DNA from: Hexactinellida sp. DTS-2022
Taxonomy: Eukaryota; Porifera; Hexactinellida
Length of the DNA: 64,000 nucleotides
NCBI GenBank assembly: GCA_028753945.1
Contig: JAPNXP010000007.1
Span: forward strand, 2,294,001-2,358,000
Reading direction: 5' to 3'
Under the pieces are notes generated by a model, which worked only from the letters and a program-made list of their open reading frames with translations, had not been told where the DNA came from and made no database searches. Both the position numbers and the translations under genes were made by a program. Shown here piece after piece: positions 1 to 64,000 of this stretch (positions are counted from its first letter, which is position 1; the number at the start of each line of letters is the position of its first letter).

Positions 1-111
1 CTTCTTAAACAGGTTTAAGGTTAACAAGTATTGTCCACAATATGAACTTCAATAAACTATTATCCTTCCATCATTCCAGATAAGTGGTCCATAAGCTGCT
101 CACGAAAAGCA

Positions 112-417
112 GATCGTACCACGGTACGTGGTATACCGATGGTATAATTAGGTATAATTAATTATACCAAATTAGGAATTGTTCGGTATAACATTCTAAA
201 ATACCATTACACATTTAATATACCTACATCTATACTACCTTAAATACTCGAAATTAAAGTGGAAAATTGTTGTATAATATTGGTCTAATCTAGGTGCAAT
301 CTAGGTAATATTAAATAAATATTAAGCAGAAGGTACTATACCGAAACTAGACACTAACTTGGTATAATTGGTTATACCTAATTATACCATCGGTATACCA
401 CGTACCGTGGATCGTAC
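112..417. mobile_element. 290 bp hAT-type MITE with 8 bp target duplication
   Basis: The element runs 120-409 and is flanked by the 8 bp duplication GATCGTAC (112-119 and 410-417). Its terminal inverted repeats (120-168 and 361-409) match at about 47 of 49 positions and begin CACGGTACGTGG. The interior has no coding capacity. An 8 bp duplication is the hAT signature, so this is probably a non-autonomous hAT derivative, although the ends do not match any other hAT in the window. Confidence 0.85.
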
Positions 418-666
418 CCTATGTCTCGAAACGTGGTATTCCAAAGTGGGTGATCCATGGGTGCTAAGAATCGACATTGATTCATTTTGAGCGTGTAGAA
501 AAATCTTTTTGGTACGGCAAGTTCCTCTCCGCAACTGTGAAAACTCCCCCAACTTTGTAGCATGGATTTACGCACTTGATCTACATGCAATATAAAATCA
601 AAAAGAAAATCTCACGAACAGACAACTTATTATCAACAGATAAATAAACATACAATAAACCTGAAC

Positions 667-1005
667 TAGTCACGTCCTATAAAGGCACCCAAAGTTACAA
701 CCTTATAACAATTAATGCTTCCAATTCTTGTTCTGTCGTATGCCCTCATTAATGTGCATGTTGTTTTATCTCTTAGAGAGTGCCAATTATGTGCAATTAA
801 GTTTATTTTCATGCTTCTCAAAAAGTCAGATGACGTCATAACTTGGCAAGATGTGATATATTTCGAGTGGAAATCCAAACCGGTCGTCGGGTGCAAAACG
901 TTGCCCTTATATGCCAAAAATCAGATTTCAAACCATCCACTTTCTTCAATCACCTCGGAATATACAAACAAATATACATATATATATATACTGTGGAGTT
1001 GCTTT
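667..1005 (+). repeat. Dispersed repeat family R1, copy 1
   Basis: This diverged, non-coding copy is related to 6835-7170 (+) and to segments at 42270-42610 and 43070-43600 (reverse orientation). Shared landmarks are AGAGAGTGC followed by AATTATGTGC, a TGACGTCATAA-like word, ATATGCC(A)AAAATCAGAT and a closing ACAAATATA plus TA microsatellite. Short open frames inside are not conserved between copies, so I do not call a gene. Confidence 0.55.
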
Positions 1006-1009
1006 ATCA

Positions 1010-2808
1010 GCAACTCGGCTATTAGAAATCAATCATGAGATACTGAGTTTAGGATGTTTGCCTTGGTACATACATCATGAATATTCCTCTGTGAATCGTC
1101 AAATTTCGAGGAAATTCTTCCCGAATTTGAAAGTGCAGACACACGATAAAATTTGAATTTGGGATATTTCAAAGTGTTCAGAGTTAAATATCTCAATGGG
1201 TGATAAATAGTCCATTTACGTTTTATTGGAAACTTAGTAAGATAGTTTTCATCCCGCCGTAAATCCGGCGCAAACTCAGTTTGAAATTAAAAAAATAATA
1301 TTCTTGGTAGTTAATTGTAATTTTATTCAGTTTTTCTGGTTTCTCTGCCGTACAATACACACAGAAAATTGCACGTAAATTTGTTCAGTCGAAGTACCAC
1401 CACGGGACACCATTACTGAATTCCATTTTGCTGGATGATTTGTTTAATTAATTCTAACATAAATTAAAGATTCAGGGATCTAGAGTTGACGTTGAAACTC
1501 AGAAATGATGTCATGCTATGCCCAAATTTTATTGTTGACTATCACATTTTAAGGGTGATTTACTATAGGGAAATAATATACTTTTTAAGCTAGCGGCAAG
1601 AGAAATATACATTTCCAGTAATTGACCATTTCAAGCAAACTGTGTGCTGTCCACGTTTTTAATCAGAATGCAAAACATATAGACCAGTTATTTTATGTTT
1701 CAACTCGTGCTTGCACAAAGTTGAAACAAATTGGAAATGATCGCATCAAGATGCAATCTATGTTGATATTTGTACAGCACAGATGGTCTAATCGTTTTTA
1801 AACTTTTGACTCGACGTTTGAAAAACAAAAATTTCAAAATCTATGGTGAAAGATTAACATCGCAATTTAAAATTTAATTTTTAATATGGATTGGGCTTGA
1901 CATCAATTATTAAAATACGTGAAGCATCATTATATCGCAAAACCGAAACTTATTTAACACATACCGAAACTCTATCTCTCAAGGTAATTTTTTACAGCAT
2001 TACCGTTAACAACATCACTTTGGACTATGTAGACAAATTTTGGATTCGTCATCGATTGAAAGTATCCAGCATTTTAGAATTCTCAACGCTACAAGCAATG
2101 GCAATTTTTCTGGTATACGTGTCAATTCTTCCAATATTCAAAACAGCGGAAATTACTTATTCAAGTTTCAAATCAACTAAAGTATCTGCAATGGAAACTC
2201 TGAGGCAAGTATACTACTTTGGAAAGTTTTCAATAAATTTGCTCGAATTGCCGAAAAAAGATTATAGTTTCGCTGGCTGTGGCAATTACAAGAAACTGAG
2301 AAAATTTGTGTGGCGATTATCACAGGCTCCGTCAGATGGAATATATTAAAGAACTTACTTATTATTAGTGCAAATAGTATTCTGGCAATCAAACTTCGCA
2401 CCGGTGGATCACAGAAGTGGAACTAATCCACTTTTTAGCATATACGAGCATGTGGATCACAAGTGGCTCTTTTCGCATTAAAGAACCTAAATTTGACAGA
2501 CGGAAATACGATATTTTCTATGATAATTAGTTTATTCCAATTAATAGGATCACTATTATATCTATGTTGAACCAGCTGGAATAATATGAATATTGCCCTA
2601 TACTGGCTATCCATTGTCAAAATGAGTTGAAATTCTTGTACAGTATTACGAAGTTTATGGTTTAGTACTTTAGATTAGTAAAAATACGTCGGTAAAAGTA
2701 CAGCAAACAGTGCTTAGGAAAAACAAAATGCTTTCGGAATAGCTGAATTGGAGATTATTAATAGCAAGTTTATACCAATTTGAATTCTCCAAAATTCAAA
2801 TGGAATAG
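1010..2808. other. A+T-rich interval, nothing recognised
   Basis: No inverted ends, RNA gene or recognisable protein was found. A 152-codon open frame at 1891-2349 (+) lacks an ATG start, matches no family I know and has the composition of random A+T-rich sequence. Confidence 0.4.
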
Positions 2809-3192
2809 ATTGTTACGTGAACTACGAAATAAAAGGACATGCCTCTGAATTAAATAAATGGACCATGGATATGTTAGAAGTGCCAAATAGCGTTCATTCA
2901 TTTATGTATAATTAATGCTGTTCGAGTATAATCTTTATAAGTAACTGTCCAAGAAATGGTTTTCATGATTTATGAGTTCAATTATTAATGAATAATACTA
3001 ATCAAAACACAAATGCATGCAATTGACAAGTTAACATTCATATTTCTACGGCAAATATGCTATCCATTAAGCTTGCATCACAACCTATACGTATAGTACT
3101 TGAATAGTTATGAATACTTGAATTTTTTAATTTGGCGATTTTCACTATTTGAAATTGCAAGTTCTCTGAGTCTTGAGTTAACATTCCGGACT

Positions 3193-5973
3193 TTATTGGC
3201 TAAGAATACAGTTTGCTGCAATTGATGTGATTTTACGGAGTATATTCCATCCTTGTTGATTACAAGATCCGCACGTATTTCTACAGCTGACACATTGTGT
3301 ATCCTCTATGTATGTAATAGCGAGTAGGATTAATATCGTTCTTGAAGGTCCTGCCAAAAACTGCTGCATCAAGCTAGAATCACCTTCTACTGTTATATAG
3401 ATCTTCAAAACAATAATAATAGCATCTATCACAATATGTGATGGCCATTTGAGGGCACCTCGGTCGATAAGCTGAATGAATTTGTAAGTATCCTTTTCAT
3501 TCACAATTTCTAGCTCTTTATCCTGTGTCAGCAAGGACGAACAAGCATTGGACTTACTAGATAGTTTGAAATACGTATGGACTGCATAACCTCCTACAAA
3601 GGCAATTGTTTGAAGCAGTGAAGTTTCCAGTGTTAGGGTCGGAAAAGATTCCATTGCTAGGAGATATGTGTCTAAATTTAATGAATTTGATGGTTCATCA
3701 GGTGGTAAGGAAAAGGATTCGATTATACCTTTTAGATTCACGTAATCCGATTCGGTTTTTTTGAGAAACACTTCAGTATGCTTGATTGTTTAATACGCCG
3801 TTCGCTTTCAAGTATTTGAGTAAAAGTGATATGATATTGTGCACCTGACATCATACGATACAACCCAAAGTGATGTTCAATCGGGTTATTCTGTAATCGT
3901 GATGTAAGTACATAATCAAAACCAGTTATGAGTGAGATGATTTATGATTTCGATCAGCTCTAGACATGAATGGGAAAAGCTAGTAAATGTCTGAGGACTT
4001 AATTTTCCATATTTACGCTCACGAGATCTCCAACGTGCAAGCTAGTTGATAATGAGCCTGAGGAAATTTAAACGTTCATGATTATAGTGAAGAGGTCTTG
4101 AAAGCTCATCATTAAGTCGTATGTGTTATGTGTCGTATTTATATTGAATATCTTCCAAACTTTTATAATAATGTCTAGAAATTCGCATGTCTTGCGGGAT
4201 TCAAAGTCTGTTCGCTTAGAGTTGTAAATTGATAGAGCTGTAAGTGTTGATGTATCAAATATTTTCAAAGCCGGTTAACATTTTGTCTTTCTAAAATAGT
4301 GGGCCAACAAGCCTTTGCTGTTAAGTGATGTGCCTGTTCGAGGACCGAAGTTTGCTAATTTTTGTAAAGTAATCGAACATCTTGGAATTGAGCAATATTT
4401 ACTTTGTGTGTGTCGTAAAAGTAGGAAAATTAACGCATTGGGTAGGCAAATGCACGCTAGTAATCTTTTAAATTGAGCCAATAGTTTCTAATTGATTTAA
4501 TTATGTCACGAAGTCGAAGATTAAAAAGAGTTTTCTTTCTGGATCATTGGGGTGAATCACGGTAGGAGATAAAGTCTTGTTATCTGTCGAAAATAATTTG
4601 AAATAAAGGCAGTGATTTCAATACTGGGCCACTATACTATAGTAGTCGGCACAGTAAAACTAACGTTAAGTGGATAGTTGTCAGTGCAGATGACTTGCAC
4701 TGTCAGACCACAACATTCTACATCACAAATAACAGATTTGACAACTGCAAATATCTCGTCAGCAGAGTTAGATGAAGATGGAATTAGGCGGACAATTTGC
4801 GACCACTTTCTGGATAAGATTGATACCATTATATCGAAAACAGTTTTAATTGGTTCATTGGAATATCCGATTATTCTTCCTCCCTTATAAGCAACGGTGG
4901 ACTTGACATGTATCTCGTCCATTTGTAAAATTATATTGCGGTCTCTGAAGTCGCTTGCTTAAGAAATGCTAGAAAATCGCTTTCTAAACCAAAGTTTGAA
5001 TAGAGTTTCTGTAGGGTTCTTGGATGCGGTAATGATATACATCCTAGAGATTGTAAATATATGTAGCACGCTGGAGATATGAGATGAGCTTTTAATGCCA
5101 TAACTTGGGTAATAACATTATATCTCTTCCTCTTCTTATCGACAAGAAAATTATTTAATTGGCATTCAATAAATTGAAGTTGAGATAATTTATGAGAATT
5201 TTCGGGATCATCGTCATTAATTAAGTCTGGAAATTGCGTGTATAATGCACTAATAAATAGAGTAATTTGATTTGAAGCTTGTTTAATGTGATATTCAAAT
5301 GAGTTCAGGTTACTAGATATGGTGTCTGGTGTACGTACTTCTGAATTTCGTTCAAAAATGTTTCTACTTGTCGGGTATCTGATAAGAAGTTGAGTGCAAG
5401 AGGAACAGCGATATTATCACGAAATGCCAAGACTCTTAGGTCTGATAGATGTGAATAGTATCGAGCACAGAATGCCAAACGATCCAATTATCAGGTAAGT
5501 TAAGCGATGATATCTTCGAAATTAGCTTTTGGAAATCGTCAACTCTAAACCATAAATCCTCCCGTTTTTGTTGCTTGAGGCTTAGTTGGAGAGCTTGTGC
5601 AAATTGTTGTCCTTCTTTTGAGTCTCGTGTAAGCCGAGTGGGTCTGTCCAGAGACGCTGTCGAAAGATATGGTGGGCATCCTGGTAAGAGAGAAGGCACT
5701 GCATTTGGACGAAGTTTTGGCCTTTCACGCAACTTTTCGGTGACACTTCCGTCAGCTTGCAAAATTTTGTCTACACTGACAATATATATCCTCGGGGTGA
5801 AAGTGAAGTTGGCAAACATATGCGTGTTTAAGATTTTCAATGTCCACTCGATGAAGTGCTCTTAGCCATTGATGACGTAGTTCTGGTGGGTCAGTTGGAA
5901 GTTTAAAAACTGGTGTGTATGGCTCACCACGGTAATTACCACGACTTCCAGGTGCGGAGCACTGGCTAGCATC
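3193..5973 (-). pseudogene. THAP9/P-element-type transposase, frameshifted
   Basis: Read on the minus strand, the pieces follow the order of THAP9/P transposases. An N-terminal THAP finger lies near 5970-5800, with a CSAPG start and an HFHPED-type Cys-His end. A linker follows with an AVPSLLPGCP-like motif (5700s). The LPHPRTLQKLYS motif is near 5010, the catalytic-region motif MDEIHVKSTVAYKGG at 4922-4880, and an FLIFDFV segment near 4530. Then come ARALKIF-like sequence (near 4260), SRLQNNPIEHHFG (near 3880) and a C-terminal RGALKWPS segment in a 192-codon open frame, 3193-3771. Frames change repeatedly (for example at an A7 run near 3760), and a 57 bp insertion splits the gene at 4603-4659. 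The second THAP cysteine reads Ser (CSAPGS), so one zinc ligand is lost. It is inactive as it stands. The family bound the element ends and cut DNA in the nucleus. Confidence 0.85.
4603..4659. repeat. 57 bp palindromic short repeat, copy 1
   Basis: The unit runs from ATAAAGGCAGTGATTTCAAT to GTCGGCACAGTAAAA. It recurs almost unchanged at 39405-39464 and, more diverged, near 52560-52605 and 52786-52840. The 39.4 kb copy has the perfect 18 bp palindrome ACTATACTATAGTATAGT; this copy lacks two bases of it. Here it interrupts the P-like transposase reading frame, which shows that it inserted as a unit. No protein or known promoter was recognised. Confidence 0.65.
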
Positions 5974-6396
5974 AAATTACCAAGACTGGCTAAACAAGCT
6001 AGGAAACAAGCTAAAACAACCAATTAATTATTGTTGAATGAGCAGAGGAATAGAAGTAGATAAAATAAACCAATTATCTTGTAAAATAGACAAAGTAACT
6101 AGTTGAGTAAGAGAAAATAAGTTAATTCATATCAGAAGCGATGAGAAACTTAATAATGGAAAATAATGTTAAAAATATACTAAATAAAGTTGTAACGAAC
6201 AATTTCTAAAAAAATGGTTGCTTATTATTGTCGCCAAAAAATTATTATAAAACCATGACGAATTATATGGCAAGAATATTAAAGTAAATAAATTAGATTA
6301 CAATTTGTTAGCTATAACCAATGCACTTCTAACATATCTATGTTCCATTTATTTAATTCAGAGGCATGTCCTTTATTTCGTAGTTCACGATTGTTA

Positions 6397-6834
6397 TTAT
6401 ATTACTAGTTGTTGAGTTAACATGATGTCTACCTCGGGATAATTAAGAAATCAAATCAATTCCTAGCGTTGTATTTCATCTGTCCAGACATTTTATTCCC
6501 GAAAAATTTTAATTGGCGAAAATGAGAGTTAGGTAAAATAAATAAATTCATAACATCTTACTGGGACGTAACACTCCTCTGGAATGTCTCCAGTTGAAAG
6601 TGGTTCCAAAGATGGACCCTCAAGTATAATATGGTTACAGCAAATTAATATTGCTCCGATCATGTCGGGAACCGTGAGGTACGCCTGTGTCTTAGCTTTC
6701 AAAATAGTGGAAGATTGAAATTTTGAATAGTTTATTGGGCCAACATACGTATAAGTATTATAAGTAAAGATAACCAATATTAATTTAATGACATAAAATA
6801 TTTAGCGTCATGTGGCTTAAAACAATAAAATTTA
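6397..6834. other. A+T-rich interval, nothing recognised
   Basis: It lies between the P-like element and repeat R1 copy 2. I see no inverted ends and no open frame with family resemblance. Confidence 0.4.
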
Positions 6835-7170
6835 ACAATGTGAAATCACTGATTATGTCATCATGCGGAAATGAAAAGGATGTTGATAATCTGGTGTGAG
6901 CAACTTGTCCGCATCTTTAATGTACATGTTTTAATAAATTTTCAGAATTTTATCTAATAGAGAGTGCGAATTATGTGCGATTAAGTGAATTTTAAGATTG
7001 TGTCAATGACATCATAATTTAATAAGTGAGAAATCTTGACTCGAAACCTAAACATGTTGTCGGGCGCCAAAGGTTAATCCTATATGCCAAAATCAGATGT
7101 GTAAACCAGCCAGTTTCTTCAAACAATTCGGAAGATACAAACAAATATATGTATATATATATATACAGCA
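6835..7170 (+). repeat. Dispersed repeat family R1, copy 2
   Basis: It matches copy 1 (667-1005) in the same orientation and the reverse complement of 43070-43475. Landmarks are GTGAAATCACTGATTATGTC at the start, TAATAGAGAGTGCGAATTAT in the middle and a TATATG/TA microsatellite at the end. It is non-coding. Confidence 0.6.
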
Positions 7171-7900
7171 TTATGTTTTAATAGTATATATAACACACAA
7201 TATTGTCAGCGTAATTTATATTTTAATCAAATTAAATATGTTCTGATGTAAAGTAAATGCTATCTTATAATTTAACAATGTTCCGCAAACGCAAAAAGAA
7301 ACAATGTAGATTGATATACTGATTGAGACATCCTGTGAATTGACTCTTTTCATCATGTTCCTAAATAAAATTAGATTTATTAATAATATAATTGGAATTG
7401 ACACAGGTGCCGACAGGATTTACTTCTGGAGGAATCATGTTATAGTGGTAGAGTGATTGTGCCTCGAAAAGAAAATACCATCAGTACACATTTAATTTCA
7501 GAATTTTTAGATGTCATATTCTCTATAAGCGTGTTAAATCATCCCATGAAAAGTGCTTTGGATTTTAGAAATAATTTGGTCTGTTGGAAGATTCCTGATT
7601 ACCCCAAATGTTTCCGCGTTATTTGAGTTTAATGGTCAATAGTTGTATATTTTATAAGTAATCATTTACACATATACTACATATAGAATTGACTAGGAAC
7701 ACCAGCTTTGTGACAAATTCTCGCAGTTTTGAACCAATAGTAAATTAAATTGGCAGAATTTATTATGTCATTGTTATATAATATAAATTAATTTAATTGC
7801 GAAAATAATGATACGAACCCTACGGAACCGTCAAAGATTTTCGCCCTACACGGAATTCGTTTTAAACAATATTTGTATTTATATGGTTTTGAAGGTAATT
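7171..7900. other. A+T-rich interval, nothing recognised
   Basis: Only short unrelated open frames (up to about 60 codons) and simple A/T runs are present. No RNA gene or inverted ends were seen. Confidence 0.35.
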
Positions 7901-7906
7901 GACTTA

Positions 7907-7966
7907 GTGTTCGTATTAACCGGAATTTAGCATTAACCATGTTCGTAGTAACGAGGTTCTAGTATA
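7907..7966 (-). repeat. pogo/Tigger-like terminal fragment
   Basis: Read on the minus strand it begins TAGAACCTCGTTACTACGAA and continues with further TACGAA words. The same wording occurs at 34664-34775 and 55938-56095. CAGTAGAACCTCGTTAGTAC-type ends are common in pogo/Tigger elements. Only an end-like fragment remains, and no transposase is nearby. Confidence 0.5.
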
Positions 7967-8445
7967 GTTTGTAATATTGGTCCTTAATTAGAAGGTATTC
8001 AATCATGAGTTGATAACATTGGTTGTAATAGTTGGCAGTTATCAATCAATTTTAATACATAAATATGGATTGATTCAATTAACAACTTTAACTAGTCCAT
8101 TAGATTTTATGAATCTCGCGAGAAACATGACATTTACCGCGACAAGTCTCTGATAAGAAAAATCGTAGAACAGTTGAATTTTCAAACATTCAGAATTTAA
8201 CCTCACAACAAGCAGTAATGCGGCTGTGTGTAGTAGCAAGTAAAACGTGCTATTATCATAAATATATAAATAAATTGGATGAAATATCCCATATGCTTGA
8301 ATTCCACAGTGTTCATTAGCCAGTGTAAGTGGGACATGGCTATTCGACACGTCCCCCAAATCACAACTATTGAAGGATAATTTTATGAGATCGAGTGACC
8401 CCTTGTTTTTCTCGGCTATGCTTACTGAATACGAATTAGCTAATA

Positions 8446-8616
8446 TACAGGCAAACCTCCCAAAGCGGCACCTCCGAGAAGCGGCACAAAATCATACTCC
8501 CGATGGGTGCCGCTTTTGGAGTTTTACCCTACGAGTAACCTCCCAAAGCGGCAAACTCCGAGAAGCGGCACAAAATCATTCTCCCGATGGGTGCCGCTTG
8601 GGGAGGTTTAGCTGTA
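8446..8616. mobile_element. mariner-type MITE (CCTCCCAAAGCGGCA family), copy 1
   Basis: The element runs 8448-8614 with a TA at each side. Both ends read CAGgTAAACCTCCC-like and the word AAGCGGCA recurs. Inside, a module of AGAAGCGGCACAAAATCAT plus CTCCCGATGGGTGCCGCTT occurs twice, so the unit is a dimer. The second copy is 26564-26747. A TA duplication and CAG ends fit Tc1/mariner-type transposition. Confidence 0.75.
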
Positions 8617-9539
8617 TACACTCTAACGGTTTATTTTGGAAATACTATAGTTTACTGCTGGAGGTATGGTAAATTCTTGAATGGAAATAAATAATAAAAC
8701 TGGCTATATTTTGTATTGTGTTTTCCCATGTTGTCTTTAATTAGCGCGCGAGCCAAGAAATCTCCTGTGTGTGAGAATTAGGTAGAAGGATACGCGAGAG
8801 TGGTCATTGGTGAGAAAGGAGCAGAAAGCATCAACATGGAAAGTATTGAGAGAGGTGACACCATCGTGGTAATTGCGAACACAGGCGTTCACAAGTTTTG
8901 TCGGAAAATTATTACTCTTATGGGGATCTCACATGGGGGTGACGAAGCAAAAAGAATTGACCCATAATCGTTTTATTCGCCCACTTTAAATATATAATTA
9001 TCACAATTTTGATGTCAATTGACTGATATTTTAAATTTTTATAGTCAAAGTGCTAAATTTAGGTCTATTACCGAGATTTACATGGAGACATACTGCATAG
9101 CCAGTTAAAAGGTTATTGCATCTATATAGGATAAGATATGCTTCAAAAACCTTAAAAGAATAGCTAAATAATGGACCTCCCATGGTGACAAATGACGTAA
9201 GAATCTTCAAAAGGTTATTACATTAAAAGTATAGTCCTGATTGAGTTGAAATTTTCAGTGTAGCTACTGCTTATTGTATACTGTTCAAAAATACTCTAAT
9301 CTCAATTTATGAAATGTTCAGAGAGGGCCTTAATTTTTCAAAATGAATGCCGGAGGCCCTTTAAATTGGTCGCTATAAATAAGTTTGCCCAAACTTTCCA
9401 GAGCGGAATGGGAGCTTAAATCGCGAGTATATCCTAAAGTATCAGAATCAGGAATAAAACTTAACTAGCCAGAGGTTGGTCACGGAATCATAATTTTTGA
9501 CCACACTATACATAATCAGAAAGCCAATCTAAGATCACC
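8617..9539. other. Unique-looking interval, nothing recognised
   Basis: No open frame with family resemblance, inverted ends or RNA gene was found. Repeat-like wording is absent, so this may be ordinary intergenic DNA. Confidence 0.3.
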
Positions 9540-10017
9540 AAAACAATTAAGAAGAAGTGCACGTGTTTCCACAGGACCATATGATAGTATGATACACTGT
9601 CTGTTCTGTGCAAATGAAGTAGTGAAGCGCACTATTAGTGCGAATTATAATATGACTACTTTAGCTATGTCAAAACTGATTCATTCGTGCAGTCGATTTT
9701 GTCACATTGCAAATAATTAAATGATGAATGGGGCTCTACTGTGCGAGGGCGAATCGAGTACTTTGGGAGACACAAGCACGCTTTTGATAGTTTGTACCAT
9801 CGTTCATGTGACATACATTTTCGAACAACCCGGGATATTCCTATACAGCACAAAGCAGACAACCTTATTTACAAGAAACAAAGGAAGATTGGGAGGCCAA
9901 AGGACAGTGACCAAGATCAAGAATTCCGAAGAATGTGCTCCTTATTTGAGGAAAATGATGAAGAACATTGGCAATCACCTGTCTTGCGAGTAAGATGAAG
10001 GAGTATCTGAAGCAGAG

Positions 10018-10435
10018 TGGACCATGGGTCAACATTGTTGACCCATGACCCATCTGACCCATGACCCATTGACCCATTGACCCATTGACCCATTGACCCA
10101 TTGACCCATTGAACCATGACCAATTGACCCATTGAACCATGACCCATCAAGTAACGCTTTGACCCATCGTGTTACCCATTGACCTTTAAAATAGCTATTT
10201 TTTAATACTAAATATTATGTAACACAATGCTACTTACAATATATGTATGATGCTTGTCAATCAATTAATTTTGGTAGACTTCTAATACCAAAGGAATACC
10301 CTGTAATGTTACTGGGTTAATCTACTTCGTACTATAACTGGAGGAACATCGAAATTCCAAATGGGTCATGGGTCGTGGATGACAGAGACGAGACCCATGA
10401 CCCATCTGACCCATGACCCATCGACCCATGGTCCA
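10018..10435. mobile_element. 418 bp insertion carrying a GACCCATT minisatellite
   Basis: The insert starts TGGACCATGGGTC and ends GACCCATGGTCCA, an exact 13 bp inverted end pair. It lies within the reading frame of the surrounding gene. Beside the left end, about ten GACCCATT-type 8 bp units run from 10040 to 10185; a few GACCCAT words recur before the right end. I see no target duplication. Open frames on both strands over this array are simple translations of the repeat. Confidence 0.6.
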
Positions 10436-12814
10436 CTTTGGTCTGAAGGAACGAGATTGTGTCGCCAATGGTCATCAGTATCTGAAGTCGAGACTATTGA
10501 AACATAATGGGGAGTCTATATTCATTGCTGAGGGTGAAGGGTTGCATGATATTGTAACATTCAGCGAGAAGACTTATCAAATCCTGAGAGAATACTTCTG
10601 CAAGCCAATAGTGGATGATGAGGAATCCCAGAAGAGACTCATCATAGAGACTGCAGCCAGACTTGTCAAGTGTGGCCTCAAGTCGAAGAACTCCCCTATT
10701 ACTGATGAGTATCCAAAAACTTCTCAACTTGAGATACAGTCAGCCTTAGAATATGTTCCAACGAGCTTGCGTTAATTTCACCAACGTATGCTTGTTGGAA
10801 AGGACACTCCCCGAAAATTAGCAAGCATTGGACATTCAATTGTCCAAGCACCACGTCTCAGGGTATTGATTGCCCCATTACAGCTTGGTTTAGCCGTCCA
10901 CATACACCATCTATTTAGGTCACGTTTTTTGGTAGATAGCCTTTCAGCAATGGGCTTTTGCTCCTCATACTCTGAGGTTCAGAGATTCGAGGAAAATGCT
11001 GCGGCTTCAGTTGCACCAGATGTGGATATGACGCTGTTGTGTGTGGCCGACAACGTATATCATAACATTGTAACCTTGGATGGAAAGGAAACATTCCACG
11101 GCATGGGGATGATGGCAGCCATAACACCAGGAAAGCAAGTCAGTCAGTCTATTTTCAGACGAAAGCTTTCGGATTTACATATAGCTGACCTAACCAAAGT
11201 CAATGTTAAAAAATACCGATTCTATCACACTTGCATCGCAGCATTAAATTCCAGCCATTGTCATTTCTTTGAAGCTGCTGATCACAGGATAGAAGCCACT
11301 GTGGGAGATGTCCTTCCGATTAAAACAATCTGCGCCGAATTGGTAGGAAATGATGCATGTTTTCCACAAGGACTGTATGCACCCAGGACAATCCTCTGTG
11401 ATCTTCTTACCAATGATTGATATGTACCCCGGGACAAGACATGTATCTTCCCAACACTTTAGTATTAGTGCAAGTATGCTTTCGAGCACAAAAGCCCAGC
11501 AATCGTTACATTCGACCAGCCGCTCTACTGGAAAGCTTCACAAATAAAACAAGAGGTACCAGATGACAGTCCAGTTTGCTACTGGGAAGCTTTCACACTT
11601 TCATGAATCTTCTTGGGGCCATAGGAACACTAATGGATGGTAGTGGAATGAAATAGATTCTCGGGGCCATTTATGGTGAGAACGCCGTATTACACATCAT
11701 GAGTGGAAAGGCAGTTCAACGGGCATTCAGTGGACATCTCCTTATAGATCAGTGTCTTACACTACAAGTTCAGACGAAGTAATCAATGACCACAGTGACC
11801 AGCCTGTATTTGAAAACCTATTGCAGGAACTAGAGAAGTTAAATGCTAAAATATTGATGGGTGAGTCTGACTTCAATTCACTAATCTAATCCGAGTGCTT
11901 AAAAGAAATGATCCTCGTGTTGTCCACCAAAAGTCCAAAACACATGAACTATCCGATCGATCTGAAACAAGCAAGCTGTGGCTAAGTTATAAGCAAATGG
12001 TAGAATTTTCACGGGTCCTGATTGAAGCAGATCGTACAGGCTCTTGGCAGATGCACCTTCATGCATTGTCGGCCTGTTTACCCATATTTGCAGCAGCTTG
12101 ACATGCAAATTATATGAAAACTGCCTACCTCTACCTCCAGACCATGAATGAACTAGAAAACGAAAACCCGTCTGTATTCCATAGGTTCTCGAATGGCTTC
12201 CACGTGATCAGGCGTATTGACCAGTATTGGACAAGGGCTCGGTTTCGATTTGGTTATCGAGCAATCTCTTATGCAGTCCATTAAAAGTATAGGGGGCTCA
12301 CTCGAGGAAGCGGAATGACCGAACATCAGCGAGCTCTCTGGATTATGTCTTCACATGTGTTAGCAAACTACAATGATGCAATGCAGGATTTACCCCCCAG
12401 ATATTCACTAACAGTGAACAAGATAGGAGGCAACAGCGTCCAGGATTAAAAGAGATCATGTAGACATGAAGAAGGTAGTAGATAAACTCCAGCCATTTTC
12501 TCCTTTCTCTGATGAAGCATCTTTACGTAACAAAATTACTGGTGTTAATGCAAACAAGGATGCTAATGTTCATAATCTGTTCACCATCGGCAAGGGCACC
12601 GTAGGGAAATGGAAGGACAAGAGGTATTTTCCCTTTTCGTATAAAAGAAAAAGTGAATGTGAAGACAATGGCAACAGCGCGAAAAATCGAAGTGACCGAG
12701 GACAGAACAATAGATCCAGCTTTGTTGTTCCAGAGGTTTCTTGTGGTATCGCAATCAGGAGACCTGTCGCTAAAAGAAGTAATGGACCATGAACTTTCGC
12801 CATACCCACCATCA

Positions 12815-13756
12815 GTGGTGTAAACTTGGGGGATGCCGGGGTGCGACGGAAAATAATTGGGGCGCCAGCCCTGCCTGGCACCGCTATTATTTTATGTTCC
12901 AAAAGAAAATATGATTTTATGATTTTATAGGATAAAATATGAGAAAATAAGAAAAAATACTACCTATGATTTTTTGCTGCCAACAGAAAATTATCTGTAA
13001 TGCCGCTTGTGCTAAGATGTAGAATATCTTAATATGGAATATTAACCCGAAGGAAATTAAAGCGATTTGGAGCAAAACATTTTGAAATACATGAAATTAA
13101 GGCGAATTTTCTTTTTTTAATATTTAAGGTTATAAATCTCCTGATTATTAGGCCAGTGTAAATGGTAATATTGTTTCTTTTCCACACGAATTCTATCTGA
13201 GGATGAGGGCGGGCGGCGTTTCATTATCATTATCTCATTATTTCATGACGACAGAGTCAATAATTAAATGAGCAAATATTCTAATTTGTGAGAGCTTTAT
13301 TGATAACAAATGCAAACGTTGTGTTAATTAACAGTTAATCCTACCACAAAATTGGCAACGAACAGTGGCCTTACTTTGAAATGCAGGTAGAATAATGGAA
13401 ATAATGAATATATTCGTGCGGGAGTGATATCTGACGCGGGCGGTGAAGCTGAAACAAGATACAATTAACAGTGGCCCAAATATTATTTATTGTCCCAAAT
13501 AGGCTTCCAATCTACTTGCAAGACATGGTATCCTCTCAACCCTGTTGCACATCGGAAATATGTAGCTTGGAACTTTTCAATTCATCCTATAATTTGCGAT
13601 ATACGTAGTATGAATTTGGAGGAAATTAAGGTCATGGAAATTAATGCTGTAATACATTGGTTCTTTCCACTACCAAATGTCTCTAGTTGTTGGAAGTCGG
13701 TTTGCGCCATGTTGGCACCCTCATGTCCAACCTCGAAGTCTACGCCTCGAAGTCTA
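12815..13756. mobile_element. About 940 bp unidentified insertion
   Basis: The host frame stops at codons for SPYPPS (12795-12814) and resumes at LFQAKNQLMQ (13762 onward). CATCA is repeated at both borders (12810-12814 and 13757-13761), consistent with a 5 bp duplication. The left part is G+C-rich (GGGGGATGCCGGGGTGCGAC). No convincing inverted ends were found. A 98-codon open frame at 13490-13786 crosses the right border, so it is unlikely to be real. Confidence 0.4.
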
Positions 13757-14715
13757 CATCACTATTTCAGGCTAAGAATCAGTTAATGCAGCCAGATAAT
13801 CCACAGTTTCGTGACTATCTGAAAGAACATCTCAAAACCCATTCAGTGGCGCAGGCTTGCTAGAGTATGTTCCCAAAGTGGAACATCACGTTCTAGATAG
13901 AGGTTCCCTTCGGTCACGCTTGAAATGGGCGGAAGGAAGAACCTACATTTCATTCGCTGATGACTACATGTCATTCACTGTAGAACATTATGGCAATGCC
14001 ACCGTTGTATTTGATGGCTACATCGGAGGTCCAACAACAAAGGATAATACCCATCAGCGACGACGAAGAAAGAATCTGGTTGGCAAAAAAGGTATATATC
14101 ACCGACGCAACCGTCTTCATTGGGAGTAAGGAGGACTTCCTTTCCAATCAAGTCAACAAACAGGCCTTCATCTGTCTCATTTCTGAACGTATGAGAGAGA
14201 GAGGTTGCCACGTGATACAAGCTGAGGGGGATGCCGATGGTGCCATTATGAGGCAGCAGTATCAATGGCAACCTTTATAACAACAACGCTCATAGGGGAG
14301 GATATTGATCTGTTCGTTCTGTTGTTGCACTGCACATTTAACAACAATGCAAAGAAGATTTATTTCCGCTCTGATAAAGGGATACCAGCAGTAGTAAAGG
14401 TCTTAAAGCAGATGCTTGGATACAACATCTGCCACAGCCTGCTGTTTCTTCACACATTCACCTGGTGTGACACAACTACCAGCATTTTTGGGATCAGGAA
14501 AAGTCTGCATTGCACAAAATTATGAAAGAAGATTCCGTCTTACAAAGTTACGCTAGGGTATTTTCTACACCAAAGCAAGACCCAGCTGTGATAGTAAGCA
14601 CTGGTTGCAAACCCATGATTGCATTGTTCAATGCATGGCCGGACTACGGTATGTTGAGGCACCTAAGCTAAATGAGTGTCGGAGGATATACCTGATAAGT
14701 TTTAAAGGATATAAC

Positions 14716-15699
14716 TAAAACCCCGGTTAGAGGAACCAAGGATAGTAATTTCGTTTGTAAAAAAGAGGCGAATACAATAGAAGTGGAGGCTAAGCACTGA
14801 AATGAGAGGATGAACAAGTCTTCCTAATACAAGTTAGTTACATCCAGTCGCCCCTACTATAAGCAAGCAATAATATGTAAAGGCTTCACAGTATCAATTA
14901 ATTAGGATCGGACATCAATACAGTTACTTAAGACTATGCATAATCACAAAATTTCTTTTTCGGAACCTTTTGGCGAGCAAATTTTTCTATGTTGTCATAA
15001 TAGGTGCCAGTCCTAAACGAATCTTGGAATAGCATAAAGATATTAAAGCCAATATAATCGGAAGCTCATAAAAAGTGCGGCTGCGAAGGCCTTCCCTACT
15101 TTGATGGCCTTGACAGCAATAGAGACCCCAAACTTGCGAAAGCCCCCAAATCTTCATAAACCTGGCCGTAGCCATGGAGGTTCCTATACAAAATAGACCT
15201 ATATGGTCATTATATATATCGGAAATTTGATGCTGAGTACGAATACTACAACAATGAGTTCTTTTAAATGCATTTGAAATGGCTAACAGATTTGCACAAA
15301 CTAGGGATTTGGGAAAGGAAACCAACTTTTGGCCCACATTTCTTTGCACTTCTGGTTGTCCGATTTCGCAAGACATTAGTATGTTATATGTTATTCCCCA
15401 TACTTGTTACTACGGAAAATGCAATAAAACAATTTCTTGCAATTTTCTTGGGGTCATAAAGCATATTGACCTGACTATAAACAGAGCCGGCAATTCTTAA
15501 ACTTATGAGTCTTGAAAAATTGATGGATACAATAATCCGTAATAAAGTCAAAGATTGGATGGTCTTGTTGTCAAGAATGTTAGTAAACATACATATCTTG
15601 TAACTTTGAAAGAATTGGATTTATGTCGGTATGGGAATCACTGGCGGCTTCGTCTGAGGTGAATAATTTGAAGAAATATGTAAATTATATTATTTACAA
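14716..15699. other. Unassigned interval with short open frames
   Basis: Minus-strand open frames at 14987-15376 (129 codons) and 15384-15590 (68 codons) are unusually long for the local composition, but I do not recognise them. They may belong to the P-like remnant just upstream on that strand, yet the residues do not follow that family. Confidence 0.3.
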
Positions 15700-16400
15700 G
15701 GTTGTTGTGAAAATAGGTTCAGGTGCTCGAGACTTTGAGTCGGCGTTATTTTTCGAGAATCTGACTTGATAATCTGACCCAGACATCATTCTATACGACC
15801 TAAAATGAGTTTAGCGGGTCAGTTTGTAAGAAATAAATAGGTAAGGAAGAAAATCAACATTGAGAAATTAAATGGTTGACTAGAATCGGTAGCGCATCAC
15901 AAGTAGAATTGAAAGAAGTAAAGTCTGTGGACACAATTTGCTATGTTCTTCCGAGTAATAATATCCAGGCAGTGAGCCAGTAAACAATGCAATTAATAAG
16001 CTCAAATCTAGAATCATTGTATACTACTTGTTTGGAATATTAATCATTCAAACGTTTATTTTTGTTCGGCCGAATAACGTTAACAATTTCCAGACCATAA
16101 CTATGATATCGATGAATTCAGCGGTATGGTTTTTAAAACGTTCGAGGATACGTTCGTTGGAAAACTTGAGAGCAGCGCTGGTAGAGTCGTAGAAAAACCG
16201 GAGAGCTAAATAACATTTTGGAGCTCTAACTTCGAAGGCCAACATACTTTGGAAGCGCGACTTGGTGCAAGTTTTGCAATGCTGTTCTGCTCTAACCAAT
16301 AAATCTCACGAATATCAGCGAAGGAGGAAGTCTGTAGGTTTAGAGGATATCGAGTTTAGGTTGGAGAAAATCTTCGAGTTGTTAAAACAGGTTTATAACT
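15700..16400 (-). pseudogene. Second P-element-like transposase remnant
   Basis: On the minus strand the order is SSFADIREIYWLEQNSIAKL (near 16345), then LALRFFYDSTSAALKF (16220-16160) and EFIDIIVMVWKLL (near 16100). Near 15800 comes RSYRMMSGSDYQVRFSKI, which corresponds to GLYRMMSGAQYHITFTQI in the 2.8-6.4 kb element. These are the central and C-terminal blocks of THAP9/P transposases. Frames are broken, the THAP finger and catalytic block are absent and I find no inverted ends. It is clearly diverged from both other P-like elements in the window. Confidence 0.7.
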
Positions 16401-16429
16401 GAAATTGTTGTAAAGCGCTACGGATAACT

Positions 16430-16535
16430 ACCTAATTTATATGGATTTTTTGGTTAATTGGGAACTACGCTTAATTGGGACAAGAAGACTGAAAGAAAGT
16501 TGCCCCAATTAAGCGGAGTAGACTGTACACTAACC
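16430..16535. repeat. Tc1/pogo-type terminus
   Basis: The segment contains ACGCTTAATTGGGACAAG and, facing the other way, CAGTCTACTCCGCTTAATTG (RC, ending at 16533). CAGT...CCGCTTAATTGGG ends occur in Tc1/mariner-pogo elements. The two words are about 40 bp apart, so this is a solo end or a very short MITE. Confidence 0.4.
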
Positions 16536-18477
16536 AATTTTCAACCACAGGATTTTATTTCAACCACAGGATTTTCTAACATGACAAAATATGCTTATTG
16601 CAGCACATTAAAGGCTGTTTAAACTAATCTGAAATGAAGTTAAATATTTTGCTAAATTTATAAATTTCACAACATTGTGATTCAAGTGATTTATATCCAA
16701 TATCCGTGAAGTGGCATAAGTCTCCCTACCACTTGCCACTTATGTCATAATTGGCACAATTGGGAATCTTTCTGTATCTGAGTGGAAAATAATCGTGAAA
16801 ACTAGAAATTAACACATAGAGTAATTCTACCATGTAGTATTCAACTCTGAAATTAGAATTTATATATTGTAATTGCCAGATAATCATCAGAAGTAAAATT
16901 TTTAATTAGATCACTGTATAGTTGATGAGTTTGACACCGCCAAAAAAAATGTAAATTCTAAATTTTCAATTTTATTATTCTAAACGAATTGTTATAAATA
17001 GACATGTTGAAGCACCTACAAATGTTATAATGCTCCCTGAAGCTTGATTGCATGAATACAAAATATTGTTGTTCAATTACCTTTGGCCGATTAGAATAAA
17101 GCTTAACAGTATTTTCATATGTTAATGGCAAATGGCATTTACCTAGCACTTTGGAATCCAGTTGTCTAATTTTTGAATTGAAAGGAAAAACTTAACAAGC
17201 TGAATTAAAATGAAACTTAATATATCAAATTTTGTTGTTGACATCTAAACATTCGATTTTACATATTTGGACTCAAAACGAATAAATCAATTGTTAAAGG
17301 ATCATTTTTTAAATTAAAGAGGTGATATTAATATAAGCAGAAAGATACTTGAAAAATCTTTACTGAATATTTTTGTCCATTTTTGTAGTTTTATTCAATT
17401 TTTATGCAGACATTAAATTTTGATAATCACAAATACTTTCGAGGAGTCGTAAGTCATGTGTGGTAGTGCGCAGTATTGAGGTGTGCACCTTGAAGCAGAA
17501 AAGTGAAAATTTTCAACGTTTGTAACACGATATCAGCATTTTATAACAAAATGCAACATTTTCAGAATGGTCCAAAATTGCGTGACATACATACATCAAT
17601 ATGGTAAAACTGGGAATTGATAGTCTATGTCAAAATGTAAAAAGATGTGTAACAACGAGATTAATGTAATTGTCGAAAATTCTAAAATTTGTGAATATTT
17701 TTAAGTTCATTTTCAAACAATACTTTTAAGTAGATGCATGCATGTTTCAGGATTAATTACAAATAAATAAAAATACCAAAATTTGATAGAAGGAGCTTCC
17801 AGATGTGAGAAAGACGTCTTCGTCCCAATTGTTGACTTTACCCATTCTTGAAAGAACAAATGGCAATCTAGTGATACTTTCAAAAAATCACATTAAGTAC
17901 AAGATTAAATATAGCAATAATGTTCTAGAGAAAATCAGAGAGCATAGCGATTAGAGAAGATGTGGATCCATTGGAAACAGCTACTCATATTTGCTGGCTA
18001 TAAACAAGGTTACTAATTATACCATAAGGCTATAAATTCCTTTTCACCTTTTGTAGAAAATACTCCCATAGCAGAGGGGTAAGGACAATTCCAAATTGGA
18101 TGGGAATCTTTCTATCGAAAGTAATTGACCACATATTTGAATCATATTAGAAATTGAATTCCCTTTGATATGTAGTAAATAGCTATACATAATTGCCGTT
18201 ATTTTCACATGGCAGGAATTGGTATATGTGGTAGCTAATAACCCGGTGTATAAATTAAAGATTAATTCAAAAATATTTCAAATTCCTGGATGTGGTACGG
18301 ATTTCAAAGATGTAACATATCTATTGGGTGGCGCAAAAATAAAATTGTCCAAGAGACCTTTGAGCAGAAAAAAAGGTTTATTCTGCTTTGATAGGTTTGC
18401 ATGTAATATTTCAGCCCTGTGATATTATTTTAGAAGCTCTCCAAATATATTATTTATCTTACATATACAGTATCCGT
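16536..18477. other. A+T-rich interval, nothing recognised
   Basis: Nearly 2 kb without a supported gene. It includes a short direct repeat TTTCAACCACAGGATTTT (near 16540-16575). No inverted ends, RNA gene or known protein was seen. Confidence 0.35.
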
Positions 18478-18529
18478 ACGAAAGTATTCGACCACCCAAC
18501 ATTTTCCCTTTGAAAATAGTACTATAGTA

Positions 18530-21329
18530 GGCCAAATTAGGGATGACCGGGATCACAATTTAGCCGGGACCGGGATAGGTGCCGGGATTTTGAGATTTTA
18601 GCCGGGACCGGGACCGGAACCGGGATTTTATAAGGTCCTTAAGTAGTTAATTTCCAGCTATAGCTGTTTTTTCTTGAAGAATCCAGATATTATAACCTTT
18701 TAAGTTTTTACAATGTTTTTTATCATCATCTAATTGGTTTACGGAAAGACCGATATTGAGAATTTGTGGTTCATTCTAACACTTAGCAGTGGTATCTCTC
18801 TCTACGTAATATTGTATTATTGTATAACATAATGTTGTCTACTCAAGTACTTTCTAAAACTAAAACTAGTAAATACACAAAACTAAACTGTCCAGTCAGC
18901 ACTATGTAAATTTTCAATACTGTCTTCTAAGCCTGTAATAACGTGATCCACTTCACTTACTGGTTTCAGTAGCTCAGTATTGTAGCCAATTGCGCGCAAA
19001 TTGAATTTAAGAAACAGAAGCCTTTCAATATTTTGTGGGAGCAACCTGATACGTTCATTGCTGCTGACATTCTTTGCAACTTTGACTCACGTTCACTTGC
19101 GCAAGATCCAATGGGCGCGCACAAATATTTCTTTGCAAGTTGTGTCAGCTGAGGCCATTGTATAGCCCTTACCTTCCAGTAGGCCAATGGATCATCATCC
19201 CTAGCTATTCGCTTTTCAGTAAAATAAGCACTCACTTGCGCCTCTAGTTCGCGGGCTTCATCAGATTCTTCATCAGTATCTTCAGAAGAACTGTCTAGAA
19301 CAGACTCCCACCCATTTCTCTAAGCCGAATGTGCTGCTCTAATTTCACTGCTGACCTGGCTTTCTTGTGATGCCGGAATGGTGGTGATAGTATTCAATTT
19401 AGTAATCAGTAATTCTCTAGCAAATGTCACATTTTCTCGTTGGATAAACCCACGAGATTTGTACCGAGTGTCCAGGAGTGTTGCGATTGCAAACAACTCA
19501 TTTGTTTCAATATTTCCAAAGTGTTCACGGCAGTCACCACCTTGAAAATACCTGTGCATTTGGATTAAAAGCTGCGTTTTCATTGTCCCTAAACCTCTGC
19601 TATCGATTAATCCCAATTCGTGAATGATATACTTCACCGATGGAATCGCCTCCGAGATACATGCGCGCTCGCGTTCACCATCATTCGTGACATCTGCAAA
19701 CGGCTTCAATAGACAAATCACCTTCGGAATTAAGTCCCAATAATTTGATGTCAGCATTTGATCCAACTTCAAGTCCATCTCGGGGTCATCTTCACATCTA
19801 CGAATGACGCGCTTCTGTTGTTCTAGTCTCACAAGCATGTCATAGTAGCTGCTCCATCGTGTTTTCTCACCCAATATCAAATTGTTGTGCGGCATCTGCA
19901 TTCCATCTTCACCTTCCAAAGCTGTTTGATGCTTAGAAAGAATGTGCATTGCTTTCGGACTACGCTTGAAATGAGACACTTGTTTGTTAGCCCGGATCAT
20001 CATTAAGTTCACACCACTTTGTTCAAAATTTGAATGTGTAACAACCAACTGTAGAGTATGCAGGAAGCATCCTGCACTTGGCCATTTATTTAGAATCATT
20101 GCATTGACCATGTTTAAGGCATTGTCACGCAAAACTGCATGCAACTTATGTTTCAGGTTCCATTCTGCCATTATTTGACTTAGCACATATGCAATGTTTT
20201 GAGCTGTGTGTGATTCATCAAATGAGAAACACTTTAAAACCACCATTTTGGGCTGCCAATTATCGTCGATGAAGTGCACTGTTGTGCTGATGAAGCTGTG
20301 CACACTTTGAGATGACCAGATGTCTGTAGTTATGGAGCAAGATTTGAAGCTATCACGTAGGAGTATTTGCACATGTTGATATACTCGCCTATACATATTT
20401 GGGATGATATTAAGACGCAATTGTTTCTCACTTGGGATGTCAAATTTTGGGTTAAGTTTCTTAATCATCACCTTGAAACGATCGTCTTCCACAACAGTAT
20501 ATGGCAAGACTGCATTACAAATCCACTCAGCTAGACGAAAGGTGAGTGACTGCTGTTCTTGATGATATTGTGGCCACCTTCTATGCAGTTCAAAAGTTTC
20601 CTGGATACTCAATTGTTTTGGAATGCTAACGCTTGTGCTTGTGGTCAATTTGTAGATCTCCTTATTATCCTCTTTCTCAGTCAGTTTTTGCCTCTTTTCA
20701 TCTTCATGACCCTTCTTTACTTCATCTGCTTTTTTGAACTCATCAGGGTGGTGCGACTTCAAATGACTCCATAATCCCTTTGTCGAGTAGGCATTTTGTC
20801 GGAGCCCGAAACAGCACGAGGAACAACTCGAGATTTTGAAGAACACTTCTCCGCAATGCACCATGCAGTTGAATTATCCGACTCGTCAACATCGAAGTAT
20901 GTCCACACACCAGATTGCTTCCTTTTTAACGCTGATGTTGCCATAAAATACTAAAAAAATACGAAACCAAATTCGTATCCGTATCTATATATACACACAA
21001 AATAATTATATGAGGTTGAACTACAACGAATATGATTATTCTCGCTCTCGCAATATGTTTTGATGAAAACGAAAAGTTCTGATACTGGTAACTGAGCTCC
21101 ATATAGAGATTCATTATTAAATAACAATTTATACCGTTATAGTAAGCATTCAAATGTGATATTTAATGTATCAATTAAGAAGTATATTTACTATAATGAG
21201 GTATAAAATATCCCGGCAAAATCCCGGGAAATTATAACGATCCCGGCTGAACCGGGACCGGGACTAAATAGGCTGATTTTGACGGGACCGGGATTTTGCC
21301 GGGAATCCCGGTCGAACCCTAGGCCAAAT
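18530..21329 (-). mobile_element. BED-finger hAT transposon, nearly complete
   Basis: The element spans 18538-21321 and is flanked by the 8 bp duplication GGCCAAAT (18530-18537 and 21322-21329). The ends are TAGGGATGACCGGGAT on the left and, reverse-complemented on the right, TAGGGTTCGACCGGGATT. Many GGGACCGGGAT words lie within about 100 bp of each end, as expected for subterminal transposase-binding sites. The transposase is on the minus strand. This is the least decayed autonomous-type element in the window. Confidence 0.9.
18966..20944 (-). pseudogene. hAT transposase (zinc finger BED type), few lesions
   Basis: The start is an ATG at 20944 opening MATSALKRKQSGVWTYF. A BED-type finger follows (Cys pair then GLWSHLKSHH). 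One frameshift near 20800 moves into a 514-codon open frame (19320-20864) containing FTTDIWSS-like sequence (SITTDIWSSQSVHSF), VLRDNALNMVNA, RWSSYYDMLVRL and CLLKPFADVT, all standard hAT catalytic-core blocks. A single in-frame TAG near 19322 separates it from the acidic linker and the C-terminal dimerisation region DDDPLAYWK...LAKKYLCAPIGSCASERES. A last frameshift lies near 19070. The expected length, about 660 residues, is normal for ZBED-like hAT transposases. It would bind the element ends and excise in the nucleus; now disabled by one stop and two frameshifts. Confidence 0.88.
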
Positions 21330-21734
21330 CATATTGTTAAATGTATTTAAACTTTATGACATATTGCTAATTTAAATTTGGATTCGTATTCTACGCATTC
21401 GAATTACCAATTGTAGATGCTTTCAAATGATTACATATTAATACGGTTGAAAATTATCATCAAATGGTAGCATGTGCCACCTGTTCCAATCTCTCCATAG
21501 AGGCAATTTGGGAAAAGTGGTGCATAGTGGCACAGGATGATAATTTTTAGCCAAATCAAAAGGGATTGAATTGAAAGCTTCTACAATTGATATTTCGAAT
21601 ACGCAGAATACGAATTTGTAATCGAAATAGCAACATCTCACGTAATTTCAATACACTCTTCCATTGTTAAACCTACTTAGTACTATTATCAATAGGAACA
21701 TGTTGGGTGGTCGAATACTTTTGTCCGGGTAAGT

Positions 21735-22514
21735 TGAAATATATTTATAAAATCGTCATCATTTCTAAGGTAATCAAATTATTAACTTAAATATCGCGAA
21801 ATATTCAAAAATGCTACAAAGAAATACTCCGAAGGCAGTTTTATATCTGATATAATACTACGTACATTAATTAGTAGTGCTTTCGAGATAATTCCAAACA
21901 AAAATTAGGAAATATATGGGCTCTATGTGCATAAATCTTGCAATATCCCGAAATCATTAGCTTTATAGCATACAAATGTATTAAATTTGAGAAAAACGTG
22001 CCCCAAACAAATACTTTCATGAACTTTTTAAAATATTATATGTAAAAATAGAATTAAGAAAATAAAATGATAACTATTGAATAGAGTTTATAAAGAAATC
22101 AATAGTCTCGGTGGCCAACCTCTCAAAATAAGCTTATAATTTTGAATTTTAAATATACTCTAACAAAGCAAAATAAATCATATTTCTACAGCTCACACTG
22201 ATCTAGATTAAATCCTTCTTAGCGCCACCTTTAGCTTATCCACGATTTGGAGTAACAAGACATTTACCCAACTGTTAGACAAATATATAGACTTTGAGCC
22301 TAAACAAAGTTAATAATCCCATATTTCAAGCAATTTATGTCCAAAACTTTTGATCAGTTATACCTTAAGTTCCATGAATTTCAGCATATAGATTTACCCA
22401 TAAGAGAATTAGTGGATTGAATAAAATTCATAAATTTAAACGAAGGGTCTATTAATAAGTTGCAGTGATTTATAATTTTATACTAAATAAGCTAAATGTG
22501 TTAATATACCATCA
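21735..22514. other. A+T-rich interval, nothing recognised
   Basis: No open frame of note, no inverted ends and no RNA gene. Confidence 0.35.
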
Positions 22515-22692
22515 GTTCAAATCAGAGGCGGCGCCAGGATTTTCAGGTAGGGGAGCTCTGGGGGGGGGGCAGGGGGGATTTTAGGGGGGGGCACACTGTA
22601 GAACAATGTTATTCTAGAGGGGCAAGCCTCAAAAGAGGGGGGCCATGGCACCCCTTGCCCCCCCCCCCCCTGGCGCCGCCACTGGTTCAAAT
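22515..22692. mobile_element. hAT-type MITE with G-runs (CAGAGGCGG family), copy 1
   Basis: The element, 22523-22684, starts CAGAGGCGGCGCCAGG and ends CCTGGCGCCGCCACTG. The 8 bp duplication GTTCAAAT is at 22515-22522 and 22685-22692. The interior is dominated by G8-10 runs and the words GGGGCACACTGT and AACAATGTTATTCTAG, shared with copy 2 at 43823-43966. Confidence 0.88.
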
Positions 22693-23000
22693 ACCAATAT
22701 TTTATATTCATCAATGGATTGTAAATTATCAATAATTCCAGTCATTTTTAAGTTCTACATATTTGGTGAAACCTCATGTTTATAATTTCAAGGCAGGACC
22801 GTGCCACTAATACAAACTGCCCAGGTCAAACCTGGGCAGAATTTTTCCAGACCAGGTTGACCTGGCCATATGACCAGCTCATAACCTGGTCATTTAACCA
22901 GGTCAACCAAAACAATATTTAAAGTTTAAACTAGTATAATTTTCTAGCGAAACTCAAATAAAGGAAACTATGAATAATATTAAGAGTTTAAGAACTATTT

Positions 23001-25236
23001 CTACTTTAGTGCCATCTGCATTCGCTTACATCCAAATATGTTCCTTCTTACTTGATTCTCGACGCAGAATTTTTCAGCAATAAATTCTGGGGAGATTTGC
23101 ACAGTGATATCATAATTTAAAGTCAAGGCAATCAAGTCATTCAGACGATGTTGTGTCTGTGAAGCACGTAGGTAGTTGCGGATACGTCTCATTCCGCTGA
23201 ACTGCCTTCCACTGTACTGGTAGTAAACGGAATAAGCATAATCAAACGACATAACAGCATCGTTGTTGGCATATCGCGCCTCATTACCGCAGATGTACGA
23301 AACATAGTTATGAGTTCCATAAGTGTGCACTCTCCATTACGTCGCCATAGTCATTTATTTCATATGTGAGCAAATGGATGTCTATGTCCTTTGGAAAAAG
23401 TTTCTCGATAACTGCACTAGCTTCACATTTTAGTTGTCTCTTGTTTTCTTCGACTAATGCACCCATATCATCTGCATCTTCACCATCTGTGGAGATGAGT
23501 TACTTTTTCAAAATAATGCTGATATCATGTAGGAGTTGATTCTCAACGCGTTTCTCCATGGATGTCAAAATCGAGTTGTAGACTTCATCAAACTTTCCCT
23601 GGAAGTATTCGTTAATACAAGGTACTGAAATAGCTCGGAGTAGCCTGGTAGGGAGCTGTGGTTCATCAATTCCAGACAAATTTGCTCCTTGTCTAACAGT
23701 TGTATAAAACATGTCAAACTTGTGACTCCGTGACATAATTGCTGATTTTAGTTTAGCAATGTGTTCCCCTCCTTCTACAACTGTGATTTCAACTTTCTGT
23801 AAAGAAGTGTTTGTGATATCGAACTGACGAATGATTTTGTAAAGAAGATTGAAGTCGAAGTAGGTCTCAAAACGCATTAACTTGTCTGCATACCCCCTAG
23901 CTTTGGCTCCAGCGAGATCTTTTTTCTCGCTCATTGCAAGACACGCTCTCACAACTTGACCATAAGCAGTGAGAAATTTACCAACACAATCTGCCCTCGT
24001 GGTCCAACGAGTAGCTGAAAGTGTGCCCAATGACAACATATAGTTTACCAGAGGCTCAGGACAAACGAGATCTGCTTCATCGAATATATGCTTCAATTCC
24101 TCCTCTAATGGATCACCAGCACAGTCTAATATAGTCCTCTTTCGTGATGCAGATCCTTTTAAGTACCATAGCAACTCAGTTAGGATCTCTGTTGATGGAA
24201 TACCCGACTTAGTAACGTCTTTAACCATAAGAGCCACGTTATGCGCTTTACATCTTAAGAACAAGATATGATCACCATATTCACTCCGTACGCGAGCAGC
24301 AAGGCCAGTATGCTGACAAGCCATTGTATTGCAACCATCGTACCCTTGTGCTTTAAATTATCTTTGTGCAATCCTACCAGGTTTAGGATTACGACCATGT
24401 CATTAAATAAATCCTCTGCCTTTCCCTCACGAGATTTGAATACACCCAAACATAATTCTTCAATCTCCAAAGAATTACTAACAAATCTTGCTGCTGCAGA
24501 CAGTTGAATCTTGTTATTTTTGTCAGTGGTCTCATCTAGTAAGAAGGCATAAAATTAATTATTTGTGACCTCCGAGGAGTCTAGAGTAGAGTTCTTGGCT
24601 AAACATATAGATTATCTCATTTTGGACTTTTGGAGATGTGTATTGGTCACGAGCCAGTAGCGCACGTAAGTTGGAATGATATGTAGCAGTATGTTTGAGC
24701 AAGGTCGTAAGGTTTCCACGGGGTTCTGAGTAAAAGAAAATTCATCTTTCTTGACAGTTGTGCCACGGTATGCGATGCCTTGATTAGCAAGGTATTTAGC
24801 ACATCGAACAACCTCCACAAAACCATCAAAGTTTAGTTCCTGAGTAGTAGAGTTATTTGGATTGAGTAGTTCCATTACGTTGTTATACAAACCTTTGCCA
24901 AACAACTGATCCAAGAAGATAATAGCAATTTTGTGCATTTTGCTCTCTGCGTGGACTGACATAGCTTTTTTGCATCATCGAGTTAAATCCGTGATTCGTG
25001 TCAGTTGAATGTTTCCTAATCCAAGGCATATTTACTGATGGAGTGTAATGCATGCCCTTTGCAACAGATTCAATACAGATAGTGCAATGACAATCATCTT
25101 TCCCATTATCATATTCAACCCACTCAAAGTCTTTCTTCCATGATTCTTGAAAGCTACATCTATGTCTACTCTGTTGGGTATCAAGTTTCATTCGTTTCAC
25201 TTCAGCAGCGTAGCTAAGTGTACTTTGCGAAGTCAT
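23001..25236 (-). pseudogene. ZMYM1-like hAT transposase, broken
   Basis: On the minus strand an N-terminal TTF-type finger region (SFQESWKKDFEWVEYDNGKD, CTICIE) lies at 25236-24970. A Phe-rich middle follows. The 274-codon open frame 23500-24324 holds QHTGLAARVRSEYGDHI, RCKAHNVALMVKDV and TRWTTRADCV, blocks typical of ZMYM1/DUF4371-like hAT transposases. The C-terminal part, 23001-23330, contains FSGMRRIRNYLRAS and LNDLIALTL, the family's dimerisation end. At least four frame changes or stops separate the pieces, so no full protein can be made. Confidence 0.82.
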
Positions 25237-25410
25237 GCTAGATCAAATCAAATTATATAGTTATGAGTATTAATTAAATAAATAATATACATAAGTATAA
25301 TGCACTGAAAAAAGTGGACTTCATCTATAATTTAGATATTGGGTCTATTTACTAAATACATGTAATTAAATTGATTATAATATATATCGCTTTGTTAGTT
25401 ATATAATAGC

Positions 25411-25670
25411 TACCGTATTTATTCGAATAGTAGCCTAGGCGATTATTGTTTTTAGCCATTTTCTGAACAATAATTTTTGTGACTTTTCGAGAATATCACA
25501 TGTTGATACAATTTAATTAGTATAGTCGGTTGATAATCGTATTGCGACTAATATTAGATAAAGAAATTTACTCAGGGTACCGGTAGTAAATTTGTATTTG
25601 CTAATAGGGGGGCTATTATTGGAGGTAGGTGATTATTCGAATAGGGGCTACTATTAGAGTATATACGGTA
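25411..25670. mobile_element. mariner-type MITE nested in the ZMYM-hAT
   Basis: The unit starts TACCGTATTTATTCGAATAG and ends with the inverted ATATACGGTA. A TA is present at both borders. GATTATTCGAATA and AATAGTAGCC words are mirrored on the two sides. The TACCGTATTT-type end is common in animal Tc1/mariner MITEs. It has no coding content. Confidence 0.75.
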
Positions 25671-25904
25671 TTTAATATTTGGTGTGAAATATATATTCAG
25701 ATCATTTATCAAAATTACTGTGCGTTAATAATAGAATAATTTATTGACCATGGGTAGCAATGATGCTTAATCTAGATAGGTTTGACCTGGGCAGGTATTA
25801 ATAGGCTCGCACGGCCCTGCAAGGTAGTTGGCTAATTATTTCTAACGCCTCAAATAACAGCAAACTAAAGTAAATTTTACCAAATAACGTAATTGTGAGT
25901 ACCA

Positions 25905-26328
25905 GGGCTGTATCAACTCATTTTGAGTTGGCACAAAAACTCATTTTCTCTCTGCCAACTAATTCATATTACCTGTACAAACTCATTCAAATCATTCAGA
26001 AAAATGAGTTGATTGTACCAACTCATTATGCCAATTTTGAATAAGTACTTATTCAATTGTAATGTTCATTGATAAATAAGGAGTATTAATTAATTCATTA
26101 ATTAATTTCAAAGCAATAAATTCATTATAATCATACTCACTAAAGTGTTCAAATACTAAAACTATTATAATCTTAGTCAAATCTGCACATGACTTAATCT
26201 AGAAAATGAGTCGATTAAACCAACTCAATGTTTGAATGAGTTGAACTCATTTAAATTCATTTTCCACTGCTAACAACTCATTCAACTCATTCAAACTCAA
26301 AATGAGTTGATACAGCCCTGGTGAGCAC
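25905..26328. mobile_element. hAT-type MITE rich in AACTCATT repeats
   Basis: The element, 25913-26320, begins CAGGGCTGTATCAACTCATT and ends with the inverse. The flanking 8-mers GTGAGTAC (25905-25912) and GTGAGCAC (26321-26328) differ at one base. The interior has many AACTCATT and AATGAGTT words on both strands. Confidence 0.82.
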
Positions 26329-26561
26329 CTTATCCTATTATCTGTAGATCAGATCAAAATATCAATTGCAGGTACTATGCCACTTGCGCGACATTCTTGG
26401 TATGTGAAAATTCCCTTGTCCAGTTATACTTTAATCGCTATACACAGAGTTTCATCCAAGTGATTTGGGTCATATAATTTTTGTGCTCGCTAACACGCGA
26501 ATAAATTATTCAATTTGCATTGCGTCGATATAGAGTTTATTATATATCTCGTTTTGCTATG

Positions 26562-26749
26562 TACTGGTAAACCTCCCAAAGCGGCACCTCCGAGTAGCGG
26601 CAACCTCCGAGAAGCGGCACAAAATCATTCTCCCGATGTGTGCCGCTATGGGAGTTTTACCTTACGAGCAACCTCCCAAAGCGGCAACCTCCGAGAAGAG
26701 GCACAAAATCATTCTCCCGATGGGTGCCGCTTTGGGAGGTTTACCTGTA
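26562..26749. mobile_element. mariner-type MITE (CCTCCCAAAGCGGCA family), copy 2
   Basis: The element runs 26564-26747 with TA on both sides. Ends are CTGGTAAACCTCCC and the inverted CAGGTAAACCTCCC. Like copy 1 it is a head-to-tail dimer of the GAGAAGCGGCACAAAATCAT module; this copy has an extra partial module near the left end. Confidence 0.78.
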
Positions 26750-27019
26750 TTTCAAACAAATTTTAAATGTTCTGAGATTTAGTCTCTGTGTGTGGCGATC
26801 TAAAATACTTCGTTACTGTCAATATTATTCCTTGATGATTGAAATTGCAAGAAAAATAAGTTTTTGAGAATGTGTATTCCTTCCATCTATAATGATTACT
26901 TATATCTCACAGGACTTAAATGTAATAATTAGAATCATACAGTTAATAAAGGTATCCTCAACAGGAAAATATCAGAAAATTAGCTTCAAAATAAAATATA
27001 AACCGATTTTCTTTTATTA

Positions 27020-27206
27020 AAGCAATGCGGAAGGACCATGTCTAACGTTTGTAAATGGTCTTGGTTCTCTACCAAGCATATTTTCAGAGTTATGACATAT
27101 ATTGTACAGCAGATCAATAGTTTCACGACTTAGACTGATTCTCAGTACTGAATTCCTCAACATTGGTATGATTGGTGTTATCATTACTCTATCCAAGCAA
27201 TGACTG
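27020..27206 (-). other. Possible terminal exon, unidentified
   Basis: A minus-strand open frame encodes LRNSVLRISLSRETIDLLYN followed by ICHNSENMLGREPRPFTNV and ends at a stop near 27019. A TTTTCTTCAG sequence just upstream (near 27206) could be a splice acceptor. The residue pattern looks protein-like rather than random, but I cannot name the family and see no upstream exon. It could be host or transposon. Confidence 0.25.
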
Positions 27207-27244
27207 AAGAAAATAATTTGTAATTGATAAAAAAAAATACGCAA

Positions 27245-29876
27245 AAAGTGAAAATTTGATACTTTATGGCCTATAATCTAATTCGAGGGTACGTTTTCTT
27301 GTCAATATCTTTTCTCAGACAGCCGAGGTGCTAGAATCAAAATCTACGTCTCAAAATATTCCCAATACCCGACTTTCTATGCGTCAATAATACATTTCGT
27401 GAGCCTAACACGCACCGTATTCAAAATGATCCATAAATGGGCATGCAATGTGCCCATTTTTGATGACACAGCAAATTTCTTCTTTCCTAAAGTAGAAACT
27501 TTAGAGCTTAGCTCTAACCTTCTATTCGCATCAATATCCCATAACAAATTCATTGGAAGAACAAAAGAGACTATTGACCAAATGGTTACTAGACTATAAA
27601 TTCACATGCCCATATATGGAGGTGTCATTTCAGTGATCTGACCATAATCCTTGAAATTAAAATATATGTTAGAGCTTATCTCTAACTTCCTAGTAACATC
27701 AATAATATATTTCAAGTTACAAGGTATAGTTATCGATTACTACTTCGTATATTGAAACGTTTGGAGATCCCATTATGTCGTTTTCACAATATTATATAAA
27801 TGCCGGCGGAGGAGTGCTCCTACTAAGAATCCTGATGAAGATTACAAAGATAGCGATCAGATTTTTTTACCACTTCATATACCCCAAACCAAAAAGCCTT
27901 GCCCTTCGCGATTAGCCAAATACATCAAATTACAATTAATATAGCTAAACAATTCGTAAATGATATTAAATATATCAAAAAACCTGACTCAAGTCGCACA
28001 CCTCAATATTTCGGGGTCATCGAAGTCGAAAATAAAAAATCGCAATCGTCGCCGGGAAAAATTAGGCTTTTATATAGTTGAAATCGATGAGAGAACAATC
28101 TAGAACAGCTATAATCGAACAAGAAACTTTGACGTGTCTATGTTATATTGAATAGGCGCTCATAATCGTAATTTATAATAATCCATATCAAGACAAAAAT
28201 ATGCATTGAAATGTGTTGAATCTTTGTCATATAAAGGCTGAGCAAGTTCTGAGGATACTTTGAAGTATTCAGAGAATCCATAGACATGTTCTATAGTGAA
28301 TTTTCAGTTTCCTATAAGGAACACCGTTCATTAATGGGACTAACAAAAAGTTAGAATAATGATGTATTATAAATAACAGAGTCTGAAGTATTTTAAATAA
28401 ACATTAATTAAACATATAGTAATCTACGTGAGGATACAAATTGGAGATATTGGGATCCTTTGAGACTGAAACAAAGAGACATGTGAGATTCCAAATTGCA
28501 TACTCTACAGGTAGCCTAAATAAATAGAAAATAAAAATAATTGTAAACAAAATAGTTATAATTAATAATTATAATTTCTACGAGTATGAAGAACAATGAT
28601 CCGATGGGCAAAGGAATAGAAGGGCCAATGTTTCAATATCGCATAATTTTTGAAATTTGTAAGGCATTAGTAAGAACAGGGATACCCAACATACGGCCCG
28701 CGTGATAATTAACCCAGCCCTGCCTAATCTGAATTCAAATTTTAACGAGGTACTTTACATACAGTTTCTTAATGAGTAATTTTTGTATATGCAAATCCAT
28801 ATGGATTTTAATATCTGTATGGACTTTAAGTGGATTTGAAAATTAGCTATGGATAGAGGGTCAGGATGGATTTGACGGATTCCATATTCATTAATTCTGA
28901 AATTTAGAACGGATTCGGAATATAAATTCTTGATGAGATAAATTATGGACCAAGCCATCATGTGGCCCTATGAGATCCGCGGACCCAAGTTACCGAAAAC
29001 AGTGTATACTATACAAAAAAAAGACCATAATTAGCACTAAAATACATTGGGTGCGCAGGGCGCAACCAAATTAATTCCAAATTCACACCCCTTCCAGCAT
29101 TTACTTATAATCATGCACCTTATAGTGCGCGCTGAGGAACCAGATGAAGGCCTGTTATGAACTATTATGGATAAGGATTCCGATCCATTCGGAGCCTCTG
29201 GTCATACCACAAAGCTAGATGTGAATGTCAAATGCGCCTAATGCGTTAGAAACTTTTTGTTTTTATAGCGCTGTAAAATTAATAAATCGGAAAGTAAATT
29301 AACGCTATTATTTAGAACACTAAGCTCTTGCATTTTATGGAATTACCTTGTATTTAATCCAAACTAGCAAGTAGTTGTAGATTTTAAATCATTATTATAA
29401 CATGAAATTACACAAATTAAAAACTCAATTTTTTTGACAATGTTTGGCAAGTGGGCATGCTTCGTAGTTGTATAGCATGCTGACAGCTGCAATTTGAATA
29501 GGAATGTAAACTTGAATAATTTGAATAGACATTTCAAGAAAAAATTAAACTTCATATCTGTTAGTTCCAATCTGTTAGATCTATTTAAAAAATATTGAAT
29601 ATAATTATGAATTATATCAATATTTCCTATTTCCTCCAAGAGACTAGTAGACATAATCGAGATACAAGGATATCAGATTATATGAGCGACCACATAATTT
29701 GTTTGCGTATCAGGACCATCTTACAAGTTATAGTACTCCAACTTCTTAAGTGAGACATCTACACTCCTCAACATCTGTTTGTTGGGACTGCCATAATTTA
29801 AGCATGTCATGTATGCATAACTGGAGAGGAACTATGACCCGAATGTAGGGAAGTGATTGGCAAGTATAGACACGTA
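27245..29876. other. A+T-rich interval with one local duplication
   Basis: It holds a diverged direct repeat, TTAGAGCTTAGCTCTAAC at about 27500 and TTAGAGCTTATCTCTAAC at about 27670, with roughly 50 bp similarity. A GGCCCGCG-containing stretch near 28695 and a CCGCGGACCC stretch near 28980 might be decayed transposon ends. Otherwise nothing was recognised in about 2.6 kb. Confidence 0.35.
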
Positions 29877-30138
29877 CCCAACAGTGGCTTAATTTGGAAT
29901 TTGGTAAGGAATAGGTATCTGGGTTAATTTTACCGTATATAATGTATTATTTGGTATAGGTTATCGAACATTAGGAATCGATTGAGATAATTAGACCTCC
30001 TCTAAGTCTTGCGGTTTTGAATTATGACGTAATCATAATTTTCCCAAATTTAGAAAGCAAGAAAGAATTTCTCAAATTTTTCTATTTTTTAGCATAAATT
30101 TATTTAACAATAAGAGAATGTACTAGACTATCTATAGA

Positions 30139-32849
30139 TTACTCTATTGTGTTGTTTGAGTCGTATTTTCTACAACACTTGGCAGACCTTCTAGTGTGAC
30201 CCTCTTCGCCGCATCTCTCACACCTCAATTTTGAGCGAAATCCTAATAAAACTGGATTACTTTCACATCCTAGCCTAACAAAGATGTCAATAATGTTATC
30301 TTCGATGGATGTCTTTCTTGCTAGATTTTCTTCGTATTTTGTTATTAATTTATTTCAAGCCTCTTAACCTTCTTCAGAGAAACATTTAAAACCATACCCA
30401 GAATTAACTTCCCTTAACAATTCTTCGGAGTGTGCCAATAATTTGTGCAATGTGGGAGTGATGTTTGCCCATGGAAATGATTGAAGGATTAAGAGATAGG
30501 TACCTTTACAAAGTTTCCAAGTTCATTGGTATTGATCTTTCTACCATTGTTGAATATTCTCAGAATTGCAGATAATTGTGTAGAAGTTTTGAGAGTGCTT
30601 CTTTGTGCTGTTGCTCAACTAATAAAGATACACACTCAATGAACTGGGACTCGCTAGAAAAACCTTTTCGTGCAACGATACCAGTTGACGTAGTTCCACC
30701 TGAAGGATCCGGTAGGTATATTTTTAATCCGATCCTTTCAAGTACCACGTTGAGCACAAAGTGCATCGATTGGTGGATAGCTGGGGATGTAGGCGCCCAT
30801 CATAATTTACCACTGTTCAAATGGTATACTAGTAAACAAACCACCTGAAAATACATGTACGAGAGTGTAGAGGAGAATCCGGTGTGATATTGATGGTTGA
30901 AGCAGGTTCGTGAGTTAAATTGAATCGATCATTGGATGGAAGAGAGAAAAATGATTCGATATCTTCCAGTTCTCCAAACATTTCATCGCATCAGAAATAT
31001 ACCTGTTAATGGGGAATCCTTGCAGTATTAACTGTGGATCCTTAAGCTCTTTGTGAGTTGATGTGCATAGCTGACAGCTTGCTCCCCCTGCCCCTGAAAG
31101 TATTGCAGCAATCTTCCAATCGAACAATGATCTAGTAAAATCCACAGCTACATGACCCATTCCAGGTATCTCAAATCCTTCATTCTTCAATTTGTCAGTG
31201 TCAGGGTTTATTATGTCAGTCATAAATTGTGTGCAATTTGACTCATTTTCTTTAGCAGCGCACAAAAAGATTGGCCGTTGACAAAATGGAGAGTTAGGGG
31301 TAGTATTTTTCGTTGCCACTTGAAAACTTGATGGAAAATGGATTTGAAGCAAAAGAATATCAATGATTTGGTGGAAGTATTTGTATTTTGTTGGTTGTTA
31401 ATAGCATGACTTCCTGATCCATCTAAACCATCTACTATTTGATAACTAAGCGGGAAATCCTCTATTAATGGACGAGACTAGTAAATGGATGCTCTACATA
31501 TTGGGCGTAGGATACACATTCACCAATTGATTCTGAAACATTAGGATATAGCTTTATTGAAGAACGTAAAAAGAAGCTTCTGATAAGCAGGAAATTGAAT
31601 ATAACTAGATAGTAGATGTTGACGCAGCTTATTATATTTCCTCTTGCCTATTTCCAGCATATCAAGAAGGGACAATGACTTATCAACATCAACATCTTTC
31701 TTGACTACTTTACCAAAATCCCCAGGAAAATTGTCTGTACAATTAACTTAGATCAGTGGTTCCCCACCTGGGGTGCATGAACCCCTTGGGGGTGCACGGG
31801 ACACGTCTCTGGGATGCACGGGACAAGGAGTGGAATGATTATTGTTCATTTTAAATTAAGTTTTTAATATATAGTTATAATCTACAAGTTATATCTCTCG
31901 ACTTTACTGATTTATTACCATTGTGTTCTATAAGTTACACGACGCTTTTCAAAGAGGGATTGGTCCGTACTGGTCCATTTACCACAACCTACCATTTGGC
32001 ATTCGCCCCCCCCCCACCAATATTGGTGCACCTCATAATTTTATCCTCCCTAAATAAGCAAAATATTGTTGCCATAAATTGTTAGTAATACTCATTGATA
32101 TTTGAAAATCCTCTTCACCCCAGAAGAATTTTCTCGCTCTCTGCGCTCGCTCGTCTATAAATCCATGTATACTTAAATTAACCTTGTGATATAATTACAT
32201 ACTGACGCTTTTCATCCTAATGAGACCTTATGATGTTCACCCCTCATCCTGTTTTTATAATCGATGCCCTTGTAAATAGAATCCTCAGACCTAGGTATGT
32301 CCGGGGTTGCACCACCAAATTTTCGGGTATCAGAGGGTTCACGAGTTAAAAAAGGTTGGAAACCACTGACTTAGATACCTTAGCTACTTGTCTGGAATCA
32401 TACTCATTAGAAACTAACTATAGAGCGAGTGCAGCAATCTTGATTTCTGAAATATTTTCAAGTTCAGCGAGTACTCTGCTGGAGTCTAACACATTTGATA
32501 GACGTGATCGCTGTTGTTTAAATAAAAGGTTGCCAATACTCTTCCTATGATGCACTGAAGAATTTTGTATATCCGCATCGAAAGATAAACGCCTCTTCTT
32601 CAAATCTGGCTCAAGAAATACAGCAGAGTTCCACCATTCTCCACCCAGTGAGTCAATGGATTTTTTAGACTCTCTGATTGTATCCCGAACCCTAGATAGG
32701 ATTATGTGTATACTATCTCTCTTAGCAAGGTCTAATTAAAAATATTCCTCCAATTTGCCAATCGTTTGAGAAATATTGTTGGAATTTTCTTTCAGGATTC
32801 TTGCAAAATCAAGCCTGGTTTGGGGAATAGTAATTAAGCTTTCAGCCAT
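30139..32849 (-). pseudogene. RAG1/Transib-like recombinase, broken
   Basis: It starts at ATG 32849 (MAESLITIPQTRLDFARIL) and ends at TAA 30139, about 695 codons once the nested MITE is discounted. Blocks on the minus strand: KYNKLRQHLLSSYIQFPAYQ (31650s); VDGLDGSGSH (31404-31435), matching the DG motif that holds the first catalytic Asp of RAG1; RPIFLCAAKENESN and GAGGASCQLCTSTHKEL with its C-x2-C (31290-31050), matching the RAG1 zinc-binding middle; GLKIYLPDPSGG and STGIVARK (30725-30670); HKLLAHSEELLREVNSGYG then FSEEG (30450-30375), matching the RAG1 helix with the catalytic Glu; and a C-terminal CERCGEEGHTRRSAKC knuckle (30222-30175). Stops interrupt SEEG*EA*NK and other sites, with several frameshifts. 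I could not place the second catalytic Asp: the expected position reads LHSR. Confidence 0.82.
31746..32376. mobile_element. 615 bp hAT MITE inserted in the RAG1-like gene
   Basis: The element, 31754-32368, starts CAGTGGTTCCCCACCTGGGG and ends AGGTTGGAAACCACTG. The exact 8 bp duplication ACTTAGAT lies at 31746-31753 and 32369-32376. CAGTGGTTC ends are common among animal hAT MITEs. The interior is non-coding with a C-run near 32010. Confidence 0.9.
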
Positions 32850-32879
32850 AGAGGCGGAAATAAATACGTAATTCGTTGA

Positions 32880-33565
32880 TATAATTACTGAAATCTTCCT
32901 TGTTCTTTATATTCTTACATACACGTGTATATATTATAACTTGTAGATATAAACTTCATGCCATTTGAAAATCCGAAATGTATATTGTTACATAACAACA
33001 AATAACAATCATTGGAATTTCCTTATCAACATAAATTGACAATGGAATTCAATAACATTTTAGAGGTTGCGCACTGTTTCGGAAGCTAAGATTTCCATAA
33101 TTAATTCTTACAACATTAATCTACAACCTGTCAAAATTTCTCGTTGATCTCTGATGTACTTTTTTTTCCGCATACCTGAGATTTTAATTAAAAAATGTTG
33201 TACATTTTTACATAGAGCTTTTACCCCCTGTTAAAATATAAATGCATCAGTGTAACAGTAAATCAGTATAGAAATATATATTTAGCATACTCGTTTTGTA
33301 TATATTTGAAGACAAAATAACCACGATTCCTTACACATTGTAATTCAGAGTGAAATGAAATATGTTGTATCTTAGAATTCTCAAAACCACAAATGGAACA
33401 ATAATTTGATACAATTCATAAGTATATTTATAGGCGTAGTTTGTGTTCAAATCAATTGAAATTTCATATGATCGTTAGTATACTATCTAAATTTAATTTA
33501 ATACCATTTAGAAGCATTTTAATAACCACAAATCTTTTCCTATTTCTACGTGTTAAGCCACTGTG
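32880..33565. other. Non-coding left arm of the RAG1-like transposon
   Basis: About 700 bp lie between the recombinase start and the CACAGTG terminus. They are A+T-rich and hold no open frame of note. The region would have carried the recombinase promoter, but I see no distinctive motif. Confidence 0.35.
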
Positions 33566-33570
33566 CCCAA

Positions 33571-34007
33571 TGTAAGAGTCAGTCTAGAAAATATTCTTAA
33601 TTTTAGATAATTTGTAGTCTTTAGCCATTTTGTAGAAGAGCTTTACCTTATCTCTACACAAGAATTTGAAGCTGTCAACCAAGAAAAGTTTGGTAAAAGT
33701 GGTCGCTGAAACAAATAGTCACGCTTAACCTGTCGTATACATGATCGATATTAATATATCATTTAGTTCCCTAATAAATATTTATGAAACTTAGAGGTTC
33801 AGAAGATTGAAATAAAGTTTTATTTGTGGTCGTAGATAACGAAGAATATAATGAATATATTTTTAATATTTAAGAATAGAATAGTTTACTTCTAAGTATG
33901 TCATGATAACTGAAAATATTTATCGAAAATATTTGTGTATACAAATATCTTTGTTGGTAAGCGAACTATTAGTATGCAATTAATCTTCAACGTGTGTATG
34001 TTCTAAA
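33571..34007. other. A+T-rich interval, nothing recognised
   Basis: No gene, RNA gene or inverted ends were seen. Confidence 0.3.
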
Positions 34008-34622
34008 CCTCTGCGCGGGACGTATGCGGGTAACACATTTATTAGTGATTGACCTGCCCCACCCCGAAAAACCCAGTGATATAATCAAATGAACCAGCAC
34101 CTAACTCACAATAACCCGCGCCCAAACAGCACTAACCTTGCACCAACACGCATTAACTAGTATTCGCGCCAGGATTATATAATAGGTGTAAACTCTCGGC
34201 ACACAATGCGGGCACAAAATATTTACAGCCATAAGGAATAAAGAAGCGGCAATAAGTTTGGGTGGATACTTGAACAGCGAATTCGCGTTTATTAGACGGA
34301 ATAATGGATGATTTCAAAGTACAATTATTTCAATCGCCATCTTCATAAAATATTGACAATTAAGTATGTTTGAAACTATCGAAGGGACATTGTACAATAG
34401 GGGTCACTGCAACGCCCAAATCATACTTAGCGAGAAAATTGGCGCTAACCCGCATTAACACACACCAACTCGTGGGAGAATCTCTGACCCGAACCAGCCG
34501 TAGCAGGAATCCGTGACCCGCACTCGCACCATCATGAAAAGAATTCTGCTTATTTGGCCCGCAAGAATCCCGCGGGTTGCGGATCCAACAACACGAATGT
34601 TTTAATCCACCAAGCGCAGAGT
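34008..34622. mobile_element. Possible decayed transposon with CTCTGCGC ends
   Basis: CTCTGCGCGGG at about 34012 faces GCGCAGAG at about 34616. Both flanks contain TTCTA, which is a weak duplication. The interior is unusually rich in CpG words (GCGGGT, CCCGCG, ACCCGCA) compared with its surroundings. No protein was recognised, so this is tentative. Confidence 0.3.
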
Positions 34623-34663
34623 TCTAGTATGTACACAGATATATATATATTTATTTATTTATA

Positions 34664-34775
34664 TAGTACAACTTCGTTAGTATGAAAAGCAGGGGTCAAA
34701 ATTCCTTCGTGTCAACCGGAATGGAGGGAGTGAAATAGTGTTCGTATTAAACGGGTTCATATCAACGAGATTCAA
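34664..34775 (+). repeat. pogo/Tigger-like fragment
   Basis: It contains TACAACTTCGTTAGTATGAA and TTCGTATTAAACGGGTTCAT, matching the better end at 55938 and the fragment at 7907-7966. Confidence 0.45.
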
Positions 34776-34979
34776 TTTAATTCCAGAATTGCATGAATCG
34801 ACTATAAAACCTCAGGGCTCATTTTAGGCTTATAAGGAGTGACCAGTCTGGCCAGATAATTTTAAAGTTTCAATAGATAAATGGGTCTACTAGTGATCAC
34901 ATAAATTCAACTCCAGAGTTCGCTAAACTTCTCCAAAATCTCTAAGGAATTATAAGCTGGATATGTCAAATTCATATTC

Positions 34980-35209
34980 CTTGGGATCAGGCTTTCATCC
35001 AGACAAAATTTTCTGCGCGCCTAGATTTAGTTTGATCTCGTTCATTTTTCATTTTGTACGCCTAGTTTGCACATTTTGTATTAAGTCTATGGGAGCATCT
35101 CTCTATATTGTACGCCTAGACACGATCTTTGTACGCCTAGATTAAAATCCATCCAAATTACGCTCCTTTAGAAGCGTTCAATACACATGGATAACACCCT
35201 GCTTGGGAT
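34980..35209. mobile_element. hAT MITE family H3, copy 1
   Basis: The element, 34988-35201, starts CAGGCTTTCATCCAGACAAA and ends GGATAACACCCTG. The exact duplication CTTGGGAT is at 34980-34987 and 35202-35209. The interior repeats GTACGCCTAGA words. Related copies are 44469-44652 (opposite orientation) and 52255-52466. Confidence 0.9.
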
Positions 35210-36114
35210 AGTAATGCAAAAAGTAATGCATCTATGTGAGCTAGCTATGATACAAAACAGATAACTATGCTAGAAAAGTTTGCTAAGAGTACATATACAT
35301 GCGATAATCTCGCCCAGTGTAGACCTACCCTGGTTACATTCGTTGCAATATATAATTTCTAGGACAAGAATAGGTTTCGAGTTATTTTTACCCACATTAA
35401 AAATGCCTAATGAATTTTTCACGGTGGATAATAAAGGACTATAAACCAACCAAAAACATAATTCTCATTCAAATCAACTTCAATCATAATAAACTTTATT
35501 AGGAGCGTAGATACATCATTTTCACTGAAGCCATTCAGTTCCCAGAAATCAATAACCAATATGTCAATTATACTTCTGGAAAGGCCATCAACTAAATAAT
35601 GCCTATTTCCCCTAATTGTCATTTTCTCCCACTGTGAGATACCTCCAGTTGATCTATAACATACGACAACAAGTAGTTCGAAATTAAATCTATTATTGTA
35701 GTGCTAACGAATGAATATTCAACTTTAGAAACTAAAGAAGATAAAGTACCAGGTAGGAACCTTGAGCCTGAAATTAATAAGATAAAGAAGGAATATCAGT
35801 TTCAAGTGTGAGTTATCATTCCTTATAAAAGAAGGATCGCGTGTTACTATTTATATTTGTATATAAATAAAGTATGCGGTTAATTCAATAAACTGAGCAC
35901 TACATATATAAGATATGTTATTGTATCTTACAACAAAGATAACTACCCTGAACCTTCCAACCTACTTGAATCAGATCCATGTACGGGGGCTCAATTTACC
36001 ACGTACAATGGCCAAAATACATGTAAACCCAAAATTATCTCGCTCGCTAGCTTTTTTATGGAATCCTGTACGCTTTACTAGGAGGAATTACCCTTCCCAA
36101 GCAAGGGCGTAGCC
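35210..36114. other. A+T-rich interval, nothing recognised
   Basis: Short unrelated open frames only. No inverted ends were found. Confidence 0.3.
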
Positions 36115-36597
36115 AAGAGGGGGAATAGGGACGTAAATGCCCCCGCCTGCTAATTATCTTCACTTTTGTGATATATCTAGCATTTGGATTTGTGATAAAT
36201 TCTATAATATTGTACTTTAAACATACTCAAGCACACGTTTTACGCATATTATACTGAGAATCGAATTTGTAGGTATTATAATTTTGGCTTTAGGCTTCCA
36301 GGTCCTTGCTTTCTGGGCCCAACTGGGGTGATAACAGCTCCAAGACCTCCAGCTGGTTACTGTGTATTCGTTGAGAATACCACAACCACATTCTAGAAAA
36401 TGCTACATCCTGATTAGTGGATTCAGGATAATTTTTAATACTGAGCCACCCATGCAATTCTCATAGTCCCATTCGCTATCAGTTTTCGATTCCAGCCTTG
36501 TAACATCGCTGTTAGGTCGAACAATCAATAATATATTGGCTCCCTCTGTTATTTACCATGCAACAACAAAAGATAAATTCCTGGCGACGTCCCTGTT
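36115..36597. mobile_element. Possible degraded hAT-type element
   Basis: The left edge reads CAAGGGCGTAGCCAAGAGGG and the right edge, reverse-complemented, CAGGGACGTCGCCAGG, similar in style to the hAT ends at 48336. Flanking 8-mers agree at about six positions if the nested MITE at 36600 is removed. No coding part remains. Confidence 0.4.
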
Positions 36598-36911
36598 ACC
36601 ATAGGCGTCGATATTTTTGGTATCCTTCAAAATCTGGGGGGGGGCAAAAAAGGTTTATTTCTATACCTCATTATTAATATTATCTCATTATTAATATCAT
36701 TACACAATTAACAATAAATTAACAATTTGTTTATGTAACACCTTGCGAATGAATCTGTAGAATGAATAGTCGCATTCATTGTAAAAAACAATAAATCTAT
36801 GAAACATCGAGGTTAATAAACTGGGGGGCCCTGGGATACTCGGCCCCCCCCGTTTTAAAAACTAGGAGGCCTGCCCCCCCTGACCCCATTAATGACGCCT
36901 ATGCCTGTTAC
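36592..36911. mobile_element. 304 bp hAT MITE with CATAGGCGTC ends
   Basis: The element, 36600-36903, starts CATAGGCGTCGATA and ends TGACGCCTATG. The exact 8 bp duplication CCTGTTAC is at 36592-36599 and 36904-36911. Internal G and C runs lie near each end. Confidence 0.87.
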
Positions 36912-37309
36912 CAATACATAATGCTTTCCATGAGATTTTATGTAATAATATTTTGATACAAATTAAATTAGAGTCAATTATCTGTATTGTCCACTTCTCT
37001 AAAAGTACACTTTTCTATTTATCCACCTGAATTTGGATGAACAATCATGTCCAGTATAATCAAGTACTGTATACTCGTTTACGTGCACATTTATATATCT
37101 AATTGGCTACATTTCTCATCGTGTTTCTATTAATTTAGATATCGTATTTGCAACATTCATTCAATAGCATCGATATTATTTAGGAAAACGTCCACATGGG
37201 ACCTCTAACAATAGTAGAACTGGTAGAAATAGGATATACCAACGTGCTGTTCATACTCCAAATAATATGTTATATAACCTCAATTATAATCGGTTATAAT
37301 TATCGGTCT

Positions 37310-37655
37310 AACAAATTTGATTAAAAGTCTACCAAAATTCGTTATACCTCTAGCAAAATTTGTAAAATGTCTAACAGATTTTCTATTAGCAAAATTACTA
37401 AAAGTCTAACAAAATCACTGAAAAGTCTAACAAAATTACTGAAAAGTCTAACAAAATTACTGAAAAGTCTGACAAAATTACTGAAAATACTTTTCATTAA
37501 TTGTAGGATTAGGTTAATTAGAGCAGTTAGATGTATCAGTAATTTGTACTTTTCATTAATTTTGTTAGACTTTCAGTTAATTTTGTTAGACTTTTCACTA
37601 ATTTTGTTAGACTTTTCATTAATTTTGTTAGACCCCTCATTGATTTTGACAAACT
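37310..37655. repeat. Inverted minisatellite forming a long hairpin
   Basis: Four 21 bp units (AGTCTAACAAAATTACTGAAA type) run 37403-37486, with degenerate units before. After a 60 bp loop the complementary array (TTTTCATTAATTTTGTTAGAC type) runs about 37549-37645. The flanks also have mirrored AATTATAAT words. A 98-codon open frame here is only the translated repeat. Confidence 0.75.
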
Positions 37656-38609
37656 TTAATTAAGACCCAATTATAATTGCTTGTACTAATATTTTATAAT
37701 GTTAGTATACTTTGTATATATTTCTATGATGTACTAAAGCCTAAAATACTTAATAGTCCATGTTCTCTAATAGTCCACCTCGTTCCATTTTCCCAATGGT
37801 GGAGTATTAGAGAGAAATACTGTAATCACTCTGAAAAGGAGGTAAATCGAATAATACTAACGGTATTGGGATTCCTGTATGCTTGAATGGGAACTATTAA
37901 TTTATACAAAAGAAAATGCTACATTTTGAGGATGCAGGCATCTTTAGGTATTACAATCAGTCACATTCAATAATAAAGGGCCCAGATAAAGATTCCAGAT
38001 CTCCTGTAGGAACATCCAAGTATTAAATCCCTGTAGGATCGGCAGGCATGCAACACATTTAAATTAACGTTATTGAATCTTTTTAAAAATATTCACCATG
38101 GTGTTGTTTGATGTATAATACATTGATTGTATTAGCATGCACAAATAATTGGTAGAGGAGTTAATACTCAACACATTTAAAAGTTGGAAAATAATACACG
38201 AGATTATACATTTTCATATGTCTACAAAAATTCAAAATTCTTAAGTTCTCGAAAGTTTTCAATTTTCGTGTCCTACGAAATGGGGGGCCATTAAATATAC
38301 AACCGACACTCGGTTTATGGGTGTGGTTAACATGTGACAAAAATGTAAAGCAAAGAGCAGGGCTATCCTAAATGTGGAAAGACTAGGCCCATGGAGTTTA
38401 AATTATTGATATCAATCGCATGAGTAAATAGTTGCAAAAGGGATTGACAATATATTAAATAAACTCCAGCTATACTTTTGTGGGAATTTTTCAAGTCAGA
38501 GTTAATTTTAAACATTTTTGTTAAATAAATAGATTAGAATTTTGAGACAAACGCAGCACCAATATTATACATATACAGGTAACACAAATAAGACAAATAT
38601 GAAACAAAA
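37656..38609. other. A+T-rich interval, nothing recognised
   Basis: No supported gene or inverted ends were found. Confidence 0.3.
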
Positions 38610-39320
38610 TTGCAGCCTGTGCCGACGCATGTCCCTTTGGTGGCACTATCTTTTGGTGGTGGTCTATTGAAAGTGCCTCCAATGGAACATGCTGTCGGAA
38701 CAGGCTGCAAATTAGGATTTTCTTTTGCCATTTCATCAACGCCTCATGGTGTCAAGAACCATTTGTTATTTGGTCCGAGTCACAAGGAACGGAAGATAAA
38801 TTTTAAGTTTGTTTCTATCATAAACCGTCTTGAGTTTAATGTCTTCATTCATTATGTATTGATAATAAATTATACAATTAGTTATTTATTTTAGCAATGT
38901 TAACCACAGTGAGTGAGTTAAGTCAACAAATTCCATTAATACATTATTTAATTTAATCCATTGTATAGTAATACTACTATTAAATAGAAGCCAGCTGGAA
39001 TTTATAAGTTAAATCAATATATTTATCGAAAGTCGAAACAATAGAGTAAGATTTAACAAGATAAATCAATATAATTATTACAAGTTGAAACAATAGAATC
39101 AGATTTAACACTTTTACTGAAACTTAAGTGTGAGTAAACAAAGAATTTCAACTCCTAATTATGGCAGAAATTAAACCCTTCATTGAAAATCTTCTTCTCC
39201 CATCAGACGCAGAAACATATGATGAATCCAAATGTGAAATAAAATTTGGGGGTTTAGTAAAACATTTTTCTAATTATGGATCAGACAAATTTTGAAATGT
39301 GTTAAAGATTTGTCCAAATT
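38610..39320 (+). repeat. Dispersed repeat family R2, copy 1
   Basis: A roughly 700 bp unit shared in the same orientation with 62638-63360. It opens with a palindromic module, TTGCAGCCTGTGCCGACGCA facing CGGAACAGGCTGCAA. It continues through GTTTGTTTCTATCATAAACC and AGAAGCCAGCTGGAATTTAT. No frame is conserved between the copies, so it looks like a non-coding transposon derivative. Confidence 0.7.
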
Positions 39321-39404
39321 TTGTTAATCAAAAATCGTAACCCCAGGTGCAAATTAGACGGCCACTACGCACCTACAACGGAGAAAAAATAATATACTAT
39401 AATA

Positions 39405-39464
39405 ATAAAGGCAGTGATTTCAATAATGGGCCACTATACTATAGTATAGTCGGCACAGTAAAAA
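39405..39464. repeat. 60 bp palindromic short repeat, copy 2
   Basis: This is the complete version of the repeat at 4603-4659. It contains the 18 bp palindrome ACTATACTATAGTATAGT and the right edge GTCGGCACAGTAAAA. Confidence 0.65.
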
Positions 39465-39954
39465 TAGAAATATTAATGCCGATATTCAGAAGAAAAACAA
39501 GACCATATTTCACTGATCATTTTACCCTGATTAATCCCCTCATATTCACCAAAAGGCCAAATGTATTTGAATTTTGAACAACAAACATTTTTATTAATAC
39601 ATTCAAGCTTCTAGCAGGATAAGAACATTTGTGGATGCTTCAACATGGATGTTGATATAAAAAGATATGTAAGTCAAAATGAAATAAGATTGTATTGAAT
39701 TTACTATTTTATGGAGGTGCTAAATATATAATTTATGGACATTAATAACATACAAATTCCGATTTCAGATTAGAATACCACACGGTCGAAATACTCTAGG
39801 ACTTAATTTCTAATCATTAGGATTATTTTGCACTGAGATACAGCCACATTCCAATTTGTGGCACTTGTGCCACAAGTAACACGTGGCATATACGTACAGT
39901 TATGACACTTCATGGATTAAATAAAAATCACTTAAAGTCACCACTTTATGAAAC

Positions 39955-40165
39955 ATATAACCAGGGTTTTTTTAAAGCCGATCGTGGTGTAAATTTTACA
40001 CAAAAATCTTTTGTAGTTACACCACGATTCGGGTCGACCTGGGCCTGTGCAGTGTTGAGTTACACCATGATTATGGGTCGGCCGCGGACGATGCAGAGTT
40101 AAGTTACAACAAGGCCGAGCTGAGTTACATCAAGGTCTCAAACTTTAAAAAAAACCTGATATAAC
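39955..40165. mobile_element. 197 bp MITE with 7 bp duplication
   Basis: The element, 39962-40158, starts CAGGGTTTTTTTAAAG and ends with the inverse of CAGGTTTTTTTTAAAG. ATATAAC (7 bp) flanks it at 39955-39961 and 40159-40165. The interior repeats AGTTACA words. Its superfamily is uncertain. Confidence 0.75.
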
Positions 40166-41015
40166 TATATCAAGATATTTAAAGTGTCTCAGAGTAGGTT
40201 AAACAGCCGTTAATAGGCTACAAGAAGAAGATCGTGTCTGGAATAAAGTTCTTGTTGTTCAAATATTTTTGGTCGCTTGGTGTATGTTTTTAATACACCA
40301 GCTACGTTGAGGAAAAAAATTGGGAGGAATTCTTCCCTCATAACTGTAACGAATCATTTTACATGATTATCTACGTTGGTCTAAAAATTGCAAAAAATAG
40401 TTAAAGCTCGGTGTTAGATATAAATATTATGAATATACCTTTGAATAAAGCTTGAAAGACACAGTAAAGCCCAAACCTTAACTTCCTTGTCTTGTCCTCT
40501 TTGGTAGAGCATCTGAAATAGCTATTAGAACGTAAGGAATATAATATTACATGCGTTATATGGCACTAAATTGAAGTTATAAATGATAAAACCTAGTTAG
40601 CCAAAAACCAATGAGAATATACAAATGAGAGTAATTAATTAATTAAATTCTTATAAGTACGTATAGAATCGTTATACAAGTTCCATATTATACTTAAAAT
40701 TAATAAAAATTAGTTTAAAAAATAGTCAGGTGCATAATTATAATTCACTAGAATGGTGTTGGCCTAGTTACAATATTATTTAATTGCAAAATTGCGTTAT
40801 TACCAAGTTACTTTCAGTCAAGGTTGCAATCCAATCCAATCTAATCCAATCGAAATAAATTTTGGCAATAGGTATCGATAACCAATCCAATCGATAATAT
40901 GATCAGACAATCCTATCCAATCAATAATCGTTAAAAATCATCGATTATTTATCGATTATCCATCGATTGTGTATAAATTAGGGTTCTTTATCATGTCTCC
41001 ATGATTAATAAATAT
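40166..41015. other. A+T-rich interval with CCAATC/ATCGAT low-complexity stretch
   Basis: Between about 40826 and 40975 the sequence is built of CCAATC and ATCGATTAT words. Elsewhere nothing was recognised. Confidence 0.4.
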
Positions 41016-41018
41016 GTA

Positions 41019-41060
41019 CACAGTCCGGCCAAAAGTATTTGAACAACAATATTATGAATT
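41019..41060 (+). repeat. Solo Tc1-type end
   Basis: CAGTCCGGCCAAAAGTATTT begins at 41021 after a TACA. This is the usual form of a Tc1/mariner terminus. I found no matching inverted end nearby, so the element is truncated or longer than I could match. Confidence 0.45.
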
Positions 41061-41369
41061 TATACATTTAAGTTTATAGCTGCATAATAACATTCAAAAT
41101 GGTTATTTACATAAAGCGATACCGTATGTAAAGTATAAGCAAATTGCAAAACTTTTGAATTTACATTTTTATGGAGGTGTTTAACTCATTAGCAATAATT
41201 TTGGAATGTTTTTTATTCGTCCAAACAAACAAATAAATTAACAATTTTCGCCTCACACGTAAATCGAAAAAACGAAAAAAATCCATATTCCTTGAAAATC
41301 CGTCGATAATGTACTCTTGTTGACTCAAATAATTATATTAACCATGTAAACTGAGTGCAATTATAATTA

Positions 41370-42060
41370 ACAGTACACAGCCTACCTGTTACACGTTGAA
41401 CAGTTGGAAAACTGGCCGATAAATTATTTTAAATTTCGTGAAAATTCGGATTTAGACATTGTTTTGCATTCCCTATCGATTACATTCAAAAAATCAAAAA
41501 TTTCAGAATTTGTGATGATGACGTAGCATAAAAATGAATTGCTCCACTTGCCTGCCACTTGTTTGGGCATGAATGAAATGTAAAAATTTCACCTTGGAAA
41601 TATCCATAAGAATATGTTAGACTTAATAATATCTTTTTAGGATATTTGGTTTTGATAATATTGAGTTGTGATAGATATAATTCAAATATCTGTATTTTTT
41701 CGAAATCCATGGTAAATCATAAACAAATATGTTGATTTTTATATAATTACGTAACTTTCGTTTACAGAGGCAAAATTGTTCAAATTTTGAAATCTGATAA
41801 CGTATAATATACTCGTATTTGTTAATGTTTAGAAACAAAGGATTACTTATATGGTAAAGGGGTAATATAGACCTGAAGAAAAAGTATATGTCATCACTTT
41901 CTGTCAAAATCCTCGATGAATTTTTTTCAAACATTGTAGCATAATCATATATTAATGTGCTCATCCTGGATTTCAAATTACTAAGTTCTAAATATTTAAA
42001 TACAAAGAACTGCAGTGTATACTATTTTCCGGGAAATCACGCCGGCAGTCCTACGGTTAA
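41370..42060 (-). repeat. Dispersed repeat family R3, copy 1 (uninterrupted)
   Basis: About 690 bp, homologous on the opposite strand to 46560-47210 plus 51461-51510. Landmarks on the minus strand are TGATTTCCCGGAAAATAGTA, AAATCCAGGATGAGCACATT and AGTAATCCTTTGTTTCTAAA. A 117-codon minus-strand open frame (41623-41976) is broken in the other copy, so I do not call a gene. Confidence 0.7.
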
Positions 42061-42269
42061 ATTCTAGTTCTATTTCATATTATAAACAAAGCTTATTTCT
42101 AACTCCATTTCAAGAAATAGATGTATAAAACATTTAAAACATAAATGTTTAGAACATAAATGCATACATACTAATAATAGTAGCAGCTTTGAGACGGGAA
42201 TGACACTTTCATATGATAAAAATACAATTTTGGATTAATAAAATATTTATTCATATTAGAGAGAGATAT

Positions 42270-42610
42270 TGTGACCTATGACATATTTTTGTCACAAATG
42301 GCCAACGACAAAAAGCTGAGGGTCTCACTCATAATTCGCACCCTCTAACACAAGGAATCAGACTACTTAATATAACACGTACACAAATGGTACGAACATG
42401 TTTCATACCATATATTATCATTAAGCTTATACATTATTCATTGATGACTTAATCATTAAGATTCAAATTGTTAAATTTGAATATATTAGACGCAGAATAG
42501 AGCGTATAATCACAAACCAACCGTGTAGGAGTTTGTGTGTTTATGTTCTGTCGCGAAGCGACATAGCAAATGAAGAGCGTAGTAAATATAATTATTTAAT
42601 CATTACAGAT
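42270..42610 (-). repeat. Dispersed repeat family R1, partial copy 3
   Basis: It shares AATTGTTAAATTTGA and GTTCTGTCGCGAAGCGAC-like words with 43430-43590 and weaker similarity to the rest of R1. It is non-coding. Confidence 0.45.
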
Positions 42611-43069
42611 CTTTCCAGCATACAATTATTGGAGAGGAGAATAATTGGAAGTAGTACACGAGGTAATCACAGATACAAAGACTTAGTTTATGCTCTTCGT
42701 ATCTTCATATAAAATTATAAGGTTTCAGAAAGAGTATAAGGGAATTTGATTAGGACAGATAGGGAAATAGGAGCGTACATCATGAGATTAATGTTAACTT
42801 CCGAAGGAATCAACAGTAGAAGCCTCAATTCATCCATTATGTTTCATTCTAGTGACACAACTGCCAGGAAATGTTATAAAAAACTGTTAGGATTAGAATA
42901 TTCCACGCAAAGAATTCTCAAACTAACTTATGTAAACATAAAGCATGTATTTTCAGGAAGTAAATCCCATTGGCACATCCTATTTATTATCAATACTAAT
43001 GTGAGAGAACATACTTTATGGTTTACAGACATCTATACTATTAAAACAAAAATATGTATGTACGTATAA

Positions 43070-43600
43070 CGTATGTGTATATACTATATTTGTTTGTATA
43101 TGAATGTGTTTAAGTGTGTAAGTATTTGTTGTAAGTCCCGAATTGAATGATAAAACTGGACGGTTTCCAAATCTGATTTTAGGCATATGGGTTAACTGTT
43201 GGCACTCGCCAACAAGTTGAGGCTTCCACTCAAAATTTCTCACGCCTCAACAAGTTTTACGCCATTGTCATAATTCGAGAAGCATTGAAATTCACTTATC
43301 GCACATAATTCCCGCCCTCAAAGAGATAAAAATCTGAAAATTTAATAAATGTGTGAATTAATAATGCGGACACGTTGGTCAGACCAGATTATTAAATGGT
43401 TACTCATTATAGCATGATGACGTAATCACTAAAATTTCACATTGTTAAATTTGACTATATGCCCCTATTTACGCTTTGTAATCAATGTTAAAAGTATATA
43501 AACCACACATCAACCGGGAAGCGCTTGTTGTGTGTGGTTGTGTTCTGTAGCAAAGCGACCTACCAATCGTAGCGCGCTAGTAATAATAACCCTTAAATTA
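43070..43600 (-). repeat. Dispersed repeat family R1, copy 4
   Basis: The reverse complement of 43070-43475 aligns with 6835-7170, and the right part (43430-43590) with 42420-42600. It includes TTCTGTAGCAAAGCGACCTA near the right edge. No conserved frame was seen. Confidence 0.55.
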
Positions 43601-43814
43601 ATAATCAATAGAAAAAGAAAGACAAATTAAGGGAACAGGACGACAAAAGTCAGGATGCGAATTAGGAAATGATGGAAAGTGTATGCCAGCACAAACATGG
43701 TGAAGGGGAAGTAATATATTATCTTGAGAATAAGGCACCCGAATATCAAAAGCATCATGTACTAATAGGTAGGGTTGTTCAGGTAATCAATTAATCGAGG
43801 AAACCCAGAGATAT

Positions 43815-43974
43815 GTCAAAGCCAGAGGCGGAGCCAGGATTTTCAGGTAGGGGAGTTCTGGGCGGGCCAGGGGGGATTTCAGGGGGGGGCACACTGTCGA
43901 ACAATGTTATTCTAGGGGGGCCTGCCTCAAAAGAGGGGGCCATGGCCCTCCCTGGCTCCGCCACTGGTCAAAGC
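43815..43974. mobile_element. hAT-type MITE with G-runs, copy 2
   Basis: The element, 43823-43966, starts CAGAGGCGGAGCCAGG and ends CTGGCTCCGCCACTG. The exact 8 bp duplication GTCAAAGC is at 43815-43822 and 43967-43974. It is closely related to 22523-22684. Confidence 0.88.
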
Positions 43975-44460
43975 TGTCCAATAGAAGACGATTCTTTAAG
44001 AAATTGTATATATATAAATTAATAACAGGGATCAAGAAATACTGAAAAGAGTGTCTATGTGATATCTTCGTCAGAAAATATTAGTTCGAAACCTCAGTCC
44101 ATATAAAAGGTTCATTTAATGATATACGTGTATTGTTTTTCGAGGATCAAGACAACTTCATTTCGGAATGATAATCTGAAATGGATAGTAATCCCAAAGA
44201 TCGCTACAATTCTAATTAACTCAATAAAATAACCATGCAGTAATATACATGAGCTATAATATATCTGCGAGAGATATTACATGGTGGAATGCGAGTAAGG
44301 TGAAAGAAGTTTGCAATGAATGCATTATCTTACAATGAAAAAGATAATTTACCAGATAAATAACCTCTAAAACCTAAGAAGTTTTGCATGATAATATGCG
44401 GAATCCCTTAGATAGATATTCGTACAGTAGTGGCGGAAGATGGGGCGGGAAAATATCACG
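43975..44460. other. A+T-rich interval, nothing recognised
   Basis: No supported gene or inverted ends. Confidence 0.3.
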
Positions 44461-44660
44461 GTTGGAATCAGGGTTTCATCTAGGCGTACGCAACGCGCCT
44501 CCAGGCGCGTAATTTTGGAAGGAAATTTTTCTAGGAGCGCGAAAATCGATAGATGCTCCCATAGACGTAATACAAATTGAGTATTTTAGTCACGTGTGAG
44601 CGAGCTTTAACTTAATCTAGGCGAGTCGAAAATTTTGCCTGGATGAAGCCTGGTTGAAAT
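44461..44660. mobile_element. hAT MITE family H3, copy 2
   Basis: The element, 44469-44652, starts CAGGGTTTCATCTAGGCGTA and ends GGATGAAGCCTG. The flanking GTTGGAAT and GTTGAAAT differ at one base. It is in the opposite orientation to copies 1 and 3. Confidence 0.82.
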
Positions 44661-45817
44661 GATTACATATACTTTATTCTACACATTTCATTGTTGCATT
44701 ATTTCTTCACAATGCACATATATGCAAGTGGTGCTAAATAACGTTGACTTTTCGAAGCCTAAAACAGATCATGCGTTCTCGCTTAATAGAGAACAATCTC
44801 GAAACAGATCAATGAACACTTTTCTTACAAAATGTCACATGTAATCTTAGCTCATTAAGTGATGACAGTACATAATTGTCGCCATAACAGAACATATTTA
44901 GTAAATTTATAAGTGCCTATAGAAATTTAGGCCAAGTTCAAATCTTAGAGGAACGAAAGCGGGATGATCTTGTAAGCCTACTAGATAATTTTTAAAGAAT
45001 TAGCAAAAGTCAAGCAACACAGGAAGGTAAAAGAAAGGTTAATAAAGTAATAAAACGATCGAAGATATATTAGGGTAGATCGAAAAAGAAAGAGTTGTCG
45101 AATATAGTACAACACTGTAACAGTATTCTTGATAAAAATTAAAGAAGACAAATAGTTTCCAAAGTCTACTGGGGTCCAGACAATGTGTTGATTTCAAGCA
45201 AGGATGTGCAGAAAGCCAAATAAAATAATACATTTAGGCAGTTTAATATCAACAAATTTAATAACTTCAAACCAAGTTGATTAATACGCGAAATGCGTAT
45301 AATACGTAATATACCAATTATACTTAGTAAGCTATCCATCATTACGCATTATACGCTACATTTGTGATCAACTTGCGATGTTTCCGAAGTAAATTCAATA
45401 GTAAATCTTTAAATCTTATCGTAATTACAAGATGCAAGCAAATTATCAAATTTGTAGTATACTGTCTATACATACTATCACTTTATTAACAATAAAAGAA
45501 CAACGATTAAACCGAAGGTTGTTCAAAGCTACTCCATGAGCGCGATATTATATTTAAGGTATACGTAGGTAGAATAGGTATTATATAATACGTATTATAA
45601 GTAATACGTGTCCAATAAAATATGTATTAACAACTAAGTCTACAATAAGTGTAGAAGAACACCAGATATTACATGAGAAGTTGATATCGGAAATCAAAAC
45701 GATGTGCAAGTTTTACGAACAATAGTGCAACCCAACATGAAGGATTTGGGTTCAATATTCGTATTCAGCAAACTCAATAAACCATAAAAACAAATTAGCA
45801 ACTAAATATGCTATATA
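44661..45817. other. A+T-rich interval with TAATACG/CGTATTA words
   Basis: Between 45280 and 45620 many short palindromic words (ATACGTAAT, TACGTATTA) are scattered, possibly a decayed foldback element. No gene was recognised. Confidence 0.35.
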
Positions 45818-46174
45818 GTACATACCAGGGGCGGCGCTAGGTATTTTCACTAGGGGTCGCAGATTATTTTTAGGGGAATTTAAAAAACTTGTGTTGATTT
45901 TATGATTTAATAGTACTTTTTGTTGTTATTAATTGTTATTAATAGTGTGCACTTATAGTATAAAACTATAGTAGAACCCTACTATAAAGTTTTTTGTTAG
46001 AAGAAGCACACTAAAAGTGTATATTAGTATATGAAACTTTAGTACTAATATTTGTGATTAATTAACAAAGTTTTTCTAATCCAAAATACATAGAAGTGAA
46101 ATCACAAATTTTTACATAACTATTGCTCAAAATCCTCCGCTCCTGCGCCCTCTAAAGCCGCCATCGGTACATAC
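45818..46174. mobile_element. 341 bp hAT-type MITE (CAGGGGCGGCG ends)
   Basis: The element, 45826-46166, starts CAGGGGCGGCGCTAGG and ends AAGCCGCCATCG. The exact 8 bp duplication GTACATAC is at 45818-45825 and 46167-46174. The interior is A+T-rich and non-coding. Confidence 0.83.
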
Positions 46175-46559
46175 TGAATTATATATAATTCTAGTAATAG
46201 TGCATGAGTATTCTTGCAGAGGAAATAGACTAAAAATCTGTCTTTTTTATTGAATGTATAATTATAATTTTCAATTTCAAAACAATTGTATTATGATTAA
46301 TACTTTCAATTGAACAGAAGTGTTACTAAACACAGGAAATTAATAACTCAATTATGGTACAAACGAAGCCCAATTTGTAATTTCGAGCACTGTCAAAGGG
46401 TGTATGTTGAATTAAATTGCATATAAAAAGAGATGCACAGCCACCACTTTTTATGATCCTTCCAAATTCGGAAAGACCGACAACATGATATATAGATACG
46501 CATTACAATATACGTTAATTTGCACAATTTTTTCTTTACTCGAGTGGACTCTCAATATT

Positions 46560-47210
46560 CCTTAATTTAACCGTAGACTGCCGGACTGATTTCCCGGAAA
46601 ATAGTATCACTGCAGTTTTTTGTATTTAATATTTAGAACATAGTAATTTGAAATCCAGCATGAGCACATTAATATATGATCATGTTACAATTTTGGAAAA
46701 AATTTAAAAAGGATTTTGACAGAAAGTGATGACACATACTTTTCCTTCAAATCTATATAATCCCCTTACCTTATAAGTAATCCTTTGTTTCTAAACATGA
46801 ACAAATACACTTATATTAAAAGTTGTCAGAATACAAAATTTGAACAATTCTTCCTCTGTAAACGAAAGTTACGTAATTATATAAAATTCAACAAATATCT
46901 TTTTATGAACCATGGATTTTGAAAAATATAGATATTTGAGTTATATCTATCACAACTCTATATTAGCCCATTCAAATATCCTAAAGAGATATTATTGAGT
47001 CTAACATATTCTTATGGATATTTCGATGGTGATATTTTTATATTTCATGGATGCCCAAGCAAGTGACAGGCAAGTGGAGCAGTTCACTTTTATGCTACGT
47101 CATCATCACAAATTCAAAAAAAATTTAAATTTTTTGAATTTATTCGATAGGGAAGGCAAAACAATGTCTAAATCCAAATTTTCACGAAAATTAAATAATT
47201 TTTCGACCAG
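46560..47210 (+). repeat. Dispersed repeat family R3, copy 2 (left part, split by Harbinger)
   Basis: Homologous to the reverse complement of 41405-42060. The homology stops at the Harbinger left border and resumes at 51461 with CAGTTTACCAACTGTTAAAA, matching CAGTTTTCCAACTGTTCAAC of copy 1. Confidence 0.72.
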
Positions 47211-47657
47211 GGGCCTTATTCACTAAACTTCTTAAACTTAAACTTAAACTTTAAACTCAAACTTAAGCTTAAACTTAAACTTAAACTTAAACTCAAAACT
47301 TAATCTTAAACTTAAACTCAAACTTAAACTTATACTTAAACTTAACTTAAACTTAAACTTAACTTGAACTTGGCAACTAGTATAGTACTAAATATATAAA
47401 CTACGTCTATCAACATATAATAAACAACTATAAATTCTTTCTTTTATGACACTCGCTTTTCTACTTGATCTCGATCTTACACAAAGTTTGTCACGACAGA
47501 GAGTATTTCGTGATAGACTCAACCCAATTGATATTTATAATGATACAGAATTTATCGCGCGTTACAGAGATACTAAATATATGTTCGTTCAGCTGCAAGA
47601 AAAAGTTGAAACGTTCCTTCATCGATCAACTATTCGATCACATTCCATTCCAGCTCC

Positions 47658-49521
47658 CACACAATCAGTGGCGTAGCCAGCTCTAGACTTGTGGTGGTGC
47701 GTCGGTGGTGCATGGGCTCATCTCGGTGGTGCATCGGTGGTGTATGGGATCCTCGCGGTGGTGCGTCGGTGGTAATGGGCTCATCTCGGTGGTGCACGGG
47801 GTTGTCTTTTCTACCCTCCCCGCCCCTATATCCCAAACAATCCTTGGCAATTCACAAAGAAAAAATTAATTTGCGAACGAAGTATAATCGGACCGGTGAT
47901 AGGCGAATTAACTACGAAGAAAAGTCGAGGGGATTTTCCAAAAGTTCATGTACAGTCCACAAAGATTATATCCGAGATGTATTCCATTTCAAACATAGTG
48001 TATACAAGTATCGAAAATGATTGGGAATGCCGTGCAGTTCTTAGATATTGAAGTATCTCCTTTTAAAATTTTCGAATTTCTTATCCGATCGAAGGTGCTA
48101 TCACCTTACTCTGCAGGGTAAAAATGCCAAATTGGGAGGACTAAAGTTTCAGATCTCGGGCATACGTTTTCGAGTTTGGGAATTTCTCCAGATCAATCTA
48201 ACGTAGAATGAATCGATTATTTAATGGCCTCATCCTCAAGTCAAAAAGAAGTAAAACAATTTCTTGGGATAAGCAAGATATTATCGTCGAAGATTTTGCT
48301 TCTATCGCAAATCCATTAATTTCCTTGCTGAGGACCAGGGACGTTGCCAGGATATTTCACCTAGGGGGGGCATAGAAATTGCCAGGGGGGAAAACATTAT
48401 ATTGGTGTTAGATTTAGCAGTTGACGTTACCAAAAACTAGGCGATAAAGAAGAAGCTTTCTAGTTTAATGTCCTGCAAAGTACGAAAGGTAGCCTACAAA
48501 AATCAACACATTAACAAGAATTTTGCACTTCCGCAAAAACTACAGCTTAACTACTAGCTATAATGACAGTAAAAGTCAATTTTGACAGGTAACAGGTCTA
48601 AAGTAAAAGCTATATTGGGTTTGTAAACAGTTGATTAGAAGTTAGAACCAAAGTGGCCAAAAAAACTAGGAATATCCTACAGACGCATCTAGATTGCCAA
48701 CAGTCCATTCCTGTCAACTGACAGGGATTTCAACCATTTTGAATGTTCTGTCCAGGCGTACAGGGATGTAATAAATTGGTATATGGATTACTAGTTTGGA
48801 TAAATTATAGATTGTTTCTCGAATAATACCTAAATGCCTAACCCTAAATGTAGCATTATGTTTTGTGTAAATTAATACCCTATTCAAGCGTACATGGATT
48901 CTCTGTACAAAATATATATTTCTATATTATCTGCGTTCATAAGTGATTAAATTGATCTATGTCAAACTTAATAAGAATAAATAACATTATAGTATGTATA
49001 TCTTGACATACATAATAAAATGTTTTGGTTAGTTTAATACGTTTAGTCTAAGTGTAGATTCACATTTTAGACGAGCGAGCGATGCGAGGGAGAAAAATAT
49101 TTGAGGTGTCTAGGCATCTTGACCAATCTACAGGGGAAAATCGGAGCTTCGTATAGGGATGTGACTCAAATGGATTGGAAAGTGTGAACTCATTAAATTG
49201 AATTCAATAGCATCAATGAATCGTAGGAATAAAATAGTTCAATATATTTTACCAGGGGGGGCATGCCCCCCTATGTCCCCCCGTGGCGACGTCCCTGCTG
49301 AGGACAGATATGAATTTTAACTCATGTTATTTTTAAGTGTTCATTTCTATCAAGGTTATTTTTAAGTGATAATTTCAATCACTACAAGTGATGATTTGGG
49401 AATTAATACTTACTACTTAAGGTGTATATAAAAATGCCCACCACCTCAGGTGGTGCGCAAAAACATTTTGGTGGTGCGCCGCACCACCGCGCACCACCCT
49501 GGCTACGCCACTGCACACAAT
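47658..49521. mobile_element. hAT element nested in the Harbinger transposase
   Basis: The element, 47666-49513, has perfect inverted ends CAGTGGCGTAGCCAG and the exact 8 bp duplication CACACAAT (47658-47665 and 49514-49521). Near both ends GGTGGTGCG minisatellite words occur; open frames there are translated repeat. No hAT transposase is recognisable, so it is non-autonomous. A further hAT lies at 48336-49297. Confidence 0.92.
48328..49305. mobile_element. Innermost hAT element, level three of the nest
   Basis: The element, 48336-49297, starts CAGGGACGTTGCCAGGATAT and ends GTGGCGACGTCCCTG. The exact 8 bp duplication CTGAGGAC is at 48328-48335 and 49298-49305. G7 and C6 runs lie next to the ends. 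No transposase was recognised. Confidence 0.92.
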
Positions 49522-50442
49522 TCGCTGTCACATTACAATTTCTCGCCACCGGTTCATTTCAAACGGTTGTCGCAACTTCACATGGGATATCCCAGCCTTC
49601 TGTTTCCCGATGTATCCGTACAGTGACAGATGCAGTATGTTTTTTTGCCCGAGATTATATAGTTTTCCCAATCAAATAGATAGATTACGAATACAGCAAA
49701 AATTCTTGGAATTAAATGGCTTTCCACTTGTACTCGGATGTATTGACGGCACACATGTACCTATTTTAGCACCTCCCTGTAACGAAGATCTATTTGTCAA
49801 CAGGAAAAACTTTCACTCCATCAATGTCCAAGCAATATGCGATACCGATTTAAAATTTATTGATATTGTCGCCAAATGGCCTGGGTACACTCATGATGCC
49901 TTTATTTGGAGGAAGTCTGGTATCAATCGAAGGATTGCTAGTGGAGATATACCCACTGTCAAAGGATGGTTCCTCGGCGATAGTGGGTATCCACTACGGC
50001 CTAACCTCCTTACACCAATAATTTCTCCAATCACGCCAGGGGAGAGGCGCTATAATAGAGCTTTTCTGAAATCTCGAAAAACTATTGAATGCGCTTTTGG
50101 GGTTTGGAAGAGTAGATGGCGATCTATGGACAAAACTGGAGGGACTCTCTGTTACAAACCGGAGAGAGTTTGTCGATTAGTAGTAGCTACAATGGTGCTG
50201 CATAATTTTTGCATCGATCATAGGCTACAATGGCAGATAGATACAATCGAGCAAGAAGATCCTATTGTAGAAGATACTATTGGAGAAGATAGTTATCCGG
50301 GTGATACATCAACAACTAATGGAAGTATTGTTCGCCAGTCAGTCATTACAGATTATTTTGATTAATTATTAAGTTTTATATAGTATAAACCTACAATAAT
50401 TATTGATATACATTCTGTATAGTATAAACATTAAGTTATAAA

Positions 50443-51249
50443 TTAATCATTAGTTTGAAAATGATGAGGGTGCGGAGGGTGCGGAGGAACGAAGGAGTGA
50501 AAATAGTCGTGAGGATTAGGGGGAAGTGGTAGTGTGGAAGGAGCAGTTTGAAAAGGTGGTATAGTAGGCTGTAAAGTAGGCTGTATTTGGCTAAAATTGT
50601 TGGAGAGCATCCTATTTTGATTAGATACTACAGCTTCTAAGAGATCCACCACTCGATCCAACTTGCCATCTATACTTTTCAATACAACCAGCTTCTCCTG
50701 TTCACTTTGCAAAATAACTTTCTTTAACGAGTGAGTTAAAGCAACATCATTTTCGAAGAATTTTCTTTTTCGACGTGGTTTGATGTCTCTATCTGTTGCA
50801 CTGCCGATGGACATCTCAGATTCACTCAATGGACTGATTGGCGATAAAAGGGAAAGATCAATGCCTGATGCCACACCTTCGAAAAGTTCCTTCCCCTTAA
50901 TACTTTTGATCTTAAGCTCCATTTCAGATAAATTTCCTTCAGAGGACCCACCTGCTGTTTTACGGATGGAGGACAACTTGTCGCTTATAATCGACTTGTG
51001 TTTTGCCAAGATGTTAGACCACTTCTTAGATACATCATCTTTGGTCCTAACTGTTCCATGAGCCTGTGTAAGCCTTTGGGCGATATCTTCCCAGATGTCA
51101 ACTTTCTCTTCACTGGTGAGAGAAGAACTTAGAGCACCGAAGAGATTTGGCTTATTCTCTTGAACTAAGTCAATTAGTAATGCTATCTCCTCGGCGGAAA
51201 ATTCTTGGCACGAATTTTCAAAGACATCGGAAGTGACAGAATGCAACAA
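50443..51249 (-). CDS. Harbinger Myb/SANT-like DNA-binding protein
   Basis: An open frame of 268 codons without internal stops. FSAEEIALLIDLVQENKPNL starts a Myb/SANT-like trihelix (about residues 17-100) with KVDIWEDIAQRL and KDDVSKKWSNIL. A basic stretch PRRKRKFFEND (near residue 160) could be a nuclear signal. A predicted coiled segment with EQEKLVVLKSIDGKLDRVVD follows, and the C-terminus is rich in Pro, Phe and His. In PIF/Harbinger elements this partner carries the transposase into the nucleus and to DNA. No in-frame ATG is found at the 5' end (TAA precedes TTG at 51249), so the start was lost or lies on another exon. Stop at 50443. Confidence 0.85.
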   Translation of the reverse strand: MLHSVTSDVFENSCQEFSAEEIALLIDLVQENKPNLFGALSSSLTSEEKVDIWEDIAQRLTQAHGTVRTKDDVSKKWSNILAKHKSIISDKLSSIRKTAGGSSEGNLSEMELKIKSIKGKELFEGVASGIDLSLLSPISPLSESEMSIGSATDRDIKPRRKRKFFENDVALTHSLKKVILQSEQEKLVVLKSIDGKLDRVVDLLEAVVSNQNRMLSNNFSQIQPTLQPTIPPFQTAPSTLPLPPNPHDYFHSFVPPHPPHPHHFQTND

Positions 51250-51460
51250 TTATGTAAGTTGGGATAAAAAAAACTAAGCAAAACTTAGTTTAAGTTTAAG
51301 TTTAAGTTTAAGCAAAAGCTAAGTTTAAGTTTAAGCAAAAGCTAAGTTTAAGAGAAAACTTAAACTTAATCTTAGTTTAAACTTAGTTTTGTAGCAAAAA
51401 CTAAGTTTTTTCTTAGTTTAAGTTTAAGTTTAAGTTTAAGAAGTTTAGTGAATAACCCCC

Positions 51461-51510
51461 CAGTTTACCAACTGTTAAAACGTGTAACAGTTAGGCAGTG
51501 TACGGTTAAG
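51461..51510 (+). repeat. Repeat family R3, copy 2 (right part)
   Basis: Continuation of 46560-47210 beyond the Harbinger insertion; the match to copy 1 (41370-41420, reverse) ends near 51510. Confidence 0.65.
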
Positions 51511-52246
51511 TTAACAATAATTTTATCGTGATCATAGATATATTTTAAAGTTTAGATATGAATTGTCAGTCCTTGGAACAGGAACAGTTTGATACGTAAC
51601 AAATGGGAAAGAGGGGTGTTAGGTGTCAGCAAACTTCCCAAAAATAGGGAAAAATAGAATGACAAAGTTAAATCCACGTTACTATTTTCCCAGGTAAATA
51701 GAACGGTAAATGGAAGAAACATTTGAAAAATGGGGAGGGAGGGCTATAGTGACAAGTTGTCCCCAATGCAGCCAAAATAATTTGTACCATGAACCTATTC
51801 AATTCTATGTGTGCCGAATTGAAATTTATTAAACTTAGGGTGGGAAGTTCCATAATTATTAAGAAATATCGGCCTGGAGATCCCTGTTTGGTGCTCATAT
51901 AAAAATGTGTTGTATAACTTTCACGGGATATTGATAACTTTCACGGGATATTGATTTATCCATTTGACAGATAATTTTATTTGATTATAAAATTTTATGA
52001 AGAGGAAAATATAATAGTATTAACTACTAATTCGTATACGAATCCGGAGCCGGGTCGGGTAATTCTCATCCTGGTAGCGGTAGGAACCCGAATCGACCTA
52101 AATCGAGAAGATCCTGCCGGATCCGGATCCAGCATTTGGTGCATCCGTAAATATAAATTGAATATTAAGTGGGCCTAAATTATTTTACATGCTGTGCTAT
52201 CAAAAAGGTATGAAATGTGTCAAAAAGAATCGTAATAATAGGTGCA
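51511..52246. other. A+T-rich interval with a short tandem and a CpG-rich patch
   Basis: TAACTTTCACGGGATATTGA is repeated twice in tandem near 51917-51956. A patch at 52040-52130 is rich in CCGG (GGATCCGGATCC), out of character with the surroundings. No gene was seen. Confidence 0.4.
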
Positions 52247-52474
52247 TCTGTAACCAGGCTTTCATCCAGGAAAAATTACCCCGCTCCTAGATTTTGTAAG
52301 AGCTCGTTCAGTTGTCATTTTGTAAGCCTAGATTAATCAACTCGTATTAAGTCTATGGGAGCAACCCTCGATAGTGTAGGCCTAGAACCGATTTTGTACG
52401 CCTAGTTAAAAATTCTGCCAAATTACGCTCCTTTAGGCGCGCCCAGCACGCCTGGATAATACTCTGTCTGTAAC
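52247..52474. mobile_element. hAT MITE family H3, copy 3
   Basis: The element, 52255-52466, starts CAGGCTTTCATCCAGG and ends GGATAATACTCTG. The exact 8 bp duplication TCTGTAAC is at 52247-52254 and 52467-52474. Same orientation and length as copy 1. Confidence 0.9.
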
Positions 52475-52559
52475 CCATGAGACACATATCCAGAATATTT
52501 GGGAGCTTAGTTAATAAAACTCTTCTGTGGAGAGTAAATACAAAAAAATCAAAGCAGTA

Positions 52560-52885
52560 CGATTAGAACTGGGACACTATACCATAGTTATATAGCCGGC
52601 AAATTATAAATTATAAATTATTTTCAGTTATAACACTATAGATGCAAGATATGCTTGGTTAATATCTAGAGAATAATTACATCACCAGGAGTAAATGAAG
52701 TCCCATTAAATTTAGGGGTTGGACAGGTGCGCAATCCTTCCCCCATTCGCGACTCCACTAGATAGTATTTGTAGTCATCACAGTAAATAATAAAGGTAGT
52801 GATTAAAATACTGCACAATACACAGTAGTGGGCACATAAAAACCAGTGAAATTTAACACTGTGTCACTACACTAAGCATAGTCGG
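52560..52885. repeat. Diverged copies of the 60 bp palindromic repeat
   Basis: GGGACACTATACCATAG at 52569 and AATAAAGGTAGTGATTAAAA at 52788 resemble parts of the 4603 and 39405 repeats. The TAGTGGGCACA and CATAGTCGGGACA words nearby suggest decayed tandem or overlapping copies. Confidence 0.45.
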
Positions 52886-53249
52886 GACAATAATTAACAA
52901 AAAAGTTTTGAATAATTAATTGCATAGAAGATTGAAAATACAGGAGTTAAAAACACTTACAAGTAAAGAGGTTGAATAAATTAAACAGATGGAAATCCGT
53001 TATCAATTCTACGTGAGATCAGTCTTTGTCAGAAAAGAAAACCCGAAAAAATACCTGGTAAACCGGTTTTTCCCATCCCGGGAAAGGGAAATAATTTGGG
53101 AAAAACACTTATGACCATACATGGCAACACTCCAGAGACATTTATGGTCAGCTTCTATATCTAAGAGACAGAAATTCTAAAGAAATTACCACTGATTGTT
53201 GAATTTAAGACCATTGAGAGTTGAAACGATTGCTAAACAAACCAACGAT

Positions 53250-53690
53250 ATATAAGATTGTTGTCTTAGAAGCGGATTCATCGGCGGATTCGCAGACCTC
53301 ACGTTTATGCTAATATCTCAAAAAGTGTACGCTGTACGTGAAAAAAATTATCACATCAGCGGAAAGATGAAAGTTTTGACAACCCATACATACATCATCC
53401 AAAAATGTCAAAATTCCTTAAGATGACTTAGCAATTTTAGCTCAAATTTAGACCTCGGTTTTCCATAATAGCTCAAAGATTATTCATTATATCAAATTAT
53501 CCTTTTAATCACATGTCTATCTCACCTATGACAACCTGTCATGTAATTCAAAAACAAAATATTCATTTTTGAAAAGATATTTTTTATACATAAATTTCAC
53601 TAAATCGGCTTACAATGATGATTTGCATATCTATCCAATATCCATAATGTAGAATATGTTGTCCACTCTAATAATACTATTGATAAGAAT
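53250..53690 (+). repeat. Inverted repeat R4, left arm
   Basis: It matches the reverse complement of 56525-56960 over about 440 bp at roughly 80-85% by eye. Landmarks are GATTCATCGGCGGATTC, GTACGCTGTACGTGAAA and CAATGATGATTTGCATA. It is non-coding. Confidence 0.72.
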
Positions 53691-53699
53691 TTATTGGAT

Positions 53700-56520
53700 T
53701 TGCGGCAAAGTGTTCACAGGAAATAAAATTTTTGGTACCTCTGAAGAATAATTCATGATTGCAATTCCAAATTATATCAGGCAATACCTTACATAATACA
53801 AACAACTTCAAATATACAAGAATTTGGAATGCAATATTCATTAAGAAAATAATCAGACATATTAACAATATTATGGTTACTATATGAGATAAAAAGATCG
53901 AGATAACCAAAGTTATTCTAAAAAAGGTAGAGAACTACTTAGAAGAACATGCAAATAAAGAGAGAACTAGTTTATTGGTTTAGGATTTAACACATTAATT
54001 ATAATATGCATGAATTCCTTTCACTGATACGATATTAAAAGGGCGCCATGAAATATAACAGGATAGTACATCTACATATTGTGGTAAACTATTGCAACTC
54101 TTCTAAAACTCTGCCTTGTTCAATTAAAAAAATAATTAACTATTATTTCGAATTTAACAGGTTCATAATGATTCCCAATATTTCGTATATATATATCCCA
54201 TTTGGGGTTGGCGCCTTCATTAACTCTTCAAAAGTTGATCCATTCCCTAAAATTCCAATCCAACGTGTCCCCAACAGACCCAAGATACCCAGATATCTAT
54301 ATAAAATAACAAAGCAGTTGCAAAGAGTTCAAGATCTGTAGCCCATATCCCACTCTTCCTCATTCCTGTTTTGTTAACCCAGTCTTGTACATTTCGATAA
54401 TTACACTGTATAAACATATTTTGTGCGTAAATATATATTGCAACTCATATTTAGGTCACCTAGCATATTATCAATTATTAGCCCCTAAACTCTGCATGTT
54501 AATATGGACTACCAGTGATGAGATAAGAAATTGTTGAGAAATAGCAATTTCCATCGCCAATTAAATAATGAGTCAAGTTTGGCGAATAACTAAATAAACT
54601 TTATTAATTATCTAAATATAATTATTAGAGTACGGTAACTCCTTCTGAAAGTGAAACTTGCACTTTTATACAAGGAAATCTGCCAGTCTGTATGTGGGGG
54701 ACGAAAAATTGGCAGTACACATCGGAATTAGCCCCGTCTCAACTATTTCCTCATCTGTAAATATAGCGGCCACTCGCATAAACTTTGATGCAGTTTGCGT
54801 ACGTAAACTAGATAACTTTTCACATTTTCGTGGGACAAATTTAGAATTAATTTTTACATGTTAGAAATTCATATGATTTAGGTTGTAAATAACCGCAATA
54901 CACTTTCTTTTTTCTCTGTTTGTTTTACTTAAACTATTACTTCATTAGTTAGTTAGACTATTACTTCATTACCCAGAGTAATGTCATCTACTGATGTCAC
55001 TAGCAATTTGGTCTCGGGGATATTGGAGGTAATATCAACTTCAGGTTGCGGGTCATCGGTAGATGACAATATCGGGACTTGTAACTTGTTGACCTGAAGA
55101 AGAAGAGGTATGATGCAATTTAGGGACAAAGATTCATGAAATGAGCTTAAAGTATCTGAACTTTCTCGAAAGGATAGAATAAAGCTAGTGAATAAATCTA
55201 GTTGTTGGACTGTGATAGCTATATATGAATTCCCGAATAGCTCTAATATCCTACAACTAATGTTATTAACTAAAATACATGCTTCCACTGAGTTACAATT
55301 TCACCTGATTAGTCGAATCCATTGCATTGAGTCCATTAGACAGCAACTAAAGATTTTCTACTACAGTTTAGGAATGACCAAAAATGGCTATCTGTCCTCC
55401 CTATTTGAGGAGGAGAAGAAGCTATCTTAGACATCAGACCGTAAAGTTGGCAGTCATCGCAACAAGATGCCTGCAAACTTAGCAAACTGTTATTCATTAA
55501 GTCTCACTGTAAACTAGGAAAACTGAAATCGAACTCCTTCAAACTCATCTTACTGAGCTCTACAGTGTCAGAATATGAGCTAGAAGATACTAACTGAGTC
55601 CTGATATGCTCTACTACCAATTGATATACGTCAATGGGAACGATAGATTTTCGCGTAATGATCGTTTGATTTACGAGATGCTGAAAGTTTCCTCCATTCA
55701 ATCTCCATTTGCTAGCTGAAAGAATCGCGCTTAATAGCCTTGTTTTTTCCAAAAAGAGTAATTGACAATTTTCCCCATACAGATTTTGGCTTATGTTTGT
55801 CTCCTTTATTCAAACCATCTCTTACGCATTTGAATCTTTCATAGCCAAGTTTCTGGAGAGTTGACGAATTGGTCTATTGAAGTTATTTCTAGATGAGATA
55901 ATGATTGTTATTATTATTCAATACATATATACTACTACAGTAGAACCTCGTTAGTACGAACCAGTTATTTACTACGAATTTCCGGGTAAGAAGAACAGTT
56001 CCACAAAATCAGGTCCCTATAATGGCGATTGAATGGGTATTACTCCAGTTAATACGAACTCCGGATAAGGAGAACAAATTTTCATCGTCCGTTGGTAAAG
56101 ACTGCATATAGTAATATTATATAATTCCATTAATATTCTAGGCCGGCGGGATTTCCTTCCGCCGGCCTTGGGCATCCAAAACTTGAGGGCCACGTTATTG
56201 TGAATTAAATTTTAGATTTGATCCTTCAAAATATAGTGGTTAAAATATCGGTCCGGCATTAGCTGCCGTGGTTTATTAATAAATACAAAAGTAGCTAAGG
56301 TAAATTAAATAAATAAACTCACATGAATTGGAAGAATCTACTTGGAGAAATAAAGAAGAGAGAAGAAAATGGAGATGAGAAATATGCTGCAAAGTCAAAA
56401 AGATGTTTGAAAAAAAAGTGAAAATGTGTGTTTGAAAAAAAATGAATAAATTTGAAGAAAATCAAGTATTAGAAAGGCAGTGTATCATTTATAGTGAGAA
56501 ATCATTGAATTATAAACAAA
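53700..56520. other. Interval between the R4 arms with unassigned minus-strand open frames
   Basis: On the minus strand, 55870-55700 reads LGYERFKCVRDGLNKGDKHK then KSVWGKLSI. The frames 55504-55752 and 54953-55288 are also fairly long, and a TTCTTCTTCAG acceptor-like site lies near 55100. This could be the remains of the gene of a transposon bounded by R4. I do not recognise the protein. The pogo-like end at 55938 also lies here. Confidence 0.3.
55936..56095 (+). repeat. pogo/Tigger-like end
   Basis: It starts CAGTAGAACCTCGTTAGTAC at 55938 after a TA. TTAATACGAACTCCGG-type words follow. No paired inverted end or transposase was found close by. Confidence 0.55.
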
Positions 56521-56524
56521 GGAC

Positions 56525-56960
56525 ACGATAAATTATTATCAATAGTATTATTAGAGTTGACAACATATTCTACATCATGGATCTTGGATAGGGTATGCAA
56601 ATCATCATTGTATGTCAATTTTAGTGAAATTTCAGTTTTAATAATATTAAAAAATGAATATTTTGTTTTGAAATTTACATGACAGGTTGCCATAGGTGAG
56701 ATAAACATGTGATTAAAATGAACATTTGATACAATCAATAATATTTAGTTATTATGGAAAAACCGAGGTCTAAGTTTGAGCGAAAATTTCTAAGTCAACT
56801 TAAGCAATTTTGACATTTTGGGATGATATATGAATTGTCACAACTTTCAATTTTCCGCTGATGTGATGATGTTTCACGTACAGCGTAAACTCTTTGAGTT
56901 ATTAGCATAAACGTCAGGTCTCGGAATCCGCCGATGAATCAGCCGCTAAGATAACACTCG
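56525..56960 (-). repeat. Inverted repeat R4, right arm
   Basis: Reverse-complement partner of 53250-53690. Outside the arms the flanks do not form an obvious target duplication. Confidence 0.72.
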
Positions 56961-58586
56961 TACGATATATAACAAAGGATCAAATATGAACGCTGTTAAT
57001 TGAATTGTGGTAATTAGGAATGCTTCGAAAACAAAAAATCACTAAAAGTATTACCTTAAACATGTGAATGAGTTGTGGATAATGCATTTAATTGTATGTA
57101 GATAGTAAATAGTATACGTACTGTCACAGAAATATTTTAATTATTCGAAGTCCAGTCAATAGAAAAAGGCAGAAAATTATTTTTAAAAAAGGAGGATTTC
57201 CGATAACTGAGAGAGATAGAGAAAAATAGTTGGGAAATGTTATAAAGATATGTTAACCCATAGGAAATTACAATAAAACATCTAATTTATTATGTCTTAA
57301 GTTCTTAATCCAATTAATTTATGGAATTCATTGTGCAACAAGATCTAGCAAATGACAAACATATTATGTACGAGCATCCTGCTATAGAAAAACAGGACAT
57401 CTGGGTTACAAAAATAACATAAATAAAATTTCTATTCTTAATTTAGTTGAAAATAATACGTAGATACGAAAATAGTATCATTCTAATTTCTATGCACATC
57501 AATAATTAGTTGAAATATCGAAGGCTCACGAATATGAAAGTTGTAGTTTAGTGAATTCTGGTTAGTGATGTCAAAATTTACTTCAAAAGACATTAGCTGC
57601 AGAAAATGAGGCCAATAACATTTGTAGGTGTTCTTCGTTAACTTGTCCTAACAAGTTCGGAAAACAAAGCTAGACTGTACTTTGGTTCAAACTCAAATAA
57701 AAGTATTAACTTTGTGTTTAAGTCCAGCATTAATAAAACCACTTGTACCGCATGGTGTAATACGAAGCCGAAAAATGTTAATTGGGCATTTGGAAACAAG
57801 AATTATTTGATTGAGTAGTTGGTTAATTTTATGATAACGGAGGTAAATCCAATCAATGGGCAGATAATCGTAGGATATCGATTTCTCTATGATTCTTAAA
57901 CAAATGTTTACAGTAATAATTTGCAATCAAATATATTTGCTCCGAAAAAATAGAATGTCTCTCCAGATTCCGTTCGTCAAATTTTAATAGAGAGTTTGCT
58001 CCCTCCGCCATTTAAATTCATTTGGGCTAATGGTGCAGTTCCGTTGCGATATTAACTGATAACAAGTTTGTAACAGAATAGTTAGTAATTTAGTTAGACA
58101 TTTACCCAATACTAGTTGTATTCGGTTGATTATCGAATACCAGTTATTCTTAATTGTTTGGGATTTGAATACAATCGGCAGACCAAATAAATTTAGTTCT
58201 TCATATTACTGGGTATATAGACTACTCTAAGCAGCAATATATTTTATAACACTATCTCCACTTGTTTAGTAAACAGTAATTTCTGAGTTTGTAATTGAGT
58301 TTGTCTATGTTTGTACAAAATATTTAGTTGAACAATTATCGGTAGGAAATAACTCGGTTAAATCAGTATTTGGATCACGTGGATTAATATTTGATTGATA
58401 CTATCTTTGTATTGAGGTAATAAAATGTACAGAAAAATGTAAACAATCTTCACCAACCATAAAATTGTTCCTGAAATTATTTACTTGAAGCAAATGCCTG
58501 AAATATTCAATAGATACCAAAATCGTGAACTACGCTATACAGGACTGTTCACTAGACAATAAACCATGGACCATGTTTGTTTGAGG
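56961..58586. other. A+T-rich interval, nothing recognised
   Basis: About 1.6 kb without inverted ends, RNA gene or a known protein. Confidence 0.35.
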
Positions 58587-59117
58587 TCTTAAATTAGAGG
58601 GTGTTGCAATTGATCAACTACAACAGTATGCAATTCATCAAATTGACAAGTTTGCATTTGATCAATCAATGTTTGCAATTGATCAACTAGACCGCTTGCA
58701 GTTGATCAACAATAGGAAATACAGTATTGATCAATCTCATATTGTAGGATTTCAGTAACATTGACAGTTGATCAATTAACTTTTGCAATTGATCAACTAA
58801 CCTTTGCAATTGAGGAACAAAATATATTTTTATCAAATATAACTATAGTCATAGCCTACTAAACATAAGGCCATTTCACTGAGCCAAATGCGCCTGGACC
58901 AGGGATAAGATGAAGGCGATTTTCTTGTATACCCATAATGTAAATATACATATTTTGATTAAAACTATAAATGCTTTTCTGGTTTAGATAAATAGTTAAC
59001 GAGATTCGTCTGTCAATATTAGTTATTCTAATTACAAATTCTCTTTAATTCAATCATACTTTGCCTTTATAATGCTAGCTCCTTGTTTATTTATATCCTG
59101 AACTCATGCCAACTTTT

Positions 59118-60970
59118 GTTCTGCTCCCAGATGTGCTACTGGATACTATAGTGACCATAGTGGTGTTGCAGTATTTCACTTCCTTCTGGGCAGCAAGATA
59201 TAAATGATAAATGAAAACGTTTTCTGCATAGAGATGGTGAGTATATCTTTACTAGTTGGACATGCTTAATTAATTACTTACCAGTTTTCCTTTAAGCTTA
59301 ACATCACTTACATACTTTAATTAATAAATAACTTATATGTAGACCGTCTATTTTTAGAACATGTTTTCTTACATATACATTAGTAATACCCATAGACGGC
59401 AGGGGGTTTGGTCTACAGAATTTATAGAGGGCCGACAATTTTTTGGCTTATTTGTATGGGCTTTTTATATAGACCGTCTACATATAAGGATGCTCTTTAA
59501 TTAATCATACGTAATTATGTAATTATATGCTAGATCTTCACACACTGAAAACATTTTCGTTTGTGCTAAACACTTTGATCCTGATGATATCATTGACACA
59601 CAAACTTATCTTGACATGATGGCCAAACGAAGATACGACCAATAAAGCTACATTGAAGTAAAGCGCAGTACCTAAATACCTTCCTGGTGGCCCTGATCGA
59701 CACTGCACTATCAAGTATCAGCAGTTGATAGAGACAAAAGGAGCATGATTTACTGATCCAAGTATGTCAAGTTGTGCTAAATGTAAAAGTTTTGTATTTT
59801 AACCTGTTTTATGTTATTGTATATAAGCAATGAAACAGAGTGTTGACTTGTACGAAGAAGAACAGAGAAAATTCACTGTCTCTAAATCATCTGACATTAA
59901 GATCTCCAAGGATTGTTTTTTGGCACCTTGATACCACATTTATATTGTCAATAAGACATCAAATATTGTCATTTCAGTCCAAAACATTATTACTATTGAC
60001 AAGTTCCTTCAAATTAAAGTGTTATAATCGTGGAACCCTTGCGAATCTCTCAATCAGCTGGATGTTTGAAAACCGATAAATATGGACATTGATTGATTAA
60101 TCAACACTCTTGGAAGGGAGCTCGTCTCAAGGAACGAGATTACAGATGTAAAACTACAATGTATTGGTTCGTCAAGTCCTGGAAAATGAGAGGGCACTTA
60201 AACAGTCTAATATTCTCAAGTTGTATAATAGGAAAGATTATGTCCATAAAGGTAGAGATTCGTTTATGGAATTTATCAGCAGCTTCGAAACCCATGAAGA
60301 TTATCTTTATCGCAGCCATCTGGAGAATTGTGATTTCACACATAATGTCTGTGGCCACTCTTTTGAAGATTTTTCCTGAATTCATACACAAGACAACCTC
60401 TTGCATTTATCGGAGAATATGCTGCCTTTCTTATTAAGGAAATTGTCTAAAATCTCAGATTTGTACCCCGATCGTTGTTCAGTACTCACTTAAAATATAC
60501 GGAATTGAATGGAAATTGAAGACCCGAATTTTAACTTTTGCCTTTTGATTGGCCTTTTTAATCGTGGCTGCTTAAAATGGCCCTTCCAATTACGTGCTAA
60601 ATGTGGTATTTACACCTTGGAAAGTGTTTACAATTATGTTTTCGATCGGATTCAAGCAACTCCCCCTCCTAAAACTCGATAGTGAAAAGTGCGAAGACTT
60701 CGTTGATGAGTGTATAGATTGCTTAGTACAGAAGGAAAATCAATTTATTACTTTAATTTTAACAACAGTAGACAATTGTTACTTAACAGCAACAAGGCAA
60801 AGAACCATATTGTATTATTGTTCCTATTACCTACCCCAAAGAAAATCATGGGAGATTCCTCTAAATATTTGCTTAGTTTTCATAATTATACTATCTAGTT
60901 TGCATGTAATAATAATACTTGAGCTTGAATTTATGTTGGGAGACAACTATGACCCATATATAAAACTTTG
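59118..60970 (+). pseudogene. THAP-domain P-like transposase, two exons, internally deleted
   Basis: Exon 1 (about 59118-59236) encodes the first half of a THAP finger: CSAPRCATGYYSDHSGVAVF, with both N-terminal cysteines. A GTGAGT donor at 59237 and a CTAG acceptor ending at 59533 define a 297 bp intron. Joined at phase 1, the frame runs RD-DLHTLKTFSFV and on to the closing KHFDPDDI of the finger. Next is AVPKYLPGGP (59670). The middle is broken. VRQVLENERALKQSNILKLY lies at 60164-60225, and the C-terminal NRGCLKWPFQL (60560-60595), like RGALKWPS of the other element, indicates the P-type end. The catalytic DEIH block is absent. It has multiple stops and frameshifts. Confidence 0.7.
59331..59498. 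repeat. Short foldback element inside the THAP intron
   Basis: CTTATATGTAGACCGTCTAT at 59331 is mirrored at 59478-59498, giving arms of about 20 bp around a 125 bp loop. It lies wholly within the 59237-59533 intron. Confidence 0.6.
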
Positions 60971-61178
60971 ATATGTGTAGTTGATATAATGAGTCTAGTA
61001 TTAATCAGATAATTGGTTACAGTTAGAAAAATAAACCCGCCTTTATCTTATCCCTGGTCCAAAGCAGTGAAATGGCCTTTTTATAGTAGGCTATGCTATA
61101 GTTTATTGGGTTATAAGTAGTAGCATAAATAAATATTATAGAGAAAATATATGATGCTAAGAAGTGGTAGATTAATTA

Positions 61179-61928
61179 TTAGGTGTAGATCTGTATTCGA
61201 TCTGTTATAATTGAGCAGCAAATAGGGCATGAATTCCCAATTTGGTCACTACAGCATTGACAAAATTTAGCATGTCTACAAGGGTAGAATAATATTGTAG
61301 ACACTCTCGTTTGTAAACAAACACAACAAACAGCCTGATTGGTTTCCTCATCGTCACTTTCTTCGGTCTCTGACAAGGTCTCCTCACTTTGTTGAGGTAA
61401 ATTTATATCCGGCTCATTTGAATCCTCCAATGCAAATAGATACTGAAGAGGTGTGTATTCCCCATCTTCAAGCTTCTGTTTACACTCTCTCCTTAATTTT
61501 GCGTTTCGGATGCTCTTCTTCCTTATCGGGCGAGAAATCTCTATACCATTCCTTAAGCGTTCTAAATCTATATCTGTATCGGCAATAATGTTATTCAGAA
61601 CTTGAACAAAATGCCATATTCTTGGTTGCTTCACAACAACTTCACTCTTAAGTTTTGCATGATATATTTCAGCTCCATTATTAGTGGTTTGAATGGCATT
61701 AAATATAGATAATTCGTTTGCTGGTGTCCTTCTAATCAACTGTTTTTCAATATACCTTTTAAATTTCGTAAATTTTCGATGTAAAACACATCTCAGAAAC
61801 GTTACATTGCTGTATTTCCTTATCTTTGAGTATTTAAAACCATCCGATGTTGTGCAAATGCATCCTCTCTTATGTTTGTAGATATTACAAGAATATTCCA
61901 TGAAATTGTGACAAATAACAAATGGCAA
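61179..61928 (-). CDS. Mutator-like transposase C-terminus with RING finger
   Basis: An intact 249-codon frame, ATG at 61928, stop at 61179. Residues 10-60 resemble part of a FLYWCH-type finger (NVTFLRC.LH). From about residue 75, NAIQTTNNGAEIYHAKLKS and then RIWHFVQVLNNIIADTDIDL and GIEISRPIRKKSI match the C-terminal part of a Mutator-like transposase family seen in invertebrates. Residues about 200-242 form a C3HC4 RING: CVCLQTR, PCRHAKFCQCC and CPICC. The MULE catalytic core is missing between the FLYWCH-like part and the NNGAEIYH part. The join is in frame, which suggests an internal-deletion derivative. Whether it is expressed cannot be judged. Confidence 0.72.
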   Translation of the reverse strand: MPFVICHNFMEYSCNIYKHKRGCICTTSDGFKYSKIRKYSNVTFLRCVLHRKFTKFKRYIEKQLIRRTPANELSIFNAIQTTNNGAEIYHAKLKSEVVVKQPRIWHFVQVLNNIIADTDIDLERLRNGIEISRPIRKKSIRNAKLRRECKQKLEDGEYTPLQYLFALEDSNEPDINLPQQSEETLSETEESDDEETNQAVCCVCLQTRVSTILFYPCRHAKFCQCCSDQIGNSCPICCSIITDRIQIYT

Positions 61929-62266
61929 TTTTGGTACTTATTTACAAGTATATATATTTTATACGGTTGTGTTTTGAACTTCACTTACTATAAGCAAACA
62001 ATATAATTTTTTGAACAATGGTGTGAGTTGATCAATTGCGAACCCAAAGTGAGAAACAATCAATATGATGGAAATCATAGCATATTAGAGGTTGCCAATT
62101 GATTAACAATATAGTTTATGTTGTTGATTAATTGTAAACTATGTAGTTGATCAATTGTAAACATTTGTTGATCAAATGCAAAGGTTAGTTGATCAATAGC
62201 AAACCATCGAAATTTGACCAATTGCTAAACTCATTTGTTGATCAATTGCAAGCTCCTCTTAAATTA

Positions 62267-62637
62267 TATCTTATGTGGTTACCAAGTTTGTAAGTTATAT
62301 AGTAATTTTTATCCACTGATGCCGAGTTCTACTGTACTTATAGGAATTTAGCCACATAATTACCAGCCAAGGAAATATCTAATTTTTAATGAACCACAAT
62401 TCCTGGAATTACATATTTATCTAATTTAGCTTTTTCCCAATTGTTAATTAGAGTTAGCACTTAATTAATTATATATTACATATCCTAATCTATTTCCTCT
62501 TTTGCTACGCATTTTAATGCACTAACGTTAATTAATTCAAAGACAGCTTTTAATATAATAATACCGGCTAGATCCTCAGCCCCCAATTGCCGCACTGGTT
62601 GCGATGGCGACGAACCAATTCCAATCTTTAAAATCCA
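62267..62637. other. A+T-rich interval, nothing recognised
   Basis: A GAGTTCTACTGTACTTATA word near 62325 may be a trace of a pogo-like end. Nothing else was recognised. Confidence 0.3.
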
Positions 62638-63360
62638 AATTGCAGGCTGTGCCGACGCATTTCCCTTTGTAGGAACTATATCTTGGTGTTTGGGTAACTA
62701 GTAGTCCCTCCAAAGGAAAATACTTTCGGCACAGGCTGCAATTTTGGGATTTTTTCGCCATGTCATGAGCGCCACATGGTGTTTAGACTAATTTTCCAAG
62801 TTGTTGCGGGAGAAAAGAACGATTGATGAATTTGAAGTTTGTTTCTATCATAAACCATCTTGAGTTTAATGCCATATGTATTGATAATAAATTATAATAT
62901 AATGTTAATTAATTAAGCAATGTTATCCACGGTGATTTGAGTTGAGTCAACAAATTCCTTATATCATTATATTTTATTTAATCCATTGTATAGTAATACT
63001 ACAATTAAATAGAAGCCAGCTGGAATTTATTTGTTAAATCAATATAATTATCGCAAGTTGAATCATTAGAGTAAGATTTAACAAGTTAAATCAATATAAT
63101 TATTACAAATTGAAACAATAGAATTTGATTTAACACGTTCAATTGAACTGAAGTGTTGGTAAACAAAGGGAATTTTTTACCTCCATTTATGGCATGAATT
63201 AAACCCATTATTAAAATTTGTCTTCTCGTATTGAAGCAGATATTTATGGTGAATCCAATGGTAAATAAAAATTGAGGGTATAGTATAACATTTCTTTAGT
63301 TATGGACCATAAGTTCTCTGAAAGGTGTTAAAAATGTGTCCAAAATTTGTTATCTCAGAA
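62638..63360 (+). repeat. Dispersed repeat family R2, copy 2
   Basis: Same orientation as 38610-39320. It opens with TTGCAGGCTGTGCCGACGCA and its mirror GGCACAGGCTGCAA, and shares the later GTTTGTTTCTATCATAAACC and AGAAGCCAGCTGGAATTTAT landmarks. Confidence 0.7.
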
Positions 63361-63489
63361 AATTTATTAAGTGGTGATGAGAAGTGGATTTCAGGTCTAC
63401 ATAATCTCTTAAAATTAATTTTTTTTTAAACTTTATAGATTAATTTCCCAATAACTCTCCTTATATCCAACAGACCGACTAACTGGTTA

Positions 63490-63555
63490 ATAAAATCTCT
63501 AACCGTTAACCGATGTCAGCAACGGTTAACCGGTTAGCCGGTTAACCGAATCCAG
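63490..63555. repeat. GGTTAACCG palindromic cluster
   Basis: Overlapping palindromic words such as CGGTTAACCGGTTAGCCGG make a short hairpin-prone stretch. Its function is unknown. Confidence 0.5.
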
Positions 63556-63670
63556 CCTTGGTTTGATTTTGAAATAAACTGAAAACAAACAGAAATAATT
63601 AGTCCAATCAAACAGATTGCAACCGGATATTCATTTCTTAATTGTTTGATAGCTTATGTTACAAATACAG

Positions 63671-63852
63671 CTACAATCAGGGCCGGCGGGAGAGGGGCAG
63701 TTGGGGCGGCCTGAGCCGCCCCACTTTTTCAATGATTTATTTGGTACTCTGAAATTTCCCGGGCGTGTTTTTTGACTCTGCAATCCTCACAATTATCATC
63801 ATAATACAAGGCCGCCCCACCTCTCAAGAGCTTCCGCAGGCCCTGCTACAAT
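63671..63852. mobile_element. 168 bp hAT-type MITE with CAGGGCCGGCGGG ends
   Basis: The element, 63678-63845, starts CAGGGCCGGCGGGAG and ends CCGCAGGCCCTG. Inside both ends is a GGGGCGGCC word. CTACAAT (7 bp) is repeated at both borders; an 8 bp reading, GCTACAAT, is possible if the last G of the element is counted in the flank. Confidence 0.75.
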
Positions 63853-64000
63853 GGAAGATGTCAAGTTGCTATTTAAATCAGAACAGTTTGTCTCAGTCAA
63901 ACCAGCTCACAAGCTGACTTCTAAATCTTACTGGGCAACAAAACTTGAACATCAGAATGTACATTTGGGTCCGTCTGTGGAAAATTGGTCCCTCTGAGGT

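What the first reader, a model, noticed from the sequence alone, without database searches (positions are those of the whole stretch)
29877..33570. Transib/RAG1-like transposon with V(D)J-heptamer-like ends
The minus strand encodes a broken RAG1-like recombinase, the right terminus begins CACAGTG, and CCCAA flanks both ends as a 5 bp duplication. The left terminus is the same after loss of one CA. Coding blocks, heptamer-like ends and duplication length all point to the same superfamily, the ancestry of the vertebrate antibody recombinase. The protein blocks are judged from family memory.
Basis: partly seen in the sequence, partly recalled or inferred. Interest (0 to 1): 0.9.

Follow-up and report, generated by a model that had tools for sequence, protein, structure and literature searches.

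The report
Dead Transib/RAG1-like jumping gene
This is the decayed remains of a cut-and-paste jumping gene from the superfamily that gave rise to the vertebrate antibody-gene recombinase; such elements are already known from many animals, although this copy keeps some protein features usually associated with the RAG side of the family.

Summary
Confirmed. Window 29877-33570 holds a degenerate Transib-superfamily (RAG1-related) DNA transposon. A 5-bp duplication (CCCAA) flanks a CACAGTGGCTTAA end on the right and the same end lacking its first CA on the left; this combination occurs once in the window and in none of 60 shuffles. The minus-strand read-through matches HzTransib (E 3.5e-9), amphioxus RAG1L (4.7e-7) and RAG1 (3.4e-5); a reversed read-through matches nothing. 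The three catalytic acids and the C-C/H-H zinc residues survive amid frameshifts and stops. No RAG2-like gene or N-terminal zinc module was found. Unlike HzTransib, this copy has about 36 extra residues where RAG1 has alpha11-alpha12, and a CCHC tail near the RAG1L motif: published marks of 'Subgroup I' Transibs, placed nearest RAG1L (PMC9435367). I could not test that by phylogeny: no eukaryote collection or host genome was available. It is a relative, not an ancestor, of RAG: a new, dead member of a known superfamily, modestly interesting for its RAG1L-like features.

The parts
29877..29881 (+). Left target-site duplication CCCAA
29882..29892 (+). Left terminal inverted repeat CAGTGGCTTAA; the first CA of the heptamer is missing
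33553..33565 (-). Right terminal inverted repeat CACAGTGGCTTAA, beginning with the V(D)J-heptamer-like CACAGTG
33566..33570 (+). Right target-site duplication CCCAA
32372..32849 (-). Probable N-terminal part of the transposase (from MAESL), 2 stops, no cysteine; ends at the nested insertion. Assigned by position and frame, not by homology
   Evidence: no PDB or Pfam match to RAG1 on its own
30139..31747 (-). Transposase core through zinc-binding domain and C-terminal tail, in seven pieces over three frames with stops
31421..31423 (-). First catalytic Asp (LDGSG), aligned with the first DDE position of RAG1/Transib
   Evidence: alignments; coordinates; identity of the catalytic residues in RAG1 recalled
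31119..31121 (-). Second catalytic Asp (LFDWK)
   Evidence: alignments; coordinates
30361..30363 (-). Third catalytic residue Glu (SEEGxEAxNK)
   Evidence: alignments; coordinates
30865..31067 (-). Stretch from the second ZnC2 cysteine to the LHS motif, about 67 codons against 31 in HzTransib; where RAG1 has alpha11-alpha12
   Evidence: crosses one frame change
30172..30222 (-). C-terminal CCHC motif C-x2-C-x3-G-H-x6-C-C, similar to the Cx2Cx3GHx4C tail (CTT*/CTT1) of RAG1L
   Evidence: alone it matches only zinc-knuckle and other small chains weakly in the PDB
31754..32368 (.). Nested 615-bp non-autonomous hAT-type element with CAGTGGTT ends
31746..31753 (+). Left 8-bp duplication ACTTAGAT of the nested element
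32369..32376 (+). Right 8-bp duplication ACTTAGAT of the nested element

Best explanation
This is one dead copy of an autonomous Transib-superfamily cut-and-paste DNA transposon in a eukaryotic genome. When intact, its single RAG1-like DDE transposase would have bound the CACAGTG ends, nicked next to CAC, formed hairpins on the flanking DNA, and inserted the excised element by a 5-bp staggered strand transfer, leaving CCCAA on both sides. Shown here: ends, 5-bp duplication, protein homology with D-D-E and zinc residues, loss of the reading frame, later hAT-type insertion. Inferred from the family: the nick-hairpin chemistry and end recognition. Within the superfamily I place it provisionally with the 'Subgroup I' Transibs (RAG1L-like zinc-binding region and CCHC tail, no RAG2 partner); confidence in that sub-placement is about 0.6.
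For: Ends and duplication at the borders of the coding region: 1 in the window against 0 in 60 shuffles for the full combination. Read-through of 459 residues: HzTransib 3.5e-9, BbRAG1L 4.7e-7, RAG1 chains 3.4e-5 to 4.8e-4; 14 of 16 listed rows are Transib, RAG1L or RAG1, the other 2 are nucleocapsid zinc knuckles at E above 1. Longer read-through (544 residues): HzTransib 1.5e-7, BbRAG1L 2.8e-7, RAG1 9e-4 to 2.1e-3; 5 of 8 listed rows are Transib/RAG. Reversed 544 residues: 0 hits. D-D-E, C-x2-C and H-K-x3-H are located. Local identities of the read-through: 89 of 350 to HzTransib, 38 of 125 to a BbRAG1L fragment, 37 of 160 to a RAG1 fragment. Without the nested insert, its extra 8 bp and the TSDs the element is about 3.06 kb with one protein. 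For the sub-placement: zinc C-to-H spacing 206.7 codons against 165 residues in HzTransib, mostly one 36-column gap in HzTransib, and the CCHC tail (zf-CCHC_6 E 6.4e-4); both features are given as Subgroup I marks in PMC9435367 (main text).
Against: No single open piece is significant alone: six pieces gave no RAG1 match in Pfam; the piece with the second Asp gave only 3 unrelated PDB rows at E 0.59-0.72; the C-terminal piece gave 18 rows at E 0.026 or weaker, none Transib or RAG1. Pfam RAG1 on the read-throughs stays under its 25-bit cut-off (15.4 bits, 18.3). The longer read-through scores lower than the shorter for HzTransib and for RAG1, and the RAG1 rows (3.4e-5 and weaker) are not among the 8 rows, where three other RAG1 chains appear. 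The left end lacks CA, so a full heptamer was not seen there. For the sub-placement: the tail has six residues between H and C where the RAG1L motif has four, and its Pfam score (20) is below the cut-off (22); the 36 extra residues cross a frame change; the best PDB match is still HzTransib; no asymmetric second end element was found above chance (593 of 2000 shuffles as good over 40 bases, 1376 of 2000 over 60).
Confidence: 0.93

Rival explanations
1. A fossil RAGL transposon (RAG1L plus RAG2L) that has lost its RAG2L gene.
For: The CCHC tail and the RAG1-length zinc-binding region resemble RAG1L; BbRAG1L scores nearly as HzTransib (2.8e-7 against 1.5e-7), and a 138-residue BbRAG1L fragment is 38 of 125 identical to the read-through.
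Against: Both ends and both duplications are present, yet only about 0.7 kb lies between the first ATG and the right end, without an ORF of 60 residues and without a Pfam match at E up to 1 in any of its 6 frames. The N-terminal 160 residues hold 0 cysteines, so the RAG1L N-terminal zinc modules are absent. The published protostome RAGL end consensus has AAA at positions 8-10 (PMC7204232, passages); here those positions read GCT.
Confidence: 0.06
2. A Subgroup II (HzTransib-like) Transib whose extra block and tail are accidents of decay or a chance zinc knuckle. (This lies inside the best explanation; it disputes the sub-placement only.)
For: HzTransib is the best match; Subgroup II holds most previously identified Transibs (PMC9435367); the tail spacing differs from the RAG1L motif; the end asymmetry test was null.
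Against: Two separate features point the other way. The extra block sits where MAFFT opens a single 36-column gap in HzTransib, and the RAG1 alignment runs through the first part of that block with only small gaps.
Confidence: 0.3
3. Not a Transib element: a hAT element or chance assembly, since hAT ends also begin CAGTG and the left end starts CAGTGG.
For: Left end begins CAGTGGCT; a hAT-type element is nested inside.
Against: The protein matches Transib/RAG1; the duplication is 5 bp, not 8; the right end begins CAC. The nested hAT-type element has its own, different 8-bp duplication.
Confidence: 0.02

Closest known systems
Transib superfamily, exemplified by HzTransib of Helicoverpa zea (PDB 6pqn series)
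   Same: Single RAG1-core-like DDE transposase, CAC end, 5-bp duplication, no RAG2; best PDB match; 89 of 350 aligned residues identical.
   Different: This copy has about 36 more residues in the zinc-binding domain and a CCHC tail; it is broken.
Subgroup I Transibs of Tao et al. 2022 (PMC9435367, main text read)
   Same: No RAG2L found, alpha11-alpha12-like block, CCHC tail like CTT1.
   Different: No Subgroup I sequence was available to align or to build a tree; tail spacing GHx6C instead of the RAG1L GHx4C; asymmetric ends not demonstrated.
RAGL transposons such as ProtoRAG (BbRAG1L, PDB 6b40)
   Same: RAG1L core match 4.7e-7, similar tail motif, 5-bp duplication, CAC end.
   Different: No RAG2L found, no N-terminal zinc modules, different bases after the heptamer than the published protostome RAGL consensus.
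Vertebrate RAG1 and V(D)J recombination signals
   Same: Catalytic core (3.4e-5) and heptamer CACAGTG on the right end.
   Different: No nonamer was recognised by eye; it is a transposon, not a host gene.

Membership tests
Transib superfamily | Transposase homologous to the RAG1 core with D-D-E | tested here: met
   and control; significant only for joined read-throughs, not for single pieces
Transib superfamily | 5-bp target-site duplication | tested here: met
   CCCAA on both sides
Transib superfamily | Ends beginning 5'-CAC and similar to the RSS heptamer | tested here: met
   Right end CACAGTG; left end lacks the first CA
[quoted passage not shown]
   No ORF of 60 residues between the first ATG and the right end, no Pfam match in its 6 frames; 0 cysteines in the N-terminal 160 residues
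Subgroup I Transib (Tao et al. 2022) | alpha11-alpha12 equivalent in the zinc-binding domain | tested here: met
   By length and alignment only: 36-column gap in HzTransib, C-to-H spacing 206.7 against 165; crosses a frame change; structure not tested
Subgroup I Transib (Tao et al. 2022) | CTT1 tail (Cx2Cx3GHx4C as worded for RAG1L in PMC7204232) | tested here: inconclusive
   C-x2-C-x3-GH-x6-CC present; last spacing differs from the motif
Subgroup I Transib (Tao et al. 2022) | Asymmetric ends with a second conserved element | tested here: inconclusive
   Best match AGGAATAGG/AGAAATAGG equalled or beaten in 593 of 2000 shuffles over 40 bases and 1376 of 2000 over 60
Subgroup I Transib (Tao et al. 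2022) | Phylogenetic position | not testable with these tools
   No Subgroup I sequence in reach; scans gave no relative
RAGL transposon | Convergent RAG2L gene (kelch, PHD) | tested here: not met
   About 0.7 kb without a 60-residue ORF and without a Pfam match at E up to 1 in 6 of 6 frames
RAGL transposon | Protostome TIR with AAA at positions 8-10 | tested here: not met
   CACAGTGGCTTAA has GCT there (consensus from PMC7204232); the host's phylum is unknown, so this consensus may not be the right yardstick

The most novel reading that the evidence does not exclude
A Transib of the RAG1L-proximal Subgroup I, with RAG1-type zinc-binding domain and CCHC tail but no RAG2 and an exact V(D)J heptamer CACAGTG at one end: a surviving fossil of the kind of element that is proposed to have acquired RAG2.
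Probability: 0.5. Interest if true: 0.5.

Novelty: new member of a known kind. Interest (0 to 1): 0.33.

Why it matters
Transib-superfamily elements are the accepted relatives and likely source of the vertebrate V(D)J recombinase. By Tao et al. 2022 (PMC9435367) most previously identified Transibs belong to Subgroup II, which has lost the RAG2-binding block and carries a different tail. A copy that keeps both the block and a RAG1L-like tail without RAG2 would add to the set that bridges Transib and RAG1L, and intact copies in the same genome would help to ask which came first. The copy itself is dead and says nothing direct about immunity in its host.

Tried and rejected
Homologous copies. The host genome is not held. 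Scans for the second-Asp piece gave 131 pattern stretches in viral contigs and 21 in genome contigs, none confirmed as a relative. The HzTransib fragment gave 2 stretches in viral contigs, none confirmed. A degenerate HK..H / E..E..NK DNA pattern gave 1 stretch in genome contigs (L001, Neobacillus novalis) and 0 in viral contigs; that pattern also does not match the window's own element, whose codons differ from it. Around the match L001 reads, by eye, as an unrelated protein; it was not searched further. Within the window no second copy of the element or of two transposase pieces was found.

RSS-like spacer or second end element: not above chance. No nonamer was recognised by eye; no scan for one was run.

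Phylogeny was not attempted: the only references in reach were HzTransib, BbRAG1L and vertebrate RAG1. No structure prediction was run: the protein is broken into short pieces and no alignment of relatives was available.

A remnant of RAG2 in the 0.7 kb before the right end was looked for and not found.

Full report
What is there. On the minus strand of window 29877-33570 lies a degenerate transposon. The left border reads CCCAA-CAGTGGCTTAA and the right border, read inward, TTGGG-CACAGTGGCTTAA. The 5-bp CCCAA therefore flanks both ends and the right end begins with CACAGTG; the left end lacks its first CA. Because repeat finder counts the last A of the left CCCAA, it reports a 12-bp perfect inverted repeat; beyond the duplication it is 11 bp.

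Is it more than chance? The inverted repeat alone is not: the window has 528 exact 12-mer inverted pairs at 2-5 kb (mean 32.9 in 60 shuffles; I take the excess to come from repeats), and 21 of these have a near-flush 5-bp direct repeat (0.65 in shuffles). One pair has CACAGTG at an end, and it is the same one that has the 5-bp repeat; shuffles gave 0 in 60. The heptamer criterion was taken from the finding, so this is not a blind test, but the pair also encloses the recombinase pieces. The 13-base end at up to 3 mismatches is not enriched (19 against 16.1).

The protein. The minus strand carries pieces in all three frames. With X at stops and frame changes, a 459-residue read-through matched HzTransib (3.5e-9), amphioxus RAG1L (4.7e-7) and RAG1 chains (3.4e-5 and weaker). 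A longer read-through with two more pieces and two pieces extended (544 residues) gave 1.5e-7, 2.8e-7 and 9e-4: HzTransib drops from 39.6 to 33.9 bits while RAG1L stays at about 33. One added piece lies in a block that HzTransib lacks, which may explain its drop, but RAG1 drops too: the RAG1 rows are not listed, where three other RAG1 chains appear. The reversed 544 residues gave 0 hits at E up to 10. Local identities are 89 of 350 to HzTransib, 38 of 125 to a BbRAG1L fragment and 37 of 160 to a RAG1 fragment. Against the assignment, single pieces are not significant alone and the Pfam RAG1 model stays below its cut-off (15.4 and 18.3 bits against 25). All three catalytic positions are kept: Asp at 31421-31423, Asp at 31119-31121, Glu at 30361-30363, together with the C-x2-C and H-K-x3-H zinc residues (which RAG1 residues are catalytic is recalled). 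The eight pieces hold 12 stop symbols, four of them the last symbol of a piece, one of these probably the natural terminator after ...NNTIE.

The nested element. At 31754-32368 a 615-bp element with CAGTGGTT ends is flanked by ACTTAGAT on both sides, the length of duplication made by hAT elements (recalled). It splits the transposase between ...RQVAKVS and VNCTDN... It should be younger than the Transib copy. Without it and its extra 8 bp the element, TSDs excluded, is about 3.06 kb.

Which kind. No RAG2-like gene was found: between the first ATG (about 32849) and the right end no ORF of 60 residues is listed, and none of the 6 frames of 32850-33552 matches a Pfam family at E up to 1. The N-terminal 160 residues contain no cysteine, so the RING and other N-terminal zinc modules of RAG1L are absent; that piece has no homology match of its own. 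Martin et al. 2020 (PMC7204232, passages) separate Transib from RAG1L by low identity and by absence of the N-terminal non-core region. Their protostome RAGL end consensus also differs from this end after the heptamer. So this is Transib rather than RAGL.

Within Transib. Tao et al. 2022 (PMC9435367, main text) split Transibs into Subgroup II, which includes most previously identified ones and lacks the alpha11-alpha12 block, and Subgroup I, which keeps that block and a RAG1L-like tail (CTT1) and lies closer to RAG1L. HzTransib I take to be Subgroup II from its lack of the block and from the order of names in their figure legend; the text does not say so outright. Here the distance from the second ZnC2 cysteine to the first ZnH2 histidine is 206.7 codons against 165 residues in HzTransib (207 in mouse RAG1 by recalled numbering), and the difference is mostly one 36-column gap in HzTransib. 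The last piece carries C-x2-C-x3-GH-x6-C-C (zf-CCHC_6 E 6.4e-4, 20 bits against a cut-off of 22), against Cx2Cx3GHx4C for RAG1L. These favour Subgroup I, but the last spacing differs, the block crosses a frame change, HzTransib remains the best PDB match, the asymmetric-end test was null, and no Subgroup I sequence was in reach for a tree.

Mechanism. From the family (nick-hairpin cleavage and 5-bp duplications: PMC7204232, passages; the rest recalled): a transposase dimer binds both ends, nicks next to CAC, makes hairpins on the flanks, and joins the freed ends across a 5-bp stagger. What is shown here is the outcome only. The present copy cannot code for an intact protein.

Host. Not identified. 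The window holds several eukaryotic-type DNA transposon genes, no tRNA or Rfam match, and no genome is held for it. I make no claim about which group of organisms it comes from.

Literature. Searches: (listings). Read: PMC9435367 main text; PMC7204232 passages; Kapitonov and Koonin 2015, PMC4411706, parts 1 and 2 of 4, which states that canonical Transib transposases have no identifiable domain besides the core; PMC8355894 and PMC11217092 passages. The 2005 Transib paper and the HzTransib structure paper are not held. None of what I saw describes this element, but I had no repeat library or host name to search by, so that absence means little.

Noticed in passing
window 31746-32376: A 615-bp hAT-type non-autonomous element with 8-bp duplication ACTTAGAT inserted in the transposase gene; a 45-base stretch of it has an 80% match at 49065-49108.
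   Followed up: partly
window 18966-20873, minus: hAT transposase in two ORFs (517 and 117 residues; Dimer_Tnp_hAT 1.2e-8 in the second; DUF659 0.0068, below cut-off, in the first).
   Followed up: no
window 49421-51249: PIF/Harbinger-like pair: DDE_Tnp_4 (4.4e-33) on plus and Myb/SANT-like (7.9e-12) on minus; the superfamily name is recalled.
   Followed up: no
window 4931-5413, minus: Weak P-element-type HTH match (PF12017, 5e-4, below its cut-off), beside other minus-strand ORFs at 3193-3789 and 5436-5861 without a significant match.
   Followed up: no
window 61179-61937, minus: 252-residue ORF ending in a RING finger (PF13920, 4e-6, at its cut-off).
   Followed up: no
window 10038-10147 and 47231-47371: Short tandem arrays (TTGACCCA; CTTAAA).
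   Followed up: no
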